Shown here: positions 1-64,000 of the stretch, piece after piece
Numbering within the stretch: position 1 is the first letter of the stretch
Layout of the letters: every line of letters begins with the position of its first letter
Assembly: GCF_012395815.1 (NCBI RefSeq)
Contig: NZ_JAAZQQ010000001.1
Location: 124,001-188,000 of the forward strand
Source: Roseicyclus persicicus
Lineage (GTDB): Bacteria > Pseudomonadota > Alphaproteobacteria > Rhodobacterales > Rhodobacteraceae
Direction of reading: 5' to 3'
DNA length: 64,000 nt
Translations under genes and position numbers: made by a program
The notes under the pieces: model-generated
Seen by the model: the letters and a program-made list of their open reading frames with translations, nothing else
Databases searched by the model: none
What the model was told of the DNA's origin: nothing

Positions 1-1
1 C

Positions 2-691
2 GCGGCCGACCTGCGCGTCGGGGAGGAATTCCGCGGCAATGCGCAGGCCTACCTGACGCGGAATTTCGACCGCTTCGAGATCCGGACCGGCGGAGAGGTG
101 CGGCCGGTCGAGGGGCGGCTGGGCGACATCCCCGCGCTGTCGGTGGCGGGGCTGCCCGAGGGGCTGGCTGTCGTGGTGCACCAGACCCGCGCGCTGCCCC
201 TGACCTGGTCGGAGTGGGAGCGTTTCCTCTCCTTCGCCGAGCACAAGGACCTGGGCGACGTCACCGCGATGCAGGCGGCGCGCGGGCTCGACCAGGTCGA
301 CGTGCGCGAGACCTACATCCGCTACGCCAAGTCGCTGGTCGCGGTGGGCGAGGGGGCCGGGCAGGACGCCCGCGTCGGTCTCCGGACCGAGCTGGTGGCA
401 CTGACGAACCCCTACACCGACGACCTGTCGGGGGGCATGGCGGTGCAGCTCTGGCTCGACGACGCGGTGCGGGCCGACGCGCAGGTGGAGCTGTTCGACG
501 AGGCGCCCGACGGCAGCGTGACGATCACGCTGCACCGCACCGACGCAGACGGCATCGCGCGCCTGCCGGTGACGCCCGGCCACCGCTACATGGTCGACGC
601 CGTGGCGCTGGAGCCGGTGGAGCCCGCGGCCGCGACCGACCCGGAGTGGCGCACGCTCTGGGCCAACCTGACCTTTGCCGTGCCGGGGTAG
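2..691 (+). CDS. DUF4198 domain-containing protein, C-terminal part
   Basis: The frame is open from the left window edge, so the start lies outside. About 229 residues are visible. The C-terminal part has the look of a DUF4198 (NikM-like, PF10670) protein: a beta-rich domain with a Gly-His-Arg-Tyr-Met-Val-Asp stretch near residue 195 of the visible part, followed by Glu-Pro and a closing Trp-Arg-Thr-Leu-Trp-Ala-Asn-Leu-Thr-Phe. In the family these proteins are periplasmic and often sit with metal or nickel/cobalt uptake genes. The signal peptide would be upstream, so location cannot be checked. No partner gene is visible on this side. The specific role is unknown; the family assignment is by motif memory only. 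Confidence 0.75.
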   Translation, partial: AADLRVGEEFRGNAQAYLTRNFDRFEIRTGGEVRPVEGRLGDIPALSVAGLPEGLAVVVHQTRALPLTWSEWERFLSFAEHKDLGDVTAMQAARGLDQVDVRETYIRYAKSLVAVGEGAGQDARVGLRTELVALTNPYTDDLSGGMAVQLWLDDAVRADAQVELFDEAPDGSVTITLHRTDADGIARLPVTPGHRYMVDAVALEPVEPAAATDPEWRTLWANLTFAVPG

Positions 692-718
692 GCGGGATTG
701 AGCGGCATGTCGTGATAT

Positions 719-728
719 TGTATATACA
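719..728. promoter_or_regulatory. Palindromic TGTATATACA, toxin-antitoxin promoter/operator candidate
   Basis: A perfect 10-base palindrome, TGTATATACA, lies 10 bases before the GTG of the toxin gene in otherwise GC-rich DNA. It overlaps -10-like hexamers (TATTGT, TATACA). Such a site suits autoregulation by a ribbon-helix-helix antitoxin. The operator role is inferred. Confidence 0.45.
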
Positions 729-737
729 GAGTATGTT

Positions 738-1013
738 GTGGTTGCGTATCGGTGGAGTGCAGAGAAGGAGGCGGCGCTGCGGGCCGATCGGGGGCTGGAG
801 TTCGACGCCCTCGTCCTCGCGATCGAGACGGGCGGCCTGCTCGATGATATCGAGAACCCCAGCCGCAACTTTCCGCACCAGCGGGCCTACGTGGTCGCCT
901 GGGACGGGTACGCGGTCATCGTGCCCTATGTGAGGGACGGTGACACGGTGTTCCTGAAGACCGCCTATCGCAACCGGAAGGCGACGCGCCGCTATATCGG
1001 AGACCAGTCATGA
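738..1013 (+). CDS. BrnT-like toxin of a type II toxin-antitoxin pair
   Basis: This 91-residue protein starts with Val-Ala-Tyr-Arg-Trp-Ser-Ala-Glu-Lys and continues with an LEFDALVLAIETGGLLDDIE block, a QRAYVVAWDGYAVIVPYV block and the ending FLKTAYRNRKATRRY. That arrangement matches small BrnT-like RNase toxins, where basic residues near the C-terminus contribute to RNA cleavage. The start is GTG with only a weak purine stretch before it, so the exact start is less certain than the frame. The stop overlaps the ATG of the next gene by four bases (ATGA), giving the toxin-first order usual for brnT-brnA. The family says ribonuclease; activity is not shown by sequence alone. Confidence 0.7.
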   Translation: MVAYRWSAEKEAALRADRGLEFDALVLAIETGGLLDDIENPSRNFPHQRAYVVAWDGYAVIVPYVRDGDTVFLKTAYRNRKATRRYIGDQS

Positions 1014-1324
1014 AACGCCCGGGCCAGATGAAATTCGACGAAACCCCGCTCGACGACGAGGAGCGCGAGATCATGGAGGCCTTCGACAAGGCCTTCGACG
1101 AGGGCACGCTGGTGTCCCACCTGACCCCCGAACGGAAGGCCGAACTGGAGGAGATCGCGCGCACGACGCTGGCGGCCCGGCGCAAGCCGATCTCGCTGCG
1201 GTTGCCGGTCGAGGATCTGGAGCGGCTCAAGGCCCGCGCCGCCGAGCTGGGGATGCCCTACCAGACGCTGCTCGCCTCCATCGTGCACCAGTATGTCGAG
1301 GGCCGGCTGGTCGAGCGGCGCTGA
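1010..1324 (+). CDS. CopG/BrnA-like ribbon-helix-helix antitoxin
   Basis: This 104-residue protein is translationally coupled to the toxin by an ATGA overlap. The N-terminal half is acidic (EEREIMEAFDKAFDEG), as expected for a toxin-neutralising arm. The C-terminal half holds a ribbon-helix-helix motif: a short strand, RRKPISLRLPVEDLERLKAR, then two helices ending YQTLLASIVHQYVEGRL. This fits the CopG_antitoxin group. It should neutralise the upstream toxin and repress the shared promoter, probably at the palindrome 10 bases before the toxin start. The fold is clear; the partner assignment rests on position. Confidence 0.75.
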   Translation: MKRPGQMKFDETPLDDEEREIMEAFDKAFDEGTLVSHLTPERKAELEEIARTTLAARRKPISLRLPVEDLERLKARAAELGMPYQTLLASIVHQYVEGRLVERR

Positions 1325-1338
1325 GCCCCATCGCCGCC

Positions 1339-1367
1339 TTGCCCGCCCGGCCCCGAGCGGCTAAAGC
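1339..1367 (+). promoter_or_regulatory. Putative leuD promoter
   Basis: TTGCCC at 1339-1344 and TAAAGC at 1362-1367 are separated by 17 bases, a sigma70-like spacing, about 28 bases before the leuD ATG. Read by eye; moderate support. Confidence 0.4.
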
Positions 1368-1394
1368 GGGCGCGTCCGACCGAGGAGACGCCCC

Positions 1395-2000
1395 ATGGAG
1401 AAGTTCACCACCCTGACCGGTATCGCCGCGCCGCTGCCGCTGATCAACGTCGACACCGACATGATCATCCCCAAGCAGTTCCTGAAGACGATCCAGCGCT
1501 CGGGGCTTGGCAAGAACCTCTTCGACGAGATGCGCTACGACACGGACGGCAACGAGATCCCCGATTTCGTGCTCAACCGGCCCGCCTACCGCAACGCGCA
1601 GATCCTGGTCGCCGGCGACAACTTCGGCTGCGGCTCCTCGCGCGAACATGCGCCCTGGGCGCTGCTCGATTTCGGCATCCGCTGCGTGATCGCGCCGGGC
1701 TTTGCCGACATCTTCTTCAACAACTGCTTCAAGAACGGCATCCTGCCGATCGTCCTGCCGCAGGAGGACGTCGACAAGCTGATGGACGACGCCGAGCGCG
1801 GCGCCAACGCCATCCTGACCGTCGACCTGGAAAACCAGACGATCACCGGCCCGGACGGCGGCTCGATCTCCTTCGAGGTCGACGCCTTCCGCAAGCATTG
1901 CCTGCTGAACGGGCTGGACGACATCGGCCTGACGCTGGAGAAGGCCGCGGCCATCGAGGCCTTCGAAACGCAGGCCGGACAGGCGCGCCCCTGGGTCTGA
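1395..2000 (+). CDS. leuD: 3-isopropylmalate dehydratase small subunit
   Basis: LeuD pairs with LeuC to isomerise 2-isopropylmalate to 3-isopropylmalate in leucine biosynthesis. The 201-residue length is normal for the family. The swivel-domain signature [17 protein letters not shown] is at about residue 75, and the N-terminus ([27 protein letters not shown]) is characteristic. A GGAG ribosome binding site precedes the ATG at good distance. leuC is not in this window, so the large subunit must be encoded elsewhere. leuB lies about 2.2 kb downstream in the same direction, with two unrelated genes between. Confidence 0.96.
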
Positions 2001-2214
2001 GGCCCGGCGGCGCCCGCCGGCGCTGTGATGCAAACCGGCGACACCCATGATGCCAATGCGGCGGAATTGTGGCGAAAGGGCGTCGCAATTCTTGCCAGCC
2101 CGTCAACCTTTAGGCACCTTGCCGCCAAAAGAATGCTTTCAATGCGTGGCGTTATGCGACGCATCGGAGTGATAACCGGCGGTCCCGATGCCGCCGCGAT
2201 CGAGGTGAGAGGCA

Positions 2215-3054
2215 GTGCTGGCTAGGCTTGTGGGCGCCCTGGTGCGCGCGGCCATCGTGGTATTGGTCGTCGCGACTCCGTCGCTGCTCCTTCCGGGGAC
2301 CACCCAGGAAGGCGCGCAGATGGTGATGCTCGTGGGGCTGACGCTGGGCCTGTTCACGGCGATCGAGTATGGCTCCACCTACCCCGCGCTGATCGAGTTC
2401 CGCGACGCGCCGCCCTTCAACCGGGTGCGCATCCTGTCGCTGCTGTTCATGCTGTTCTTCCTCAGCGTCGTGGCCGGCGGGTCCGATCCGGGCTCGACCC
2501 TGCCGCTGGTGCTGAACGCGCTCGGGCTTCTGATCGGCGAGGCGCTGGACGTCTCGTGGAGCCCGCTGACCGTGGTGCTGAACAGCATTCCGGCCACGGC
2601 GGCGCCGGTGTCGGCGCTGCAGGTCAAGGTCATGACCGGGCTTGCGGCCTTCATCTCGCTGGCGGCGCTGGTGGTGTTCGCGCTTCTCCTGCGGCTGCAG
2701 CAGTGGCCGAGCCGGGGGCAGGCCTTCAACGTGTGGGTGAACCTGCCCACCTTCGACCCCACGACCGGTGGCGACGTGGTCGCCCGGCTGACCCGGGACG
2801 CCCGCGTTAACATTATCTTAGGCATTAGCGTTGCATTCATCCTCCCGGTGGTCGGCCTGACCGCGGCCAACCACATCGGGCTGCAGGTCGTCGCCTCGCC
2901 TCACGCGATGGTCTGGGGGATCGCGCTATGGATGTTCCTGCCGCTCAGCATGGTCATGCGCGGCATGGCGATGGCGCGGATCGCCGGGATGATCCGCCAG
3001 CGCCGGGCCCGGCTGGTGGCCTCGGTCGGGGCGGACGCCGCGCGGCTGGCCTGA
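2215..3054 (+). CDS. Polytopic membrane protein of unknown function
   Basis: A 279-residue protein starting at GTG after a GAGGTGAGAGG ribosome binding region. Hydrophobic segments occur near residues 8-28, 38-55, 70-92, 97-115, 140-165, 198-222 and 228-250, so about six or seven membrane spans with a basic C-terminal tail (MIRQRRARLVAS). I recognise no catalytic motif. It sits between leuD and leuB and just before a secreted endonuclease/phosphatase-fold protein, whose coding starts at or inside its last codons. Function unknown. Confidence 0.85.
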   Translation: MLARLVGALVRAAIVVLVVATPSLLLPGTTQEGAQMVMLVGLTLGLFTAIEYGSTYPALIEFRDAPPFNRVRILSLLFMLFFLSVVAGGSDPGSTLPLVLNALGLLIGEALDVSWSPLTVVLNSIPATAAPVSALQVKVMTGLAAFISLAALVVFALLLRLQQWPSRGQAFNVWVNLPTFDPTTGGDVVARLTRDARVNIILGISVAFILPVVGLTAANHIGLQVVASPHAMVWGIALWMFLPLSMVMRGMAMARIAGMIRQRRARLVASVGADAARLA

Positions 3055-4100
3055 TCCTTGCCATCCTTCTGGCCGCCGCGCCGGGGGCGTTCCCCCGTGC
3101 CGCGGCCGCCGACACCCTGCGGCTTGCCACCTTCCACAGCGGGCTGAGCCGGGACGGCCCCGGCCTCCTCCTGCGCGACATCCGCCGGGGCGAGGACGCG
3201 CAGGTGGCGGCCAGCCTGCAGGTCATCGCGGCGGCCGATGCCGACATCGTTCTCTTGCAGGACGTCGACTGGGACGCCGGGCTGGCCGCGCTCGACGCGC
3301 TGGCCGCGCGGCTGGCCGAGGCGGGCGCGGCCTATCCCCACCGGCTGGCGCTGCGCCCCAACACGGGCCGGCCCACGGGCCACGACCTCGACGGCGACGG
3401 GCGCAGCTGGCGGGCGCGGGATGCCCATGGCTACGGGCATTTCAGCGGGCAGGGGGGCATGGCGCTGCTGTCGCGGCACCCGATCGGGCCGGTGCGCGAC
3501 TTCAGCGCCTATCTCTGGTCCGACCTGCCGGGCGGCGCGGCGGCGTCGGTCGTGCCCGAGGCCGCGCTGCCGGTGCTGCGGCTGGCGAGCGTGGCCGCCT
3601 GGGACGTGGCGGTGGAGGCCCCGGGCGGCCCGCTGCACATCCTGGCGCTGCACGCCGGCCCCCCGGTCTTCGACGGGCCCGAGGACCGTAACGGCCGCCG
3701 CAACGCCGACGAGCTGCGGTTCTGGCAGCTCTACCTCGACGGCTGGGCGCCCGGGGGGCCGGGGCTGGCGACCGACCGCTTCGCGCTGATGGGCACGCTC
3801 AACCTCGACCCCGACCGGGGCGAGGGGCGGCGCGCGGCGCTGGCGGCGCTGCTCACCCATCCGCGCCTGCAGGACCCGGTCCCGCGCCGCCCCAGCGGCG
3901 GGACCGAGACCGCCGACTGGCCCGAGCCGGTGCCCGGCGACCTGCGCGTCGATTACATCCTGCCCTCGGCCGCGCTACGGGTCGCGGCGGCGGGCGTGCT
4001 CTGGCCCGAGGGGGAGGACGGCGTGCTGCCCCTGTCGGTCGCGGCGGCGGCCTCGGACCACCGCCTGGTCTGGGTGGACATCGGGATCGCGCCGCCCTGA
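3051..4100 (+). CDS. Secreted endonuclease/exonuclease/phosphatase-fold protein
   Basis: A roughly 349-residue protein of the EEP (DNase I-like) superfamily. Visible landmarks are LRLATFH early, ADIVLLQDVDWD near residue 65, LHILALHAGPPV, FALMGTLNLDPDRGEG with the conserved Asn-x-Asp-like pair, DYILPS, and a terminal SDHRLVW. The N-terminus LILAILLAAAPGAFPRAAAAD is a convincing signal peptide, so export to the periplasm or outside is likely. The start is odd: the only upstream ATG in frame is at 2928, inside the previous gene, and would add about 41 hydrophilic residues. The signal peptide itself begins at a CTG at 3051 whose last bases form the preceding stop codon. A TTG at 3255 would truncate the domain. 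Start uncertain, frame secure. Confidence 0.8.
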   Translation: MILAILLAAAPGAFPRAAAADTLRLATFHSGLSRDGPGLLLRDIRRGEDAQVAASLQVIAAADADIVLLQDVDWDAGLAALDALAARLAEAGAAYPHRLALRPNTGRPTGHDLDGDGRSWRARDAHGYGHFSGQGGMALLSRHPIGPVRDFSAYLWSDLPGGAAASVVPEAALPVLRLASVAAWDVAVEAPGGPLHILALHAGPPVFDGPEDRNGRRNADELRFWQLYLDGWAPGGPGLATDRFALMGTLNLDPDRGEGRRAALAALLTHPRLQDPVPRRPSGGTETADWPEPVPGDLRVDYILPSAALRVAAAGVLWPEGEDGVLPLSVAAAASDHRLVWVDIGIAPP

Positions 4101-4115
4101 GCCGCCCGGGCTTGC

Positions 4116-4144
4116 TTGACGCCCCGTCACGGCTTGGCTAGGCG
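4116..4144 (+). promoter_or_regulatory. Putative leuB promoter
   Basis: TTGACG at 4116-4121 and TAGGCG at 4139-4144 are 17 bases apart, just after the preceding stop and about 33 bases before the leuB ATG. Suggests leuB is transcribed independently of leuD. Confidence 0.5.
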
Positions 4145-4177
4145 AGGCTGACCAATCCAGCCAAGGGACACCCGACC

Positions 4178-5281
4178 ATGACCGACCGTTCTCTCCTGAT
4201 CCTTCCCGGCGACGGGATCGGCCCCGAAGTGATGGCCGAGGTGCGGAAGGTCATCGACTGGTTCGGGACGCGGGGCATTTCCTTCACCGTGACCGAGGAC
4301 CTGGTGGGCGGCGCGGCCTACGACGCGCACGGCACGCCGCTGACCGACGCCACCATGGCCAAGGCGCAGGAGGTGGACGCCGTCCTGCTCGGCGCCGTGG
4401 GCGGGCCGAAATACGACGTGCTGGATTTCAGCGTGAAGCCCGAGCGCGGCCTGCTGCGGCTGCGCAAGGAGATGGACCTCTACGCCAACCTGCGCCCGGC
4501 GCAGTGCTTCGACGCGCTGGCCGATTTCTCGTCGCTGAAGAAGGACGTGGTGGCCGGCCTCGACATCATGATCGTGCGCGAGCTGACCTCGGGCGTCTAT
4601 TTCGGCGAGCCGCGCGGGATCATCAAGGAAGGCAACGAGCGCGTGGGCATCAACACCCAGCGCTACACCGAGTCCGAGATCGCCCGCGTGGCCCGGTCGG
4701 CCTTCGAGCTGGCGCGGCGGCGGGGCAACAAGGTCTGCTCGATGGAGAAGGCCAACGTCATGGAATCGGGCGTGCTGTGGCGGCAGGTCGTGCAGGAGGT
4801 GCGCGACGCCGAATACCCCGACGTCGAGCTGTCGCACATGTACGCCGACGCCGGCGCGATGCAGCTGACGCGCTGGCCCAAGCAGTTCGACGTGATCGTC
4901 ACCGACAACCTGTTCGGCGACCTGCTGTCCGACCTCGCCGCGATGCTGACCGGGTCGCTGGGGATGCTGCCCTCGGCCTCGCTCGGCGCGCCGATGGAGA
5001 ACGGCCGGCCCAAGGCGCTGTATGAGCCGGTGCACGGCTCGGCCCCCGACATCGCGGGGCAGGGCAAGGCGAACCCCATCGCCTGCATCCTGAGCTTTGC
5101 GATGGCGCTGCGCTATTCCTTCGACCTCGGGTCCGAGGCCGAGCGGCTGGAGCACGCCGTGAACGCGGTGCTGGCCGATGGCCTGCGCACCGCCGACCTG
5201 ATGGGCCCCGAGGGCGGCACGCCGATTTCCACGGCGCAGATGGGCGACGCCATCGTCGCCAAGCTGGCCGCCAGCGTCTGA
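4178..5281 (+). CDS. leuB: 3-isopropylmalate dehydrogenase
   Basis: LeuB oxidises and decarboxylates 3-isopropylmalate to 2-oxoisocaproate using NAD in the cytosol. The 367 residues carry the family signatures: [10 protein letters not shown] at the N-terminus, substrate-binding arginines around [20 protein letters not shown], the metal-binding [21 protein letters not shown], and [21 protein letters not shown] in the NAD site. Length is typical. An AAGGGA ribosome binding site lies about 8 bases before the ATG. The SDR gene follows after a single base, so the two are probably cotranscribed. Confidence 0.97.
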
Positions 5282-5282
5282 C

Positions 5283-6026
5283 ATGCGCAGGGCGCTCGTC
5301 ACCGGCGCGGCGCGGGGCATCGGGCTGGCCACCACGCGGCTGTTCCTCGAGGAGGGATACCGCGTGGTCATGGTCGACCGCGACGCGCCCGCGCTGGCCG
5401 AGGCGGCCGATGGGCTGGCGGGCGTCGTGCCGGTGGTGGCCGATGTCTCGATCCCGGCGGAGGTCGCCCGCATGGTGGAGGAGGCCGGCCTGTCGGACGG
5501 TCTCCACGCGCTGGTGAACAACGCGGGCGTGGCCGATTTCGGGCCGATCGAGGCGACCGACTTCACCCGCTGGCGCAGGGTGATGGAGACGAACCTCGAC
5601 GGCGTGTTCCTGGTCAGCCAGGCCCTGACCCCGGCGCTGCGGGCCGGGCGTGGGGCCATCGTCAACATCGCGTCGATCTCGGGCCTGCGCGCCTCGACGC
5701 TGCGGGTGGCCTACGGCACGTCCAAGGCGGGGGTGATCCAGCTGACCCAGCAGCAGGCGGTGGAGCTGGGCGAGCACGGCGTCCGCGCCAACTGCGTCTG
5801 CCCCGGTCCGGTGCGCACCAAGCTGGCCATGGCCGTGCACACGCAGGACATCATCGACGCCTACCACGACGCGATCCCGTTGAACCGCTACGGGTCGGAA
5901 CGCGAGATCGCCGAGGCCATCGCCTTCCTCTGCTCGGAGCGTGCCAGCTACATCACCGGGCAGGTGCTGGCCGTCGACGGCGGCTTCGAGGCGGCGGGCG
6001 TCGGCCTGCCGGCGCTGCGCCGCTGA
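5283..6026 (+). CDS. SDR family NAD(P)-dependent oxidoreductase
   Basis: A classical short-chain dehydrogenase/reductase of 247 residues. The nucleotide-binding TGAARGIG is at residues 7-14, the structural NNAG near residue 80, and the catalytic Ser-Tyr-Lys set appears as ASISG followed by YGTSK. The C-terminal GQVLAVDGGF is the common closing motif. The acidic residue after the second strand (VMVDRD) suggests NAD preference. It starts one base after leuB and is probably translated with it. Substrate unknown; nothing ties it to leucine synthesis except position. Confidence 0.88.
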   Translation: MRRALVTGAARGIGLATTRLFLEEGYRVVMVDRDAPALAEAADGLAGVVPVVADVSIPAEVARMVEEAGLSDGLHALVNNAGVADFGPIEATDFTRWRRVMETNLDGVFLVSQALTPALRAGRGAIVNIASISGLRASTLRVAYGTSKAGVIQLTQQQAVELGEHGVRANCVCPGPVRTKLAMAVHTQDIIDAYHDAIPLNRYGSEREIAEAIAFLCSERASYITGQVLAVDGGFEAAGVGLPALRR

Positions 6027-6078
6027 CGGCGCGCGGACGGGTTTGACGGCGGGGCCGGGCCGGGGCAGTGTCCGGCCC

Positions 6079-7044
6079 ATGACCGACACGAGCCCCATCC
6101 TCCGCGGCGCGCTTCTCGCGCTCCTGGCCTTCGGGATCTACGCCACCCATGACGTGATCATCAAGGCGCTGGGCGGCACCTATTCGCCGGTGCAGACCGT
6201 GTTCTTCAGCGTGCTGTTCGGCTTTCCGCTGGTGACGCTGCTGCTGCTGCGCGACCGCTCCGAGGCGAACCTGATCCCCAAGCACCCGCTGTGGACACTG
6301 GTCCGCACCGTCGCCGTGGTCATCACAGGGGTCACGGCCTTCTATGCCTTCTCGGTGCTGCCGCTGGCGCAGACCTACGCCATCCTCTTCGCCGCCCCGC
6401 TGCTGATCACGCTGCTTGCGATCCCGATGCTGGGCGAGCGCGTGGGCATCCGCCGTGGCATCGCCGTGGTGGTGGGGCTTGCCGGGGTGATGGTGGTGCT
6501 GCGCCCCGGGGCCGAGCCGCTGACGCTGGGCCACCTCGCGGCGCTCCTGTCGGCCTTCACCGGGGCGCTGGGCGCGGTGATCATGCGCAAGGTCGGGCGC
6601 GAGGAGCGGTCGGTGGTGCTGATCCTCTACCCGATGATCGGGAACTTCCTGTTCATGGGCGCGGCGCTGCCCTTCGTCTACCGGCCGATGCCGCTGATCG
6701 ACCTGGCCGGCCTCGCGGTGATCGCCGCGCTGGCGCTGGTGGCGACGCATCTGGTGATCCGGGCCTACCGGGCCGCGCCGGCCGTGGTGGTGGCGCCGAT
6801 GCAGTATTCCCAGATCCTCTGGGCGACCTTCTACGGCGTCGTCCTGTTCGACGAGTCGCTCGACCTGCCCACCGCGCTGGGGGCGGGGATCATCATTGCC
6901 TCGGGGGTCTACATCGTGCTGCGCGAGGGGCGCGTGGGCGTCTCGCGGACCACGCCGGTGCTGCGGACCCGCACGCGGCTGGGCCTGCCGGTGTCGCCGC
7001 GCGTGTCCACCCTGATGCGCGACCGGGAGGACCCGGCCGAGTGA
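6079..7044 (+). CDS. DMT family transporter (two EamA domains)
   Basis: A 321-residue inner-membrane protein with ten hydrophobic segments in two EamA repeats, as in drug/metabolite exporters. I chose the ATG at 6079 because the preceding in-frame region is the end of the SDR gene in another frame; the resulting N-terminus (MTDTSPILRGALLALLAFGIYATHD) begins directly with the first span. A cytoplasmic tail of about 35 polar residues (from REGRVGVSRT) is longer than usual. Substrate unknown. It is one of three DMT transporters in this window (others at 16640 and 56986). Confidence 0.85.
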   Translation: MTDTSPILRGALLALLAFGIYATHDVIIKALGGTYSPVQTVFFSVLFGFPLVTLLLLRDRSEANLIPKHPLWTLVRTVAVVITGVTAFYAFSVLPLAQTYAILFAAPLLITLLAIPMLGERVGIRRGIAVVVGLAGVMVVLRPGAEPLTLGHLAALLSAFTGALGAVIMRKVGREERSVVLILYPMIGNFLFMGAALPFVYRPMPLIDLAGLAVIAALALVATHLVIRAYRAAPAVVVAPMQYSQILWATFYGVVLFDESLDLPTALGAGIIIASGVYIVLREGRVGVSRTTPVLRTRTRLGLPVSPRVSTLMRDREDPAE

Positions 7045-7131
7045 CCGGCGCGGCCGCCGCGGCGATCCGCGCGGGAGCGGCCGAAGCCTCTTGCAATGCC
7101 GCCCCGGCGGCGCTATCCCGCGCGGCACGGT

Positions 7132-7208
7132 CGGAGTGTAGCTCAGCCTGGTAGAGCACTGTCTTCGGGAGGCAGGGGCCGGAGGTTCGAATCCTCTCAC
7201 TCCGACCA
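7132..7208 (+). tRNA. tRNA-Pro (CGG anticodon)
   Basis: A 77-base cloverleaf with encoded CCA. Acceptor arms are CGGAGTG and CACTCCG, the D stem is GCTC/GAGC, the anticodon stem is CTGTC/GGCAG around loop TTCGGGA (anticodon CGG, reading CCG), and the T arm is GGAGG-TTCGAAT-CCTCT. All stems pair with normal wobble. Confidence 0.97.
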
Positions 7209-7214
7209 GTTCAT

Positions 7215-7235
7215 CAGGGGCCCCATGGGCCCCTG
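7215..7235. terminator. Terminator hairpin after tRNA-Pro
   Basis: A perfect 9-bp stem (CAGGGGCCC/GGGCCCCTG) with loop CAT, followed on the plus strand by TTGTCGTTT. It lies between tRNA-Pro and the convergent ABC transporter operon and can serve both. Confidence 0.7.
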
Positions 7236-7248
7236 TTGTCGTTTGGGG

Positions 7249-8312
<1,064 letters not shown>

Positions 8313-8316
<4 letters not shown>

Positions 8317-9800
8317 CGGGGGCCTTTCAGGTCTTGGAACGCGGCGTCGAGGCGCTGGGCGGCCGCGCTGCGGCGGGCGAGGCGGTCGGCCTGCGCCGCG
8401 GTGAGGGTGGCAAGCGTGTCGGCGTAGCCCGTGAAGGCCGCATCGAGGGCGGCGGGTGCCGGCCCGCCGATGCGGTCGCGGCGGGTGACGAAGCTTCGCG
8501 CGTCCACCGCCTCGGCAAAGGCGTCCCGCGTCAGGGCGGGGGCGCGGCCCGTGGTTTCGGCGAAGGCGGCGGCGAAGGCGGGGTAGCCCTGCTTGAGGGG
8601 GGCATCCTCCATGATCACGGCGCGGGCGGTGGCGGCGGCGATCTCGTGCGCCTGCCGGAAGCTGAGGCCCTCGGACCGCACCAGCGTATCGGCCAGTTCC
8701 GTGATGGTGATGCAGGCGGCATCCGTGGTGCGCGCGACGCGGTCGGCATTGATGGAACAGGCCGGCAGGAAGGCGGTCAGGAGGTCGAGCACGCGCGTGG
8801 CGTGCTCAAACGCCCCGTAGCCCGCCTGCTGCACCTCGCCCTCGCTGTCGTTCATGTCGGTGAAGGGGGTGTTGTGCATCGTGTTGACGATCACGTCGCA
8901 GCGCCCGGCGGCGACCGAGGCCATGTGGCGCAGGTGTTCGATCGGCACCGGGTTGCGTTTCTGTGGCATGATCGAGCTGATCTGCACGAGGCTGCGGGGG
9001 ACGTGGAGCTGGCCGACCTCGAAGGCGGACCAGAACGCCATGTCCTGCACCACGCGGCCGAGGTGGATCATCGGCAGCTTCAGCGCGGAGTAGAGGCCGG
9101 TGACGTAGTCGACCGAGGCGATGCAGCCGTAGGCATTCACCTTGGGCGCGGCGAAACCGAGGAGGTCGGCCATGCGCGCGCGGTCGATGGGGAACCCGCT
9201 GGTGGTGATGGCGGCGGCGCCCATCGGGCAGAGGTCCAGGGGGGCGATGGCGGCGTCGAGGCGGCGGATGTCGGACAGGAGCACCTCGATGACCGCGGCG
9301 AGGTAGTGGCCGAAGGTCGAGGGCTGGGCGGGCTGTCCGTGGGTGTAGGCCACGATCAGCGTGTCGCGCTCGGCGCGCGCCTTGTCGAGCAGCGCCGTGG
9401 CGAGGCGGAGCATCCGGGCCAGCGCGTCCTCGGCGCGGGTCCGCAGCGCCATCTTGAACTGGGTGTGGTCCATGTCGTTGCGGGACCGCGCGGTGTGGAG
9501 CGCGCCGCCGAGGTCGCCGAGGCGTTTTTTGAGTTCCGCCTCGACGAGGAAGAACCAGTCCTCGTGCTCGCCGGTGTAGGTGAGCGCCGCGCGGTCGGTC
9601 TCGGCGGCGATGGCGTCGAGCGCCTCGGCGATGGCCTTGCCCTCTTCTCGGCTTAGAATCCCGGTGTCCACCAGCATCACCAGATGGGCGCGGTTGATCG
9701 CGTCCATGTGGTCGGCGAAATGGGTCTTCACGCCTTCGAAGAGCGGCGCCAGCACCGTGTCGCGGTAGACCGGATCGGGGAAGGTGGTGGTATCGGTCAT
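8313..9800 (-). CDS. Argininosuccinate lyase-family enzyme in a sugar ABC operon
   Basis: A 495-residue member of the fumarase/aspartase/argininosuccinate lyase superfamily. The ArgH-type block HTARSRNDMDHTQFKM is near residue 103, YTHGQPAQPSTFGHY near 154 carries the conserved His, and the signature SSIMPQKRNP is near 277. Enzymes of this family eliminate fumarate from N-substituted aspartates. It lies between the permease and ATPase genes of a carbohydrate importer, with no argG nearby, and its sequence departs from housekeeping ArgH in the first motif (HTARSRNDM rather than HTGRSRNDQ). I infer a catabolic lyase acting on an imported N-succinyl/aspartyl conjugate. ArgH itself is the alternative. 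Confidence 0.8.
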
Positions 9801-9862
9801 GCCCGGGGCTCCGCCCGTTCGGGCCTCAAAAGGTCCACTGGACCTTTTGCCGACTTTGTCGG
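9801..9862. repeat. Intercistronic palindromic element inside the ABC operon
   Basis: Three successive small hairpins occupy most of the 70-base gap between the second permease and the lyase: GCCCG/CGGGC (9801-9805 with 9820-9824), a perfect 10-bp stem AAAAGGTCCA and its complement around one central base (9828-9848), and CCGAC-TTT-GTCGG (9850-9862). The unusually A/T-ended middle palindrome looks like a dispersed repeat or an mRNA-processing element rather than a terminator, since the operon continues. Confidence 0.6.
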
Positions 9863-9870
9863 ACCGGCCC

Positions 9871-10755
9871 TCACCCCTTCAACCCCGCCATCACGACCCC
9901 GCGGATGATGAACCGCTGGAAGATCAGGAAGAAGATCAGCGTCGGCAGGGTGGAGATCGCGGCACCCGTCATGATCAGCTCCCACGCCACGTCCGCCTCG
10001 TCGCCGAAGGACGCGAGGCCCACGGGCAGGGTGTAGAGGTCGGGCGAGGTGGTCACGATCAGCGGCCAGAGGAACGCCGTCCAGTTGCCGAGGAAGATGA
10101 AGATGGCAAGTGCGGCCAGCGCGGGTTTCACCATCGGCATCGCCACCTGCCACCAGATCTGGAATTCGTTCAGCCCGTCGATCCGCGCGGCCTCGAGGAA
10201 ATCGTCGGGCACCGTCTCGAAGAACTGCTTCATCAGGAACACCCCGAAGGCGGTCATCAGGCCGGGGAACATGATGCCCCAGTAGCTGTCGAGCCAGCCG
10301 AAGCTCTGGCTCATCATGTACCACGGGATCACCAGCATTTCCGTGGGGATCATCAGCGTCGACAGGATCGCGATGAACACGATGTAGCGGCCCCGGAACT
10401 GGAACTTGCAGAGCGTGTAGCCCACGAGGCTGTCGAAGAAGAGCGCCGAGAGCGTGGTGATCGTGGCGATGACGAGGCTGTTGACGAACCAGCCGAAGAA
10501 CCGCCCGTCCTCGAGCACGTAGGTGTAGTTCTCCAGCGTCGGTTCCTGCGGGATCAGGCCGATCTCGTAGACCTCCCACGGCCATTTCAGCGAGGTGGAG
10601 ATCATGTAGGCCAGCGGCATCACCATGATGACGCCGCCCGCGAACAGGAGCATCCAGCGGACGAACTGCGCGGCGCTGGCCTGCTTGCGCGCCGCCTGCG
10701 CGCGCAGGAGCGTGTCCGAGGTGGCGCGGATCGTCAGCTCGTCGGCCTGTGCCAT
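9871..10755 (-). CDS. Carbohydrate ABC transporter permease (UgpE/MalG type)
   Basis: A 294-residue inner-membrane permease with six spans. The cytoplasmic coupling loop EAARIDGLNEFQIWWQVAMP is the EAA motif that docks on the ATPase. The N-terminus is a polar tail of about 30 residues before the first span (FVRWMLLFAGGVIMVMPLAYMIS), typical of MalG-like subunits. It follows the other permease gene after one base, so the pair is cotranscribed. Substrate is not readable from sequence; neighbours point to an amino sugar or glycoconjugate. Confidence 0.92.
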   Translation of the reverse strand: MAQADELTIRATSDTLLRAQAARKQASAAQFVRWMLLFAGGVIMVMPLAYMISTSLKWPWEVYEIGLIPQEPTLENYTYVLEDGRFFGWFVNSLVIATITTLSALFFDSLVGYTLCKFQFRGRYIVFIAILSTLMIPTEMLVIPWYMMSQSFGWLDSYWGIMFPGLMTAFGVFLMKQFFETVPDDFLEAARIDGLNEFQIWWQVAMPMVKPALAALAIFIFLGNWTAFLWPLIVTTSPDLYTLPVGLASFGDEADVAWELIMTGAAISTLPTLIFFLIFQRFIIRGVVMAGLKG

Positions 10756-10756
10756 C

Positions 10757-11695
10757 TCAGCGGTCCCTCAACAGGCGCAGCTGGATCAGGCTGACCACCA
10801 GCAGGATCACGAAGAGCACCACCGTCTGCGCGGCGGCATAGCCCATGTCGTAGCTGGAAAAGGCGGTCTGGTAGATCATCAGCACCAGCGGCTTGGTGGA
10901 ATTCAGCGGCCCGCCGGGGTCGGCGCTGGTCATGTTGAAGACATGGTCGAAGATGCGCAGGAAGCCGATGGAGCTGAGCACCACGATGAACACGATGGTG
11001 GGGCGCAGGAGCGGCAGGGTGATTTCCCACAGCACGGTCCAGCTGGAGACGCCGTCGATCTTGGCGGCCTCGTAGAAGCTGCGCGGGATGGCGCGCAGGC
11101 CGGCCATGAAGATGATGATCTGGAACCCCAGCCCGGCCCAGATCGCGGGGGCGAGGATCGCCGGCAGCGCGTTGGTGGTTGAGCGCAGGAAACTGATCTG
11201 CGGGATGCCGACCGAGGCCAGCATGTTGTTGAACAGCCCGATCGGCACGTCCTGGTAGAACCAGCGCCAGACCCAGGCCATCGCCACCGCCGAGGTCATG
11301 AAGGGCAGGAAGTAGAGCGCCCGGATCGTGCCGTGCAGGAAGCGCACCTGGTCGAGGTGGTAGGCGATCACGAAGGAGATCACGAGGCTGATCGGCGTGC
11401 CCAGCAGCAGGTAGGCGAAGGTGTTGCGGAACACCTGCCAGAACACCGGGTCGGCCACGAGGGTGCGGTAGTTGTCGAGCCCGGCCCAGGTGCGGTCGCC
11501 CAGCAGGTTCCATTCCTGGAACGACAGCACCATGGCGTTGCCGGTCGGGTAGAAGCGGATGACGACGTAGAACAGGATCGGCACCGCGAGAAAGCCCCAG
11601 GCCCACACGGTGCGCTTCTGCGCGACGCTGAGGCGCGCGTAGAGGCCGCCCCGTCCGGGCGTCTGCGAACCTGTCGGGGTGGTGTCGGTCGGCAT
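10757..11695 (-). CDS. Sugar ABC transporter permease (UgpA/MalF type)
   Basis: A 312-residue permease with six spans and the EAA loop EAAKIDGVSSWTVLWEITLP. The first span (VWAWGFLAVPILFYVVIRFYP) follows a short basic cytoplasmic N-terminus. It partners the MalG-type subunit encoded immediately downstream. A strong hairpin separates it from the binding-protein gene, which fits the usual large excess of binding protein over permease. Confidence 0.92.
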   Translation of the reverse strand: MPTDTTPTGSQTPGRGGLYARLSVAQKRTVWAWGFLAVPILFYVVIRFYPTGNAMVLSFQEWNLLGDRTWAGLDNYRTLVADPVFWQVFRNTFAYLLLGTPISLVISFVIAYHLDQVRFLHGTIRALYFLPFMTSAVAMAWVWRWFYQDVPIGLFNNMLASVGIPQISFLRSTTNALPAILAPAIWAGLGFQIIIFMAGLRAIPRSFYEAAKIDGVSSWTVLWEITLPLLRPTIVFIVVLSSIGFLRIFDHVFNMTSADPGGPLNSTKPLVLMIYQTAFSSYDMGYAAAQTVVLFVILLVVSLIQLRLLRDR

Positions 11696-11725
11696 CGGGG
11701 GCGGTCTTGCTCCGGCGCGGTCGGA

Positions 11726-11751
11726 CCCCGCGCGCCGGTGGGCGCGCGGGG
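11726..11751. terminator. Strong intercistronic hairpin after the binding-protein gene
   Basis: A perfect 11-bp GC stem (CCCCGCGCGCC and its complement) with a 4-base loop lies 20 bases beyond the binding-protein stop and before the first permease. It has no U tract, so it is more likely a 3'-end stabiliser or partial terminator that lowers permease expression than a full stop. Confidence 0.6.
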
Positions 11752-11770
11752 CCGTGGTCCCGTGATCAGA

Positions 11771-13033
11771 TCACTGGTTGTAGTAGCTGTCGAGGATCGC
11801 CTGCTCCGCCGTCGCTGCGGCGGTCAGGCTTTCGCCCGGGTCCATGCCCTGCAGGCGCACCCGCTCGACCATGTCGACCATCACCTGCCGCTGCGCCGAT
11901 TCGTCGGCGAAGATGGTGGTGTTGGCGTATTCGAGGCCGCGGATGAAGGGGCCGAACACCGGGTCGTCGGCGTTCTCGGGCGTCATGCCGACATCGACGC
12001 GCGCGGGCAGTTCGCCCACCACCTCGAGCCAGATCTCCATCGCCTCGGGCGAGGTGATGTACTCCATGAAGCGCACGGCGGCCTCGTATTCGGCGCCCTC
12101 GGCCGAGGAGGTGATCGCGTTCACCCAGTAGGAGGCGTAGTTCGACCGCGTGCCGTCGGGCCCGGCGGGCAGCTCGGTCACGCCCCACTGCAGCCCGCGG
12201 CTGTCCTGCAGCGCGCCGATGCGGAACGACCCGTCGATGTGGAAGGCCGCGCGCCCGGCGCGGAAGGCCGCCTGGGGTTCGTCCATGAAGCCGGTGCTGG
12301 TGACGCCCTGTTCCTCGAGGCCGAGGTAGAAGTCGAGCGCGGCCCGGCCCGCCTCGGTGTCGTAGTTCACGGTGCGGTAGTTATCGAGATAGGGCTCGCC
12401 GCCGAACTGGCGGATCAGCACCTCGCGGAACCAGTGGTGGTCCTGCGCGGTCATGCCGGTGGTCAGGCCGACCTGGGTGACGTTGCCGGCCCCGTCGCGC
12501 TCCGTGGTGGCGGCGGCCGCGGCGACCAGCTCCTCGAGCGTGGTCGGCACCTCGACGCCGGCGGCCTCGAGCAGCCGCTCGTTGTAGAACAGCGCCAGCG
12601 AGCGCACGGCGGTCGGCAGTGCGTAGTAGCTGCCGTCGACCTGCATCGCCTGCACCATCGGGAAGAACTCGGACCCGATCATCTCGGCCGAGAAGGGATC
12701 GGCCGGCAGCGGCTGGATCAGCCCCTCGGCGATGTAGTCGTTGAGCCAGCCGTAGAACAGCTGCACCACGTCCGGGCCCTCGCCCGCGGGGATCGCGACG
12801 GCGGTCCGGGTGCGGTAGTCGGCATAGGGGAAGTGCGTCATCTCGACGTTGATGTCGGGGTTCGCGGCCTCGAAATTCGCGATCAGCTGCTCCATCGCGG
12901 TGACGCGGCTTTCGAAGAAATACTGCCAGTACTCGATCGTCACCTGCTGCGCCTGGGCGCCGGGCGCGAAGGCGAGGGCGGCGGCGGATGTGGCCAGGGC
13001 GGCCAACGGTGTCCGGATGCGGCGGTTCATCAT
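11771..13033 (-). CDS. Extracellular sugar-binding protein of ABC importer
   Basis: A 420-residue family 1 solute-binding protein that captures the substrate in the periplasm. The signal peptide MMNRRIRTPLAALATSAAALA ends near APGAQA-QQ. The mature part opens with VTIEYWQYFF and contains GEGPDVVQLFYGWLNDY and later DGSFRIGALQDS, typical of group 1 binding proteins. It is the promoter-proximal gene of the five-gene operon and is divergent from the ROK regulator across about 120 bases holding a perfect inverted repeat, so regulation by that protein is likely. Confidence 0.92.
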   Translation of the reverse strand: MMNRRIRTPLAALATSAAALAFAPGAQAQQVTIEYWQYFFESRVTAMEQLIANFEAANPDINVEMTHFPYADYRTRTAVAIPAGEGPDVVQLFYGWLNDYIAEGLIQPLPADPFSAEMIGSEFFPMVQAMQVDGSYYALPTAVRSLALFYNERLLEAAGVEVPTTLEELVAAAAATTERDGAGNVTQVGLTTGMTAQDHHWFREVLIRQFGGEPYLDNYRTVNYDTEAGRAALDFYLGLEEQGVTSTGFMDEPQAAFRAGRAAFHIDGSFRIGALQDSRGLQWGVTELPAGPDGTRSNYASYWVNAITSSAEGAEYEAAVRFMEYITSPEAMEIWLEVVGELPARVDVGMTPENADDPVFGPFIRGLEYANTTIFADESAQRQVMVDMVERVRLQGMDPGESLTAAATAEQAILDSYYNQ

Positions 13034-13118
13034 GTGGGTCTCCCTGATGGCGCGGGCCGTTCTGGCGGTCCGGCTCGTTGATGGCGAAGGGCCTGAAAGG
13101 GACGCTAGCGCAGCGGCG

Positions 13119-13130
13119 TTGAACCTTCAA
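13119..13130. promoter_or_regulatory. Inverted repeat TTGAACCTTCAA, putative ROK operator
   Basis: A perfect palindrome TTGAA-CC-TTCAA in the divergent region, 24 bases before the ROK start codon and about 86 bases before the binding-protein gene. TTGAGTTAA follows closely. Position and symmetry fit an operator for both directions; binding by the ROK protein is inferred. Confidence 0.5.
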
Positions 13131-13153
13131 GTGAGTTGAGTTAATCGTCGCGC

Positions 13154-14308
13154 ATGGCCTCGACCCTCCTCACGCCCGGATCGAACGCGGAACGCAGCCG
13201 CCAGTACAACCGCGGCCTCGTGCTGGGCCACATCCGCCGCGAGGGCGAGGCGGGGCGGGCCGAGATCGCGCGCGCCTCGGGCCTCAGCACGCAGGCCGTC
13301 AGCAACATCATCGCCGACCTGCTGGCCGACGGCTGGGTGGTGGAGACGGGCCGCCGGTCGGGCCAGCGCGGGCAACCGGCGGTGACCTACGCGATCCGCG
13401 CCGAGGCCGGCGCGGCGCTGGGGGTCGAGATCCGGCCCGACGCGGTGCTGGCGGCCTGGATCGACCTTGCGGGCACGGTCCTGCACAGCGCGCGGGTGGC
13501 GCTGACCCGCGCCCGGCCCGAGGACGTGCTGCCGGTGCTGCAGGGCCTGCCCGGCCGTGTCGCCGGCTGTTCGCTGATCGGGGCGGGCGTGGTGATGCCG
13601 GGGCCGGTGGGGGTGACCGGCCTGTCGGGGCAGGCCAGCGAGCTGCCGGGCTGGGGCGGGATCGACGCGCAGGTGGCGCTGGAGGAGGCCCTGGGCCTGC
13701 CGGTGACGGTCGAGAACGACGCCAACACCGCCGCCATGGCCGAGCGGGTGATGGGCGCGGCGCAGGGCATCGACACCTTTGCCTGCCTCTACTTCGGCAC
13801 CGGCCTCGGCCTGGGGCTGGTGGCGGGGGGCGAGGTGTTCGGCGGGGCCTTCGGCAACGCCGGCGAGATCGGGCACATCCCGGTGCCCACGCCCGAGGGG
13901 CCGACCCGGCTGGAGGACGTGGCCAGCCGGATGGCGCTGGTGCGGCTGCTGGCCGAGGCGGGGCTGCACCCGGCCACGGGCGACGACCTTGCGGCGCTCC
14001 ACGCGCAGGCGCCACCCGCCTATCTCGACTGGCTCGACCGCGCGAGCACGGCGCTCGGGCACGCGGTGCTGCTGCTCGAGAACCTGTTCGACCCAGAGAC
14101 CATCATACTGACCGGCGCTCTGCCGCCACCGATCCTCGACGACCTCGTGGCGCGCACGCCGCTGCCCGAGCTGTCGGTGTCGAACCGGCCCGACCGGCGG
14201 CACCCGCGCCTGATCGCGGGCCGGGTCGGGCGGCGGGCGGCCACGCTCGGGGCGGCCGCCCTTGTCGTCAACACCGCGCTGTCGCCCCGGCTTGTCGCAA
14301 CCGCCTGA
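13154..14308 (+). CDS. ROK family transcriptional regulator
   Basis: A 384-residue sugar-responsive repressor of the NagC/XylR-like ROK family. The N-terminal winged helix covers residues about 12-75 (EIARASGLSTQAVSNIIADL). The ROK sugar-binding domain follows with GAGVVMPGP, ENDANTAAMAE and YFGTGLGLGLVAGG, then GNAGEIGHIPV. The zinc-binding Cys-x-Cys-Gly-x-x-Gly-Cys motif that normally follows GHI is absent; the protein runs on with PTPEGPTRLEDVAS, so it is a zinc-less variant. No clear Shine-Dalgarno is seen. It is divergent from the importer and heads ROK-PIG-L-DMT, so it probably controls both. Confidence 0.88.
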   Translation: MASTLLTPGSNAERSRQYNRGLVLGHIRREGEAGRAEIARASGLSTQAVSNIIADLLADGWVVETGRRSGQRGQPAVTYAIRAEAGAALGVEIRPDAVLAAWIDLAGTVLHSARVALTRARPEDVLPVLQGLPGRVAGCSLIGAGVVMPGPVGVTGLSGQASELPGWGGIDAQVALEEALGLPVTVENDANTAAMAERVMGAAQGIDTFACLYFGTGLGLGLVAGGEVFGGAFGNAGEIGHIPVPTPEGPTRLEDVASRMALVRLLAEAGLHPATGDDLAALHAQAPPAYLDWLDRASTALGHAVLLLENLFDPETIILTGALPPPILDDLVARTPLPELSVSNRPDRRHPRLIAGRVGRRAATLGAAALVVNTALSPRLVATA

Positions 14309-14324
14309 AGGACCGGACCCCACC

Positions 14325-16643
14325 ATGCCCACACCCGACCAGACGCGCCTTCTGTCCGAGGCCCAGGACCCCCTGATCGCGCGGGTCTGGCGCGCCATGG
14401 CGGGGCTGCGCACCACCGTGACCTTCATGAACACCGGCGCCCATCCCGACGACGAGACGTCGGAGATGCTGGCCGCGCTGTGGCTGCGGGACGGTGTGAA
14501 CCTGTCCTATGCCTGTTCGACCCGGGGCGAGGGCGGGCAGAACGACATCGGCACCGAGGGCGGCGCCGATCTCGGCACGCTGCGCACCGCCGAGATGGAG
14601 CGCGCGGCCGAGGTGCTGGACATGCGGCTCTACTGGCACGGGCAGTCGGCGGACGACAGCATCACCGATTTCCGCTTCTCCAAGTCGGGGGTGGAGACGA
14701 TGCGGATCTGGGGCCGCGACCGGCTGATGGCCCGCTTCGTCGAGATCATCCGCACCGACCGGCCCGACATCATCTGCCCCACCTTCCTCGACATTCCCGG
14801 CCAGCACGGCCACCACCGGGCGATGACCGAGGCGGCGCACGCGGTGATCGCGGCCGCCGCCGACCCGGCCTTCCCGGGCTGTGACCTCGCGCCCTGGCAG
14901 GTGTCGAAGCTTTACCTGCCGGGCTTTTCCGGGGCGGGCGGGGCCTATGACGACGAGGTGCCGCCGCCGCCCGCCACCGTGGTGGTGCCCGGGCGGGGCG
15001 CCGACCCGGTGCTGGGGATGCCCTACGCCCGGGTCGGGCAGTGGTCGCGGCAGTTCCACCGCACGCAGGGCATGGGCCGCTGGGTGCCGGCCGACGCCGC
15101 GCGCGACTGGCCGCTGCACCTGGCGTGGTCCTGCGTGGGCGCCGACACCGGCGCCGTTACCGACAACCTGCCGCGCACGCTGGCCGACCTGGGCCTTGCC
15201 GAGGCGCAGGCCGCGATCGACGCAGCGCTGGCGGCCTTTCCCGACATGGGCGCGATGTGCCGGCTGGCCGCCCGCGCGCTGACCCTGCTGGAGGGCGCCG
15301 GGGTCGCGCCGGGGCAGGCGCACCGGGTGGACCGCAAGCGCGCGCAGCTGGCCCGGCTGATCCGCCTGACCTCGGGCGCCACGGCCCGCGCGCGGCCCGC
15401 GCGCGGCACGGTCGCGCCCGGCGAGGCCGTCGCGGTGGCGGTCGAGGTGGAGGCGGCACCCGGTGCGGACATCTCCGCCGCGCTGATCGCGGCACCGGGG
15501 CTGGACGTGACGCCCGGGGGTTATGCCGCCGCGCCCGACGCGCCGCCCGCCGATCCCTACCCCGACAGCTACGACCCGCTGGCCCCGCGCGCGCCGGCGC
15601 TGGCCGTCGAGGTGGTGGTGGAGGGCGTGGCCAGCCGCACCGTGGTACCGCTCGACACGCCGCTGCTGGTGCTGCCCGCCGCCCGCGCCCGGCTGTCCGA
15701 GGGGCGCGCCTTCGTCAACCTCGCCACGTCCGCGCGCACCGTCCGGCTGGAGGTCGCCGGCCGCAGCGCCGGCGCGGCCGCCTTCGACCTGCCGGCGGGC
15801 TGGGGGCAGGACTGGCAGGGCAACGCCGTGACCCTGACCCTGCCGGACGGGGCCGGGGAGGCGCTTGTGACCCTGCCGCTTGCGCTGGACGGGCGGCCCG
15901 CCCGCAGCGTGCGGCACATCGCCCATGACCATGTCGCCCCCCGCCTCAACCACGCCCCCGCCGCGCTGACGCTGCGCACGGCCCATGTGGCCCTGCCGGC
16001 GGGTCGCATCGGCTATGTCGGCGCAGGCAACGACCGGGTGGCGCACTGGCTCCGCGCCGCGGGGATGGACGTGACCGAGCTTGACGATGCCGCGCTTGCG
16101 CACCCCGAGGGGTTCGCTGGCCTCGATGCCGTGCTGGTCGGCGTCTTCGCCTACCGTTTCCGCCCGGCGCTGAAACCCGCCGTGCCGCGGCTGAACGCCT
16201 GGGTGAAGGCGGGCGGCACGCTGGTCACGCTCTACCACCGCCCCTGGGACGACTGGGACCCCGCCGCGACGCCGCCCGCGCGCATCGAGATCGGCCAGCC
16301 GTCGCTGCGCTGGCGCATCACCGATGCCGCGGCCGAGGTCGGCCTGCTGGAGCCCGACCACCCCGTCCTCGCCGGGCCGAACCGGATCACGCCCGCCGAC
16401 TGGACCGGCTGGCAGAAGGAACGCGGCCTCTACTTCGCGAAATCCTGGGGCCCCGAATACCGCGCCATCCTGCGCATGGCCGACCCCGACGAGCAGCCGC
16501 TCGACGGCGGGCTGCTGGTGGGCGAGATCGGGCGCGGCTGCCACGCCCATGTCGCGCTGAACCTGCATCACCAGCTGGCCTGCCTGGTGCCGGGGGCCTA
16601 CCGGCTGATGGCGAACCTGCTGGCCTTGCGCGGGCGGGGATGA
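14325..16643 (+). CDS. PIG-L family deacetylase with large C-terminal extension
   Basis: A 772-residue protein. The N-terminal 260 residues are a PIG-L (LmbE-like) zinc deacetylase domain: NTGAHPDDETSEM near residue 38 carries the His-Pro-Asp-Asp metal motif, then STRGEGGQNDIG, and QHGHHRAMTEAAH supplies the third zinc ligand region. PIG-L enzymes remove acetyl groups from N-acetylglucosaminyl conjugates. The remaining 500 residues contain beta-rich sequence and a C-terminal Rossmann-like segment (VLVGVFAYRFRP, WVKAGGTLVTLYH) resembling glutaminase-like trehalose-utilisation folds. Start at the ATG after AAGGACC, 16 bases past the ROK stop. The DMT gene overlaps its stop by four bases. Role in deacetylating the imported conjugate is inferred. 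Confidence 0.85.
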   Translation: MPTPDQTRLLSEAQDPLIARVWRAMAGLRTTVTFMNTGAHPDDETSEMLAALWLRDGVNLSYACSTRGEGGQNDIGTEGGADLGTLRTAEMERAAEVLDMRLYWHGQSADDSITDFRFSKSGVETMRIWGRDRLMARFVEIIRTDRPDIICPTFLDIPGQHGHHRAMTEAAHAVIAAAADPAFPGCDLAPWQVSKLYLPGFSGAGGAYDDEVPPPPATVVVPGRGADPVLGMPYARVGQWSRQFHRTQGMGRWVPADAARDWPLHLAWSCVGADTGAVTDNLPRTLADLGLAEAQAAIDAALAAFPDMGAMCRLAARALTLLEGAGVAPGQAHRVDRKRAQLARLIRLTSGATARARPARGTVAPGEAVAVAVEVEAAPGADISAALIAAPGLDVTPGGYAAAPDAPPADPYPDSYDPLAPRAPALAVEVVVEGVASRTVVPLDTPLLVLPAARARLSEGRAFVNLATSARTVRLEVAGRSAGAAAFDLPAGWGQDWQGNAVTLTLPDGAGEALVTLPLALDGRPARSVRHIAHDHVAPRLNHAPAALTLRTAHVALPAGRIGYVGAGNDRVAHWLRAAGMDVTELDDAALAHPEGFAGLDAVLVGVFAYRFRPALKPAVPRLNAWVKAGGTLVTLYHRPWDDWDPAATPPARIEIGQPSLRWRITDAAAEVGLLEPDHPVLAGPNRITPADWTGWQKERGLYFAKSWGPEYRAILRMADPDEQPLDGGLLVGEIGRGCHAHVALNLHHQLACLVPGAYRLMANLLALRGRG

Positions 16644-17497
16644 GCGACCCGGCGCCGCCCCGGTCGGACAACCTGCGCGGGGCCGCCTGGCTGATCGCGG
16701 ACATGAGCCTGAACATCTGGGCGCTCAGCATCGTCAAGGCGGTGGGGGCCGATTACCCCTCGGTGCAGATCGTGTTCCTGCGGGTCTGCGTGGGGCTGGT
16801 GGTGATCCTGCCCTGGGTCTGGCGCGACCGCGGCGTGCTGGGGCAGGGGGGGCAGTGGCGGCTGCAGGCGCTGCGCGTGGGGCTGTCGGCGCTGACGCTG
16901 GCCGCGTCCTTCCATGCCATCGCGCGGGTGCCCTTCGCGGTGTTCTCGGCGCTGAACTTCACCCGGCCGATCCTGCTGATGGTGCTGGCCGCGCTGCTGT
17001 TGTCCGAGCGCATCCCCGCGCGGCGCTGGGCGGCGGCGGGCGTGGCGCTGCTCGGTGCGCTGATCGCGGCGTCGCCGGGCGAGATCGCGGCCAGCTGGGG
17101 GCTGGCCGCGCTGGTGCTGGCGGTCGTCACGGGCACGCTGGCGGTGATCGTCACGCGGCGCCTCAAGGGCACGCCCGAGGTGGTGATGATGCTGGTCTAC
17201 ACCGCCGGCATCGCGGTGGTGATGGCGCCGCTGGCGGCGCTGTCGTGGGAGCCGGTCGCGGCGGGGCACTGGCCATTCCTGATCGTGGTCGGCATCAGCG
17301 CCCAGCTGGCGCAGCTGTGCTTCATCCGGGCGCACTGGCTGGGCGACGCGGGCGTGCTCGGGCCGGTGTCCTACCTGTCGCTGGTGCTGTCGACGGCGGC
17401 GGGCTACCTGGCCTTCGGCGAGGTGCCGGGCTGGCCGCTCCTGCTGGGGGCGGCGCTGATCCTTGCGGCGAACCTTGCCGTGACGCGGGCGCGCTGA
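16640..17497 (+). CDS. DMT family transporter (EamA)
   Basis: A 285-residue membrane protein with two EamA repeats and ten spans; the first (AAWLIADMSLNIWALSIVKA) begins near residue 18. The ATG overlaps the PIG-L stop (ATGA), so it is the third gene of the ROK-led operon. It may export a product of the pathway. No substrate can be inferred from the sequence. Confidence 0.85.
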   Translation: MSDPAPPRSDNLRGAAWLIADMSLNIWALSIVKAVGADYPSVQIVFLRVCVGLVVILPWVWRDRGVLGQGGQWRLQALRVGLSALTLAASFHAIARVPFAVFSALNFTRPILLMVLAALLLSERIPARRWAAAGVALLGALIAASPGEIAASWGLAALVLAVVTGTLAVIVTRRLKGTPEVVMMLVYTAGIAVVMAPLAALSWEPVAAGHWPFLIVVGISAQLAQLCFIRAHWLGDAGVLGPVSYLSLVLSTAAGYLAFGEVPGWPLLLGAALILAANLAVTRAR

Positions 17498-17513
17498 CGC
17501 GGAAAACGCCGCC

Positions 17514-18536
17514 TCAGGTCGTCTCGGTCACCTTGCGCAGATGCCGCGGCATGTCGGGGTCGAGCCCGCGGGCCACCGCCAGCTGCTCGATCATCGCGTA
17601 GAAGGCCACCACCAGCGCCAGCGGGTCGGCCAGCGGATGCCCCGTGCGCACCACCGGCAGCGCCCGCGCCGCGGCCACCCTGTCCGTGGTGGCGAAGACC
17701 TCGGCGCCCTTGGCCGCCAGCGCATCGGCCACCTCGGCCAGCGCCGTCTCGGCCGCGTCCGCCGCCGCGAAGGCCAGCACCGGGAACCCGCAGTCGACGA
17801 TCGACACCGGCCCGTGCAGCACCTCGGCCGAGGAATAGCTCTCGGCGTGGACCTGCAGGACCTCCTTGAACTTGAGCGCGGCCTCGTTGGCGATGGCCCA
17901 GGCCGGCCCGCGGCCCAGCGTGAAGATCGACCCGCCCCCGAGCGCGGCCGCCACCGGCGACCAGTCGAGCCCCCGCGCCGTCTCCAGCACCGCCGGCAGG
18001 CCGTGGATGGCCGCAAGGAGATCCCGGTCCCCCTTCACCTCGGCCAGAAGCCACAGCCCCGCCAGCGCCGAGGTGACGAAGGTCTTGGTCGCCGCCACCG
18101 ACCGCTCCGGCCCGGCGCAGATGTCGATGACCTGGCCCGCCACGCCCGCCAGCCGCGACCCGGCGTCGTTGGTGAGCGCCACGGTCAGCGCCCCGCCCGC
18201 GCCGAGCGACCGGGTCATCTCCACGATGTCGGGGCTCTGGCCCGACTGCGACACGGCCAGCGCCACCGCGCCCCGCACCCTGAGGCGCGCGCCGTAGACC
18301 GAGGCGACCGAGGGCCCGACCGACGCGACCGGCAGCCCGAGCAGCAGCTCGGACACGTATTTCAGGTAGGTGCAGGCGTGGTCGGACGACCCCCGCGCGA
18401 CGGTCAGCAGGACGGCCGGATCGGCCGCGCGCATGGCCGCCGCCGCCGCGCGCACCGGCGCGTCCGCCCGGTCGAGCAGCCGCGCCACGGCCTCGGGGAT
18501 TTCCGCGATCTCGCGGCGCATCTGGCTGTCGGACAT
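17514..18536 (-). CDS. SIS domain protein, sugar isomerase/deaminase-like
   Basis: A 340-residue protein made of two SIS domains without the N-terminal glutaminase of GlmS. The first domain has TVARGSSDHACTYLKY and the phosphosugar-binding LAVSQSGQSPDIVEM; the second has GRGPAWAIANEAALKFKEVL and HAESYSSAEVLHGP, matching the isomerase half of glucosamine-6-phosphate synthase. Such two-SIS proteins include AgaS and the NagB-II deaminases. I chose the ATG at 18536, which has a GGAGG site five bases before it. It is convergent with the ROK-PIG-L-DMT operon. A GlcN-6-P deaminase role would complete an amino-sugar pathway, but this is inferred. Confidence 0.85.
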   Translation of the reverse strand: MSDSQMRREIAEIPEAVARLLDRADAPVRAAAAAMRAADPAVLLTVARGSSDHACTYLKYVSELLLGLPVASVGPSVASVYGARLRVRGAVALAVSQSGQSPDIVEMTRSLGAGGALTVALTNDAGSRLAGVAGQVIDICAGPERSVAATKTFVTSALAGLWLLAEVKGDRDLLAAIHGLPAVLETARGLDWSPVAAALGGGSIFTLGRGPAWAIANEAALKFKEVLQVHAESYSSAEVLHGPVSIVDCGFPVLAFAAADAAETALAEVADALAAKGAEVFATTDRVAAARALPVVRTGHPLADPLALVVAFYAMIEQLAVARGLDPDMPRHLRKVTETT

Positions 18537-18641
18537 GGGTCGCCTCCGTTTTGGCGCCACGCTGCCCCGGCTCGGGGCGAATGTCCACCGGCCCGCCGGC
18601 TGTGGGCGGCGGTCTGGCACGTCATGCTGTCGGGAAGATCA

Positions 18642-18716
18642 TGGCTGGGGTGGTAGGATTCGAACCTACGGTACACGGTACCAAAAACCGCTGCCTTACC
18701 GCTTGGCTACACCCCA
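18642..18716 (-). tRNA. tRNA-Gln (TTG anticodon)
   Basis: A 75-base cloverleaf on the minus strand with encoded CCA. The acceptor stem TGGGGTG pairs with CACCCCA, the anticodon stem GCGGT/ACCGT encloses loop TTTTGGT (anticodon TTG, reading CAA), and the T arm is GTAGG-TTCGAAT-CCTAC. Confidence 0.96.
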
Positions 18717-18798
18717 ACCGTGCCGCGCTAGTTACGCGGGGAGCGCGGCGGGATCAAGACCCCGTTTCGACAATTCCGACGCTTTCCGCGCCGGCCCG

Positions 18799-19632
18799 TC
18801 AGAGGCGGATCGGGTCGCTCTTGGCCAGCCGGTCGAAGGCCATCAGCCCCGCCACCAGCGCCGGCATCTGCGCCAGCGGGATCATGTTCGGCCCGTCCGA
18901 TGGGGCGCGGTCGGGGTCCTCATGGGTCTCGATGAAGACGCCCGCGATGCCCAGCGACACGGCGGCGCGCGCCATCACCGGCGCGAACTCGCGCTGGCCG
19001 CCCGACGATCCGCCCTGGCCGCCCGGCTGCTGCACCGAATGGGTCGCGTCCATGATCACGGGGTAGCCCGTCTTCATCATCTCGGGCAGCGACCGCATGT
19101 CGGCCACCAGGGTGTTGTAGCCGAAGCTCGACCCGCGTTCCGTCAGCAGGATCCGGCGGTTGCCGGTCGACTCGATCTTGGCGACCACGTTGGGCATGTC
19201 CCACGGCGCGAGGAACTGGCCCTTCTTGACGTTGATCGCGGCGCCGGTCTCGCCCGCGGCCAGCAGCAGGTCGGTCTGCCGGCACAGGAAGGCCGGGATT
19301 TGCAGGATGTCGCAGACCGCGGCGGCCGGCGCGCACTGGTCGGGGCCGTGGACGTCGGTCAGCACCGGGCAGCCGACCTCGGCCTTGACGGCGGCGAGGA
19401 TGCGCAGCCCCTCGTCCATGCCGAGGCCCCGCTTGCCCGACAGGCTGGTGCGGTTGGCCTTGTCGTAGCTTGCCTTGAACACGAAGCCCGCGCCGGCGCG
19501 CGCGCAGGCGTCGGCCATGGCGCGGGCGATCATCAGGGCGTGGTCGAGGCCTTCCAGCTGGCAGGGCCCCGCGATCACCGTCAGGGGGGTGTCGTTGCCG
19601 AAGGCCACGGGGCCCGTTTCCACGATCTGCAT
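18799..19632 (-). CDS. kdsA: 3-deoxy-8-phosphooctulonate synthase
   Basis: KdsA condenses phosphoenolpyruvate with arabinose-5-phosphate to give Kdo-8-phosphate, for lipopolysaccharide or Kdo-containing capsule. The 277 residues show IAGPCQLEG, FKASYDKANRTS, GPDQCAPAAAVCDILQIPAFLCRQTDL, INVKKGQFLAPWD and TERGSSFGYNTLV. The Cys in AGPC marks the metal-dependent class; the E. coli enzyme has Asn there. An AAGGA site lies before the ATG. It is transcribed in the same direction as the adjacent capsule-export genes, 41 bases upstream, which fits a shared role, though LPS synthesis alone would also need it. Confidence 0.95.
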   Translation of the reverse strand: MQIVETGPVAFGNDTPLTVIAGPCQLEGLDHALMIARAMADACARAGAGFVFKASYDKANRTSLSGKRGLGMDEGLRILAAVKAEVGCPVLTDVHGPDQCAPAAAVCDILQIPAFLCRQTDLLLAAGETGAAINVKKGQFLAPWDMPNVVAKIESTGNRRILLTERGSSFGYNTLVADMRSLPEMMKTGYPVIMDATHSVQQPGGQGGSSGGQREFAPVMARAAVSLGIAGVFIETHEDPDRAPSDGPNMIPLAQMPALVAGLMAFDRLAKSDPIRL

Positions 19633-19672
19633 GGGTGTCCTTTCCGGTCGTCTCGGCCCTGCAGGGGACAGG

Positions 19673-21376
19673 TCAGGAGCTGACCTGTTCCCGCAGGATC
19701 GTCGCTGTCATCGACACCATCAGGTAGATGCCGGAAAAGACGAGGAAGGCAAGCAGCGTGTTCTCGAAGGCGCGCGGGTAGGCGGCCTCGTCGGGGGCCA
19801 CCGGGTAGACGCCGATCGACAGGTAGAGCGATTGCCGGTTCGCCTCGATCCGGGCGGATTCCAGCTGCTGCAGGGCCTGGGCCAGCATCATCTGCCGGGT
19901 CTCGAGGTCGGCCTGCGCGATCACCAGTTCGGACTGGATGCGCGCCAGCGACGCGCCGCCCACCTCGCCTTCGGTCAGGCCGCTGCGCAGGCTGGCGATC
20001 AGCGCCTCGAGCCGGCCGATGTTGGCCTCGGCCACCTGCACCCGGGTCGCGTTGGGGGCGCGGGCGGCCATGATCTCGGCCAGGCGCAGGCGTTCGTTCT
20101 GCAGTTCCAGCTCGAAGGTCGAGATCTGCTGGAAGATGGTCGACACCTCGGCGTCGGCCGACAGCACCCCGCGCCGCTCCTGCAGTTCCAGCACCCGGGT
20201 CTGCGCCTCGGTCACGCGGCGCTCGGCGTCCTCGTAGCTGTCGCGCGCGCCGGCCATCTGGTCCTCGCGCAGGCGCTGGCTCATCTGGTCCACCCGCTCC
20301 TCGGCGTAGCGGATCAGCGCCTCTGAGAAGGCCTGGCTGGTGGTCGGGTCGGCGGCCAGCATTTCCACCTTCACGACGCCCTCGGTGGGGTCGTAGCCGA
20401 TGGTCAGCTGGTCGCGGTAGGTGGCATACACGGCCTCGTCCGGCGCGTCGGGGGCGAGCCGCAGGAGGGGGTCCATCTGCTCCGACGAGAAATGCGCGCG
20501 GAAGCCCAGCTCCTGGTCGAGCCGCAGCATCGCCTCGCGGCTTTCCAGGTAGCTCTGCACCACGATGCTTTCCTGCACGGTGGCAAAGCTGGTGCCGCCG
20601 AACAGGCTGCCGAGACCGCCCGCGGCGGCGCCGCCGCTTTCGGCCTTCTGGATCACGAATTCGGTGTGGGTGGCATAGAGCGGCGTGGCCACGCGGTAGT
20701 AGTAGTAGGCCACCAGCAGCGTCGGCAGCAGCACGAAGAAGGACAGCCGCGTCGCCAGCAGGAACAGCCGTTTGCGCCGGCGCCGCGCGATGTCGCGCTG
20801 GACCTTCATGATCTCGGCCGCGCGCGCGTCGGCGGTCAGGGGGGCGGGGCGCGCCGGGGCGGGCTGGGCCGGCAGCGGCGCGGCCCGGGTCGTGGCCGGC
20901 AGGTTCGCGCTGCGCTCCTCGGCCTCGGGTCCGAGGGCGTCGTCGACGACCAGTTCCAGCATGTTGGACTGCGCGAAGGGGTCGATGCCCCGCCCGCGCA
21001 GGAGCCGCACGGCGTCGAAATCCGACGTGGGCGTCAGCCCGTGCTTCTGCGCGGTGCGCCGCGCCATGCGCAGCTGCCGCCCGGTCAGGCCCTCGGCGCG
21101 GATCGCGGCGATCTCGTCCTCGAGGCTGCGCGGCGCGGCGGGTTCGGCCTGTTCGGGCGCCGCGGCGCGGCGGGTGGCGGCGGCCGAGCCCGGCAGCGCG
21201 AGGTCGCCGAAGCCGTCCTCGGGCTCGGCGGGGGCGGCCAGCAGCTCGTCGGGGGCATAGGCGCGCGCGGGGGCCGCCCGGGTCTCGTCGCGGGCGGGCG
21301 CATCCCCCGACGGCGGGGGGCGCAACGCATCGCTGCGGCGGATGCGGAACTTACGCGCCTTGGGTGCTGTAGTCAT
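19673..21376 (-). CDS. Capsule polysaccharide export protein, KpsE-like, with N-terminal extension
   Basis: A 567-residue inner-membrane protein of the KpsE/BexC/CtrB polysaccharide co-polymerase group. A span near residues 208-230 (FFVLLPTLLVAYYYYRVATP) is followed by a periplasmic region with long coiled coils (VDQMSQRLREDQ, RRVTEAQTRVLELQERRG) and a C-terminal span near 540-560. The first 190 residues are an unusual cytoplasmic extension: low-complexity Pro/Ala sequence plus a small helical module (GRQLRMARRTAQKHGLTP, RLLRGRGIDPF). The start overlaps the end of the kpsT-like gene by 26 bases. It would couple the ABC exporter to the outer-membrane pore. Confidence 0.87.
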   Translation of the reverse strand: MTTAPKARKFRIRRSDALRPPPSGDAPARDETRAAPARAYAPDELLAAPAEPEDGFGDLALPGSAAATRRAAAPEQAEPAAPRSLEDEIAAIRAEGLTGRQLRMARRTAQKHGLTPTSDFDAVRLLRGRGIDPFAQSNMLELVVDDALGPEAEERSANLPATTRAAPLPAQPAPARPAPLTADARAAEIMKVQRDIARRRRKRLFLLATRLSFFVLLPTLLVAYYYYRVATPLYATHTEFVIQKAESGGAAAGGLGSLFGGTSFATVQESIVVQSYLESREAMLRLDQELGFRAHFSSEQMDPLLRLAPDAPDEAVYATYRDQLTIGYDPTEGVVKVEMLAADPTTSQAFSEALIRYAEERVDQMSQRLREDQMAGARDSYEDAERRVTEAQTRVLELQERRGVLSADAEVSTIFQQISTFELELQNERLRLAEIMAARAPNATRVQVAEANIGRLEALIASLRSGLTEGEVGGASLARIQSELVIAQADLETRQMMLAQALQQLESARIEANRQSLYLSIGVYPVAPDEAAYPRAFENTLLAFLVFSGIYLMVSMTATILREQVSS

Positions 21377-22013
21377 AGAGCTGCTTCGCCTCTTCGAGCG
21401 TGTCGAACTCGTACAACTGCCCGTCCCGCAGCACGGCGGCCCGGCGGGCGAATTTCTCGAGCGTCTGGGCCTGGTGCGACACGATCACCACGGTCGCCTT
21501 GCGCAGCCGTTCGGCCAGCAACGCGCCCGCCTTGCGGTTGAACTCGGCGTCGGTCGTCTGCGGCATGCCTTCGTCGATCAGGTAGATGTCGAACTCCAGC
21601 GCCAGCATCAGCGAGAAGCTGAACCGCGACCGCATCCCGGCGGAATAGGTGCCGACGGGCATGTCGAAGTATTCCTCGATGCCGCAGACCCAGCGGCAGA
21701 AGGCCTCGACGTAATCCGGGTCGAGGTCGTAGAGCTGCGCGATGTAGCGGGCGTTCTCGCAGGCCGAGAGCTTGGGCAGGATGCCGCCCATGAAGCCCAG
21801 CGGGAACGAGATCCGGGCGGTGCGGTAGATGTGCCCCTCGTCGGGTTTCTCCAGCCCCGCCATCATCTTGACCAGCGTCGTCTTGCCGGTGCCGTTGGGC
21901 GCGAGGATGCCGAGGGACGACCCCAGCTCGACCCGGAACGAGGCCCGGTCGAGGATCACCTTGCGGCGTTCCCCGGTCCAGTAGGATTTGGATACCTCGA
22001 CGAATTCCAGCAT
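21351..22013 (-). CDS. Capsule polysaccharide ABC exporter ATP-binding protein, KpsT-like
   Basis: A 220-residue ATPase of the polysaccharide-exporter type. Walker A APNGTGKTTLVKM is near residue 37, the variant signature YSAGMRSRFSFSLMLA near 123 is diagnostic for KpsT/BexA proteins, Walker B IYLIDEGMP near 144, and VIVSHQ closes the site. It precedes and overlaps the KpsE-like gene. The permease partner KpsM is missing: the neighbour on the other side is nhaA, read in the same direction and ending about 190 bases upstream. Confidence 0.9.
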   Translation of the reverse strand: MLEFVEVSKSYWTGERRKVILDRASFRVELGSSLGILAPNGTGKTTLVKMMAGLEKPDEGHIYRTARISFPLGFMGGILPKLSACENARYIAQLYDLDPDYVEAFCRWVCGIEEYFDMPVGTYSAGMRSRFSFSLMLALEFDIYLIDEGMPQTTDAEFNRKAGALLAERLRKATVVIVSHQAQTLEKFARRAAVLRDGQLYEFDTLEEAKQLYDYSTQGA

Positions 22014-22174
22014 GTCCGCGCGCGCTGCCCTCTGGGTCGGTGTCGCCTGTCAGCCATCGGATCGGGGGTCGGAACGCCCCCTTCAGATCATAGCACCCCT
22101 ACATGGGATATGGGGCGGCATTATGTCCAATCCGCCCCAATCCCCAAGCATTGATGTCACGTTTAGGAAAATCC

Positions 22175-22199
22175 GGGGCCCGCGGCGCGCGCGGGCTCC
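22175..22199 (-). terminator. Terminator after nhaA
   Basis: A 10-bp GC stem (22175-22184 with 22190-22199, one G-T pair) and a 5-base loop lies immediately past the nhaA stop. On the minus strand it is followed by GGATTTTCC, a short U-rich stretch. Confidence 0.65.
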
Positions 22200-22201
22200 G
22201 G

Positions 22202-23464
22202 TCAGACGTCCTGCTTCTCGACGCGGGTGAGCTTGCCCACCGCGATCGCGACCGCCGCGGCGGCGAAGCTGAACAGCGCGCCCATCTTGGCCGCGTCCTG
22301 CACCGGCCCGCCCTCGAAGGCGACCGAGGCCACGAACAGCGACACCGTGAAGCCGATGGCCGCCACGCAGCCCACCACCACCAGGTCGATGATCCGCATC
22401 CCCTGCGGGATGCCCAGCCCCATGGGCTTGGCCGCGATCCAGCCGAACAGGAAGATGCCCACCGGCTTGCCGATCAAAAGGCCCGCCAGCACCAGCCAGG
22501 TCGCCGGGCCCATCGACGAGAACTCGACGCCCGCGTTCATCAGGCCGAACAGCCCGAGGATGATCTCGACCGGGTATTTCAGCGCGTGCTCGATCTGGTT
22601 CAGCAGGTCGTGCAGGTGTTCCTCGGCCGCCGAGAAGATGCCGAAGGCGCGGTCGGCGTGCGGGATCGTCGGCACGATGGGCAAGAGGCCCAGCGCCGGG
22701 TGCAGGCCGCTTTCCTGGAAGCCGTACCAGCTCAGGCAGCCCGCGATCAGGTAGGGCCAGAAGCTGAGCGTCTTGCGCACCCAGGTCGAGCGCGGGCGCA
22801 GCTGGTCGCCCCGGTCCAGCCGCCGGGGCAGCCAGTTGAACAGCACGAACACGCCCACCGCCGCGCCCAGCGACAAGAGGAGCCAGACCGGCGCCAGGTC
22901 GCCCGACGGGTAGAAGATGGCGAGGATCAGCAGGCCCGCCGCGTCGTCGGCGATGGCAAGCAGCAGCAGGAAGCGCACCGCCGGGTGGCCCGCGCCGAAC
23001 ACCAGCCGCCCCACCAGGTAGGAGAACGCGATGTCGGTCGCCGTCGGGATGGCCCAGCCGTTCGCGACCGCGTTGTAGGTCTCGGATCCGAACAGCATCG
23101 CCAGACCGAGGTAGACCGAGATCGGCCCGATCATGCCGCCCAGCGTGGCGATCAGAGGCGTCGCCGCCTTCTTGCCGCGCAGCGAGCCGTTCTTGAGGAT
23201 GACGGCCTCCCACACCTCCTTGGCGGCGATGGCGAAGAACAGCGCCATCAGCACGTCGTTGACGAGGTAGTGCAGCGTCAGCGTGCGCGTGACGTGGCCG
23301 TGGCCGTCATCGTGCAGGTGCCCGATGAAGAAATCGTCGATCAGCACGAATTCGACGAAGTGGTGATAGCTCTCGGCGTTCGTGTTGGCCCAGATCAGGG
23401 CGATGATCGCGCCGCCGATGAGAAGGAGCGAATAGCCCGTGATGAAATTCCAGACGCGATACAT
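22202..23464 (-). CDS. nhaA: Na+/H+ antiporter NhaA
   Basis: A 420-residue inner-membrane antiporter that exchanges internal sodium for external protons, for pH and salt homeostasis. Family landmarks include the HYLVNDVLMALFFAIAAKEV region, PTATDIAFSYLVG with the paired ion-binding aspartates split between this and LLLAIADDAAGLLILA, and a C-terminal GCVAAIGFTVSLFVASVAFE. It is longer than E. coli NhaA because of an inserted loop of about 50 residues (HADRAFGIFSAAEEHLHDLL). A GGAGG site precedes the ATG. A marine or saline lifestyle would suit it, but this is only suggestive. Confidence 0.94.
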   Translation of the reverse strand: MYRVWNFITGYSLLLIGGAIIALIWANTNAESYHHFVEFVLIDDFFIGHLHDDGHGHVTRTLTLHYLVNDVLMALFFAIAAKEVWEAVILKNGSLRGKKAATPLIATLGGMIGPISVYLGLAMLFGSETYNAVANGWAIPTATDIAFSYLVGRLVFGAGHPAVRFLLLLAIADDAAGLLILAIFYPSGDLAPVWLLLSLGAAVGVFVLFNWLPRRLDRGDQLRPRSTWVRKTLSFWPYLIAGCLSWYGFQESGLHPALGLLPIVPTIPHADRAFGIFSAAEEHLHDLLNQIEHALKYPVEIILGLFGLMNAGVEFSSMGPATWLVLAGLLIGKPVGIFLFGWIAAKPMGLGIPQGMRIIDLVVVGCVAAIGFTVSLFVASVAFEGGPVQDAAKMGALFSFAAAAVAIAVGKLTRVEKQDV

Positions 23465-23524
23465 GCCGTCCTCCGCGTGTCCCTGACCGCGTGAGTAGCG
23501 GCTGGAACACGGGGGGACAATGGG

Positions 23525-24550
23525 TCAGGCGAGCGCAGCCCATCCGATACCCGCCATAAGTGCGCCGGCGATGGCAAAGCCGATATAGGCCGCGAAAACC
23601 CGTGGCTTGACCAGCGCCCAGACCGCGACGGCGGCGGGGATGCTGCTGACGCCGCCCGCGACGACGAAGGCCATCGCCGCGCCGGGGTTCATCCCCTGCT
23701 CGAGCAGCCCCGCCAGCAGCGGCACCGCGGCATAGCCGTTCAGGTAGGCCGGCGCGCCCACCAGCGCGGCCAGCACGATCGGCCCGATGCCGTCGCCGCC
23801 GATCACCCGCGCCACCAGCTCGGCCGGGACATAGGCGATCAGGAGCGCCTGCAGGAGATAGGCAAGCAGGAGCCACTTGCCGAGGAACAGGAGGTTCGAC
23901 CACCCGCTTTCGGCAAAGATGCGGCGGCGCGGGGCGTCTTGCCAGAAGCGCCAGTTCAGGGTCAGGCGCTTGGCCTTGCAGCAGCCGCCGATGCGCGGCG
24001 CGGCCTTCAGCGGGTCGGCGAAGACCGGGGTCGCGGCCATCAGCTTGACGGTCAGGCCGCCCGCGAGCCCCAGCGCGATGGCGGCCACCGTCTTGGCGAT
24101 GGCGAAGTCGAGGCCGAGGCCGCCCGCGGTGATCGCGAACATCGCCGGGTCCATCAGCGGCGAGGCGAGCCAGAAGGCCATCACCGCCGACAGGGGCGCG
24201 CCCGCGGCCAGCAGGGCCGCGACGAAGGGGATCACCTGGCAGGAGCAGAAGGGCGACAGCGCGCCGACCAGCGCGCCGACCACGATCATCCGGGTCTCGC
24301 GCCCCTTGAAGGCGCCGTCGAGCAGGCGCTCGGAGCCGCTGGCCTTCATCCCCGCGATGGCGAGCACGGCGAACAGGATGTAGGGCAGCGTGCCCCGGAA
24401 ATGCTCCAGCGTCTCGGCGATGGTCGGGGCCACCGCCGCGCGGTCGAAGACGGCGAGCACCAGCAGGATCAGCGCGCCGGTCAGGGCGACCTTGTCGATG
24501 CGCGCCCAGATCCCGGCGACGGGGCGGGGGTGTTGCGTGAGGTCAGCCAT
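23525..24550 (-). CDS. Permease of the ArsP/DUF318 family (SO_0444-like metal efflux)
   Basis: A 341-residue polytopic protein of the PF03773 permease family. The short motif SPFCSCQVIPF near residue 100 carries the paired cysteines typical of this group, and a second Cys pair (GGCCKAKR) sits in the central loop near residue 190. SPLMDPAMF and GAPAYLNGYAAVPL are the matching membrane motifs of the two halves. Members export arsenic compounds or transition metals. The gene overlaps the ArsR-type regulator by eight bases, so it is that regulator's target. Substrate is inferred only as a thiophilic metal or metalloid. Confidence 0.85.
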   Translation of the reverse strand: MADLTQHPRPVAGIWARIDKVALTGALILLVLAVFDRAAVAPTIAETLEHFRGTLPYILFAVLAIAGMKASGSERLLDGAFKGRETRMIVVGALVGALSPFCSCQVIPFVAALLAAGAPLSAVMAFWLASPLMDPAMFAITAGGLGLDFAIAKTVAAIALGLAGGLTVKLMAATPVFADPLKAAPRIGGCCKAKRLTLNWRFWQDAPRRRIFAESGWSNLLFLGKWLLLAYLLQALLIAYVPAELVARVIGGDGIGPIVLAALVGAPAYLNGYAAVPLLAGLLEQGMNPGAAMAFVVAGGVSSIPAAVAVWALVKPRVFAAYIGFAIAGALMAGIGWAALA

Positions 24551-24896
24551 CGGAGGGCTCCGTGCAGGGGGAAGGGGCGGGACCGCCCATGTCGGCGCAG
24601 CATTCGGCGACGAGGAAGCGGGACAGCGCGGCGACGGCGGCGTGGTCCACCGAGGACAGGATGCGCCGCCCGTCCCGCTGCTGGCGGACCAGCCCCGCCG
24701 ACACCAGCTGCTTGAGGTGATGGGTCAGGACCGAGCCGGTGACGCCGATCTCGGCGCCGAGATCCCCGATCGGCAGCCCCTGCGGCCCGGCCCGCACGAG
24801 GCGGCGCAGGATGGCGAGGCGCGGCTCGGATCCCAGCGCGGCGAAGGCCGTGGCGGCAAGGGTCAGCTCGGGGAGGGGCGGCGGTGTCGTTTTCAT
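24543..24896 (-). CDS. ArsR/SmtB family metal-responsive repressor
   Basis: A 117-residue winged-helix repressor. The core runs from FAALGSEPRLAILRRLVRAG through the recognition helix region TGSVLTHHLKQLVSAGLV to the wing RQQRDGRRILSSV. A C-terminal AECCADMGG gives two adjacent cysteines that could bind metal, instead of the CxC near the recognition helix of ArsR. The ATG at 24896 is chosen because it follows the promoter palindrome and matches family length; an upstream start would add about 65 non-homologous residues. It autoregulates the two-gene unit with the downstream permease (inferred). Confidence 0.87.
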   Translation of the reverse strand: MKTTPPPLPELTLAATAFAALGSEPRLAILRRLVRAGPQGLPIGDLGAEIGVTGSVLTHHLKQLVSAGLVRQQRDGRRILSSVDHAAVAALSRFLVAECCADMGGPAPSPCTEPSDG

Positions 24897-24898
24897 GA

Positions 24899-24914
24899 TT
24901 CTATGTTTATAGAA
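24899..24914. promoter_or_regulatory. Inverted repeat TTCTATgtttATAGAA, ArsR operator and promoter
   Basis: A perfect 6-base inverted repeat with a 4-base spacer lies directly upstream of the ArsR start codon in an AT-rich patch. It overlaps a TATAAA -10-like hexamer on the minus strand, with TGGACA 15 bases further. This is the classical layout for ArsR/SmtB autoregulation. Confidence 0.6.
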
Positions 24915-25029
24915 ATGTAGGAATGTTGTCCAGCCCGCGCGCGACGCGGGCGCGGGCGCGGGGCCGGGTTCGCGGGACCAAGCGGCGGGCGGTTTGCGCC
25001 CGGGGAGGGCGCGCCCTATCTCTGGCCCC

Positions 25030-25617
25030 ATGCCCGCGCTTGCGACCCAGATCTCCGACTGCCGCCTCTGCGCCGACCGCTTCGCCGCGACGGCCACGGC
25101 CCACGCGCCGCGGCCGGTGGTCTGGTTCCGGCCGGGGGCGCGGATCCTGATCGCCGGGCAGGCGCCGGGGCTGCGGGTGCACGCGGCCGGGCGGCCCTTC
25201 GCCGATCCGTCGGGCGACCGGCTGCGCGACTGGATGGGCGTCGACGCGGCCGAGTTCTACGACCGCGACCGCATCGCCATCGTGCCGATGGCCTTCTGTT
25301 TTCCCGGCTACGACGCCCGGGGCAGCGACCTGCCGCCGCCGCCGGTCTGTGCCGCGACCTGGCGGGGGCGGGTGATGGCGGCGTTGGGCGACGTGCCGCT
25401 GACGCTGCTGGTCGGGGGCTATGCGCAGGGCTGGCACCTGGGGCGCGGGCCGGGGGTGACGGCGCGCGTGGCGGGCTGGCGCGACCATGCGCCCGGGGTC
25501 TTCCCCTTGCCGCACCCGTCGTGGCGGAATACCGCGTGGCTGAAGACGAACCCGTGGTTCGAGGCCGAGCTGCTGCCGGCGCTCCGCGCCCGGGTCAGGG
25601 AGGTGCTGCACGGATGA
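25030..25617 (+). CDS. Uracil-DNA glycosylase family protein
   Basis: A 195-residue protein of the UDG superfamily. CRLCADRF near the N-terminus, IAGQAPGLRVHAAGRPFADPSG near residue 40 and PLPHPSWRNTAW near 160 correspond to the family's motif 1 (GQAPG) and motif 2 (HPS). Only the Cys-x-x-Cys of the four-cysteine iron-sulfur set is evident early, so it may not be a canonical family 4 enzyme. Base excision repair is the family role; activity is not certain here. It is coupled to the sseB-like gene by an ATGA overlap. Confidence 0.8.
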   Translation: MPALATQISDCRLCADRFAATATAHAPRPVVWFRPGARILIAGQAPGLRVHAAGRPFADPSGDRLRDWMGVDAAEFYDRDRIAIVPMAFCFPGYDARGSDLPPPPVCAATWRGRVMAALGDVPLTLLVGGYAQGWHLGRGPGVTARVAGWRDHAPGVFPLPHPSWRNTAWLKTNPWFEAELLPALRARVREVLHG

Positions 25618-26390
25618 CCCCGCTCGACCATGCCCATGCCGCGATGGAGGCCGCCCCCGAGGACGAGGCCGCGCGGCTGCGCTTCTACGACCGGCTGGCC
25701 GGGGCGGAGCTGGTGCTGCTGCTGGAGGCCGAGGCCGAGGGCGACCGCATCCGGCCGCAGGTGTTCCCGGTGGAGGGGCAGCGTTTCGTGCTGGTCTTCG
25801 ACCGCGAGGAGCGGCTGGCCGAGTTCGCCGGCGGGCCCGCGCCCTATGCCGCGCTGTCGGGGCGGCGGCTGGCCGAGATGCTGGCCGGGCAGGGGATCGG
25901 GCTGGGGGTGAACCTGGGCGTGGCGCCGTCCTCGATCCTGATCGAGGCGGGGTCGGTCGACTGGCTGGCGGCGACGCTGGCCGAGGCGCCGGAGGAGGTG
26001 GAGGAGCGCCCCGAGGAGATCGCGGCGCCGGGCGGCTTGCCCGAGCGGCTGCTGGAGGCGCTGGACGCGCGGCTGGCGGCGGCGGAGGGTCTGGCGCGGA
26101 TGGCCTACCTGGTGGGGGCGACCTACGCCGGCGGGCGGCGCGGGCACCTGATGGCCTTCGTCGACCCGGTGCCGGGGGCGGAGCCCGCGCTGGCACGCGC
26201 GGTGGGGGCGGCGCTGACCTTTTCGGGGATCGAGGCGGGGAGCCTGGATGTGGGCTTCTTCCGGGCGTCGGACCCGGTGGCGGGGCGGCTGGCGCGGGTG
26301 GGGCTGCGGTTCGACCTGCCCGAGGCGCCGAAGGCCGAGGCGCCGGGCGCGCCGGGCATGGACCCGGACGCGCCGCCGCGGCTGCGCTGA
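25614..26390 (+). CDS. SseB family protein
   Basis: A 258-residue cytosolic protein with the SseB N-terminal domain: MTPLDHAHAAMEAAPEDEAA, then FYDRLAGAELVLLLE and VFPVEGQRFVLVFD, and the C-terminal SseB domain with a VGATYAGGRRGHLMAFVDPV block. Very rich in Glu and Ala. SseB-like proteins lack a defined biochemical function. The ATG overlaps the upstream stop (ATGA), so the two are one unit. Confidence 0.8.
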   Translation: MTPLDHAHAAMEAAPEDEAARLRFYDRLAGAELVLLLEAEAEGDRIRPQVFPVEGQRFVLVFDREERLAEFAGGPAPYAALSGRRLAEMLAGQGIGLGVNLGVAPSSILIEAGSVDWLAATLAEAPEEVEERPEEIAAPGGLPERLLEALDARLAAAEGLARMAYLVGATYAGGRRGHLMAFVDPVPGAEPALARAVGAALTFSGIEAGSLDVGFFRASDPVAGRLARVGLRFDLPEAPKAEAPGAPGMDPDAPPRLR

Positions 26391-26405
26391 GGCTGGCGGC
26401 TCGTC

Positions 26406-26500
26406 GGGGCCTTGCCCCTCCTCGCCGGGCCGACGGGCGCCCCGGGCCGGCGCGGTGCGGGGTGGCGGTGTCGGGCCTGCGTATTTGGGGAAAGATGAAG
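26406..26500 (+). repeat. Degenerate REP-like element, copy C
   Basis: Begins with GGGGC-CTT-GCCCC (26406-26418), has GC-rich inverted sequence in the middle and ends with GCGTATTTGGGGAAAGATGAAG. The same order, GGGGC hairpin then GTATTT...AAAGATG, is seen at 46206 and, reversed, at 49262. This copy is decayed in its middle. Confidence 0.5.
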
Positions 26501-26506
26501 CGGGGG

Positions 26507-27439
26507 TCAGTAGCCGAGGCTGCGGTCGACCACGCCGATCATCGGTTCGCCGGCCTCGCAGCGGCGGATGTTCGCGGCGAGGCTGCGGGAGGCGGAGCCC
26601 GGCCGGGTCGCCGAGGCGATGTGCGGCGTGACCGTGACCCGCGGGTGGGTCCAGTAGGGGTGGTCGGCCGGCAGGGGCTCGATGCGGAAGGCGTCGAGGG
26701 TGGCATGGGCGATGCGGCCGCCGTCGAGCGCGGCGAGCAGGGCGTCGTCGTCGATCAGCGCGCCGCGGCCGGGGTTCAGGATCACCGCGCCCTCGGGCAG
26801 CAGCGCGAGGGTGTCGGCGTTCAGCGTGTCCTCGGTGGCCGGGGTGTTGGGCAGGAGCAGGACGGTGATCTGCGCCGTGCGGAGCGTCTCGGCGAGGCCG
26901 TCCGCGCCGTGGCGGCAGGTGACGCCGGGCAGCGCCTTTGGGCTGCGCGACCAGCCCGTGACGCGGAAGTTCAGGCTGGCGAGCATCGTGGCGCAGGCGG
27001 CGCCGAGTTCGCCGAGGCCGAGGATCGCCACGGTCCGGTCGCGGGCGAGCGGCGGGGTGGTCTCGGGGCGCCAGTTGCCGTCGCCCTGGAGGTGGGTGTC
27101 GATCCCGAGGTGGTGGCGCAGGACGTGGCCGGTGACGTATTCCACCATCCCCTCGGTCAGGCCGGGGTCGACCATGCGGGCGAGCGGGACCCGGAGCGTG
27201 GGGTTGCCGACCACGTCCTCGACGCCGGCCCAGAGGTTCAGCACCGCCTTGAGGCGGGTATAGGGCGTGAAGTCGGTGAGCCCGCTGTTCGGGGCGTAGA
27301 CGATGTAGTCGACCGTCGCCGGGTCGGCCTCGGTGGTCAGGCGCGCGTCGGCCAGGCCGGCCTCGGCCAGCGCGGCGCGCAGCGGGGCCTCGTACTGGTC
27401 CCACCGCTCGGATTTGGCGGCGAAGAGAATGGTGGGCAT
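26507..27439 (-). CDS. ghrA: Glyoxylate/hydroxypyruvate reductase A
   Basis: A 310-residue D-2-hydroxyacid dehydrogenase that reduces glyoxylate and hydroxypyruvate with NADPH. The dinucleotide site LGLGELGAACA is near residue 137, the active-site Arg lies in LNPGRGALID, the Glu in FRIEPLP, and the His in VTPHIASATRP. The N-terminus MPTILFAAKSERWDQYE and AGVEDVV match GhrA. The ATG at 27439 has an AGGAG site; an ATG at 27472 inside the rodA end region is less likely. It trails the mre-rodA genes in the same direction with a gap of about 13 bases, so it may be cotranscribed. Confidence 0.9.
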   Translation of the reverse strand: MPTILFAAKSERWDQYEAPLRAALAEAGLADARLTTEADPATVDYIVYAPNSGLTDFTPYTRLKAVLNLWAGVEDVVGNPTLRVPLARMVDPGLTEGMVEYVTGHVLRHHLGIDTHLQGDGNWRPETTPPLARDRTVAILGLGELGAACATMLASLNFRVTGWSRSPKALPGVTCRHGADGLAETLRTAQITVLLLPNTPATEDTLNADTLALLPEGAVILNPGRGALIDDDALLAALDGGRIAHATLDAFRIEPLPADHPYWTHPRVTVTPHIASATRPGSASRSLAANIRRCEAGEPMIGVVDRSLGY

Positions 27440-27452
27440 GGGCAGGCTCCTG

Positions 27453-28592
27453 TCAGCGCGGGCGGTGGACATGCGCGCTTTGCACCAGACCGAAGGCCGC
27501 CATCAAGACCAGCATCGCCGATCCCCCGTAGCTGACCAGCGGCAGGGGCACGCCGACGACGGGGGCAAGGCCCATCACCATCGCCATGTTGATCGCGAAA
27601 TAGAGGAAGAAGGCGACCGCGATCCCCATGACGAGGAGCGAGGCGTAGCGGTCGCGCTGCATCAGCGCGGTGGCGATGCAGAACACGAGGATGAGGAGGT
27701 AGAGCGACAGCAGCGAGGCGGCGCCGATGAAGCCGAATTCCTCGGCCAGCGTGGTGAAGATGAAGTCGGTGTGCTTTTCCGGCAGGAAGTTCAGCCGCGA
27801 CTGCGTGCCCTCCATGAAGCCGCGCCCGGTCCAGCCGCCCGAGCCGAGCGCGATCTGGCTCTGGGTGATGTGGTAGCCCGCGCCGAGGGGGTCGTTGGTG
27901 GGGTCGAGAAAGGTGTCGATGCGGCGGTACTGGTAGTCCTGCAGGAGCTGCCAGGGCGTCCCGCGCGAGGCGAAGACGGCCGTCACCGCCCCCGCGCCGG
28001 CGGCGATCACGCCCGCGAAATAGGCCCAGTGGACACCGGCCACGAACATCACCGCGCCGCCCCCCATCAGGATCAGGAGCGCGGTGCCGAGGTCGGGCTG
28101 AAAGAAGGTCAGCCCGGTGGGGATGCCGACGAGGACGAGCGGGATCAGCACGTAGAGCGGGCGCGATTTCTTCGACAGGTCGAGCCAGTCGTAATAGGCG
28201 GCCAGCACCATCACCACGGTGATCTTGGTCAGTTCGGAGGGCTGCAGCCGCATGAAGCCGAGGTCGATCCAGCGCTGCGCGCCCATGCCGACGACGCCGA
28301 AGAATTCCACGTAGACCAGCAGCAGCACCGACACCGCATAGGCCAGCGCCGAGACGTTGCGCCAGAACCAGATCGGCACCATGGCGACCACGAACATCAC
28401 CACGAGGCCGAGGACGAAGCGTTCCATCTGCGGCTCGGCCCAGCGGTCGAAGCTTCCGCCGGCCACCGAGTAGAGCATCAGGAAGCCGAAGCTCGCCACC
28501 GCGACCAGCAGCAGGACGAGCCCCCAGTTGAGGTAGAGCACCTTGCGCCAGCCGGTCGGCGTCGTCTTGACGTTGTATTCGAGGAAACTCAC
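27453..28592 (-). CDS. rodA: Peptidoglycan glycosyltransferase RodA
   Basis: RodA (MrdB) polymerises glycan strands with PBP2 during cell elongation. The 379-residue SEDS protein has about ten spans, with MGAQRWIDLGFMRLQPSELTKI, FFQPDLGTALLI, FLPEKHTDFIFTTLAEEFGFIG and PLPLVSYGGSAML, all SEDS hallmarks. It starts at GTG, overlapping the PBP2 stop by four bases (GTGA). The family places it in the inner membrane with PBP2 and MreBCD. Confidence 0.95.
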   Translation of the reverse strand: MSFLEYNVKTTPTGWRKVLYLNWGLVLLLVAVASFGFLMLYSVAGGSFDRWAEPQMERFVLGLVVMFVVAMVPIWFWRNVSALAYAVSVLLLVYVEFFGVVGMGAQRWIDLGFMRLQPSELTKITVVMVLAAYYDWLDLSKKSRPLYVLIPLVLVGIPTGLTFFQPDLGTALLILMGGGAVMFVAGVHWAYFAGVIAAGAGAVTAVFASRGTPWQLLQDYQYRRIDTFLDPTNDPLGAGYHITQSQIALGSGGWTGRGFMEGTQSRLNFLPEKHTDFIFTTLAEEFGFIGAASLLSLYLLILVFCIATALMQRDRYASLLVMGIAVAFFLYFAINMAMVMGLAPVVGVPLPLVSYGGSAMLVLMAAFGLVQSAHVHRPR

Positions 28593-30541
28593 GCCTGGCT
28601 CCGCACGATGCGGCCGGTCGGCACGGGGGGCTCGCGCAGGATCGGCAGGCGGCGGTGCATCTCCTCGACGTCGCGGCGCTGGCCGACGGGGTACATCTCG
28701 GGCGGGGGCACCTCGCCCAGCTGGGCGCGCAGCAGGATGTCGCGGGCGATGGGCGCGGCCACGGCCGAGCCGCCGCCGCCATGCTCGACGATGACCGAGC
28801 AGGCATAGCGCGGGTTGTCGTAGGGCGCGTAGCCGACGTAGAGCGCGTGGTCGCGCCGTTCCCAGGGCAGGTCGGCGTTCGAGAGCACGCCCGCGGCGCG
28901 TTCCGCGGCGCTGATGTTGCGCACCTGGCTGGTGCCGGTCTTGCCGGCGATCTTGTAGGCGGCGACCTCGACGCGGCTGCCGTAGGCGGTGCCGCGGCCG
29001 TCGTTGTTCACCTGCCACATGCCGCGGTGGACGACGTCCAGATGGCGCGGGTCAAAGCCCATGTCGGGCGCCGTGCCGGGCAGCTGGCTGACCCCGTCGA
29101 TGGAGCGGACGATGGCCGGCTCCACCGCCCGCCCGGTCGCCAGCCGCGCCGTCATCACCGCGAGGTGCAGCGGCGAGGACAGCACGAAGCCCTGCCCGAT
29201 GGAGGCGTTGAGCGAATCGCCCACCAGCCAGGCGGCGCCGCGGTTCTGCACCTTCCATTCCATCGTCGGCGCCAGCCCCTCGGCGATGCCCGACAGGGGC
29301 AGCTCGTGGCGCACCCCGCAGCCGAAGCGGCGCGCCATGGCCGACATCGCCTCGATGCCGACGCGCTGGGCGAGCTCGTAGTAGAACACGTCGCAGCTCT
29401 GGCTGATGCTCTCGACCATGTTCATGCGGCCGTGGCCGCCCCGGCGCCAGCAGTGGAAGCGCCGGTCGCCGAGGTCCATGTGGCCGGGGCAGTGGATGGT
29501 TTCCTCGGGCGTGATCACGCCGGCCTCGAGCGCGGCCATCGCCACGATCATCTTGTAGGTCGAGCCCGGCGGGTACAGGCCCTGCGTCGCCTTGTTGGCG
29601 AGCGGCCGGTAGGGGTCGTTGTTCAGCCCGTTCCAGGCCGAGGTCGAGATGCCGCGCACGAAGAGGTTGGGGTCGAAGGTGGGCGCCGAGGCGAGCGCGA
29701 GGATCTCGCCGGTCTGGCAGTCCATGACTACGGCGCCCGCGCTTTCGCCGGTCAGCCGGGCCTCGACGTAGTTCTGCAGCCCGGCATCGACGGTCAGCTG
29801 CACGTCCGAGCCCGGGTCCGGCGGGTCGCGGCCGAGTTCGCGCATCTCGCGGCCGCCGGCGTTCACCTCGACCTGCTTGGTGCCGGCGCGGCCGCGCAGC
29901 GCCTGCTCCATCCGGGCCTCGACGTTGTAGCGGCCGACCTGGAAATCGGGGATCTGCAGCACCGGGTCGGTATCGCCGGTCTGTTCGAGGTAGTAGTCCG
30001 ACACCGGGCCGACGTAGCCCACGACATGGGCGAAATCGCCGCCCATGGGGTAGACCCGGCTGAGGCCCACGTCGGGGTTCACGCCGGGCAGGGCGGGGGC
30101 GTTGACGGCGACCGCGCTGATCTCGGCCCAGCTCAGGCGGTCGGCGATCGTGACCGGCACGAAGGGCGGGCGGCGGGCGATCTCGGCGCGGGCGCGTTCC
30201 AGCGCCACCAGGTCGAGGTTCACGATGCGCGACAGCTCGTCCAGCACCGCGTCGACGTCATCGGCGTCCTCGCGCACCAGGGTGACGCGGTAGTTCTGCT
30301 CGTTGCCGGCCAGAAGCACGCCGTTGCGGTCGAAGATCAGGCCGCGGGCGGGGGGCAGCAGGCGGATGTTGATCCGGTTCTCCTCGGCCAGCAGGCGGAA
30401 GTCGTCGGCCCGCTCGACCTGCAGGTAGCGCATCCGCGCGGCCAGCACGGCCCCGGTGCCGAAGAACAGCCCGCCCACCACGAGGCTGCGGCGCCCGATC
30501 TGGCGCGCGCTGTCCTCGGTGTCCTTCTGGGTGCGTTTCAT
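28589..30541 (-). CDS. mrdA: Penicillin-binding protein 2
   Basis: PBP2 is the transpeptidase partner of RodA in lateral wall synthesis. The 650 residues have one N-terminal span (SLVVGGLFFGTGAVLAARMRYLQ), a dimerisation/pedestal domain, and a transpeptidase domain with the Ser-x-x-Lys nucleophile in PPGSTYKMIVAMAALE near residue 325, the second motif around SISQSCDVFYYEL, and KTGTSQV near 540. Length is normal. Its ATG lies four bases after the mreD stop and it overlaps rodA downstream. Confidence 0.95.
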   Translation of the reverse strand: MKRTQKDTEDSARQIGRRSLVVGGLFFGTGAVLAARMRYLQVERADDFRLLAEENRINIRLLPPARGLIFDRNGVLLAGNEQNYRVTLVREDADDVDAVLDELSRIVNLDLVALERARAEIARRPPFVPVTIADRLSWAEISAVAVNAPALPGVNPDVGLSRVYPMGGDFAHVVGYVGPVSDYYLEQTGDTDPVLQIPDFQVGRYNVEARMEQALRGRAGTKQVEVNAGGREMRELGRDPPDPGSDVQLTVDAGLQNYVEARLTGESAGAVVMDCQTGEILALASAPTFDPNLFVRGISTSAWNGLNNDPYRPLANKATQGLYPPGSTYKMIVAMAALEAGVITPEETIHCPGHMDLGDRRFHCWRRGGHGRMNMVESISQSCDVFYYELAQRVGIEAMSAMARRFGCGVRHELPLSGIAEGLAPTMEWKVQNRGAAWLVGDSLNASIGQGFVLSSPLHLAVMTARLATGRAVEPAIVRSIDGVSQLPGTAPDMGFDPRHLDVVHRGMWQVNNDGRGTAYGSRVEVAAYKIAGKTGTSQVRNISAAERAAGVLSNADLPWERRDHALYVGYAPYDNPRYACSVIVEHGGGGSAVAAPIARDILLRAQLGEVPPPEMYPVGQRRDVEEMHRRLPILREPPVPTGRIVRSQA

Positions 30542-30545
30542 GGGG

Positions 30546-31076
30546 CTACAGCGCCTCGGCTTCGGCGGGGCCGATCTTACGCAGCCCGAACAGGAATTTC
30601 GAGACCGCCACGACGGCCGGGTAGATCGCCGCGGTGACGATCCCGTGAGCGAGCGTCAGGCCCAGCGGCGGCAGGTCGACCATCAGCACCCACAGGATCA
30701 GCCGGTCGGCCAGGATCATGGTGAACACGGCGCCCGCGAAGGCCGACCATTCCAGCAGGAAGGGGAACTCGGTCATCGTCAGCCGCCGCCGCCGCAGGCT
30801 TTCGGAGACCACGATCACCAGCAGCGTCCACAGGCCCGGGGGGCGCTGGAACAGGAAATCGGCCAGCAGGAACACCACGAGGATCGAGCCCAGCGGCACC
30901 ACGGCCGGCTGGCGCAGGAGCCAGGCCAGCGTCAGCGCCAGCAACAGGTCGGGGCCGGGCACGCCGGTGTCGTCCAGGCTGAGCGGCAGCAGCTTGAAGC
31001 CGATCACCAGCACGCAGAGCCCGAGGAACAGCGCGCGGTAGGTCCAGACATGGCGCGGCGAGGTGAGCGCGTTCAT
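30546..31076 (-). CDS. mreD: Rod shape-determining protein MreD
   Basis: A 176-residue membrane protein with five or six spans (TYRALFLGLCVLVIGFKLLPL, GPDLLLALTLAWLLRQPAVVPL, PPGLWTLLVIVVSESL). It links MreC to the elongation machinery. The ATG overlaps the mreC stop (ATGA). Sequence conservation of MreD is low, so the call relies on topology, length and position between mreC and mrdA. Confidence 0.9.
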   Translation of the reverse strand: MNALTSPRHVWTYRALFLGLCVLVIGFKLLPLSLDDTGVPGPDLLLALTLAWLLRQPAVVPLGSILVVFLLADFLFQRPPGLWTLLVIVVSESLRRRRLTMTEFPFLLEWSAFAGAVFTMILADRLILWVLMVDLPPLGLTLAHGIVTAAIYPAVVAVSKFLFGLRKIGPAEAEAL

Positions 31077-32026
31077 TCCTGCGGCTCCCCGCGCGCGAGC
31101 CCCGCCGCCTGGTCGGGCCGCGGGACCGGGGCCATGCCCGGCGGCAGCACGAAGCCCTCCGGCGGCGGCCAGGGCGGGCCGATGAGCTGGCCGGGGTCGT
31201 CGAGCGAGGCGCCCGGGTGGCTGCGCAGCACCCGCAGGAAGGCCAGCCGCGCCATGTCGGCAGCCAGCCGCGCGCGCAGCATCCGGTCGGTGGTCTCGAT
31301 CACCTGCCCGACCAGCAGGCCGGGCGGGAACAGGCCGTCGTCGCCCGAGGTGACGATGCGGTCGCCGGCGCTGATGTCCTCGGGGGCCTCGATGAACTGC
31401 AGCACCGGCGCCTGGCTGTTGTCGCCCATCAGCAGCGCCTGTTGCCCCGACGGCTGGATCGTGACCGGCACCCGGCTGGCGCTGTCGGTCAGCAGGAGCA
31501 CCCGCGACGTGCGCTCGCCCACGCCCGAGATGCGGCCCACCACGCCCAGCCCGTCCATGGTGGCCCAGCCGTCGAGGATGCCGTCGCGCGCGCCCACGTT
31601 GATCAGGACCGAGCGGCGGAACGGGCTGCCGGCGTCGGCCATCACGATGCCGGTGACGAAGGTCAGCTCGGGGTCGAGCTGCACGCGGTTGAGGTCCAGC
31701 AGCCGGGCGTTTTCCTGTTCCAGCTGCAGCGCGGCCTCGCGCCAGGCGCGCATCTGCTGCAGCTCGCGGCGCAGATCCTGGTTCTGTTCGTAGAGGCGCG
31801 CGTAGCTCTGGAAATCGTCGAGCATCCGGGCCAGTCCCGTGACCGGCGCCATCGCCCATTCCATGTTCGGCACGACCCGGTCGACGATCGCCGCGCGCAT
31901 CCGTTCCACCCGCGGGTTGTCGATGCGCCAGACCAGCACGAGCGCCAGCAACGCCAGCACCAGCACCGTCACCAGCAGGCGGCGGACCGGGCGGGCATAG
32001 GTCTGGTCATACGGCTCCCGTGCCAT
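31073..32026 (-). CDS. mreC: Rod shape-determining protein MreC
   Basis: A 317-residue bitopic protein. One N-terminal span (LLVTVLVLALLALVLVWRI) is followed by a coiled coil (LYEQNQDLRRELQQMRAWREAALQ) and the beta-barrel MreC domain with NVGARDGILDGWATMDGLGVVGRI and GDRIVTSGDDGLFPPGLLVGQV. A Pro-rich tail of about 50 residues ends the protein. MreC organises PBP2 and RodA in the periplasm. Confidence 0.94.
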   Translation of the reverse strand: MAREPYDQTYARPVRRLLVTVLVLALLALVLVWRIDNPRVERMRAAIVDRVVPNMEWAMAPVTGLARMLDDFQSYARLYEQNQDLRRELQQMRAWREAALQLEQENARLLDLNRVQLDPELTFVTGIVMADAGSPFRRSVLINVGARDGILDGWATMDGLGVVGRISGVGERTSRVLLLTDSASRVPVTIQPSGQQALLMGDNSQAPVLQFIEAPEDISAGDRIVTSGDDGLFPPGLLVGQVIETTDRMLRARLAADMARLAFLRVLRSHPGASLDDPGQLIGPPWPPPEGFVLPPGMAPVPRPDQAAGLARGEPQE

Positions 32027-32069
32027 CTCGCTTCCTCGGCTCGGCGCGCAGGCGGCGTCCGGGTGTCGG

Positions 32070-33233
<1,164 letters not shown>

Positions 33234-33306
33234 TCAGCGCGATTCCGCCGGGGCCGGGCCTGCGCGCCCGGCCCGGGGGGCGCCGGAAACCTCGCGGGTT
33301 CCGGCC

Positions 33307-33329
33307 GGGAAAACTTGCGGTTTTTTCCC
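33307..33329 (-). terminator. Terminator after leuA
   Basis: GGGAAAA at 33307-33313 pairs with TTTTCCC at 33323-33329, about 25 bases past the leuA stop. A second GC hairpin (CCGGAAACC with GGGTTCCGG) follows at about 33288-33305. Together they separate leuA from the mreB promoter. Confidence 0.55.
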
Positions 33330-33354
33330 TGCCGGATCCCGCTGGCCCGGGGCC

Positions 33355-34920
33355 TCAGCCGACGTCCTTGTAGGACACTTCCTTGGCGTCCGAGCCCAGC
33401 TTTTCGCGCCGCACGATCAGCCGGTTGAGCGCGTTCACATAGGCCTTGACGCTCGCCACGATGGTGTCGGTGTCGGCCGCCTGCCCGGTGGCGATGCGCC
33501 CGCCTTCCTCGATCCGCACCGTGACGGTAGCCTGGGCGTCCATGCCTTCGGTCACCGCGTGCACCTGGTAGAGCTGCAGCACCGCGTCGTTGGGATAGAG
33601 CGCCTTGACCGCGTTGAAGGCCGCATCGACCGGCCCGTCGCCCTGCGCCGTCGCCTGGCGGTCGCGGTCGCCGATGCGCAGGGTGATGTCGGCCGACTGC
33701 GGCGCCTCGGTGCCGCAGATCACGCGCAGGAACCTGAGTTCCAAGTGATCCTTGCTGCCGGCGGCTGCGGCATCGGTGACGAGCGCGATCAGGTCGTCGT
33801 CGAACACCTCCTTCTTGCGGTCGGCCAGCGCCTTGAACCGCACGAAGAGGTCGTTGAGCTGGTTGTCGACCATGTCGAAGCCGAGGTCCTTGAGCTTCGC
33901 GCGCAGCGCGGCCCGGCCCGAGTGCTTGCCCAAGGGAAGCGAGGTGCCCGACAGGCCCACGTCCTCGGGGCGCATGATCTCGAAGGTGTCCTTGGATTTC
34001 AGCATCCCGTCCTGGTGGATGCCGGACTCGTGCGCAAAGGCGTTCTTGCCCACGATCGCCTTGTTCGGCTGCACCACGAAGCCCGACACGGTCGAGACCC
34101 GGCGCGAGATGTGCATGATCTTGGTCGTGTCGATGCCGGTGGTGTAGGGCATGATGTCGTGGCGGACCTTGAGGGCCATCACGACCTCCTCCAGCGCGGT
34201 GTTGCCCGCGCGTTCGCCGAGGCCGTTGATCGTGCACTCGATCTGCCGCGCGCCGCCCGCCACGGCCGCCAGCGCGTTGGCCGTCGCCATGCCGAGGTCG
34301 TTGTGGCAGTGGGTGGCAAAGACCACGTCGTCGGCGCCCGGCACCTCGGCGATCAGGCGGCGGATCAGGTCGGCGGATTCCACCGGCGCGGTGTAGCCCA
34401 CGGTGTCGGGGATGTTGATGGTGGTGGCGCCCGCCTTGATGGCGATCTCGACCACGCGCTTGAGGTAGTCCCATTCGGTCCGGGTCGCGTCCATCGGCGA
34501 CCACTGCACGTTGTCGCAGAGGTTGCGGGCGTGGGTCACGGTCTCGTGGATGCGCTCGGCCATCTCGTCCATGGTCAGGTTCGGGATGGCGCGGTGCATC
34601 GGCGAGGTGCCGATGAAGGTGTGGATGCGCGGCGATTTCGCGTGGCGCACGGCCTCCCAGCAGCGGTCGATGTCCTTGAGGTTGGCGCGCGCGAGGCCGC
34701 AGATCGTGGCGTTCCGCGTCTGGCGGGCGATTTCCGAGACGGCGGCGAAATCGCCCTCGGAGGCGATGGGAAAGCCGGCCTCGATGATGTCGACGCCCAT
34801 CTCGTCGAGCAGGCCGGCGATCTCCAGCTTCTCGTCGTGGCTCATGGTGGCGCCGGGCGACTGTTCGCCGTCGCGCAAGGTGGTGTCGAAGATGAGGACG
34901 CGGTTCTTGTCGGTGGTCAT
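33355..34920 (-). CDS. leuA: 2-isopropylmalate synthase
   Basis: LeuA condenses acetyl-CoA with 2-oxoisovalerate, the first committed step of leucine synthesis. The 521 residues hold the HMGL-like barrel with DTTLRDGEQSPGATM near residue 10, the metal-binding FATHCHNDLGMATANAL and HESGIHQDGML, and a C-terminal regulatory domain for leucine feedback (GDGPVDAAFNAVKALYP). The ATG has an AAGGA site seven bases upstream, and that site is complementary to leucine codons in an upstream leader peptide, pointing to attenuation as well as feedback control. leuB and leuD lie about 29 kb away. Confidence 0.97.
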   Translation of the reverse strand: MTTDKNRVLIFDTTLRDGEQSPGATMSHDEKLEIAGLLDEMGVDIIEAGFPIASEGDFAAVSEIARQTRNATICGLARANLKDIDRCWEAVRHAKSPRIHTFIGTSPMHRAIPNLTMDEMAERIHETVTHARNLCDNVQWSPMDATRTEWDYLKRVVEIAIKAGATTINIPDTVGYTAPVESADLIRRLIAEVPGADDVVFATHCHNDLGMATANALAAVAGGARQIECTINGLGERAGNTALEEVVMALKVRHDIMPYTTGIDTTKIMHISRRVSTVSGFVVQPNKAIVGKNAFAHESGIHQDGMLKSKDTFEIMRPEDVGLSGTSLPLGKHSGRAALRAKLKDLGFDMVDNQLNDLFVRFKALADRKKEVFDDDLIALVTDAAAAGSKDHLELRFLRVICGTEAPQSADITLRIGDRDRQATAQGDGPVDAAFNAVKALYPNDAVLQLYQVHAVTEGMDAQATVTVRIEEGGRIATGQAADTDTIVASVKAYVNALNRLIVRREKLGSDAKEVSYKDVG

Positions 34921-34927
34921 GGCTCTG

Positions 34928-35015
34928 TCCTTAGCGGGGTGTCTCCTGGGTGTCTCCGGCGCTGTCCCTCCTCTGAGCGGTCGCGCCGACAGGCACGCTC
35001 AGAGGCGGCTAAGGA
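34928..35015 (-). promoter_or_regulatory. leuA leader RNA: nested stems, one masking the ribosome binding site
   Basis: Two perfect stems are nested. The outer stem pairs GCTAAGGA (34928-34935, containing the leuA Shine-Dalgarno) with TCCTTAGC (35008-35015, in the last leucine codons of the leader peptide). The inner stem pairs CGCTCAGAG (34971-34979) with CTCTGAGCG (34996-35004, spanning the leader stop codon). No U tract follows, so a plain intrinsic terminator is not seen. A ribosome stalled at the Leu run would keep the 5' arm from pairing and free the leuA start site. Mechanism inferred. Confidence 0.65.
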
Positions 35016-35112
35016 GCAGCAGGCCAAGCAGGGCGGGGCGCGCCAAGGGCGCGACACGACCTGACGGCGCGGAGGGCGCGGCAAGGGTCGTGGTATGGGC
35101 CTGCATGGTCAT
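34999..35112 (-). CDS. leuL: Leucine leader peptide for leuA
   Basis: A 37-codon frame upstream of leuA, starting MTMQAHTTT and ending with the leucine-rich run LLGLLLLSRL before TGA; eight of the last ten residues apart from Gly, Ser and Arg are leucines encoded by CTG, CTT, CTC. That density just before nested RNA hairpins is the signature of amino-acid attenuation leaders. The ATG at 35112 is 8 bases after a TAATTT that lies 17 bases from GTTTTC, so the transcript may be leaderless; an in-frame ATG at 35106 is the alternative. No Shine-Dalgarno is evident. Attenuation of leucine genes is known in alphaproteobacteria; this instance is read directly from sequence. Confidence 0.72.
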   Translation of the reverse strand: MTMQAHTTTLAAPSAPSGRVAPLARPALLGLLLLSRL

Positions 35113-35197
35113 GGCGCGGAAAATTACCGATCCGGGCGGGTTTGAAAACCCCCTTTCGGGTCAGGGCCGTTGACCGATCCCCGGGGGCGGCGCGGCC

Positions 35198-35992
35198 CTA
35201 CACCAGCCCCAGTTCGGCGTCCGAGGCGATGCGGTCGTACTTGTCGCGCGGCGGCATCGGCCGGTCGCGCCAGTGCGGCGAAAAGGCAAAGCTCGAGGTG
35301 CTGCGCCCCTCGGCCAGCGCGCCGTTGCCCAGCCCGACCGCGTAGTCGTAGTAGAGCTTGACGATCTCCTCGCGGCTGACCTGTTGCGCGGCGGGATGGG
35401 ACAGGCAGGCGTCGCGCCAGCGCCGGACGCAGTCGAAGGCGGCGTCCGCGGGCAGGTCGAACCCCTCGTAGTAGTCGAGGAACCAGAACCGCATGAACAT
35501 CGGCGTGTAGACCAGATCGGCCAGCCCGTAGTCCCTAAACAGGAAGGTGCCGCCGGGATTGTGATGGCGCAGGAAATCGTCGAGCCAGGCGTAGTGGTCC
35601 ACCAGCGTCTGCCGGAGCGCCGGCGCCTTGTCGCGGTCGCGGTTCATCACCATCAGGTAGCCCGCCATGGTGAAGGCCCCGGCGCGGTCGATCAACAGCC
35701 GCTCCACCCCGCGCTCGTAGGGGTCGGCGCGGGCGATCTGCGGGTCGGGAAAGGCCTCCTCGATGTAGCGCAGGATGACGAGGCTTTCCTTCAGCACCCG
35801 GCCGCCGCCGAGGTCCATGATCGGCAGGGCGGTCGTGCCCCGGGACAGCGCCAGCAGGGCGGGGTCGCGGGGCCGGGTGATGTCGACCACGCGGAACTCG
35901 ACGGCGTCGCGCAGGCCCTTCAGCTCCAGCAGGATCTCGACCCGCTGCGAGAACGGGCAGACGGGGATGTGGTGGATGACGGGTTTCGACAT
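35198..35992 (-). CDS. Glutathione S-transferase family protein
   Basis: A 264-residue GST-like protein. The N-terminal thioredoxin-fold domain has the active-site region HIPVCPFSQRVEILLELKG, with a Cys in the position used by omega/beta-type GSTs, and the cis-Pro glutathione-binding motif TALPIMDLGGG followed by LKESLVILRYIEE. The C-terminal helical domain covers residues about 90-225. The tail after residue 230 is polar and not part of the fold. Physiological substrate unknown. Confidence 0.87.
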   Translation of the reverse strand: MSKPVIHHIPVCPFSQRVEILLELKGLRDAVEFRVVDITRPRDPALLALSRGTTALPIMDLGGGRVLKESLVILRYIEEAFPDPQIARADPYERGVERLLIDRAGAFTMAGYLMVMNRDRDKAPALRQTLVDHYAWLDDFLRHHNPGGTFLFRDYGLADLVYTPMFMRFWFLDYYEGFDLPADAAFDCVRRWRDACLSHPAAQQVSREEIVKLYYDYAVGLGNGALAEGRSTSSFAFSPHWRDRPMPPRDKYDRIASDAELGLV

Positions 35993-36069
35993 GGGCGCCT
36001 CCTGTCGCGGCAGTTTGGCGCGCGGGGGCGGATTTGACCAGCGCGCGGTCCGGCATAGCTGCCCCCGTC

Positions 36070-36735
36070 ATGGAAAACGCACTGGTGATCGGGGCCTCGG
36101 GCGGCATCGGCCGCGCCCTGGCCGAGGAATGGCGCGCCCGCGGCGCGCAGGTGACGGGGCTGTCGCGGTCGGGCGACGGGCTGGACGTGACCGATGCGGC
36201 CAGCGTCGCGCGGGTGATGGGCGGGCTGGAGGGGCCCTATGACGCGGTGTTCGTGTCGGTGGGCATTCTGGCCCCGCCCGGGGTCGCGCCGGAAAAGCAG
36301 CTGTCCGCGCTCGACGCCGGGGCGATGGCGCGCGTCTTTGCCGTGAACACCATCGGCGTTGCCCTGGTCCTGTCGCACCTGCCGCGGCTCCTGCCGCGAA
36401 AGGGGCGGTCGGTGACGGGTGTCCTGACCGCCAAGGTCGGCTCCATCGGCGACAACCGGCTGGGCGGCTGGTATTCCTACCGCGCGTCGAAGGCGGCGCT
36501 GAACCAGATCGTCCATGGCGCCGCCATCGAGATCGGGCGCAGCCACCGCGAGGCGGTGATCGCGGCGCTGCATCCAGGCACGGTCGCCACGGCCTTCACC
36601 GAGGGCTACAACCCGGGCTACGGCAAGACGACGCCGCAGGACGCCGCCCGGGCGCTTGCCGACGTGATGGCGGGCCTGACCCCGGCGCAGTCGGGCGGGT
36701 TCTACGACTACGCCGGGCAGGAGCTTCCGTGGTGA
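36070..36735 (+). CDS. SDR family oxidoreductase (C-factor-like)
   Basis: A 221-residue short-chain dehydrogenase with NALVIGASGGIGRALAEEW at the N-terminus, an atypical NNAG region (VFVSVGIL) and the catalytic YRASK near residue 138. Proteins of this shape resemble the C-factor/CsgA subgroup. The ATG at 36070 gives a start right at the nucleotide-binding strand. Its stop overlaps the GTG of the photolyase gene, so the two are coupled; similar SDR-photolyase pairs occur in related bacteria as far as I recall. Confidence 0.84.
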   Translation: MENALVIGASGGIGRALAEEWRARGAQVTGLSRSGDGLDVTDAASVARVMGGLEGPYDAVFVSVGILAPPGVAPEKQLSALDAGAMARVFAVNTIGVALVLSHLPRLLPRKGRSVTGVLTAKVGSIGDNRLGGWYSYRASKAALNQIVHGAAIEIGRSHREAVIAALHPGTVATAFTEGYNPGYGKTTPQDAARALADVMAGLTPAQSGGFYDYAGQELPW

Positions 36736-38264
36736 GCGCGCCGCGCCTGATCCTCGTCCTCGGCGACCAGCTGTCCGAGGGGCTGTCCAGCTTGCGCGAG
36801 GGCGACCCGGCGCGCGACGTGGTGGTCATGGCCGAGGTGATGGACGAGGCGTCCTACGTCCCGCACCACCCCAAGAAGGTCGCGTTCCTCTTCGCCGCCA
36901 TGCGCAAGTTCGCTGCGCGGCTGGAGGCGGAGGGATGGCGCGTGCGCTACACCCGCCTCGACGACCCCGACAACAGCCAGTCGATCCCCGGCGAGCTGAT
37001 CCGCCGTGCGGCGGAAACGGTCGCGACCGAGGTGCTGGCCACCGAGCCCGGTGAATTTCGCCTGATCGCCGCGCTGGAGGACTGCCCGGTCCCCGTCCAC
37101 ATGTTCCCCGACGACCGGTTCCTGTGTTCCCACGCCGAGTTCGAGGCCTGGGCCGAGGGGCGCAAGGAGCTGCGGATGGAGTGGTTCTACCGCGAGATGC
37201 GGCGCCGGACCGGCCTGTTGATGGAGGGCGACCAGCCCGCGGGCGGCAAGTGGAACTACGACCACGACAACCGCAAGCCCGCGCCGGACGAGATCGCCTT
37301 CGACGGCCCGCTGCGGTTCGAGCCGGACGCGGCGACGGTGGAGGTGCTGGAGCTGGTCGAGGCCCGCTTTGCCGACAACTTCGGCACGCTGCGCCCGTTC
37401 TGGTTCGCGACGACGCGGGACGAGGCGCTGCAGGCGCTGGATCATTTCATCGCCCGGGCCCTGCCCAGGTTCGGCGATTTCCAGGACGCGATGCTGGACG
37501 GCAACCGCTTCCTCTACCACTCCGTCCTGTCGATGTACCTGAACGCGGGCCTCCTGACGTGGCAGGAGATCTGCGCGGCGGCCGAGGACGCCTGGAGGGC
37601 GGACAAGGCGCCCCTCAACGCGGTCGAGGGCTTCATCCGCCAGATCATCGGTTGGCGCGAATACATGCGCGGCATCTATTTCCGCGAGGGGCCGGACTAC
37701 GTCCGCCGCAACGCGCTGGGCTATGACCGGCCGCTGCCGTCCTTCTACTGGACCGCCGACACCGACCTGCGCTGCGTGTCCAAGGCCGTCGAACAGACCC
37801 GCGACGAGGCCTATGCGCACCACATCCAGCGCCTGATGGTCACGGGCAACTTCGCGCTGCTGGCCGGCATCGACCCGCACGCGGTGCACGAATGGTACCT
37901 CGCCGTCTACGCCGACGCCTACGAATGGGTCGAGGCCCCCAACGTCATCGGGATGAGCCAGTTCGCCGACGACGGTGTCGTGGGGTCGAAGCCCTATGTC
38001 TCGGGCGGCGCCTACATCCACCGCATGTCCGACCACTGCCGCCACTGCCGCTACGAGATCGGGGAAAAGACGGGCGCAAAGGCCTGCCCGTTCAACTACC
38101 TCTACTGGGCCTTCCTGCACCGCCACCGCGAGCGGTTCGGGCGCAACCCGCGCATGGCGCAGATGTACCGGACCTGGGCGCGCATGTCCGACGACAAGCG
38201 GCAGGCGACGCTGGACAGCGCCGACGCCTTCCTCGCCCGGCTGGACCGCGGCGCGCGGGTCTGA
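36732..38264 (+). CDS. Iron-sulfur bacterial cryptochrome/photolyase
   Basis: A 510-residue flavoprotein of the FeS-BCP (PhrB/CryB) group, which repairs (6-4) photoproducts or acts as a blue-light sensor. The N-terminal antenna domain begins LILVLGDQLSEGLSSL. The FAD domain has WNYDHDNRKPAP, LDGNRFLYHSVLSMYLNAGLL and EWYLAVYADAYEWVEAPNVIGMSQ. All four cluster cysteines are present: one in TDLRCVSKA, two in DHCRHCRYE and one in KACPFNY. GTG at 36732 overlaps the SDR stop (GTGA); GTG at 36729 is an alternative. FAD, a lumazine antenna and a 4Fe-4S cluster are family knowledge. Confidence 0.93.
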   Translation: MSAPRLILVLGDQLSEGLSSLREGDPARDVVVMAEVMDEASYVPHHPKKVAFLFAAMRKFAARLEAEGWRVRYTRLDDPDNSQSIPGELIRRAAETVATEVLATEPGEFRLIAALEDCPVPVHMFPDDRFLCSHAEFEAWAEGRKELRMEWFYREMRRRTGLLMEGDQPAGGKWNYDHDNRKPAPDEIAFDGPLRFEPDAATVEVLELVEARFADNFGTLRPFWFATTRDEALQALDHFIARALPRFGDFQDAMLDGNRFLYHSVLSMYLNAGLLTWQEICAAAEDAWRADKAPLNAVEGFIRQIIGWREYMRGIYFREGPDYVRRNALGYDRPLPSFYWTADTDLRCVSKAVEQTRDEAYAHHIQRLMVTGNFALLAGIDPHAVHEWYLAVYADAYEWVEAPNVIGMSQFADDGVVGSKPYVSGGAYIHRMSDHCRHCRYEIGEKTGAKACPFNYLYWAFLHRHRERFGRNPRMAQMYRTWARMSDDKRQATLDSADAFLARLDRGARV

Positions 38265-38371
38265 GCGGGGCCGCACGCGCCCCCTTGACCGGCGCCCGCG
38301 GCGGACGCATCTGCGCCTTGGCGACGGGGCCGGGGCAGGCCCGCCCGCGCCCCCTGTCCGGAGACCGACCG

Positions 38372-38923
38372 ATGATCGCCGTTCATTCCGTGAGCGACGC
38401 CTTTTCGGGTGCCGACTGCACCCGCCTGCTCGACCTGATCGCCGAGGCGCCGACCCGCGATGCGGGCCTCGTGCGGCAGGCCCGCGACCACAACCTGCGC
38501 CGCGCCGACCTCGTCTGGCTGGACGACGTCGAGGGGAGCGCCTGGGTCATGGACCGGATGATCGAGCTGGTCCGCCACGCCAACCGCGAGGTGTTCGATT
38601 TCGACATCACCGATTTCGCCGAAAGCGCGCAGGTCGCCCGCTACGGGGCCGAGCGCGAGGGGCATTTCGGCTGGCATTCCGACATCGGCGAGGGGCGGCT
38701 GGCCGAGCGGCGCAAGCTGACCATCGTCGTGCAGCTGTCCGAGGCCCACGCCTATGCCGGCGGCGACCTCGAGGTGATGCCGGGGGCGAATGTCGTGGCC
38801 GCCGACCGCGCGCGCGGCACGGCGACGCTGTTCCCGTCCTTCGTGCTACACCGGGTCACGCCGGTGACGGCGGGCGAGCGCCATTCCCTGACCGTCTGGT
38901 GCCACGGGGCGCCGTTCCGGTGA
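38372..38923 (+). CDS. 2OG-Fe(II) oxygenase (PKHD/Tpa-like)
   Basis: A 183-residue cupin-fold dioxygenase. The iron site is visible as His-x-Asp in [11 protein letters not shown] near residue 98 and a distal His in [17 protein letters not shown] near residue 160, with the Arg of that block available for 2-oxoglutarate. This HxD...H plus R arrangement is complete, so an active enzyme is expected. A GGAG site precedes the ATG. It lies about 107 bases after the photolyase; target unknown. Confidence 0.86.
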
Positions 38924-39050
38924 CGCCGGCCCCCGAGGGCCTGTGCATCGCCGAACAGCGCGCTTGCGGCGGCGCGGAGTTGAGCGCCCGCCCGGGCGGC
39001 TGCATTTCCCCCGGCATACCGCAACCTGCGACCAGGGAGTTCGCCCCGCC

Positions 39051-39641
39051 ATGTCCGACGTCAAGCTCGCCATCGTGTTCTATTCCACCTACGGCACCAA
39101 CCACCGCATGGCCGAGATCGCGGCCGATGCCGCCCGCGCCGCCGGCGCCGAGGTCCGCCTGACCCGCGTCGCCGAGACCGCCCCGGCCGATGTCGTCGCC
39201 GCGCAGGACGCCTGGAAGGCGCAGGCCGACAAGGTGGCCGGCATCCCCGTCGTGACCCATGACGACATGGAATGGGCCAATGCCTACCTGTTCATCGCGC
39301 CGACCCGCTACGGCGTGGTGGCCAGCCAGGTCCGCGCCTTTATCGACACGCTGGGCGGGCTGTGGTTCCAGGGCAAGCTGGCCAACAAGGCCGTCAGCGC
39401 GATGACCTCGGCCCAGAACCGCCACGGCGGCGTCGAGGCGACGCTGCTGTCGCTCTACACCACCTTCATGCACTGGGGCGCGATCCTGGTTCCCCCGGGT
39501 TACACCGACCAGTCGGTGTTCGAGGCCGGCGGCAACCCCTACGGCACCGTGACCACCGCGGGCGTGGTGGACGACAAGGTCGAGGCCGCCGTGCGGCACC
39601 AGACCAAGCGTCTCGTCGAGGTCGCGGCCAAGCTGGCCTGA
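39051..39641 (+). CDS. wrbA: NAD(P)H:quinone oxidoreductase type IV (WrbA-like)
   Basis: A 196-residue flavodoxin-fold protein. The FMN phosphate loop [15 protein letters not shown] is at residues 10-24, [22 protein letters not shown] and a [25 protein letters not shown] block are WrbA signatures. It performs two-electron reduction of quinones, limiting redox cycling. The gene follows a gap of about 127 bases after the oxygenase and ends at a strong bidirectional terminator. Confidence 0.92.
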
Positions 39642-39661
39642 TCGACGCTCAGCCGAATGAA

Positions 39662-39693
39662 AAGGGCCGCGCCGGTCACCCCGCGCGGCCCTT
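39662..39693. terminator. Bidirectional terminator between wrbA and MBL hydrolase
   Basis: A perfect 11-bp stem (AAGGGCCGCGC and its complement) with a 10-base loop, flanked by AAA on one side and TTCCTGTTT on the other. It lies between two convergent genes. Confidence 0.75.
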
Positions 39694-39714
39694 CCTGTTT
39701 CGGCGAGGGCGGGC

Positions 39715-40641
39715 TCAGCCCATCAGCTGCCCGGCCTCGGGCACCCAGCGGAACTCGGCGCCGTCGCTGCCGGTGTCGACGTAGCCCACGGCGGGGAACG
39801 GCATGTGGTAGCCGATCGCCGGGATCCGGTCGGCGGCGATCATGCCCAGCACGCGGCGGCGGCTTTCGGCGGCGGCGGCCTTGTCGGCGTCGAAGCGGAC
39901 CTCCCAGTCGGGGCGGGCGAGCGACCAGACCGGGTGGTTGGCGAGGTCGGCGAAGATCACCAGCCCCGCGCCCTCGGACTCGAGCCGGTAGACCATGTGG
40001 CCCGGCGTGTGGCCGAAGGCGGCCATGCCGGTGATGCCGGTCACCACGTCCTGCCCGTCGCCGAGGAAGGTCATGTTGTCCGCCATCGGGCGCACGCTGG
40101 TGTCGAAGCCCTCGTTGCCGGCCGCGGCCCAGTGGTCGAACTCGGCCTGGCCGGTGACGTAGCGGGCATTGGCGAAGGTCGCCGCGCCGTCGGTCATCAT
40201 CCCGCCGATGTGGTCGCCGTGCATGTGGGTCAGGACCACGATGCTGACCTGGTCGGCGGTGTAACCCGCGCTCTCCAGCGCCGCGACGGTGGCCGCGCCG
40301 TTCAGGCCGGTGTCGAACAGCACAAGCTCGCTGCCGGTGTTCACCAGCGTGGGGGTGAAGAAGAACTGCGCGACCTCGGTCGACAGGAAGTTGGCGCGGC
40401 TCACCGCGGCGAAGTCCTCGGCCGAGACGTTCATGCCGAAGATCGACTGCGGTTCCTCGCGGGGTGTGGTGCCGGCGAGGATCGTCGTGACCTCGAAGCC
40501 GCCGATCATGAAGCGGCGGTGGCGGGCGAAGCTGGCGCCCATCATCGGGGCCTGCGCGGCGGCGGGGCCGGTGAAGGCGGCGGCAAGCGGCAGGGCCGCG
40601 CCCGAGGCAAGCAGCGTGCGGCGGGTGAACTCGGTCATCAT
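39715..40641 (-). CDS. Tat-exported MBL fold metallo-hydrolase
   Basis: A 308-residue metallo-beta-lactamase-fold enzyme. The N-terminus TEFTRRTLLASGAALPLAAA is a twin-arginine signal, cleaved near AAAQA. The dinuclear metal site appears as LTHMHGDHIGG, with later His residues in GHTPGHMVYRL and GYHMPFP. Such proteins hydrolyse lactones, phosphodiesters or thioesters; the exact substrate is not deducible. A GGAGG site supports ATG 40641, with the adjacent in-frame ATG at 40638 possible. Confidence 0.88.
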   Translation of the reverse strand: MMTEFTRRTLLASGAALPLAAAFTGPAAAQAPMMGASFARHRRFMIGGFEVTTILAGTTPREEPQSIFGMNVSAEDFAAVSRANFLSTEVAQFFFTPTLVNTGSELVLFDTGLNGAATVAALESAGYTADQVSIVVLTHMHGDHIGGMMTDGAATFANARYVTGQAEFDHWAAAGNEGFDTSVRPMADNMTFLGDGQDVVTGITGMAAFGHTPGHMVYRLESEGAGLVIFADLANHPVWSLARPDWEVRFDADKAAAAESRRRVLGMIAADRIPAIGYHMPFPAVGYVDTGSDGAEFRWVPEAGQLMG

Positions 40642-40765
40642 TCGGAAACCTCCCGTGTGTGGCAATACCGCGTGAGATAGGCGGCCTGCCGCGCCCGACC
40701 TTCACGGCTGCGTGACCGGGGCCGGGCCCAGGCGCACAGGGCCTGTGCGCCCCTGCGCGGCGGCG

Positions 40766-41890
40766 TCAGGCGCGGCGCGCCGCGGGCGCCGCCACCGCCG
40801 GCAACAGGGCCCGGCCCGGCAGGCAGAGGCGGAACAGCGCGCCCGGCAGGTCCGGCGCGCCGGGGCCGCGCGCGGTGTCGAAGGAGCCGCCGCGGCTGGC
40901 GGCCAGCCGGGTCAGCGCGTCGAGCCCGAAGCCGCGCGACCCGTCGTGCCGGCGCACCGCGTGACTGAGGGCCGCGGGCGCCACGCCCGGCGGCAGGCCC
41001 GGCCCGTCATCGGCCACGTAGAGCGTCAGCAGCCCCGCGCGGGGGGCGGGGCAGAGCGCCACCGCGATCTCGGAGCGGGCGTGGCGGGCGGCATTCGCCA
41101 TCAGGTTCCGCAGCGCCATCTGAAGCACCACGGCATCGGTCGTCACCTCGCCCTCGGGCAGCGCGATGCGCAGGCGGCCCGCGGGGTCGACCATCGCCGC
41201 GATGTCCCCCGCCAGCCGGCCGAGATCGACGCGCTCGGGCTGCGGCGGGCTGGTCTCGAGCGCGCGGCCCCGTTCCAGCGTGCCGCCGATCTGGTCGAGC
41301 GCGGTGGCCACCGTCCGGGCGCACAGGGCCAGCAGCGGCAGGTTGCCGGCATCGCCCCGCCCCTCGTCCAGCACCAGGTCGAGCAGTTCCGCGACGGTGG
41401 ACAGGGGCCCGCGCGCATCATGGGCCGCCATGGCGGCGTAGAGCCTGAGGTCCTCGAACCGGCCGGCCATCTCGGCCAGCGCCTCGGCGGCGGCGAATTC
41501 GCGGCGCCGGGCCGCCGTGGTCTCGACGGCGACCCCCAGCACCATGCGCCCGGCCAGCTGCGGCGGGCGCGACAGGGTCGTCTGCCACCAGCTGTCGCGG
41601 CCGCCGATGGCCAGCGTTTCCTCGTAGGTGACCGAGGCGCCGGTCGCCAGGCAGCGCCGCACGTCGCGCGCCAGCCGCGCCGCCAGCCGGGGCGGCAGGA
41701 CGGCGGCGATGTCGCGCCCCACGAGGTCGTCGCGCGTGAGCCCGAGCCGGTCGAGCAGCGCGGCATTGGCATGGGCAAAGACCAGCCTGTTCCCCGGCCG
41801 CCGTTCCACCAGGTAGATCGGCAGGTCGACCCCGTCGATCCAGGCGGCCATGCAGGACAGCGCGGTGCAGCCGAACGACGGGACGCCCAT
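40766..41890 (-). CDS. PAS domain sensor histidine kinase
   Basis: A 374-residue soluble kinase without clear membrane spans. A PAS domain covers residues about 20-125 (LPIYLVERRPGNRLVFAHAN). The phosphoacceptor helix has MAAHDARGPLSTVAELL with His near residue 157. The ATPase domain has the N box MALRNLMANAARHARSE, G1 VADDGPGLPPG and G2 GSRGFGLDAL. No response regulator gene is adjacent, so it is an orphan kinase whose partner lies elsewhere. Signal unknown. Confidence 0.87.
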   Translation of the reverse strand: MGVPSFGCTALSCMAAWIDGVDLPIYLVERRPGNRLVFAHANAALLDRLGLTRDDLVGRDIAAVLPPRLAARLARDVRRCLATGASVTYEETLAIGGRDSWWQTTLSRPPQLAGRMVLGVAVETTAARRREFAAAEALAEMAGRFEDLRLYAAMAAHDARGPLSTVAELLDLVLDEGRGDAGNLPLLALCARTVATALDQIGGTLERGRALETSPPQPERVDLGRLAGDIAAMVDPAGRLRIALPEGEVTTDAVVLQMALRNLMANAARHARSEIAVALCPAPRAGLLTLYVADDGPGLPPGVAPAALSHAVRRHDGSRGFGLDALTRLAASRGGSFDTARGPGAPDLPGALFRLCLPGRALLPAVAAPAARRA

Positions 41891-41998
41891 GACGAACTCT
41901 CGATTGTGAAACCCGACCCACCGTGCGCGGCCCGCGCCCCGGTTCCCCGGTGCTAGCCCGCAAGGGTTAACAGAAGGTTTCCGGCCCGCGCGGCCGGC

Positions 41999-42415
41999 TC
42001 ACTCCCACCAGGGGTCGATGCGGGCGATGTCGTCGTCGGACCAGCCGAAGTGGTGCGCCAGCTCGTGCACCAGCACATGCGCCACCAGTTCGCCCAGCGT
42101 GACGTTGCCCCGGTCGGCCCATTCGTCGAGGATCGGCCGGCGGTAGAGCCAGATCGTGTCGGGGCCCATCGGCTGGTCCATCACCGATTTCTCGGTCAGG
42201 GGCACGCCGTCGTAGAGGCCCGTCAGCTCGAAGGGGTCCTCCATCTCCATGTCCGACAGGATCTCGGGCGTGGCGAAGTCCTCGACCCGGACCGCGACCT
42301 GCCGGGCGGCGCGGGCCCAGGGCTCGGGGATGGACAGGAGCGCGGCCTCGGCCAGCGCCTCGAACGCGTCGAGGCCGGGGGCGGCGAGGTCGGCGAAATC
42401 GGGCGGGCGTCTCAT
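41999..42415 (-). CDS. Zincin-like metallopeptidase family protein
   Basis: A 138-residue protein with HVLVHELAHHFGWSD near residue 118, the HExxH zinc motif followed by a third possible ligand. It matches the small zincin-like group (PF06262, DUF1025). Earlier motifs DPFELTGLYDGVPLTE and TIWLYRRPILDEW support that assignment. It is divergent from gltX across 66 bases. Function unknown beyond probable metal binding. Confidence 0.86.
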   Translation of the reverse strand: MRRPPDFADLAAPGLDAFEALAEAALLSIPEPWARAARQVAVRVEDFATPEILSDMEMEDPFELTGLYDGVPLTEKSVMDQPMGPDTIWLYRRPILDEWADRGNVTLGELVAHVLVHELAHHFGWSDDDIARIDPWWE

Positions 42416-42481
42416 GGCCCCGATATGGACAATTCCGCCCCGATCTGAAAGACCTCCCGCGTGCTGAAAAAGGCCCCTGCC

Positions 42482-43807
42482 ATGACCGTCACCACCCGTT
42501 TCGCGCCCTCGCCCACCGGCTACCTGCATGTCGGCAACCTGCGGACCGCGCTGTTCAACCACCTGATCGCGCGCAAGGCGGGCGGGCATTTCGTGCTGCG
42601 GCTGGACGACACCGACCCCGAGCGGTCCAAGCAGGCCTATGCCGACGCGATCCAGGAGGACCTGGAGTGGCTGGGCCTGACCTGGGACCGGATGGAGCGG
42701 CAGTCGGACCGGCTCGACCGCTATGCCGACGCCGCCGACCGGCTGCGCGCGGCGGGGCGGTTCTACGAGGCGTGGGAGACGCCGACCGAGCTGGACCTCA
42801 AGCGCAAGAAGCAGCTGAACATGGGCCTGCCGCCGGTCTACGACCGCGCGGCGCTGAAGCTGTCGGACGAGGACAAGGCGAAGATGCGCGCCGAACGCGG
42901 CGCGGGCGTCTGGCGCTTCAAGCTCGACCAGGAGCGGATCGAGTGGGTCGACGGCATCCTCGGCGCGCTGTCGATCGACGCGGCCAGCCTGTCGGACCCG
43001 GTGCTGATCCGGGCGGACGGGCAGGTGCTCTACACGCTGGCCTCGGTCGTGGATGACATCGACATGGGCATCACCCACGTGGTGCGCGGCGCGGACCATG
43101 TCACCAACACCGCGACGCAGATCCAGATCATGGCGGCGCTGGGGTCGGACCACCCGGCCTTCGCGCATCACTCGCTGCTAACCGGCGCGCAGGGCGAGGC
43201 GCTGTCCAAGCGGCTCGGCACGCTGTCCCTGCGCGACCTGCGCGCGGCGGGGGTGGAGCCGATGGCGCTGTTGAGCCTGATGGCGCGGCTGGGGTCGTCG
43301 CAGCCGGTGGTGCTGGCGTCCTCGATCGACGAGCTGGCCGAGGGCTTCGACCTGTCGCAGTTCGGCGCGGCGCCGACCAAGTTCGACGTGGACGACCTGT
43401 TCCCGCTGACCGCCCGCATCCTGCACGACACGCCCTTTGACACGGTGGCGGCCGAGATCGCCGCCCTGGGCGTGCCCGAGGCGCTGGCGCCGGCGTTCTG
43501 GGAAGTGGCGCGGGCCAACATCACCACCAAGGCCGAGTTGCCGGGCTGGTGGGCGCTGTTCCGCGACGGGGCCGAGCCGCTGGTCGACCCCGAGGACCGG
43601 GAATTCGTGGCCGAGGCGTTTTCCATGCTGCCCGAGCCGCCCTATGACGGCGAGACCTGGGGCAAATGGACGGCCGCCGTGAAGGACGCCACCGGCCGCA
43701 AGGGCAAGGGTCTGTTCATGCCGCTGCGCAAGGCCGTGACCGGGCGCGAGAAGGGCCCCGAGATGGCCGACGTGATGCGGCTGCTGCAGAAGAAACCGGC
43801 GTTGTGA
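42482..43807 (+). CDS. gltX: Glutamate--tRNA ligase
   Basis: A 441-residue class I aminoacyl-tRNA synthetase that charges glutamate tRNA. The HIGH box appears as FAPSPTGYLHVGNLRTALFN and the KMSKS equivalent as GEALSKRLGTLS near residue 240. LRLDDTDPERS is conserved. The second box is KR rather than KS type, and the length is shorter than E. coli GltX, as in one of the two GluRS paralogs common in alphaproteobacteria, so this copy may be the non-housekeeping one. The ATG at 42482 (MTVTTRFAPSP) is preferred over one at 42461. Confidence 0.94.
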   Translation: MTVTTRFAPSPTGYLHVGNLRTALFNHLIARKAGGHFVLRLDDTDPERSKQAYADAIQEDLEWLGLTWDRMERQSDRLDRYADAADRLRAAGRFYEAWETPTELDLKRKKQLNMGLPPVYDRAALKLSDEDKAKMRAERGAGVWRFKLDQERIEWVDGILGALSIDAASLSDPVLIRADGQVLYTLASVVDDIDMGITHVVRGADHVTNTATQIQIMAALGSDHPAFAHHSLLTGAQGEALSKRLGTLSLRDLRAAGVEPMALLSLMARLGSSQPVVLASSIDELAEGFDLSQFGAAPTKFDVDDLFPLTARILHDTPFDTVAAEIAALGVPEALAPAFWEVARANITTKAELPGWWALFRDGAEPLVDPEDREFVAEAFSMLPEPPYDGETWGKWTAAVKDATGRKGKGLFMPLRKAVTGREKGPEMADVMRLLQKKPAL

Positions 43808-43809
43808 GC

Positions 43810-43830
43810 GGCGCGCCGTGACGGCGCGCC
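43810..43830. terminator. GC hairpin between gltX and the cyclotransferase gene
   Basis: Two copies of GGCGCGCC (itself palindromic) separated by GTGAC form an 8-bp stem between convergent genes. No T tract, so strength as a terminator is uncertain. Confidence 0.4.
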
Positions 43831-44385
43831 CTACAGGCCGAGGTCCCTGAGCGCAGCGTCGACCATCGCGCGTTCGCGGTCGGTCGTGACCTGCGCGCGG
43901 GGGTAGCGGGGCGCGGCGCGGTCGTTCAGGATGCCGGCGTCCCAGCCGCGGGTCGTCTCGAAGAAGCGGGCGACGCCGGCCTCTCCGAATTCCCGCAGGT
44001 AGCCCTGCACCACGGTGTCGAGATAGCTGAGCAGGATCGGATGCGCGGCGGACGTGCTGATGTGGTGCGGCTCGACCTTGTAGATCATGATGCTGAGCGC
44101 TTCGGGGTGGTCGTGCGTGACCATCGCCAGCGGGTGCCGGGCATAGGCGCGTTCGCGGGCGTCCAGCGCCGCCCAGTCGCCGCCGGGCACCGCGGCGATC
44201 AGCCCCTCGATCTCGACCCCCGGCGCCTCGGTCGCCGACAGGTAGGCCACCTGCCGCAGCGAGGTGCCGCGCCACACCCGCGCCCAGCCGCGCACCCGGG
44301 CGCGGGAGGCGCGCGGGTAGTCGTGCGTCGCCCGGTTCACCAGGCTGCCGTAGCCGAAGAAATAGGGTGCGCCGTGCAGGTCCAT
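43831..44385 (-). CDS. Gamma-glutamylcyclotransferase-like family protein
   Basis: A 184-residue protein with the substrate-binding loop YFFGYGSLVNRATHDYP at the N-terminus, the family's YGS motif. The catalytic Glu expected mid-protein is probably within the IEGLIAAVPGGDW or DARERAYARHPL region. Members act on gamma-glutamyl peptides, but many homologues are uncharacterised. The ATG at 44385 gives a start just before the YGS strand; an upstream ATG at 44421 would add 12 residues. It is divergent from the glycine riboswitch. Confidence 0.8.
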   Translation of the reverse strand: MDLHGAPYFFGYGSLVNRATHDYPRASRARVRGWARVWRGTSLRQVAYLSATEAPGVEIEGLIAAVPGGDWAALDARERAYARHPLAMVTHDHPEALSIMIYKVEPHHISTSAAHPILLSYLDTVVQGYLREFGEAGVARFFETTRGWDAGILNDRAAPRYPRAQVTTDRERAMVDAALRDLGL

Positions 44386-44427
44386 GTCGGGTTTGATGGC
44401 CAAAGCGCCGCGGCTGCACAAGGGGCC

Positions 44428-44455
44428 TTGCGGTGCCCCCCGAGCCTGATATTTT
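44428..44455 (+). promoter_or_regulatory. Putative gcv operon promoter
   Basis: TTGCGG (44428-44433) and TATTTT (44450-44455) are 16 bases apart, placing the transcript start just before the first glycine aptamer. Confidence 0.5.
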
Positions 44456-44464
44456 CGGCCGCGT

Positions 44465-44625
44465 CGATGCAGGGAGACGCTGGCCGGTCACGGTCAGGGC
44501 CGAAGGAGCAACCGCCCCGGTAAACTCTCAGGCGCAAGGGACCTGTTTCGGCAAGACAGCTCTGGAGAGTGGTGCAGCGGCACCCGCCGAAGGGATAACG
44601 ATCTCAGGCGAAAGGACAGAGGGGG
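44465..44625 (+). ncRNA. Tandem glycine riboswitch
   Basis: Two successive glycine aptamers precede gcvT. The first runs from GGGAGACGC through CCGAAGGAGCAA to AACTCTCAGGCGCAAGGGACC; the second has TCTGGAGAGTGGTGCAGC, CCGCCGAAGGGATAACGA and ATCTCAGGCGAAAGGACAGAGG. The repeated CCGAAGG...CTCAGGC-AAGGAC pattern is diagnostic. Downstream, GGCATC (44624-44629) can pair with GATGCC (44660-44665) around an internal GC hairpin, a likely expression platform, 32 bases before the gcvT start. In this family glycine binding turns on gcv expression. Confidence 0.93.
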
Positions 44626-44696
44626 CATCGACAGGCGCGGCCGGGGGCCGTGCGCACAAGATGCCGGGCCACAGGCCCAACACGAGACGGGGACAC

Positions 44697-45812
44697 ATGG
44701 CCGACACCGCCGCCGCCGAGACGCTGACCGAGCTGCCCCTGGCGGGGCTGCATGCCGGGCTTGGCGCGAAATTCGTGCCCTTCGCGGGCTATGCCATGCC
44801 GGTGCAGTACGCGGCCGGCGTGATGGCCGAGCATCTGTGGACGCGCGAGAAGGCCGGGCTGTTCGACGTCAGCCACATGGGGCAGGTGCGCCTGCCGAAG
44901 GATGCGCTGGCCGCGCTCGAGGGGCTGATCCCGGCCGATCTGTTGGGCCTGCCCGAGGGGCGGCAGCGCTACGGCGTGTTCACGAACGACGCCGGCGGCG
45001 TGCTGGACGACCTGATGGTCGCGCACCGGGCGGGCGACGTGTTCGTCGTGGTCAACGCCGCCTGCAAGGTGCAGGACCTCGCGCATTTGCGCGCGCATGT
45101 CGCGGGCGTGGAGGAGGTGACGGACCGGGCGCTGCTGGCGCTGCAGGGGCCGCTGGCCGAGGCGGCGCTTGCGGGGCTGGTGCCGGGCGTGGCCGCGATG
45201 CGGTTCATGGACGTGGCGGTGCTGGAGTGGGACGGCTGTGACCTCTGGATCTCGCGGTCGGGCTACACCGGCGAGGACGGGTTCGAGATCTCGGTGCCGG
45301 TGGAGCGCGCCGAGGCCTTCGCCCGCGCGCTTCTCGCCGACGGGCGCGTGGCGCCCATCGGGCTCGGCGCCCGCGATTCGCTGCGGCTGGAGGCCGGACT
45401 GCCGCTTTACGGGCAGGAGATGGACCAGGGCATTTCCCCGGTCGAGGCCGGGCAGGGCTGGTCCATCGGCAAGGCCCGCCGCCCCGGCGGCGCGCGGGCG
45501 GGCGGCTTTCCCGGCGCCGGTATCATCCTTGACCAGCTGGAGCGGGGCGCCCCCCGCCGCCGCGTCGGCCTGCGCCCCGAGGGCCGGGCGCCGATGCGCG
45601 CGGGCGTCACGCTGCACGCCGATGCCGACGGCCCCGCCATCGGCCACATCACCTCGGGCGGCTTCGGCCCCTCGCTCGGCGCCCCCGTCGCGCTGGGCCT
45701 GATCGACGCGGGCGTGCCCGCGGACGCGACCCTGTATGGCGACGTCCGCGGCAAGCGCCTGCCCGCGGCGCAGGTGCCGCTGCCCTTCGTCACCCCCGGT
45801 TACAAACGCTGA
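44697..45812 (+). CDS. gcvT: Glycine cleavage system T protein (aminomethyltransferase)
   Basis: GcvT transfers the methylene group from aminomethylated GcvH to tetrahydrofolate, releasing ammonia. The 371 residues include LPLAGLHAGLGAKFVPFAGYAMP, LFDVSHMGQVRL, GVFTNDAGGVLDDLMV, ISRSGYTGEDGFEISVP and ARDSLRLEAGLPLYGQEMD, all family motifs. The ATG at 44697 matches the family N-terminus. It is the first gene after the riboswitch, with gcvH 22 bases downstream. Confidence 0.96.
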   Translation: MADTAAAETLTELPLAGLHAGLGAKFVPFAGYAMPVQYAAGVMAEHLWTREKAGLFDVSHMGQVRLPKDALAALEGLIPADLLGLPEGRQRYGVFTNDAGGVLDDLMVAHRAGDVFVVVNAACKVQDLAHLRAHVAGVEEVTDRALLALQGPLAEAALAGLVPGVAAMRFMDVAVLEWDGCDLWISRSGYTGEDGFEISVPVERAEAFARALLADGRVAPIGLGARDSLRLEAGLPLYGQEMDQGISPVEAGQGWSIGKARRPGGARAGGFPGAGIILDQLERGAPRRRVGLRPEGRAPMRAGVTLHADADGPAIGHITSGGFGPSLGAPVALGLIDAGVPADATLYGDVRGKRLPAAQVPLPFVTPGYKR

Positions 45813-45834
45813 TCCACGTCCCAAGAGGCCCCCG

Positions 45835-46197
45835 ATGAAATACACCGAAGACCATGAATGGCTGAGCCTTGACGGCGACATCGTCACCGTCGGCATCACC
45901 GAGTACGCCGCCCAGCAGCTGGGCGACGTCGTGTTCGTGGAACTGCCCGAGGTCGAGACCCAGGTCGCCAAGGGCGACGAGATCGTCGTGATCGAGAGCG
46001 TCAAGGCGGCCTCGGACATCGTCGCGCCGATCGAGGGCGAGATCGTCGAGGTGAACGAGGCGCTGGTCGACAACCCCGCGCTGGTGAACGAGGACCCGAC
46101 CGGCGAGGCGTGGTTCTTCAAGATCAAGATCGAGGACACCGCCGCGCTCGACGATTTCATGGACGAGGACGAGTACAAGGACCACATCGGGGAGTGA
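45835..46197 (+). CDS. gcvH: Glycine cleavage system H protein
   Basis: The 120-residue lipoyl carrier that shuttles the aminomethyl group between GcvP and GcvT. The lipoylation Lys is in [15 protein letters not shown] near residue 60. The start [15 protein letters not shown] and the C-terminal WFFKIKIED are typical. Acidic tail [16 protein letters not shown]-like element fills the 125-base gap to gcvP. Confidence 0.97.
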
Positions 46198-46205
46198 CCG
46201 TCCGA

Positions 46206-46273
46206 GGGGGCTCTGCCCCCGCCGCGGCCCCGCGGGGCCGCGTCTCCCCCGGAGTATTTTGGAAGCAAAGATG
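46206..46273 (+). repeat. REP-like two-hairpin element, copy A
   Basis: Hairpin one is GGGGGC-TCT-GCCCCC (46206-46220). Hairpin two is a perfect 20-base palindrome (46223-46242). The tail reads CCCCCGGAGTATTTT then AGCAAAGATG. An inverted, recognisably homologous copy lies at 49201-49262 beyond gcvP. Confidence 0.7.
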
Positions 46274-46322
46274 CGGCGGGAGAGGGCCATGCGCCCGCCC
46301 GGCCCTTGAGAGGACGACCCCG

Positions 46323-49160
<2,838 letters not shown>

Positions 49161-49168
49161 CAGCGACA

Positions 49169-49196
49169 AGGCCCGCGCTATCACCCGCGCGGGCCT
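49169..49196 (+). terminator. Terminator after gcvP
   Basis: A perfect 10-bp stem (AGGCCCGCGC and its complement) with an 8-base loop starts 9 bases after the gcvP stop and is followed by GTCCCATCTTTGC. Confidence 0.65.
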
Positions 49197-49200
49197 GTCC

Positions 49201-49262
49201 CATCTTTGCTTTGAAAATACTCCGGGGGGAGTCGCGGAACGCGACGGGGGGCAGCGCCCCCC
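49201..49262 (-). repeat. REP-like two-hairpin element, copy B (inverted)
   Basis: On the minus strand it reads GGGGGGC-GCT-GCCCCCC, then GTCGCG-TTC-CGCGAC, then CCCCGGAGTATTTT and AGCAAAGATG. The order and tail match copy A, while the second hairpin differs in sequence but keeps its pairing. It lies 40 bases beyond gcvP. Confidence 0.7.
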
Positions 49263-49277
49263 TTGGGCCCGCCGGGA

Positions 49278-49823
49278 TCAGCGCGTCTGTCCGAACCGGG
49301 CGTAAAGCGCATCCAGCGAATAACTTTCGCCCACAGGCCCCTGGCTGCCCTCGACCGAGTTCGGGTCCTCGGGCAGGCAGCCCGGGCCGCAGACCTGCCG
49401 CATGAAGCCCGTGCGCCCGTCCACGAACCACAGCCGGCCGCCCGGCGTGCCGACCCAGCCGTTCACGCCCATGCGCATGTCGCCCTCGACGTCCTGGATC
49501 GAAGGGACCTCGTTGTCGTACTCCTCCGCCCAGGCGGCATGGGTGTGCCAGGACGACACCACGTCCATCCCGTCGGTCACCGGCAGAGAGGCGCAGGAGG
49601 CGTGGCCGCCCCAGCTGACCTTGGTGGAGGAATAGGCGCCGTTGGGGTGGCGCAGGATGTAGCCGCAGACCTCGCGGTTGAACCGCACCGACAGCGCGTT
49701 CATCGATTCCATCAGGCCCATCACATAGGCCGTTTCCTGTGCGCTCTGCGCCGGCGCCGGGCCGGGCAGGGCAAGCGCGAGGGCGGCGAGGGCGGCAGCA
49801 AGCAGGCGGGTGGGTCGAACCAT
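49278..49823 (-). CDS. Secreted DUF4329 domain-containing protein
   Basis: A 181-residue exported protein. The signal peptide MVRPTRLLAAALAALALALP ends near APAQS. The mature part has REVCGYILRHPNGAYSSTKV, then VVSSWHTHAAWAEEYDNEVPS followed by DVEGDM, a JAB-like His-x-His plus Asp arrangement that typifies DUF4329. Paired cysteines in QVCGPGCLPED may form a disulphide. Peptidase-like metal binding is plausible but the family function is unknown. Confidence 0.78.
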   Translation of the reverse strand: MVRPTRLLAAALAALALALPGPAPAQSAQETAYVMGLMESMNALSVRFNREVCGYILRHPNGAYSSTKVSWGGHASCASLPVTDGMDVVSSWHTHAAWAEEYDNEVPSIQDVEGDMRMGVNGWVGTPGGRLWFVDGRTGFMRQVCGPGCLPEDPNSVEGSQGPVGESYSLDALYARFGQTR

Positions 49824-49968
49824 GGTTGAACTCCGGTCGCGGGGACGTGATCGGATGATAGGGAGTTTTTCCGCTCAATCTAGCGAAACCCGGCGTGGTG
49901 CACTGGACCGACCGGCGCGGGCGCTTATGTTGCGGAACTGCGCGCGCGTAGGAGAGGAGAATACCCAG

Positions 49969-50145
49969 ATGTCCCGCATGGAAGTCTTCGATGTGACGAC
50001 CTCGGCCCTGACCGAGGTCAGCGCCGATTTCGCCCAGGACCCGGATATCCAGCTCTGGCTCAAGATGGGGCGCGCGGCGTTCTTCTTCTGCCTCTGGACC
50101 TCGATGGTGATTCCCGTCGCGCTGATCTACTACGCGCGGTTCTGA
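49969..50145 (+). CDS. Small single-span membrane protein
   Basis: A 58-residue protein preceded by a strong purine-rich site (GGAGAGGAG) seven to ten bases before the ATG. The N-terminal 32 residues are acidic and soluble (EVFDVTTSALTEVSADF), then one span AAFFFCLWTSMVIPVALIYYARF ends the protein. Translation from farther upstream is less likely because no such site is seen there. The end overlaps the convergent reductase gene by 16 bases. Function unknown. Confidence 0.7.
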   Translation: MSRMEVFDVTTSALTEVSADFAQDPDIQLWLKMGRAAFFFCLWTSMVIPVALIYYARF

Positions 50146-51320
50146 GCGGGGCCGGGCGCCCCGCCCCGCCAACTGCGCCAGATCGCCCGCGGCAGCCGCC
50201 ACGCCACCAGCGCCAGCAGCGTCGGGTAGCCAATCTCGCCCGCCAGCATCCGCATATAGGCCTGCTTGACCCGCGATGAGCCCGCGAAGCGGCGGGCGAA
50301 GAGCGGCGCCATCGTCTCCGAGAACACGATCGGGCGCAGCACCCGCGCGATCGCCAGAGACAGCCGGATCTCGGCCGTCGCGGCGCGGTAAAGGCCCGCC
50401 GCCTCCTCGGCCCGCCCCTCGCGGATCGCGCGCGCCGCCGCCTCGGCCGCCAGCCGCCCCGACCCCAGCGCATGGGCGATCCCCTCGCCGGTGATCGGGT
50501 CGACGAAACCCGCCGCATCGCCGGCCAGCAGAACGTTGCCCCGCCCGGGCCGCCGTCGGTAATCGCCGAAGGGCAGGAAATGCCCCTTCATCCCCTCGGC
50601 GTCGCCCTGGTCCAGCCGCTCGGCATAGGCCCGCATCCGCGCCTTCATGTCGGGATTGCGCGCCTGCAGCCCGCCGACCCCCACGGTGGTCGAGCCGGGC
50701 TTGGGAAAGCTCCAGCCATAGCCCCAGTCGGCGACCCCGAAATCCACCCGCACGGTCGCCAGCGTCTCGGGGTCGCTGACCGGCGGCATCTCCTTTTCCA
50801 GCGCGAAACCGATCGTCGCGGGGTCGAAGGGCCGGCCGAACAGCGCCCGCGCCACCGCCGAGGTCACCCCGTCGGCCCCGACCAGCACCCGGTAGGCGAC
50901 GGCCGTGCCATCCTCCAGCACCAGCCGGCTGGCGGCGAGGTCGATTTGCACCACCCGCGTGCCGGTGCGCAGCGTCGCGCCCGCCTCCCCGGCCAACGCC
51001 AGCAGATGCGCATCGAGCGGGCGGCGCATGGTCAGGTACATGGGCGGCACGTCGTCCATGCGCCCCATCGGCGTGGGCCCGAGGTGGAAGGCGATGGCGC
51101 GGCGTTCCGAGAACAGGGCGGGGTCGAGGTCGCGGCCGAAGATCCGGCGGTATTCGTCCCGCGCCCGCCCCGTGAACAGCCCCCCGCAGAGCTTGTCGCG
51201 GGGAAAGCGCGCCTTGTCGATCAGGAGCGTCCTGAGCCCCGCCCGCGCCGCGGTGGCGGCCGCCGCCGCGCCCGCGGGCCCGCCGCCGAGGATCACGATG
51301 TCATGGGTCTCCGCCGCCAT
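50130..51320 (-). CDS. Geranylgeranyl reductase family FAD-dependent oxidoreductase
   Basis: A 396-residue flavoprotein. The FAD-binding motif DIVILGGGPAGAAAAATAARAG is at the N-terminus, DKARFPRDKLCGGL near residue 35 is the family-specific block, and LLAGDAAGFVDPITGEGIAHAL near residue 280 contacts FAD phosphates. In this family the products reduce isoprenoid double bonds or act on related hydrophobic substrates. No bacteriochlorophyll or carotenoid genes are nearby, so the isoprenoid target is open. I chose ATG 51320 (MAAETHDIV). Confidence 0.86.
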   Translation of the reverse strand: MAAETHDIVILGGGPAGAAAAATAARAGLRTLLIDKARFPRDKLCGGLFTGRARDEYRRIFGRDLDPALFSERRAIAFHLGPTPMGRMDDVPPMYLTMRRPLDAHLLALAGEAGATLRTGTRVVQIDLAASRLVLEDGTAVAYRVLVGADGVTSAVARALFGRPFDPATIGFALEKEMPPVSDPETLATVRVDFGVADWGYGWSFPKPGSTTVGVGGLQARNPDMKARMRAYAERLDQGDAEGMKGHFLPFGDYRRRPGRGNVLLAGDAAGFVDPITGEGIAHALGSGRLAAEAAARAIREGRAEEAAGLYRAATAEIRLSLAIARVLRPIVFSETMAPLFARRFAGSSRVKQAYMRMLAGEIGYPTLLALVAWRLPRAIWRSWRGGAPGPAQNRA

Positions 51321-51362
51321 GGCGCGGAGCATAGGGGCATTTCCGGCGACGGAAAGGGCCGC

Positions 51363-51803
51363 TCAGGCCCGGGCGCGGGCGTGGCTGCGCACGAAGGCCT
51401 CGATCTCGGCGGCCGGCCGCGCGCCGGTCAGCCGCGCCACCTCCTGCCCGTTGCGGAACAGGATCAGGAGCGGGATGCCCCGGATGCCGTAGCGCTGGGA
51501 CGCGTCGCCGTGGACCTGGGTGTTCACCTTGGCCAGCCGGGCGTGGGGCGCGAGCGCGCGGGCGGCCTTTTCGAACTCGGGCGCCATCGCGCGGCAGGGG
51601 CCGCACCAGGGCGCCCAGAAATCCACCAGAAGGGGCAGGGTGTCCTTGGTCTCGGCCTTGCGCAGCGTGGCGGTGTCGAGGTCGTGGACCTTGGGCTCCA
51701 CCAGCCGGGCGCCGCAGGTGCCGCATTTGGGGTGCGCGGTCAGCCGCTCCTCGGGGACGCGGTTCACGGTGCCGCAGGTCAGGCAGGTGAGGTGATGGGA
51801 CAT
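51363..51803 (-). CDS. trxC: Thioredoxin 2 with N-terminal zinc ribbon
   Basis: A 146-residue cytosolic dithiol oxidoreductase. The N-terminal zinc site has two Cys-x-x-Cys pairs (LTCLTCGTVNR and HPKCGTCGARL), then a thioredoxin domain with the active site DFWAPWCGPCRAM near residue 65 and the cis-Pro in GIRGIPLLILF. This combination defines TrxC, which responds to oxidative stress in well-studied bacteria. It lies 42 bases upstream of the reductase in the same direction. Confidence 0.94.
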   Translation of the reverse strand: MSHHLTCLTCGTVNRVPEERLTAHPKCGTCGARLVEPKVHDLDTATLRKAETKDTLPLLVDFWAPWCGPCRAMAPEFEKAARALAPHARLAKVNTQVHGDASQRYGIRGIPLLILFRNGQEVARLTGARPAAEIEAFVRSHARARA

Positions 51804-51884
51804 GGGGCAGGCCGGGTGGTTGTGATTTATCCTGTCAACGATCTGGGGGCATCGGCGGCGCCGTGCAAGCCTCCCGGATGCAGA

Positions 51885-51910
51885 AAAGGCGCGCAGGGCT
51901 GCGCGCCTTT
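51885..51910. terminator. Terminator after the cold-shock gene
   Basis: A perfect 11-bp stem (AAAGGCGCGCA and TGCGCGCCTTT) with loop GGGC. On the minus strand it ends in TTTTCTGC, as expected for the cold-shock gene upstream of it. Confidence 0.8.
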
Positions 51911-51955
51911 CCGGGTCTTTCGGGTCCGCGCCGGGGATCCGGCGCAGGGGCCGGC

Positions 51956-52162
51956 TCAGGCCAGCGCGAGGTTGATCGCCGATTCGCGGCCGTCACGGCC
52001 GGATTCGACGTCGAAGGTGACCTTCTGGTCGTCCTTCAGAGTGGACAGGCCCGAGCGCTCCAGCGCCGAGATGTGGACGAACACGTCCTTGCCGCCGGTG
52101 GCGGGTGCGATGAAGCCGAAGCCTTTGGTGGCGTTGAACCATTTCACGGTGCCATTGGCCAT
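51956..52162 (-). CDS. Cold-shock protein (CspA family)
   Basis: A 68-residue single-stranded nucleic-acid binding protein. RNP1 appears as KGFGFI and RNP2 as VFVHIS; the start [18 protein letters not shown] is canonical. It destabilises RNA secondary structure. The ATG is preceded by TAGGAGA at ribosome-binding distance. The upstream leader of well over 100 bases is consistent with the long regulatory 5' UTRs of this family. Confidence 0.95.
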
Positions 52163-52520
52163 CGTGATGTCTCCTACTTGGGTGCCGCCCACAGAATGCG
52201 GCGGCCTGGCGTGGTCGGTCTGGATCGAGGGACTGACAGCCGTATGAGGGAGACAGTGGTCGAAAGAGAATAACGTTCGCAGGGGGTACATGGGGGTTGG
52301 GGCGGCAGATAGCAAGGAGAAAGTAAAAAACCATGGTCAATTCGTACAATTCAGCACGGTGGCGCCTCAAGTGGTGTCGCGCTCACCCTTGGGTGGGCGT
52401 CAGGGGCCGGGTCGCCACACTGCGCATGGGGCGCGGTGTTCGCTGTTGACGCAAGAACCGTTGACGCGAATCGATGCCTGCTGCCTAATATTGTGTCAAA
52501 TTGGAATCGGAGTGGCTGAA
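52163..52520. other. Intergenic region between cold-shock gene and ATPase gene
   Basis: About 358 bases without a convincing gene. The left part is the leader of the cold-shock gene on the minus strand. Composition turns AT-rich near 52260-52340. On the right are two TTGACGC direct copies (near 52445 and 52461) and a TAATAT at 52486-52491, a probable promoter for the ATPase gene. No repeats or target-site duplications are seen. Confidence 0.5.
52461..52491 (+). promoter_or_regulatory. Putative promoter of the ATPase gene
   Basis: TTGACG (52461-52466) and TAATAT (52486-52491) are 19 bases apart, slightly long but both close to consensus, about 30 bases before the ATG. A second TTGACG copy lies 16 bases further upstream. 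Confidence 0.5.
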
Positions 52521-54038
52521 ATGAAGATTAGAGATTTTGATTTCGGCGCGGAGGACGCTCGAAATCTTAGCCTCCTTTCTGAAGAAGAAAAACAACTGTT
52601 TCTGGAGAGCTTCGTTATTCCAGAGGCGTTTGATATTGAGCGTTTCTTCGATGGTCGAAAGTACTTTGTGTATGGAGGAAAGGGGTCAGGAAAAACTGCA
52701 CTTCTCCAGTATATTCGAATACTATGTGAGAGAGACCTCGAAGCGTTTACTCATTTTTACTATTTCCAAAGTACGTTCTCTGATAAGCAGCTGGCCCGAT
52801 TTAGGAAGACTCTCGCAGGCAGGCCCAACGAAGAGATAGTCAATGATAGCGTTTTTTCGGCAGATGAAGATGCAAGAGTTTTTTGGCGGTTGTTCCTACT
52901 GACTCAGATCTCACGCCTTCTTCGCAGGCGGAACATGACTGGGAGGCATGCAGAGACTTTCTTTAAATCTATTGAGGCGGCGCGTCTGATCTCTCAGTCT
53001 GAGCAGAACCGCAAGAGATATCCATCATTAGAGACTTTTCAATTGGAGCTCTCTAAGAACCCCAGCTTAACTCTACAGGGATCTTTTGCTGAGGCGGGCC
53101 CTAGTGACTTGGAGACCTACATTGAAATAGCAGAAGATGCACTTGAAGAGGTTTACTTGGCAAACTCGCCAATATTCGTCTTTATTGACGAAATGGAAAT
53201 CTACAAGAGGGGCGATGATGGTGATCGAATCCAGGTTGCGGCGATATCCTCTTTAATTAGGGCAATAAGAGATTTTTCTGAACGATTTGAGGCTGGCGAC
53301 ATTCGAATTGTCGCAGCTATCCGGCGTGAAATTGTTGATGAAGTTGCTGAGGTTAAGTATGAGGTGCATCGAATTGTTCGCGATAGAGGTGTTGAGCTAG
53401 ATTGGCCAAAATCTGTGAAGAGCGGGACCCATCCGCTTGAGCGGACCATCTTAAACAGGATGGCTGTTCAAGACCCCACTATTGACACGTCAGCCGGAAT
53501 TACCACTAATGAAATCAATATTGTCAAAGCGCGATATTTTCAGCAGGGCTACCCGACGAACTTAATTGACAAGACTTGGTACCGCCCGCGCGACATGGCA
53601 CTTCTTTTTGAGCTTGCGCAGAATTTTGATGGCTCCATGAACTTTTTTCGGAGAAAGACCCTCACAGAGAACGTGTTGCCAGACTTGGGAACAAGGCTTT
53701 GGCAGGACGCAAAGTCAGGGCTAGGCGTAAAGTTCGATCCAATTGCTCTTTCCGGTATCGACAAGCTTCTGCGTGGCGGGCGGCGAAACTATACGCGACC
53801 CCAGTGGTTGCAGAGGATAGCGCTTCTTCGCGACCAGGACGATTATGTAGCAACGCTAGAGGATTCCGGGTGGGATAACGTCCTACAGAGCCTATATCGA
53901 GTTGGGGTGATATTTTACTCTGCCACAGAAACGGGCTACAAGAATTTCTATTTTCGCGGAGATCCGATGCCAACGTTTACAAGTGATTTCAACATCGGTG
54001 TTCATCGGACGCTTTGGAACGAGTTGGCTTTGCATTAA
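52521..54038 (+). CDS. P-loop ATPase, possible Sll1717-family defence-type protein
   Basis: A 505-residue soluble protein with YGGKGSGKTALL (Walker A, residues 51-62) and IFVFIDEMEIYKRG (Walker B with catalytic Glu, near 217-230). IRIVAAIRREIVDE may supply sensor or finger arginines, and YRPRDMALLFELAQ near residue 354 resembles the RPRD element of KAP-like and Sll1717-type ATPases. The remainder looks helical, with a winged-helix-like C-terminal part. The gene is strikingly AT-rich against its neighbours and uses A/T-ending codons, so it was probably acquired horizontally. GGAG precedes the ATG. Its stop lies two bases from the convergent ettA stop. No second gene accompanies it. Family naming is from memory; a single-gene defence role is only a hypothesis. 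Confidence 0.8.
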   Translation: MKIRDFDFGAEDARNLSLLSEEEKQLFLESFVIPEAFDIERFFDGRKYFVYGGKGSGKTALLQYIRILCERDLEAFTHFYYFQSTFSDKQLARFRKTLAGRPNEEIVNDSVFSADEDARVFWRLFLLTQISRLLRRRNMTGRHAETFFKSIEAARLISQSEQNRKRYPSLETFQLELSKNPSLTLQGSFAEAGPSDLETYIEIAEDALEEVYLANSPIFVFIDEMEIYKRGDDGDRIQVAAISSLIRAIRDFSERFEAGDIRIVAAIRREIVDEVAEVKYEVHRIVRDRGVELDWPKSVKSGTHPLERTILNRMAVQDPTIDTSAGITTNEINIVKARYFQQGYPTNLIDKTWYRPRDMALLFELAQNFDGSMNFFRRKTLTENVLPDLGTRLWQDAKSGLGVKFDPIALSGIDKLLRGGRRNYTRPQWLQRIALLRDQDDYVATLEDSGWDNVLQSLYRVGVIFYSATETGYKNFYFRGDPMPTFTSDFNIGVHRTLWNELALH

Positions 54039-54040
54039 CA

Positions 54041-55696
54041 TCACCGCGCGAACTTCTTGTACTTCAGCCGCTTCGGCTCGACCGCATCCGGGCCCAGCCG
54101 GCGCTTCTTGTCTTCCTCGTAGTCGGCGAAGTTGCCCTCGAACCACTCCACATGCGCCTCGCCCTCGAAGGCGAGGATGTGGGTGCAGAGCCGGTCGAGG
54201 AAAAACCGGTCGTGCGAGATGATCACCGCGCAGCCCGCGAAATCCTCCAGCGCGTCCTCCAGCGCCCGCAGCGTCTCGACGTCGAGGTCGTTGGTCGGCT
54301 CGTCGAGCAGCAGCACGTTGCCCCCCGACTTCAGCAGCTTGGCCATGTGCACCCGGTTGCGCTCGCCCCCGGACAGGAGACCCACCTTCTTCTGCTGGTC
54401 GCCGCCCTTGAAGTTGAACGCCCCGCAATAGGCGCGGGAATTCATCGACGCGTCGCCGAGCTCGATGATCTCGGCCCCGCCCGAGATCTCCTCCCAGACC
54501 GTCTTGGACGGGTCGAGCGCGTCGCGGGACTGGTCGACGTAGGACAGCTTGACCGTGTCGCCGAATTCGACCGCGCCGCCATCGGGCTGTTCCTGCCCGG
54601 TCAGGATGCGGAACAGCGTCGACTTGCCGGCGCCGTTCGGTCCGATCACGCCCACGATGCCGCCGGGCGGCAGGGAGAAGGACAGGTCCTCGATCAGCAG
54701 CTTGTCGCCATAGCCCTTCTGCAGCCCGTTCACCTCGATCACGCGCGAGCCGAGCCGCGGGCCGTTCGGAATGACGATCTGCGCGCGGGAAATCTTCTCG
54801 CGCTCGGACTGGCTGGCCAGCTCCTCGTAGGCGTTGATCCGGGCCTTCTGCTTGGCCTGCCGCGCCTTGGCGCCGGCGCGGATCCAGGTGAGTTCGCGCT
54901 CGAGCGTCTTCTGGCGCGACTTGTCCTCGCGGGCCTCCTGTTCCAGCCGCTTGGCCTTCTGCTCCAGCCAGCTGGAATAGTTGCCCTCGTACGGGATGCC
55001 CCGGCCGCGGTCGAGTTCCAGGATCCAGCCGGTGATGTCGTCGAGGAAATACCGGTCGTGGGTCACGATCAGGATCGTGCCCTTGTACTCGATCAGGTGC
55101 TGCTGCAGCCAGGCGATGGTCTCGGCGTCGAGGTGGTTGGTCGGTTCGTCCAGCAGCAGCATCTCGGGCGCCTCGAGCAGCAGCTTGCACAGCGCCACGC
55201 GCCGCCGCTCGCCGCCCGAGAGGGTCGCCACCGGCGCGTCGTCGGGCGGGCAGCGGAGCGCCTCCATCGCCACGTCGACCTGTGAATCGAGGTCCCACAG
55301 GTTGTTCGAATCGATCTCGTCCTGCAGCGCCGCCATCTCGTCGGCGGTCTCGTCCGAGTAGTTCATCGCCAGCTCGTTGAAGCGGTCGAGCTTGGCCTTC
55401 TTGGCCGCGACGCCCAGCATGACGTTCTCGCGCACGCTCAGGCCTTCATCCAGCTGCGGCTCCTGCGGGAGGTAGCCCACGCGGGCGCCCTGCGCGGCCC
55501 AGGCCTCGCCGGTGAAATCCTTGTCGATGCCCGCCATGATCCGCATCAGCGTCGACTTGCCCGCGCCGTTCACGCCGACGACGCCGATCTTCACGCCGGG
55601 CAGGAAGTTGAGGCGGATGTTCTCGAAGCACTTCTTGCCGCCGGGATAGGTCTTGGAGACGCCATCCATGTGGTAGACATACTGGTAGGAGGCCAT
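54041..55696 (-). CDS. ettA: Energy-dependent translational throttle protein EttA
   Basis: A 551-residue ABC-F protein that binds the ribosomal E site and gates translation according to ATP level. Two ATPase domains are visible: [16 protein letters not shown] near residue 41 with [17 protein letters not shown] and [14 protein letters not shown], and [15 protein letters not shown] near 353 with [16 protein letters not shown] and [11 protein letters not shown]. The linker between them contains the charged ARED/interdomain helices ([18 protein letters not shown]). N-terminus [20 protein letters not shown] is typical. Confidence 0.96.
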
Positions 55697-56079
55697 TGGC
55701 TGCGGTCCGTTCGTTCATCGGGTCAGGTTGGCCCCGTATGTATCCATGCGCGCGCGGATCGGCAATCGCGGGGGCCGCGGAATCGGGGCCTTGCCGAAAA
55801 GCCACAGCCGCCGCGGCGTTTCCCGGGGAGGCGTGACAGGCGGCCCGGGGCCGGTGTATCGCCGGCCGGCCCGCAGAGCGGGCGTTTCGCAACCCCGGGA
55901 TGTTCGACATGTCGCAGTCCTATCTCTGCCAGATTGCCCGTCCGGGCATGAACCTGCGCTAGGCGCGGCACCGGGATAGTCTCGACATCTCGAAGGCCGC
56001 CACGAGACGCGGCCTTCCCCACAGTTTGCGAGCGCCCCATCGCGTGGCGGCTTTCCCTCTCTCCAAAGGAAAGCCTGAC
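55697..56079. other. Intergenic region between ettA and the DUF1127 gene
   Basis: About 383 bases between divergent genes. I see no supported gene. An 8-bp hairpin, AAGGCCGC with GCGGCCTT (55993-56016), sits about 64 bases before the DUF1127 start and may be part of its 5' leader or a small RNA. An AAGGA ribosome site ends the region. Confidence 0.4.
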
Positions 56080-56307
56080 ATGACCACCCTGATCCTCACC
56101 CGTCCCTTTGCCCGCCTGCGGGCATGGTTCGCCCGGCCCTGGGCCGTTGGCCTGCGCGCCGCCCCGCGGCCGCGGCGGCCCCGGGTCCGTGACCTGAGCC
56201 AGCTGCCGGATCACCTGCGCCGCGACATCGGCCTGCCGCCGCAGCCCGCCGACCGGCCGCCCCGGCACGCGCCCCCCGTCCCGGTCGATCCGCTGCGGCA
56301 CCTGTGA
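56080..56307 (+). CDS. DUF1127 domain-containing small basic protein
   Basis: A 75-residue Arg/Pro-rich protein. The DUF1127 core is recognisable as RDLSQLPDHLRRDIGLPP near residues 37-56. AAGGA lies eight bases before the ATG and a very strong hairpin follows the stop. In Rhodobacter relatives, DUF1127 proteins have roles in RNA turnover and stress adaptation linked to adjacent small RNAs (the CcaF1 and CcsR case). I see no CcsR-type CCUCCUCCC motif here, so only the protein family is shared. Confidence 0.8.
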   Translation: MTTLILTRPFARLRAWFARPWAVGLRAAPRPRRPRVRDLSQLPDHLRRDIGLPPQPADRPPRHAPPVPVDPLRHL

Positions 56308-56313
56308 CGCCGC

Positions 56314-56346
56314 GCGCGCCCCCGGCCGCCCGGGCCGGGGGCGCGC
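56314..56346 (+). terminator. Strong terminator after DUF1127
   Basis: A perfect 14-bp GC stem (56314-56327 with 56333-56346) and a 5-base loop, followed by ATTGAC. It lies 7 bases past the stop codon. Confidence 0.7.
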
Positions 56347-56382
56347 ATTGACAGGGCGCGCGGCCCCTCTCATCAAGGCGCG

Positions 56383-56982
56383 ATGATGCGCTCGGACCTT
56401 CCCTTCGCGGTGCCCGGGCAGGCCATCGGCCTGTTCGGCGGCTCCTTCGACCCGCCCCACGCGGGGCACCTGCACGTGAGCCGCGAGGCGCTGAAGCGCT
56501 TCGGGCTCGACCGTGTGTGGTGGCTGGTCAGCCCCGGCAACCCGCTGAAGGCGCGGGGGCCGGCGCCGTTGCCGCGCCGGATGGCCGCCGCCCGTGCGCT
56601 GGTGCGTGACCCGCGCATCCTGGTGACGGATGTCGAGGCACGCATCGGCACGCGCTACACCGCCGAAACGATCGCGCAGCTGCGCGGGCTGTATCCCGGC
56701 GTCCGCTTCGTCTGGCTGATGGGGGCGGACAACCTGGCCCAGTTCCACCGCTGGCAGCGCTGGGAGGAGATCCTGCAGACCGTGCCCGTGGGCGTGCTGG
56801 CCCGGCCGGGGCAGGGGATCTCGGCGCGCACGGCCAAGGCCGCGCAGGTCTACCGCCGCTTCAAGCTGCCCGCCGCGCAGGCCCGGCGCCTGGCCACGGC
56901 CGAGCCGCCCGCCTGGTGTTTCCTGAACCTGCCGATGGTCGATGTGTCGTCCACCGCGATCCGCGCGCGGGGCGAGTGGTAG
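56383..56982 (+). CDS. nadD: Nicotinate-nucleotide adenylyltransferase
   Basis: NadD makes deamido-NAD from nicotinate mononucleotide and ATP. The 199 residues show the nucleotidyltransferase motif [19 protein letters not shown] near residue 15, [19 protein letters not shown] near 108 and the C-terminal [14 protein letters not shown], with STAIR equivalent to the ISSTxIR motif. Two adjacent ATG codons (56383 and 56386) are possible starts. Upstream is the DUF1127 terminator; the next gene is convergent. Confidence 0.95.
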
Positions 56983-56985
56983 GGC

Positions 56986-57831
56986 CTATCGCGCCGCGCG
57001 GAGCGTCAGGGTGGCCAGCCCCGAGGCCAGCAGGATGGCGAGGCCGAGGAGGGTGAGCCCGTCCGGCAGCGTGCCGAACACCGCCCAGCCAAAGGCCGTG
57101 GCGGCGATGAGCTGGGTGTAGACGAAGGGCGCAAGCCGCGAGGCCGGCGCCCTGCGCAGGGCGAGGATGAGGCACAGGTTGCCCAGCATCGACCCCAGCG
57201 CCGAGGCCAGCGTCAGCGCCGCCACCCGCGGCGTCACCTCGGGGATCGCGGGCAGGCCCAGCGGCGCCAGCAGCACCGCGCCCACCACCAGCTGGCTGAG
57301 AAGCAGCGCGCGCGGCCGGGCGAGGTCGGCCAGCCAGCGCGAGGCGGTGAGAAAGCCGCCGTAGAACAGCCCCGCCAGCACCGCGAAGCCGAGGCCGGGG
57401 GTCATGCCGAAGCCGGGTTTCACCACCAGGAGCACCCCGAGGAAGCCGAGGCCGAGCAGGGCGGCGCGCAGCCACGAGAAGCTTTCGCGCAGGAGCCAGA
57501 CCGACAGGAGCCACGCGACGATCGGCCCGACGAAGAAGGCGCCGAAGACGTTGGCGATGGGTTCCGTCCGCAGCGCGGTCAGGATCGACAGGATGCCCCC
57601 CGCGATCAGCGCGCCCCTGAGCCACACCCGCCAGTCGAGGAACAGCCGCGGCGGCACGATGTGGAGCACGAAGGGCAGCAGCAGCGCGGCGCCGAGGGCA
57701 AAGCGGCTCCAGGCGGTGAAGACCGGCGCGACGCCGCCCTCGACCATGAGCTTGCCCGCCGTGTCCCCCGCGGGGATCAGCGTCATCGCCAGCAGCATCA
57801 GGGGAAGGGCCCGCAGGGTCTCGGTGTGCAT
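56986..57831 (-). CDS. DMT family transporter (EamA)
   Basis: A 281-residue membrane protein with ten spans in two EamA repeats, starting ETLRALPLMLLAMTLIPAGDTAGKL. It is convergent with nadD, with only three bases between stops. The next gene upstream is divergent. Substrate unknown. It resembles the EamA proteins elsewhere in this window in length and topology but not closely in sequence. Confidence 0.85.
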   Translation of the reverse strand: MHTETLRALPLMLLAMTLIPAGDTAGKLMVEGGVAPVFTAWSRFALGAALLLPFVLHIVPPRLFLDWRVWLRGALIAGGILSILTALRTEPIANVFGAFFVGPIVAWLLSVWLLRESFSWLRAALLGLGFLGVLLVVKPGFGMTPGLGFAVLAGLFYGGFLTASRWLADLARPRALLLSQLVVGAVLLAPLGLPAIPEVTPRVAALTLASALGSMLGNLCLILALRRAPASRLAPFVYTQLIAATAFGWAVFGTLPDGLTLLGLAILLASGLATLTLRAAR

Positions 57832-57960
57832 GGGCCCTGCTATCCCATTGCCGGGCCGCCGGAAAGCCGGCGTTCACGCAGGCTTGAGGGGCCGAATCCC
57901 TTGAGTGGAAGGGGGCGCTGGGGTTTAGTGACGGGCGGAATTGAGACAAACGGCCTTTTC

Positions 57961-59442
57961 ATGCTGTCGCGACGTGTATTCCTGTCGGGGACGGCGAGCC
58001 TCGTTGCCGCGCCCGCGCTGGGCGCTGCGCTCGAGGCGTCGCTGCGGCCGCAGCTGCGGCCCGAGGGGCTGTTTCGGCGCGCGCTGCCCTCGGGCGCCGA
58101 GCTGGTGGCCGAGGCACGTCTGGGCGGGCGCGTCGGCTACGCCGTGGCCGATGCCGCGACCGGCGAGATCCTCGAGGTGTTCCACCCGCTGCTCGCGCTG
58201 CCGCCGGCTTCGGTCGCCAAGGCCGTGACCTGCGCCTACGGGCTCGACCGGCTGGGGCCGGGCTTCCGGTTCCGCACGCGGATCATGGCCGACGGGCCGC
58301 TGGCCGACGGGCGGCTGGACGGCGACCTGTGGCTGGTCGGCTCGGGCGACCCGCTGCTCGACACCGACACGCTGGCGCGGATGGTGGCCGACCTGGGCGC
58401 CACCGGGCTGCGCGAGGTGACGGGGCGGTTGCGGCTGGCGGCGGGCCCCTTGCCCGAGATCTTCGAGATCGACCCCGACCAGCCGGACCACGTGGGCTAC
58501 AACCCCGCGATCTCGGGGCTGAACCTGAACTTCAACCGGGTGCATTTCGAATGGGCGCGGACGGCGGGGGACTACACCGTCACCATGGACGCGCGGTCCG
58601 AGTCGCTGCGCCCCGCGGTGCAGATCGCGCGGATGCAGGTCGAGGAACGCGCGGTCCCCGTCTACACCTACGCGCAGGTCGAGGGGCGCGACCAGTGGAC
58701 GGTCGCCCGCGGCGCGCTGGGCGAGAACGGGGCGCGCTGGCTGCCGGTGCGCCGCCCCGCGGCCTACGTGGCCGAGGTGTTCGAGACGCTGGCCCGCGCC
58801 CAGGGCCTGCGCTTCAGCGGGGTCGAGACCGGCGGCGCGGTCCCCGACACGGCGCGGGTGCTGGTCGAGCACATCAGCGAGCCGCTGGAGGACATCCTGC
58901 GCGGCATGATGCGCTGGTCCACCAACCTGACCGCCGAGGTGGTGGGCCTGTTGTCGACGCAGGCGGGCGGCGGCCAGCCCGCCGACCTGGCAAGCTCGGG
59001 CGCGGCCATGTCGGACTGGCTGCGCGCGCGGTCGGGCGCCCGGCAGGCCGCCTTCGTGGATCATTCGGGGCTGGGCGACCGCAGCCGTATCCGCGCCCAT
59101 GACATGGTGCTGGCGCTGGTCGCGGCGGGGCCGAACGGGTTGTTGCGGCGGCTGATGCGCGACATCCCGATGCTGGACGAGCGCGGCAACGTCATCGCCG
59201 ACCACCCGGTGCAGGTCGTGGCCAAGACCGGCACGCTGAACTTCGTGTCGTCGCTGGCCGGCTACGCCCGCACGCCCGGCGGCCGCGACCTTGCCTTCGG
59301 CATCTTCTGCGCCGACACCGACCGCCGCGCCACGCTGACCGAGGAACAGCGCGAGCGCCCTGACGGCGCCCGCCCCTACAACGCCCGCGCCAAGCGCCTG
59401 CAGCAGCGCCTGATCGAGCGCTGGGCGGTGATGTACCGCTAG
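57961..59442 (+). CDS. dacB: D-alanyl-D-alanine carboxypeptidase/endopeptidase (S13, DacB-like)
   Basis: A 493-residue periplasmic peptidase of the PBP4 (S13) type that trims or cleaves peptidoglycan crosslinks. The N-terminal RRVFLSGTASLVAAPALG looks like a Tat-type or Sec signal. The Ser-x-x-Lys nucleophile is in LPPASVAKAVTCAYGL near residue 80, the Ser-x-Asn motif in RWSTNLTAEVVG near 320, and KTGTLNFVSSLAG near 421. The ATG at 57961 begins the signal peptide directly; no ribosome site is obvious. Confidence 0.9.
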   Translation: MLSRRVFLSGTASLVAAPALGAALEASLRPQLRPEGLFRRALPSGAELVAEARLGGRVGYAVADAATGEILEVFHPLLALPPASVAKAVTCAYGLDRLGPGFRFRTRIMADGPLADGRLDGDLWLVGSGDPLLDTDTLARMVADLGATGLREVTGRLRLAAGPLPEIFEIDPDQPDHVGYNPAISGLNLNFNRVHFEWARTAGDYTVTMDARSESLRPAVQIARMQVEERAVPVYTYAQVEGRDQWTVARGALGENGARWLPVRRPAAYVAEVFETLARAQGLRFSGVETGGAVPDTARVLVEHISEPLEDILRGMMRWSTNLTAEVVGLLSTQAGGGQPADLASSGAAMSDWLRARSGARQAAFVDHSGLGDRSRIRAHDMVLALVAAGPNGLLRRLMRDIPMLDERGNVIADHPVQVVAKTGTLNFVSSLAGYARTPGGRDLAFGIFCADTDRRATLTEEQRERPDGARPYNARAKRLQQRLIERWAVMYR

Positions 59443-59538
59443 GCTCCGACTGTCACGAAACCGAAACGCGGCTGTCATCCGCCCGTCGTGCCCGTGCGGC
59501 ATGGGGGGCGCGCTGCACATCCCCTTCGGAGACCGTCG

Positions 59539-61698
59539 ATGCAAACCCGCTCGCTGATGCTGACCTCGGCGCTGGCCCTCGTGGCCGCCGTGCCTGCCCT
59601 TGCGCAGGAGATGACCTTCAACCGGATCGCCTCGTTCCCCGTCGCGCTGAACACGCCCGACGCCGAGGAGACCTCGGCCGAGATCATCGCCGCCACCGGC
59701 GACGGCATGACGCTGGTCTATTCCGACAGCCCGGCGGGCGTGATCGGCTTCATCGACATCACCGACCCGGCGGCCCCCGTCGCGGCCGGCACCTTCGCCC
59801 TGCCCGCCGGCGAACCCACCGCGGTGTCGGCGCTGGGCCAGACCGTGTTCGTGGCCGAGAACACCTCCGAGGGCTTCACCAGCCCCTCCGGCGTCCTGCA
59901 CGCGATCGACGCCGGCACCCGCGCGGTGATCGCCTCCTGCGACCTCGGCGGCCAGCCCGACAGCACGGCCGTCGCGCCGGACGGCAGCTTCATCACCGTC
60001 GCCATCGAGAACCAGCGCGACGAGGATGCGGGCGACGGCCGCGTCCCGCAGATGCCGGCGGGCCATCTTGTCATCCAGCCGCTGGGCGATGGCGGCGCGA
60101 TGGACTGCGCCGCGCAGATCCGGGTGGACCTGACCGGGCTCGCCGGCATCGCGCCCGAGGACCCGGAGCCGGAATTCGTGGACGTGAACGCGGCCGGCGA
60201 CATCGCCGTGACCCTGCAGGAGAACAACCACATCGTCGTCGTCTCGTCGGCCGGCGAGGTTCTGAGCCATTTCCCGGCCGGCACCGTCTCGCTCGAGGGC
60301 GTGGACACCGAGGAGGAGGGCGCGCTGACCTTCGACGGCCAGCTCACCGACCTGCCGCGCGAGCCAGACGCGCTGCAATGGATCGACGCCGACCATCTCG
60401 TCGTCGCCAACGAGGGCGACATGGACGGCGGCACCCGCGGCTTTACCGTGTTCCACCGCGACGGGACCGTGGTGTTCGAGAGCGGGCTGGCCTTTGAATA
60501 CGCCGTGGCCGAGATCGGGCACTACCCCGAGGCCCGGTCGGGCAACAAGGGCGTGGAGCCCGAGGGGATGGAGGTCGCCGTGTTCGGCGGCGTGCCGATG
60601 ATGTTCCTGTTGTCCGAGCGCGGCTCGGTCGTGGGCGTCTACGACATGACCGACCCCGCCGCGCCCGTGCTGGCGCAGCTCCTGCCCTCGGGGATCTCGC
60701 CCGAAGGCGCCATCGCCATCCCGGGCCGCAACCTGATCGCCACCGCGAACGAGTTCGACGGGCGCGAGGACGGCGCGGCGCCGGCCCACGTCATGATCTA
60801 CGAGTATCAGCAGGCCCCCGCCGCCTACCCGCACCTGACCAGCGCCGGCACCGACGGGCTGATCGGCTGGGGCGCGATCTCGGGGCAGGTGATGGCCGAG
60901 GACGGCACGATCTACGCCGTGTCCGACAGCTTCTACGGGATGCAGCCCACCATCTTCCACATCGACGTGAGCCAGACCCCCGCCCGCATCGTCGACGCGA
61001 TCCGCGTGACGCGCGAGGGGCAGCCGGCGCAGCTGATGGACATGGAGGGCATCGCGCTGGACGGCGAGGGCGGGTTCTGGGTCGCGTCCGAGGGGCGCTC
61101 CGACCGGCTGGTGCCGCACGCGATCTACCACATCGGGGCCGATGGCGCGATCGAGGACGCCATCGCGCTGCCCGAGGAGCTGCTGGCGGTGGAAACCCGC
61201 TTCGGCTTCGAGGGGATCACGCGGGTGGGCGACATGCTGTATCTCGCGGTGCAGCGCCCCTGGCGCGACGACCCGGCGCACCACGCCAAGGTGCTGGGCT
61301 ACGACCTGGAGACCGAGGAGTGGTCGGTCATCCACTACCCGCTGACCGAACCCGCCACCGGCTGGGTCGGCCTGTCGGAGATCGTGGCGCATGGCGACCA
61401 CCTCTACTTCGTGGAACGCGACAACCAGCTGGCGGGCGCGGCGGTGACCAAGCTCATCACCCGGGTGCCGCTGTCGGCGATGGAGGGCATGGTGGCGCTG
61501 GGCGAACCCCCCGCGGTGCTGGCGCCCGAGGTGGTGGTGGACCTTCTGCCCTACCTGACCTCCACCGGCGGCTACGTGCTCGACAAGGTCGAGGGGCTGG
61601 CCATCGCGGCGGACGGCACGATGTGGGTCTCGACCGACAACGACGGTGTCGACGACCACTCCGGCGAGACGATGTTCTTCGCGATCCCGCCGATGTGA
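59539..61698 (+). CDS. Secreted esterase-like phytase family protein
   Basis: A 719-residue exported protein. The signal peptide QTRSLMLTSALALVAAVPA ends near ALAQE. The N-terminal 430 residues form repetitive beta segments typical of a beta-propeller, with GFIDITDPAAPV and VYDMTDPAAPVLAQLLPSG repeats (choice-of-anchor I-like). The C-terminal part from about residue 440 (LIGWGAISGQVMAEDGTIYAVSD, MDMEGIALDGEGGFWVASEG, GFEGITRVGDMLYLAVQRP) matches the PF13449 esterase-like phytase domain. Possibly phosphate scavenging; no pho box was identified. Confidence 0.87.
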   Translation: MQTRSLMLTSALALVAAVPALAQEMTFNRIASFPVALNTPDAEETSAEIIAATGDGMTLVYSDSPAGVIGFIDITDPAAPVAAGTFALPAGEPTAVSALGQTVFVAENTSEGFTSPSGVLHAIDAGTRAVIASCDLGGQPDSTAVAPDGSFITVAIENQRDEDAGDGRVPQMPAGHLVIQPLGDGGAMDCAAQIRVDLTGLAGIAPEDPEPEFVDVNAAGDIAVTLQENNHIVVVSSAGEVLSHFPAGTVSLEGVDTEEEGALTFDGQLTDLPREPDALQWIDADHLVVANEGDMDGGTRGFTVFHRDGTVVFESGLAFEYAVAEIGHYPEARSGNKGVEPEGMEVAVFGGVPMMFLLSERGSVVGVYDMTDPAAPVLAQLLPSGISPEGAIAIPGRNLIATANEFDGREDGAAPAHVMIYEYQQAPAAYPHLTSAGTDGLIGWGAISGQVMAEDGTIYAVSDSFYGMQPTIFHIDVSQTPARIVDAIRVTREGQPAQLMDMEGIALDGEGGFWVASEGRSDRLVPHAIYHIGADGAIEDAIALPEELLAVETRFGFEGITRVGDMLYLAVQRPWRDDPAHHAKVLGYDLETEEWSVIHYPLTEPATGWVGLSEIVAHGDHLYFVERDNQLAGAAVTKLITRVPLSAMEGMVALGEPPAVLAPEVVVDLLPYLTSTGGYVLDKVEGLAIAADGTMWVSTDNDGVDDHSGETMFFAIPPM

Positions 61699-61780
61699 GA
61701 TTTTCCGCGGTCCCGCCCGCGCGGGGCCGCCCCACGGCATTTCACCGCCCCGATTTCTCGGTTCGCATTTCAGCAACGAT

Positions 61781-61808
61781 CCCCCTGCGGCCCGTCCGCA
61801 GGGGGTTT
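61781..61808 (+). terminator. Terminator after phytase-like gene
   Basis: A perfect 10-bp stem (CCCCCTGCGG and CCGCAGGGGG) with a 5-base loop followed by TTTTCG. It also faces the convergent LysR gene, whose stop is at 61812. Confidence 0.85.
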
Positions 61809-61811
61809 TCG

Positions 61812-62684
61812 TCAGCCGGGGGTCAGCCCCTCGGCCAGCCGGTCGAACACCAGCCGGATGCGGCGCGACGAGTGCAGTTCCCGGTGCGCGGCGAGCCAGA
61901 CCGGGAAGGTGACGAGCGGCGGCGCGCCGGGCTGGGCGCGGACGAGCAGCGGGTCGGGGTCGCCGACCCAGACCGGCAGGGCGGCGACGCCTAGGCCCGC
62001 GCGGGCCAGCGCCAGCTGCGTGTGGCTGTCCTCGGACAGGAGCGGGAAGGCGTCGGGCGGCAGGTCGAGGGCCCGCTGCGCAAGCATCCCGCGGTAGGTG
62101 TCGGCGAGGTCGAAGCCGATGAAGGGCAGCGTCTCGACCGGGCCTTGCGCCAGCAGCGCGGGCGTGGCGTAGAGCGCGGCCTCGTCCTCGCGGATCAGCC
62201 GCGCGGTCAGGTCGGGCTGGTCGGGGCGGGCGTGGCGGATGGCGATGTCGGCCTCGCGCCGCATCAGGTCGCGGATCGCGTTGGTGGCGACGACCTGGAC
62301 CTGCAGCGCCGGCGCCTCGGCCCGGATCCGGGCGAGGATCGGCGGCAGAAGCTCCGAGGCGTAGAGGTGCGAGGCGGTGATGGTCACCGTCCCCGCGATG
62401 TCCTGCGACTGGCCCGAGGCGACGCGCGCGGTGGCCTCGGCGGCCTCGGCCATGCGGCGCAGGGGCTCGATCAGGTGCAGCCCGGCCTCGGTCAGCTCCA
62501 TCCGCTTGCCGGCGCGGGTGAAGAGGGTCACGCCCAGTTCCTCCTCCAGCGCGCTGACCTGCCGGCCCAGCGTGGGCTGCGTCAGCCCCAGCGCCCGGGC
62601 CGCGGCGGACAGCGAGCCGGTCTCGGCGGTGGCCACAACCGCGCGGGCGCGGTTCCAGTCAAAGGTCAGGTGGGCCCAATCCAT
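61812..62684 (-). CDS. LysR family transcriptional regulator
   Basis: A 290-residue LysR-type regulator. The N-terminal winged helix spans residues about 7-66 (RAVVATAETGSLSAAARALGLTQPTLGRQVSALEE). The effector domain follows from about residue 90 (VTITASHLYASELLPPILARI). It is divergent from the dehydrogenase gene across about 100 AT-richer bases, the standard LysR-target layout, so it probably controls that gene. Confidence 0.92.
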   Translation of the reverse strand: MDWAHLTFDWNRARAVVATAETGSLSAAARALGLTQPTLGRQVSALEEELGVTLFTRAGKRMELTEAGLHLIEPLRRMAEAAEATARVASGQSQDIAGTVTITASHLYASELLPPILARIRAEAPALQVQVVATNAIRDLMRREADIAIRHARPDQPDLTARLIREDEAALYATPALLAQGPVETLPFIGFDLADTYRGMLAQRALDLPPDAFPLLSEDSHTQLALARAGLGVAALPVWVGDPDPLLVRAQPGAPPLVTFPVWLAAHRELHSSRRIRLVFDRLAEGLTPG

Positions 62685-62785
62685 GCGAAATCGTATGGAT
62701 ATTCTGCGGATTTCGTCAATTCAATTGAGGTCTCTGCATGGGTAGATCTGGCACCACCCACGGAACACCCCACGGAGGCCCAGAG

Positions 62786-63781
62786 ATGAAAGCTGCGATC
62801 AACACCCGTTACGGAGGCCCCGAGGTCGTGAGCCTCGCCGAGATCCCCCGCCCGCGCCCCGGCAAGGGCGAGGTGCTGGTGCGCGTCGCCGCCGCCGGCG
62901 TCACCACCGCCGACTGGCGCCTGCGCGCCGCGGCCTTTCCCGGCGCGATCATGGCGACGGTCGGCCGGCTGATGTTCGGCCTTTTCCGGCCGCGCAACCC
63001 GGTGCTCGGCAGCGACTACGCGGGCACCGTGGTCGAGGTGGGCAAGGGCGTCACCGACTTTGCCCCCGGCGACCGCGTCTATGGTTTCAGCGGCGGCGGG
63101 GCGCACGCGGAATACCTCGTCGCCAAGGCCGGCGGCGCCATCGCGCCCTTGCCCGCGGGCCTGTCGGATGCCGAGGCGGCGGCGCTGCCCTTCGGCGGGC
63201 AGACAGCGCTGGAATTCCTCGGCCGCTTCGCCGCGGTGAAGCCGGGCGAGCGGGTGCTGGTGCTGGGCGCCTCGGGCGGTGTCGGCGTCTACGCGGTGCA
63301 GGTCGCCCGCGCGCTGGGCGCCGAGGTGACCGGCGTGGCGAGCGGCGGCAACCTTGCCCTGGTCGAAAGCCTGGGCGCGGCGCACACCGTCGACTACCGA
63401 AAAACCGACCCCGCCGGCCTGACCGGGCCCTACGACGTGGTCTTCGACACCATCGGCGCGCTGGACTACGCCCGCGCCGCGCCGATGCTGGCGCCGGGCG
63501 GGCGCTTCGTGCCGCTGACCTACGGGCTCCGCGACGTCTGGCTTGGCCGCAAGGCGAAGCGCAACGGGCACCGGCAGATCGTGGCCGTGAACGGCGACAG
63601 CCGCGAGGGGCTGGACCGGCTGTCGGACATGGTGGCGGCGGGGCAGCTTCGGCCGGTGATCGACCGGGTCTACCCGTTCGAGGCGATCCGCGAGGCCCAT
63701 GCCCATGTCGACAGCCGCCGCCGCAAGGGCGCGGTGATCGTGACGATCGAGCCGGGCAAGGCGCAGCTGAAGGTCGCGTGA
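62786..63781 (+). CDS. Zinc-independent NAD(P)-dependent alcohol dehydrogenase (quinone oxidoreductase-like)
   Basis: A 331-residue medium-chain dehydrogenase/reductase. The GroES-like catalytic part has GSDYAGTVVEVGKGVTDF and no cysteine zinc-lobe set, so it is a zinc-less member. The nucleotide-binding motif is VLGASGGVGVYAVQVARALG near residue 155. The group reduces quinones or enones. The ATG at 62786 follows CAGAG and matches the family N-terminus MKAAINTRYGGPE. It is probably the target of the divergent LysR regulator. Confidence 0.88.
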   Translation: MKAAINTRYGGPEVVSLAEIPRPRPGKGEVLVRVAAAGVTTADWRLRAAAFPGAIMATVGRLMFGLFRPRNPVLGSDYAGTVVEVGKGVTDFAPGDRVYGFSGGGAHAEYLVAKAGGAIAPLPAGLSDAEAAALPFGGQTALEFLGRFAAVKPGERVLVLGASGGVGVYAVQVARALGAEVTGVASGGNLALVESLGAAHTVDYRKTDPAGLTGPYDVVFDTIGALDYARAAPMLAPGGRFVPLTYGLRDVWLGRKAKRNGHRQIVAVNGDSREGLDRLSDMVAAGQLRPVIDRVYPFEAIREAHAHVDSRRRKGAVIVTIEPGKAQLKVA

Positions 63782-63787
63782 CGGCCC

Positions 63788-64000
63788 TCAGAGCCGGATC
63801 ACGAAATCCTTGCGGGTGGTCTCGACCACCTCCCAGGTGCCGGTGAAGCCGGGGCGGATGACCCAGGCGTCGCCGGCCCGGAGCGTCACCGGCGTGCCGC
63901 CCTCGGGCGTCAGGACCGAGACGCCGGCGGTGAGGCGGAAATATTCCCACTCGTCATAGACCACGCGCCACGTGCCGGGCGTCGATTCCCAGACGCCGCA
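63788..64000 (-). CDS. Cupin domain-containing protein, C-terminal part
   Basis: The frame is open to the right edge, so the start lies outside; 70 residues are visible. The sequence runs CGVWESTPGTWRV, then a beta-rich block EYFRLTAGVSVLTPEGGTPV, and AGDAWVIRPGFTGTWEVVE. The Gly-Asp-Ala-Trp-Val-Ile-Arg-Pro-Gly turn is the second cupin motif of the DUF861 (Cupin_3) group. Function unknown. Confidence 0.78.
   Translation of the reverse strand, partial: CGVWESTPGTWRVVYDEWEYFRLTAGVSVLTPEGGTPVTLRAGDAWVIRPGFTGTWEVVETTRKDFVIRL

Follow-up and report, generated by a model that had tools for sequence, protein, structure and literature searches.

Introduction

In the leader-peptide transcription attenuators of leu and trp operons, such as that of Escherichia coli leu, tandem regulatory codons are located in a leader peptide and the position of the ribosome chooses the fold of the RNA; leu_leader is the name of the Rfam family for leu leader attenuators. 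Attenuation at the E. coli leu leader is likewise described in a further report (PMC6123439). Among the Alphaproteobacteria, the trpL/peTrpL system of Sinorhizobium meliloti is an attenuator whose RNA starts at the leader AUG, as we predict for the element described here, and which differs from it in being a transcription attenuator and in concerning tryptophan (PMC7298713, PMC10117765).

For Actinobacteria, a LEU element preceding leuA has been described that combines a leader with a leucine run, a base stem between leucine codons and the Shine-Dalgarno (SD) region, a pseudoknot and an alternative hairpin (Seliverstov, Putzer, Gelfand, Lyubetsky 2005, PMC1262725). The mechanism was left open in that study and a regulatory protein was favoured; mutations of leucine codons in the leuA leader of Streptomyces coelicolor gave results inconsistent with classical attenuation (PMC1262725). 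The leader LeuL1 of Streptomyces lividans (MRFGLLLLSCRGEGL, then stop) was reported as leaderless and without a typical terminator (PMC8079986), and an upstream ORF preceding leuA in M. abscessus was reported from ribosome profiling (PMC4974804).

Here we analyse an element upstream of leuA in Roseicyclus persicicus, located in a stretch of 64,000 nucleotides that is called the window throughout. With a probability of roughly 0.7 it is a leucine-responsive, ribosome-mediated translational attenuator. An earlier reading of this DNA, made from the letters only and called the sequence-only reading below, had cited leu attenuation in proteobacteria as its background; the closest precedent, in contrast, is the actinobacterial LEU element rather than terminator attenuation of the proteobacterial kind. 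No report of a LEU-type element or of an SD-masking leuA leader in Alphaproteobacteria was found among the literature matches listed, whose coverage did not extend to Vitreschak et al. 2004, and the element is therefore filed as the extension of a known LEU-type plan to another phylum. The plan known from Actinobacteria since 2005 is now seen in Rhodobacterales, where it adds a structured RNA that occurs throughout the sampled order and is without a match in Rfam 15. Later work of the Moscow group of Vitreschak et al. may touch on such a leader. Tractable hosts (Cereibacter sphaeroides, Phaeobacter, Sinorhizobium meliloti) make translational attenuation by a leader peptide directly testable.

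Anatomy of the element in the window

The product of leuA carries HMGL-like and LeuA allosteric domains, and a GST-family gene is located upstream on the same strand. The parts of the locus are given below, where P1 is the hairpin at the leader stop codon, P3 the stem between the leucine codons and the leuA initiation region, and PK the pseudoknot helix between the P1 loop and a downstream stretch.

33355..34920, minus strand: leuA, 2-isopropylmalate synthase, the gene presumed to be regulated (Pfam HMGL-like 2.9e-91, LeuA_dimer 2e-35)
34928..34935, minus strand: P3 3' arm GCTAAGGA, holding the apparent leuA SD, 7 nt before the leuA ATG
34956..34962, minus strand: PK 3' arm GCGCCGG, 7 nt after P1 (from the loop:downstream helix in relatives)
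34970..34979, minus strand: P1 3' arm CGCTCAGAGG, perfect 10-bp pairing with CCTCTGAGCG
34983..34989, minus strand: PK 5' arm UCGGCGC, in the P1 loop
34992..34995, minus strand: UGCC, pseudoknot loop 1 or, alternatively, 5' arm of an inner hairpin with GGCG (34987-34984)
34996..35005, minus strand: P1 5' arm CCTCTGAGCG with the UGA stop (from P1 pairing in relatives)
34999..35112, minus strand: leader peptide ORF, 37 codons, translated as MTMQAHTTTLAAPSAPSGRVAPLARPALLGLLLLSRL followed by stop
35008..35015, minus strand: P3 5' arm TCCTTAGC inside leucine codons, 8-bp perfect complementarity to GCTAAGGA
35121..35126, minus strand: -10-like TAATTT, 8 nt before the leader ATG (from the family logo)
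35143..35148, minus strand: -35-like TTTTCA, relatives' consensus CTTTTCATT (from the logo relative to the -10)

The 37-codon frame ending in LLGLLLLSRL that the sequence-only reading had placed upstream of leuA is borne out by the ORF at 35112-34999 on the minus strand, from whose stop codon an untranslated spacer of 78 nt leads to the leuA ATG (34920). The perfect complementarity proposed between leucine codons and the leuA SD region corresponds to the 8-bp P3 (35015-35008 with 34935-34928), whose 5' arm we take to resemble the anti-SD of 16S rRNA. The inner stem over the leader stop is perfect, as had been claimed, with a length of 10 bp instead of 9. Both stems had been read as compatible and nested, and both are present in the minimum-free-energy folds (computed pseudoknot-free) of the leader and of a 116-nt core, with fold z-scores of -2.06 and -2.57 (116-nt core: -50.6 kcal/mol, z -2.57). 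The pseudoknot, the alternative inner hairpin and the -10-like element had been missed. Neither a U tract, whose lack had been noticed before, nor a terminator-like site was found in the window element, and a scan of 34000-36500 against Rfam 15 down to E 5 gave two matches far below the gathering scores, neither of them at the element. Shuffles of the window sequence reached the real helix score in 275/5000 cases for P3, 22/5000 for P1 and 807/5000 for PK, which is GC-rich and not significant by its score in the window alone. Since the window sequence alone does not exclude chance, the case rests on comparative evidence.

The window element resembles the LEU element in its place upstream of leuA and in its ORF with a run of leucine codons, and at this run the actinobacterial leaders are very similar (S. 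lividans LeuL1, given above, and Microbacterium MQFGLLLLSCRDESSD, then stop). The LEU base stem is matched by P3, which lies 7 nt before the ATG in the window and covaries in relatives, with the arm 16-22 nt off in 39/70 of them; the pseudoknot within the base stem is matched by PK, a helix present throughout the Rhodobacterales loci and not significant in the window alone; and the alternative hairpin that shares the base stem is matched by UGCC/GGCG, in which changes occur on one side only. In contrast, the LEU element belongs to a different phylum and a different LeuA type (the window's LeuA scores far under the TIGR00970 cut-off), and the stop codon, which is part of the P1 5' arm in Rhodobacterales, sits within the P1 loop or at the loop edge in the four loci read from Actinobacteria. 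With the leu/trp transcription attenuators, of which E. coli leu is an example, the window element shares a leader peptide with tandem regulatory codons and, in the proposed mechanism, a fold set by the position of the ribosome; unlike them it has neither a U tract nor an Rfam match, and its probable target is the initiation region.

By eye, the Microbacterium, Nocardia, Nonomuraea and Tsukamurella loci show the same order of parts, and our covariance model R1 (see below) finds the Nocardia and Microbacterium elements at the right place, weakly (E 0.05). Taken singly, the helices in the actinobacterial loci read are mostly not beyond shuffles (PK 0.05-0.37, P3 0.01-0.54), and therefore the published description carries the LEU comparison. 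Reading of the region before a leuA on a Streptomyces plasmid (L102) revealed nothing of this kind.

Conservation in Rhodobacterales

Thirteen same-genus genomes, that of the window among them, were searched with LeuA, and 12 had a leuA locus; named genomes contributed 80 loci; L002-L005, which are not leuA, and L087, whose start is missing, were left out. The closest named leuA locus among the matches listed, where the records nearest to the window's genome are possibly absent, belongs to a Roseicyclus MAG (LeuA 95%). The stop-codon hairpin pattern identified the element in 75 of 79 readable named loci, two spurious fits having been set aside by inspection, and in 12/12 same-genus loci (pattern script). 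Poor fits to this first pattern were L020, L086, L093 and L096. R1, a covariance model of the element core built from 77 rows, matches three of these four (L020, E 1.6e-7; L096, E 0.0015; L093, E 0.004), L086 being outside R1 scoring. R1 recovered the window element with an E value of 2e-17; the runner-up in that genome, at E 1.2, was the opposite strand of the same site. At E 0.001 exactly one match was obtained in each of the sampled Rhodobacterales genomes (196/196, from 87/87 genera). Wherever the downstream gene was read, i.e. in the LeuA-derived loci and in four more of the 196 genomes, it was leuA. For non-redundant counts the duplicate L017 (the element of L006) was dropped, and eight close same-genus loci (L006-L008, L010, L011, L013-L015) were also dropped from helix swap, U-tract, masked-fold and codon counts. 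The objection of non-conservation in close relatives, which the sequence-only reading had raised against itself, thus falls, as the leucine run and both stems are conserved there.

The leader ends of the relatives are dense in leucine (on average 5.0 among the last nine codons, n=78): it stands at codon -4 in 78/78 Rhodobacterales loci, at -5 in 71, at -6 in 74 and at -7 in 63. All four CTN codons are used at positions -7 to -4, with even usage at -7 and -6, and codon -4 is CTT or CTA in 75/78 loci, as the P3 arm would require. In the position logo, positions 1 and 2 of the leucine codons are conserved in relatives and the wobble position is variable. Leucine codons that are kept while their third letters vary argue for selection on the peptide or the codons.

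A riboswitch without peptide sensing was ruled out by the same preservation of leucine codons. A related explanation takes the fold as the binding site of a regulatory protein or small molecule and the leucine codons as incidental. The high sequence conservation of UGAGCGUGCC, the compact pseudoknot with its base stem, and the weak or inconsistent effects of leucine-codon mutations in S. coelicolor (PMC1262725) would all suit such a site; yet it does not account for leucine codons that persist under varying third letters, and the conserved loop letters are explicable by the alternative inner hairpin, so that we regard it as very improbable.

Distant from the leucine codons, leader codons 6-7 of the Rhodobacterales loci, at roughly +15 to +20 counted from the leader ATG, show a conserved CATATC (His-Ile), with values of A 0.76, T 0.67, A 0.86, T 0.81 and C 0.64. 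The window has CATACC at this place (35097-35092), and GCACATA in the leader of S. meliloti is similar; a role in promoter-proximal pausing or as a peptide signal would be a guess.

Covariation of the helices

P1 is paired in 98.4% of cells over 76 distinct sequences, with changes on both sides at 3 of its 10 pairs, and the inner hairpin UGCC/GGCG is paired in 92.8% of cells, with changes on one side only. The covariation score of P1 and inner hairpin together exceeds all 500 shuffles and all slid versions; the count of pairs changed on both sides (3) was reached by 86/500 shuffles, and slid versions gave 3-6. Since MAFFT fails to align the PK 3' arm, partner swaps took the place of column counts in testing PK and P3. 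Eight loci with an inserted ORF between leader and leuA were excluded from the P3 swap tests and from masked folding; L065, in which the P1 3' arm is misplaced, was kept out of alignment-based and nearest-neighbour tests and included in the PK swap.

For P3, own partners gave a mean helix score of 17.5 and exchanged partners one of 14.2 (z 11, n=70 loci, rows being counted as independent), and a control stretch of the leader, 24 nt further upstream than the P3 arm, scored 15.1 with its own partner. When partners were exchanged only with the closest LeuA neighbour that had another 5' arm, a procedure that corrects for relatedness only in part, a difference of 16.7 vs 14.6 remained (p 7e-4, n=69; 40 better, 17 worse, 12 ties). 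PK was present as a loop:downstream helix in 78/78 non-redundant loci, 4-13 nt after P1 (L065 mis-parsed). Its mean score was 20.4 vs 18.1 for permuted partners (sd 0.32, z 7, with rows again treated as independent), and the PK 5' arm scored 10.9 against a control region further downstream. In the nearest-neighbour swap, with the same partial correction, PK scored 20.5 vs 19.3 (41 better, 28 worse, 8 ties, p 0.017). Variants of the helix are GGTGCG/CGCACC and CCGGCGGC/GCCGCCGG. Of the two stems in which the sequence-only reading had proposed to look for compensatory changes, P3 covaries by partner swaps, and P1 has changes on both sides at those three pairs.

Where P3 lands

Literal masking of the SD, as the sequence-only reading had it, is clear in the window but not in all relatives. 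It holds in the window's genus, where the P3 arm lies 7-9 nt before the ATG (4 loci kept), in 4 Paracoccus loci (8-11 nt) and at the cupin-first loci described below. In 39/70 Rhodobacterales loci, in contrast, the arm ends 16-22 nt before the ATG, upstream of the usual SD place; a purine-rich stretch follows the distal P3 arm in those of them that were inspected. A canonical SD-like string before leuA was present in only 29/76 loci. A strong P3 overlapping the last leucine codons was found in only 37/70 Rhodobacterales loci; among these 37 the arm ends 14-29 nt before the ATG in 28, and the distance from PK to the P3 arm has an sd of 14 (range 3-60) vs 5.6 (range 6-29) for the distance from arm to ATG.

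In four loci (L021, L023, L032, L060) a cupin gene of 117-118 aa is inserted between leader and leuA (Pfam Cupin_2 match for the inserted protein of L021), and there the SD of the cupin gene lies within the P3 arm or next to it. In L026 a 55-aa ORF precedes leuA and the P3 arm lies at the SD of that ORF. The inserted first ORF starts 5-8 nt after the P3 arm in all of these loci; of the remaining inserted loci, L033 and L039 show weak pairing, and in L085 it falls within the inserted ORF. That P3 changes its partner when another gene comes first is an argument that the target is translation initiation at the leading gene. As minor observations, the 41-aa ORF of L033 has a similar C-terminal end and may be a remnant of the cupin gene, and in L136 and L139 a coding sequence similar to the cupin gene precedes leuA.

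These data bear on two further explanations. In transcription attenuation, P1 would be an intrinsic terminator that stays unformed while a ribosome stalls on the leucine codons; leader, stop-codon hairpin and regulatory codons are indeed laid out as in transcription attenuators, and in one distant alphaproteobacterial locus (L264) P1 and the T run after it make up a plain intrinsic terminator. For the window element this scenario is decidedly unlikely: no U tract is present, at least 4 T in the 8 nt after P1 were counted in only 2/78 Rhodobacterales and 7/70 other alphaproteobacterial loci, and both the covariation of P3 with the initiation region and its move to the cupin SD would be left unexplained. 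Rho-dependent attenuation, in which Rho terminates in or before leuA once leuA translation is blocked or the leader ribosome is gone and the structure mainly sets Rho access, could use the 78-nt untranslated stretch between leader and leuA and would agree with the structural data if it came second, following a block of translation. As the main mechanism it is unlikely, however, because in several loci P3 goes with the SD of whichever gene comes first, which points to initiation as the primary target. We infer that translation, not coupled Rho-dependent termination, is the first step affected.

Predicted transcript start and stalled ribosomes

A -10-like hexamer is located 7-8 nt before the leader ATG in 74/84 loci when the gap is chosen for the best match; with the gap fixed at 6-9, at least 4/6 matches to TATAAT were found in 67/76 loci vs 7.6% of control positions. 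The -35-like logo of the relatives reads T/T/T (0.95/0.90/0.76), then C (0.75). A sigma-70 consensus scan of the window gave no passing site, the -10 being visible only in the family logo, and an SD-like string before the leader ATG was absent in 76/76 relatives. L047 and L066 have no clear leader ATG and were excluded from the logo, the masked folds and part of the codon and promoter counts. Because of the -10-like spacing and the lack of an SD-like string before the leader ATG, a leaderless leader mRNA is predicted, whose 5' end should coincide with 35112 or lie no more than about 2 nt from it. A leuA transcript that begins downstream of 34999, which would have spoken against the sequence-only reading, is at odds with a -10-like element upstream of the leader ATG.

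For the translational attenuator we propose the following course of events. The transcript would begin at the leader AUG and be translated from its very 5' end. With plentiful leucine, the ribosome would get to the UGA and depart, P1 would form around the stop codon, and the P1 loop would pair downstream (PK), a compact scaffold that would set the P3 5' arm on the leuA SD and block initiation. Under a shortage of charged leucine tRNA, the ribosome would stall at any one of the four tandem leucine codons and thereby cover the P3 5' arm, and at the later of these codons P1 as well, and the leuA initiation region would stay open. Transcript start, stalling and the direction of the response are predicted from the arrangement of the parts. 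A counterpoint is that a stall at earlier leucine codons (residues 10, 23, 28, 29) would leave P3 free to form.

Ribosome stalls were simulated by masking a 30-nt footprint and refolding. Openness of the window SD (-16..-4) rose from 0.06 unmasked to 0.56, 0.63, 0.60 and 0.63 for A-site codons -21, -18, -15 and -12, respectively. A ribosome masked at the leader stop codon gave 0.64, about the same as a stalled one, and therefore the switch must rest on dwell time. Over 68 loci, the expected pairs of P3 dropped from about 9 to <1 in all four stalls. For stalls -21, -15 and -12, the -30..-16 segment opens in 51, 49 and 56 of the 68 loci and closes in 6, 6 and 2, and the SD becomes more open in 33, 28 and 28 loci and less open in 17, 15 and 13; the openness of the start codon showed no average rise in the masked folds of these 68 loci. 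Leucine-dependent attenuation at translation initiation, the central proposal of the sequence-only reading, is supported by the conserved leucine codons, the covariation of P3 and the opening of the window SD in masked folds.

Other Alphaproteobacteria

In a class-wide draw, R1 matched 21/289 genomes; 16 of these belong to other families, and in each of the 16 the match lies upstream of leuA. The class survey covered 106 of the 118 leuA places located outside the window's family. A leader end with stop-codon hairpin, i.e. a simpler version with P1 and P3, was identified in 70/106 leuA upstream regions of other alphaproteobacterial families, and no such leader was detected by this pattern in 36/106. 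The 70 loci, chosen by sequence pattern and hairpin score, mostly end in variants of L(L/R)L(S/T/I)(R/C)P before the stop and have hairpins of the CCCCTGA/TCAGGGG type; L212 and L229 carry TGG in place of the stop. After removal of two duplicates (70 to 68), P3 scored 15.6 with own vs 13.3 with swapped partners (z 7.3), and the control stretch in the same loci 13.9 vs 13.4. The P3 arm lies 6-13 nt before the ATG in 32/68 of these loci, where masking of the SD is plausible. The leader of L264 is of the same sort, with a plain intrinsic terminator formed by its stop-codon hairpin and the T run behind it.

PK as a general feature of Alphaproteobacteria was ruled out, since outside the family the helix equals the control (13.2 vs 13.6, n=70). 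Exceptions are single cases such as L178 and L197 (TTTTGGC/GCCAAAA) and the Rhizobiaceae loci L267, L268 and, by eye, L270. In these Rhizobiaceae (S. meliloti, Shinella and R. leguminosarum), which have the other LeuA type, the plan resembles LEU in a different sequence: a leucine run is combined with a GCCGGG/CCCGGC hairpin, a GAGGAGC/GCTCCTC pseudoknot and a possible pairing of the leucine codons with the SD region. The Rhizobiaceae PK was beyond shuffles (0.006 and 0.016); P3 was so in Shinella (0.01) and not in S. meliloti (0.26).

A wider reading, for which we see even odds, is that a single device governs the translation of leuA in both Alphaproteobacteria and Actinobacteria. Its parts would be a leaderless leucine leader, leucine codons as the anti-SD strand, a stop-codon hairpin and, in repeated cases, a pseudoknot, and it would have persisted through replacement of the enzyme type (Rhizobiaceae, Sphingomonas), the insertion of a first gene, and the change into a true terminator or back.

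Two minor observations concern single leaders. In S. meliloti, TATAGG is located 7 nt before the leader ATG. On a Sphingomonas plasmid (L269), an alphaproteobacterial leader of the LRLIRP kind, with the stop directly after the proline, precedes a leuA of the other LeuA type, which suggests that enzyme and leader have been re-combined.
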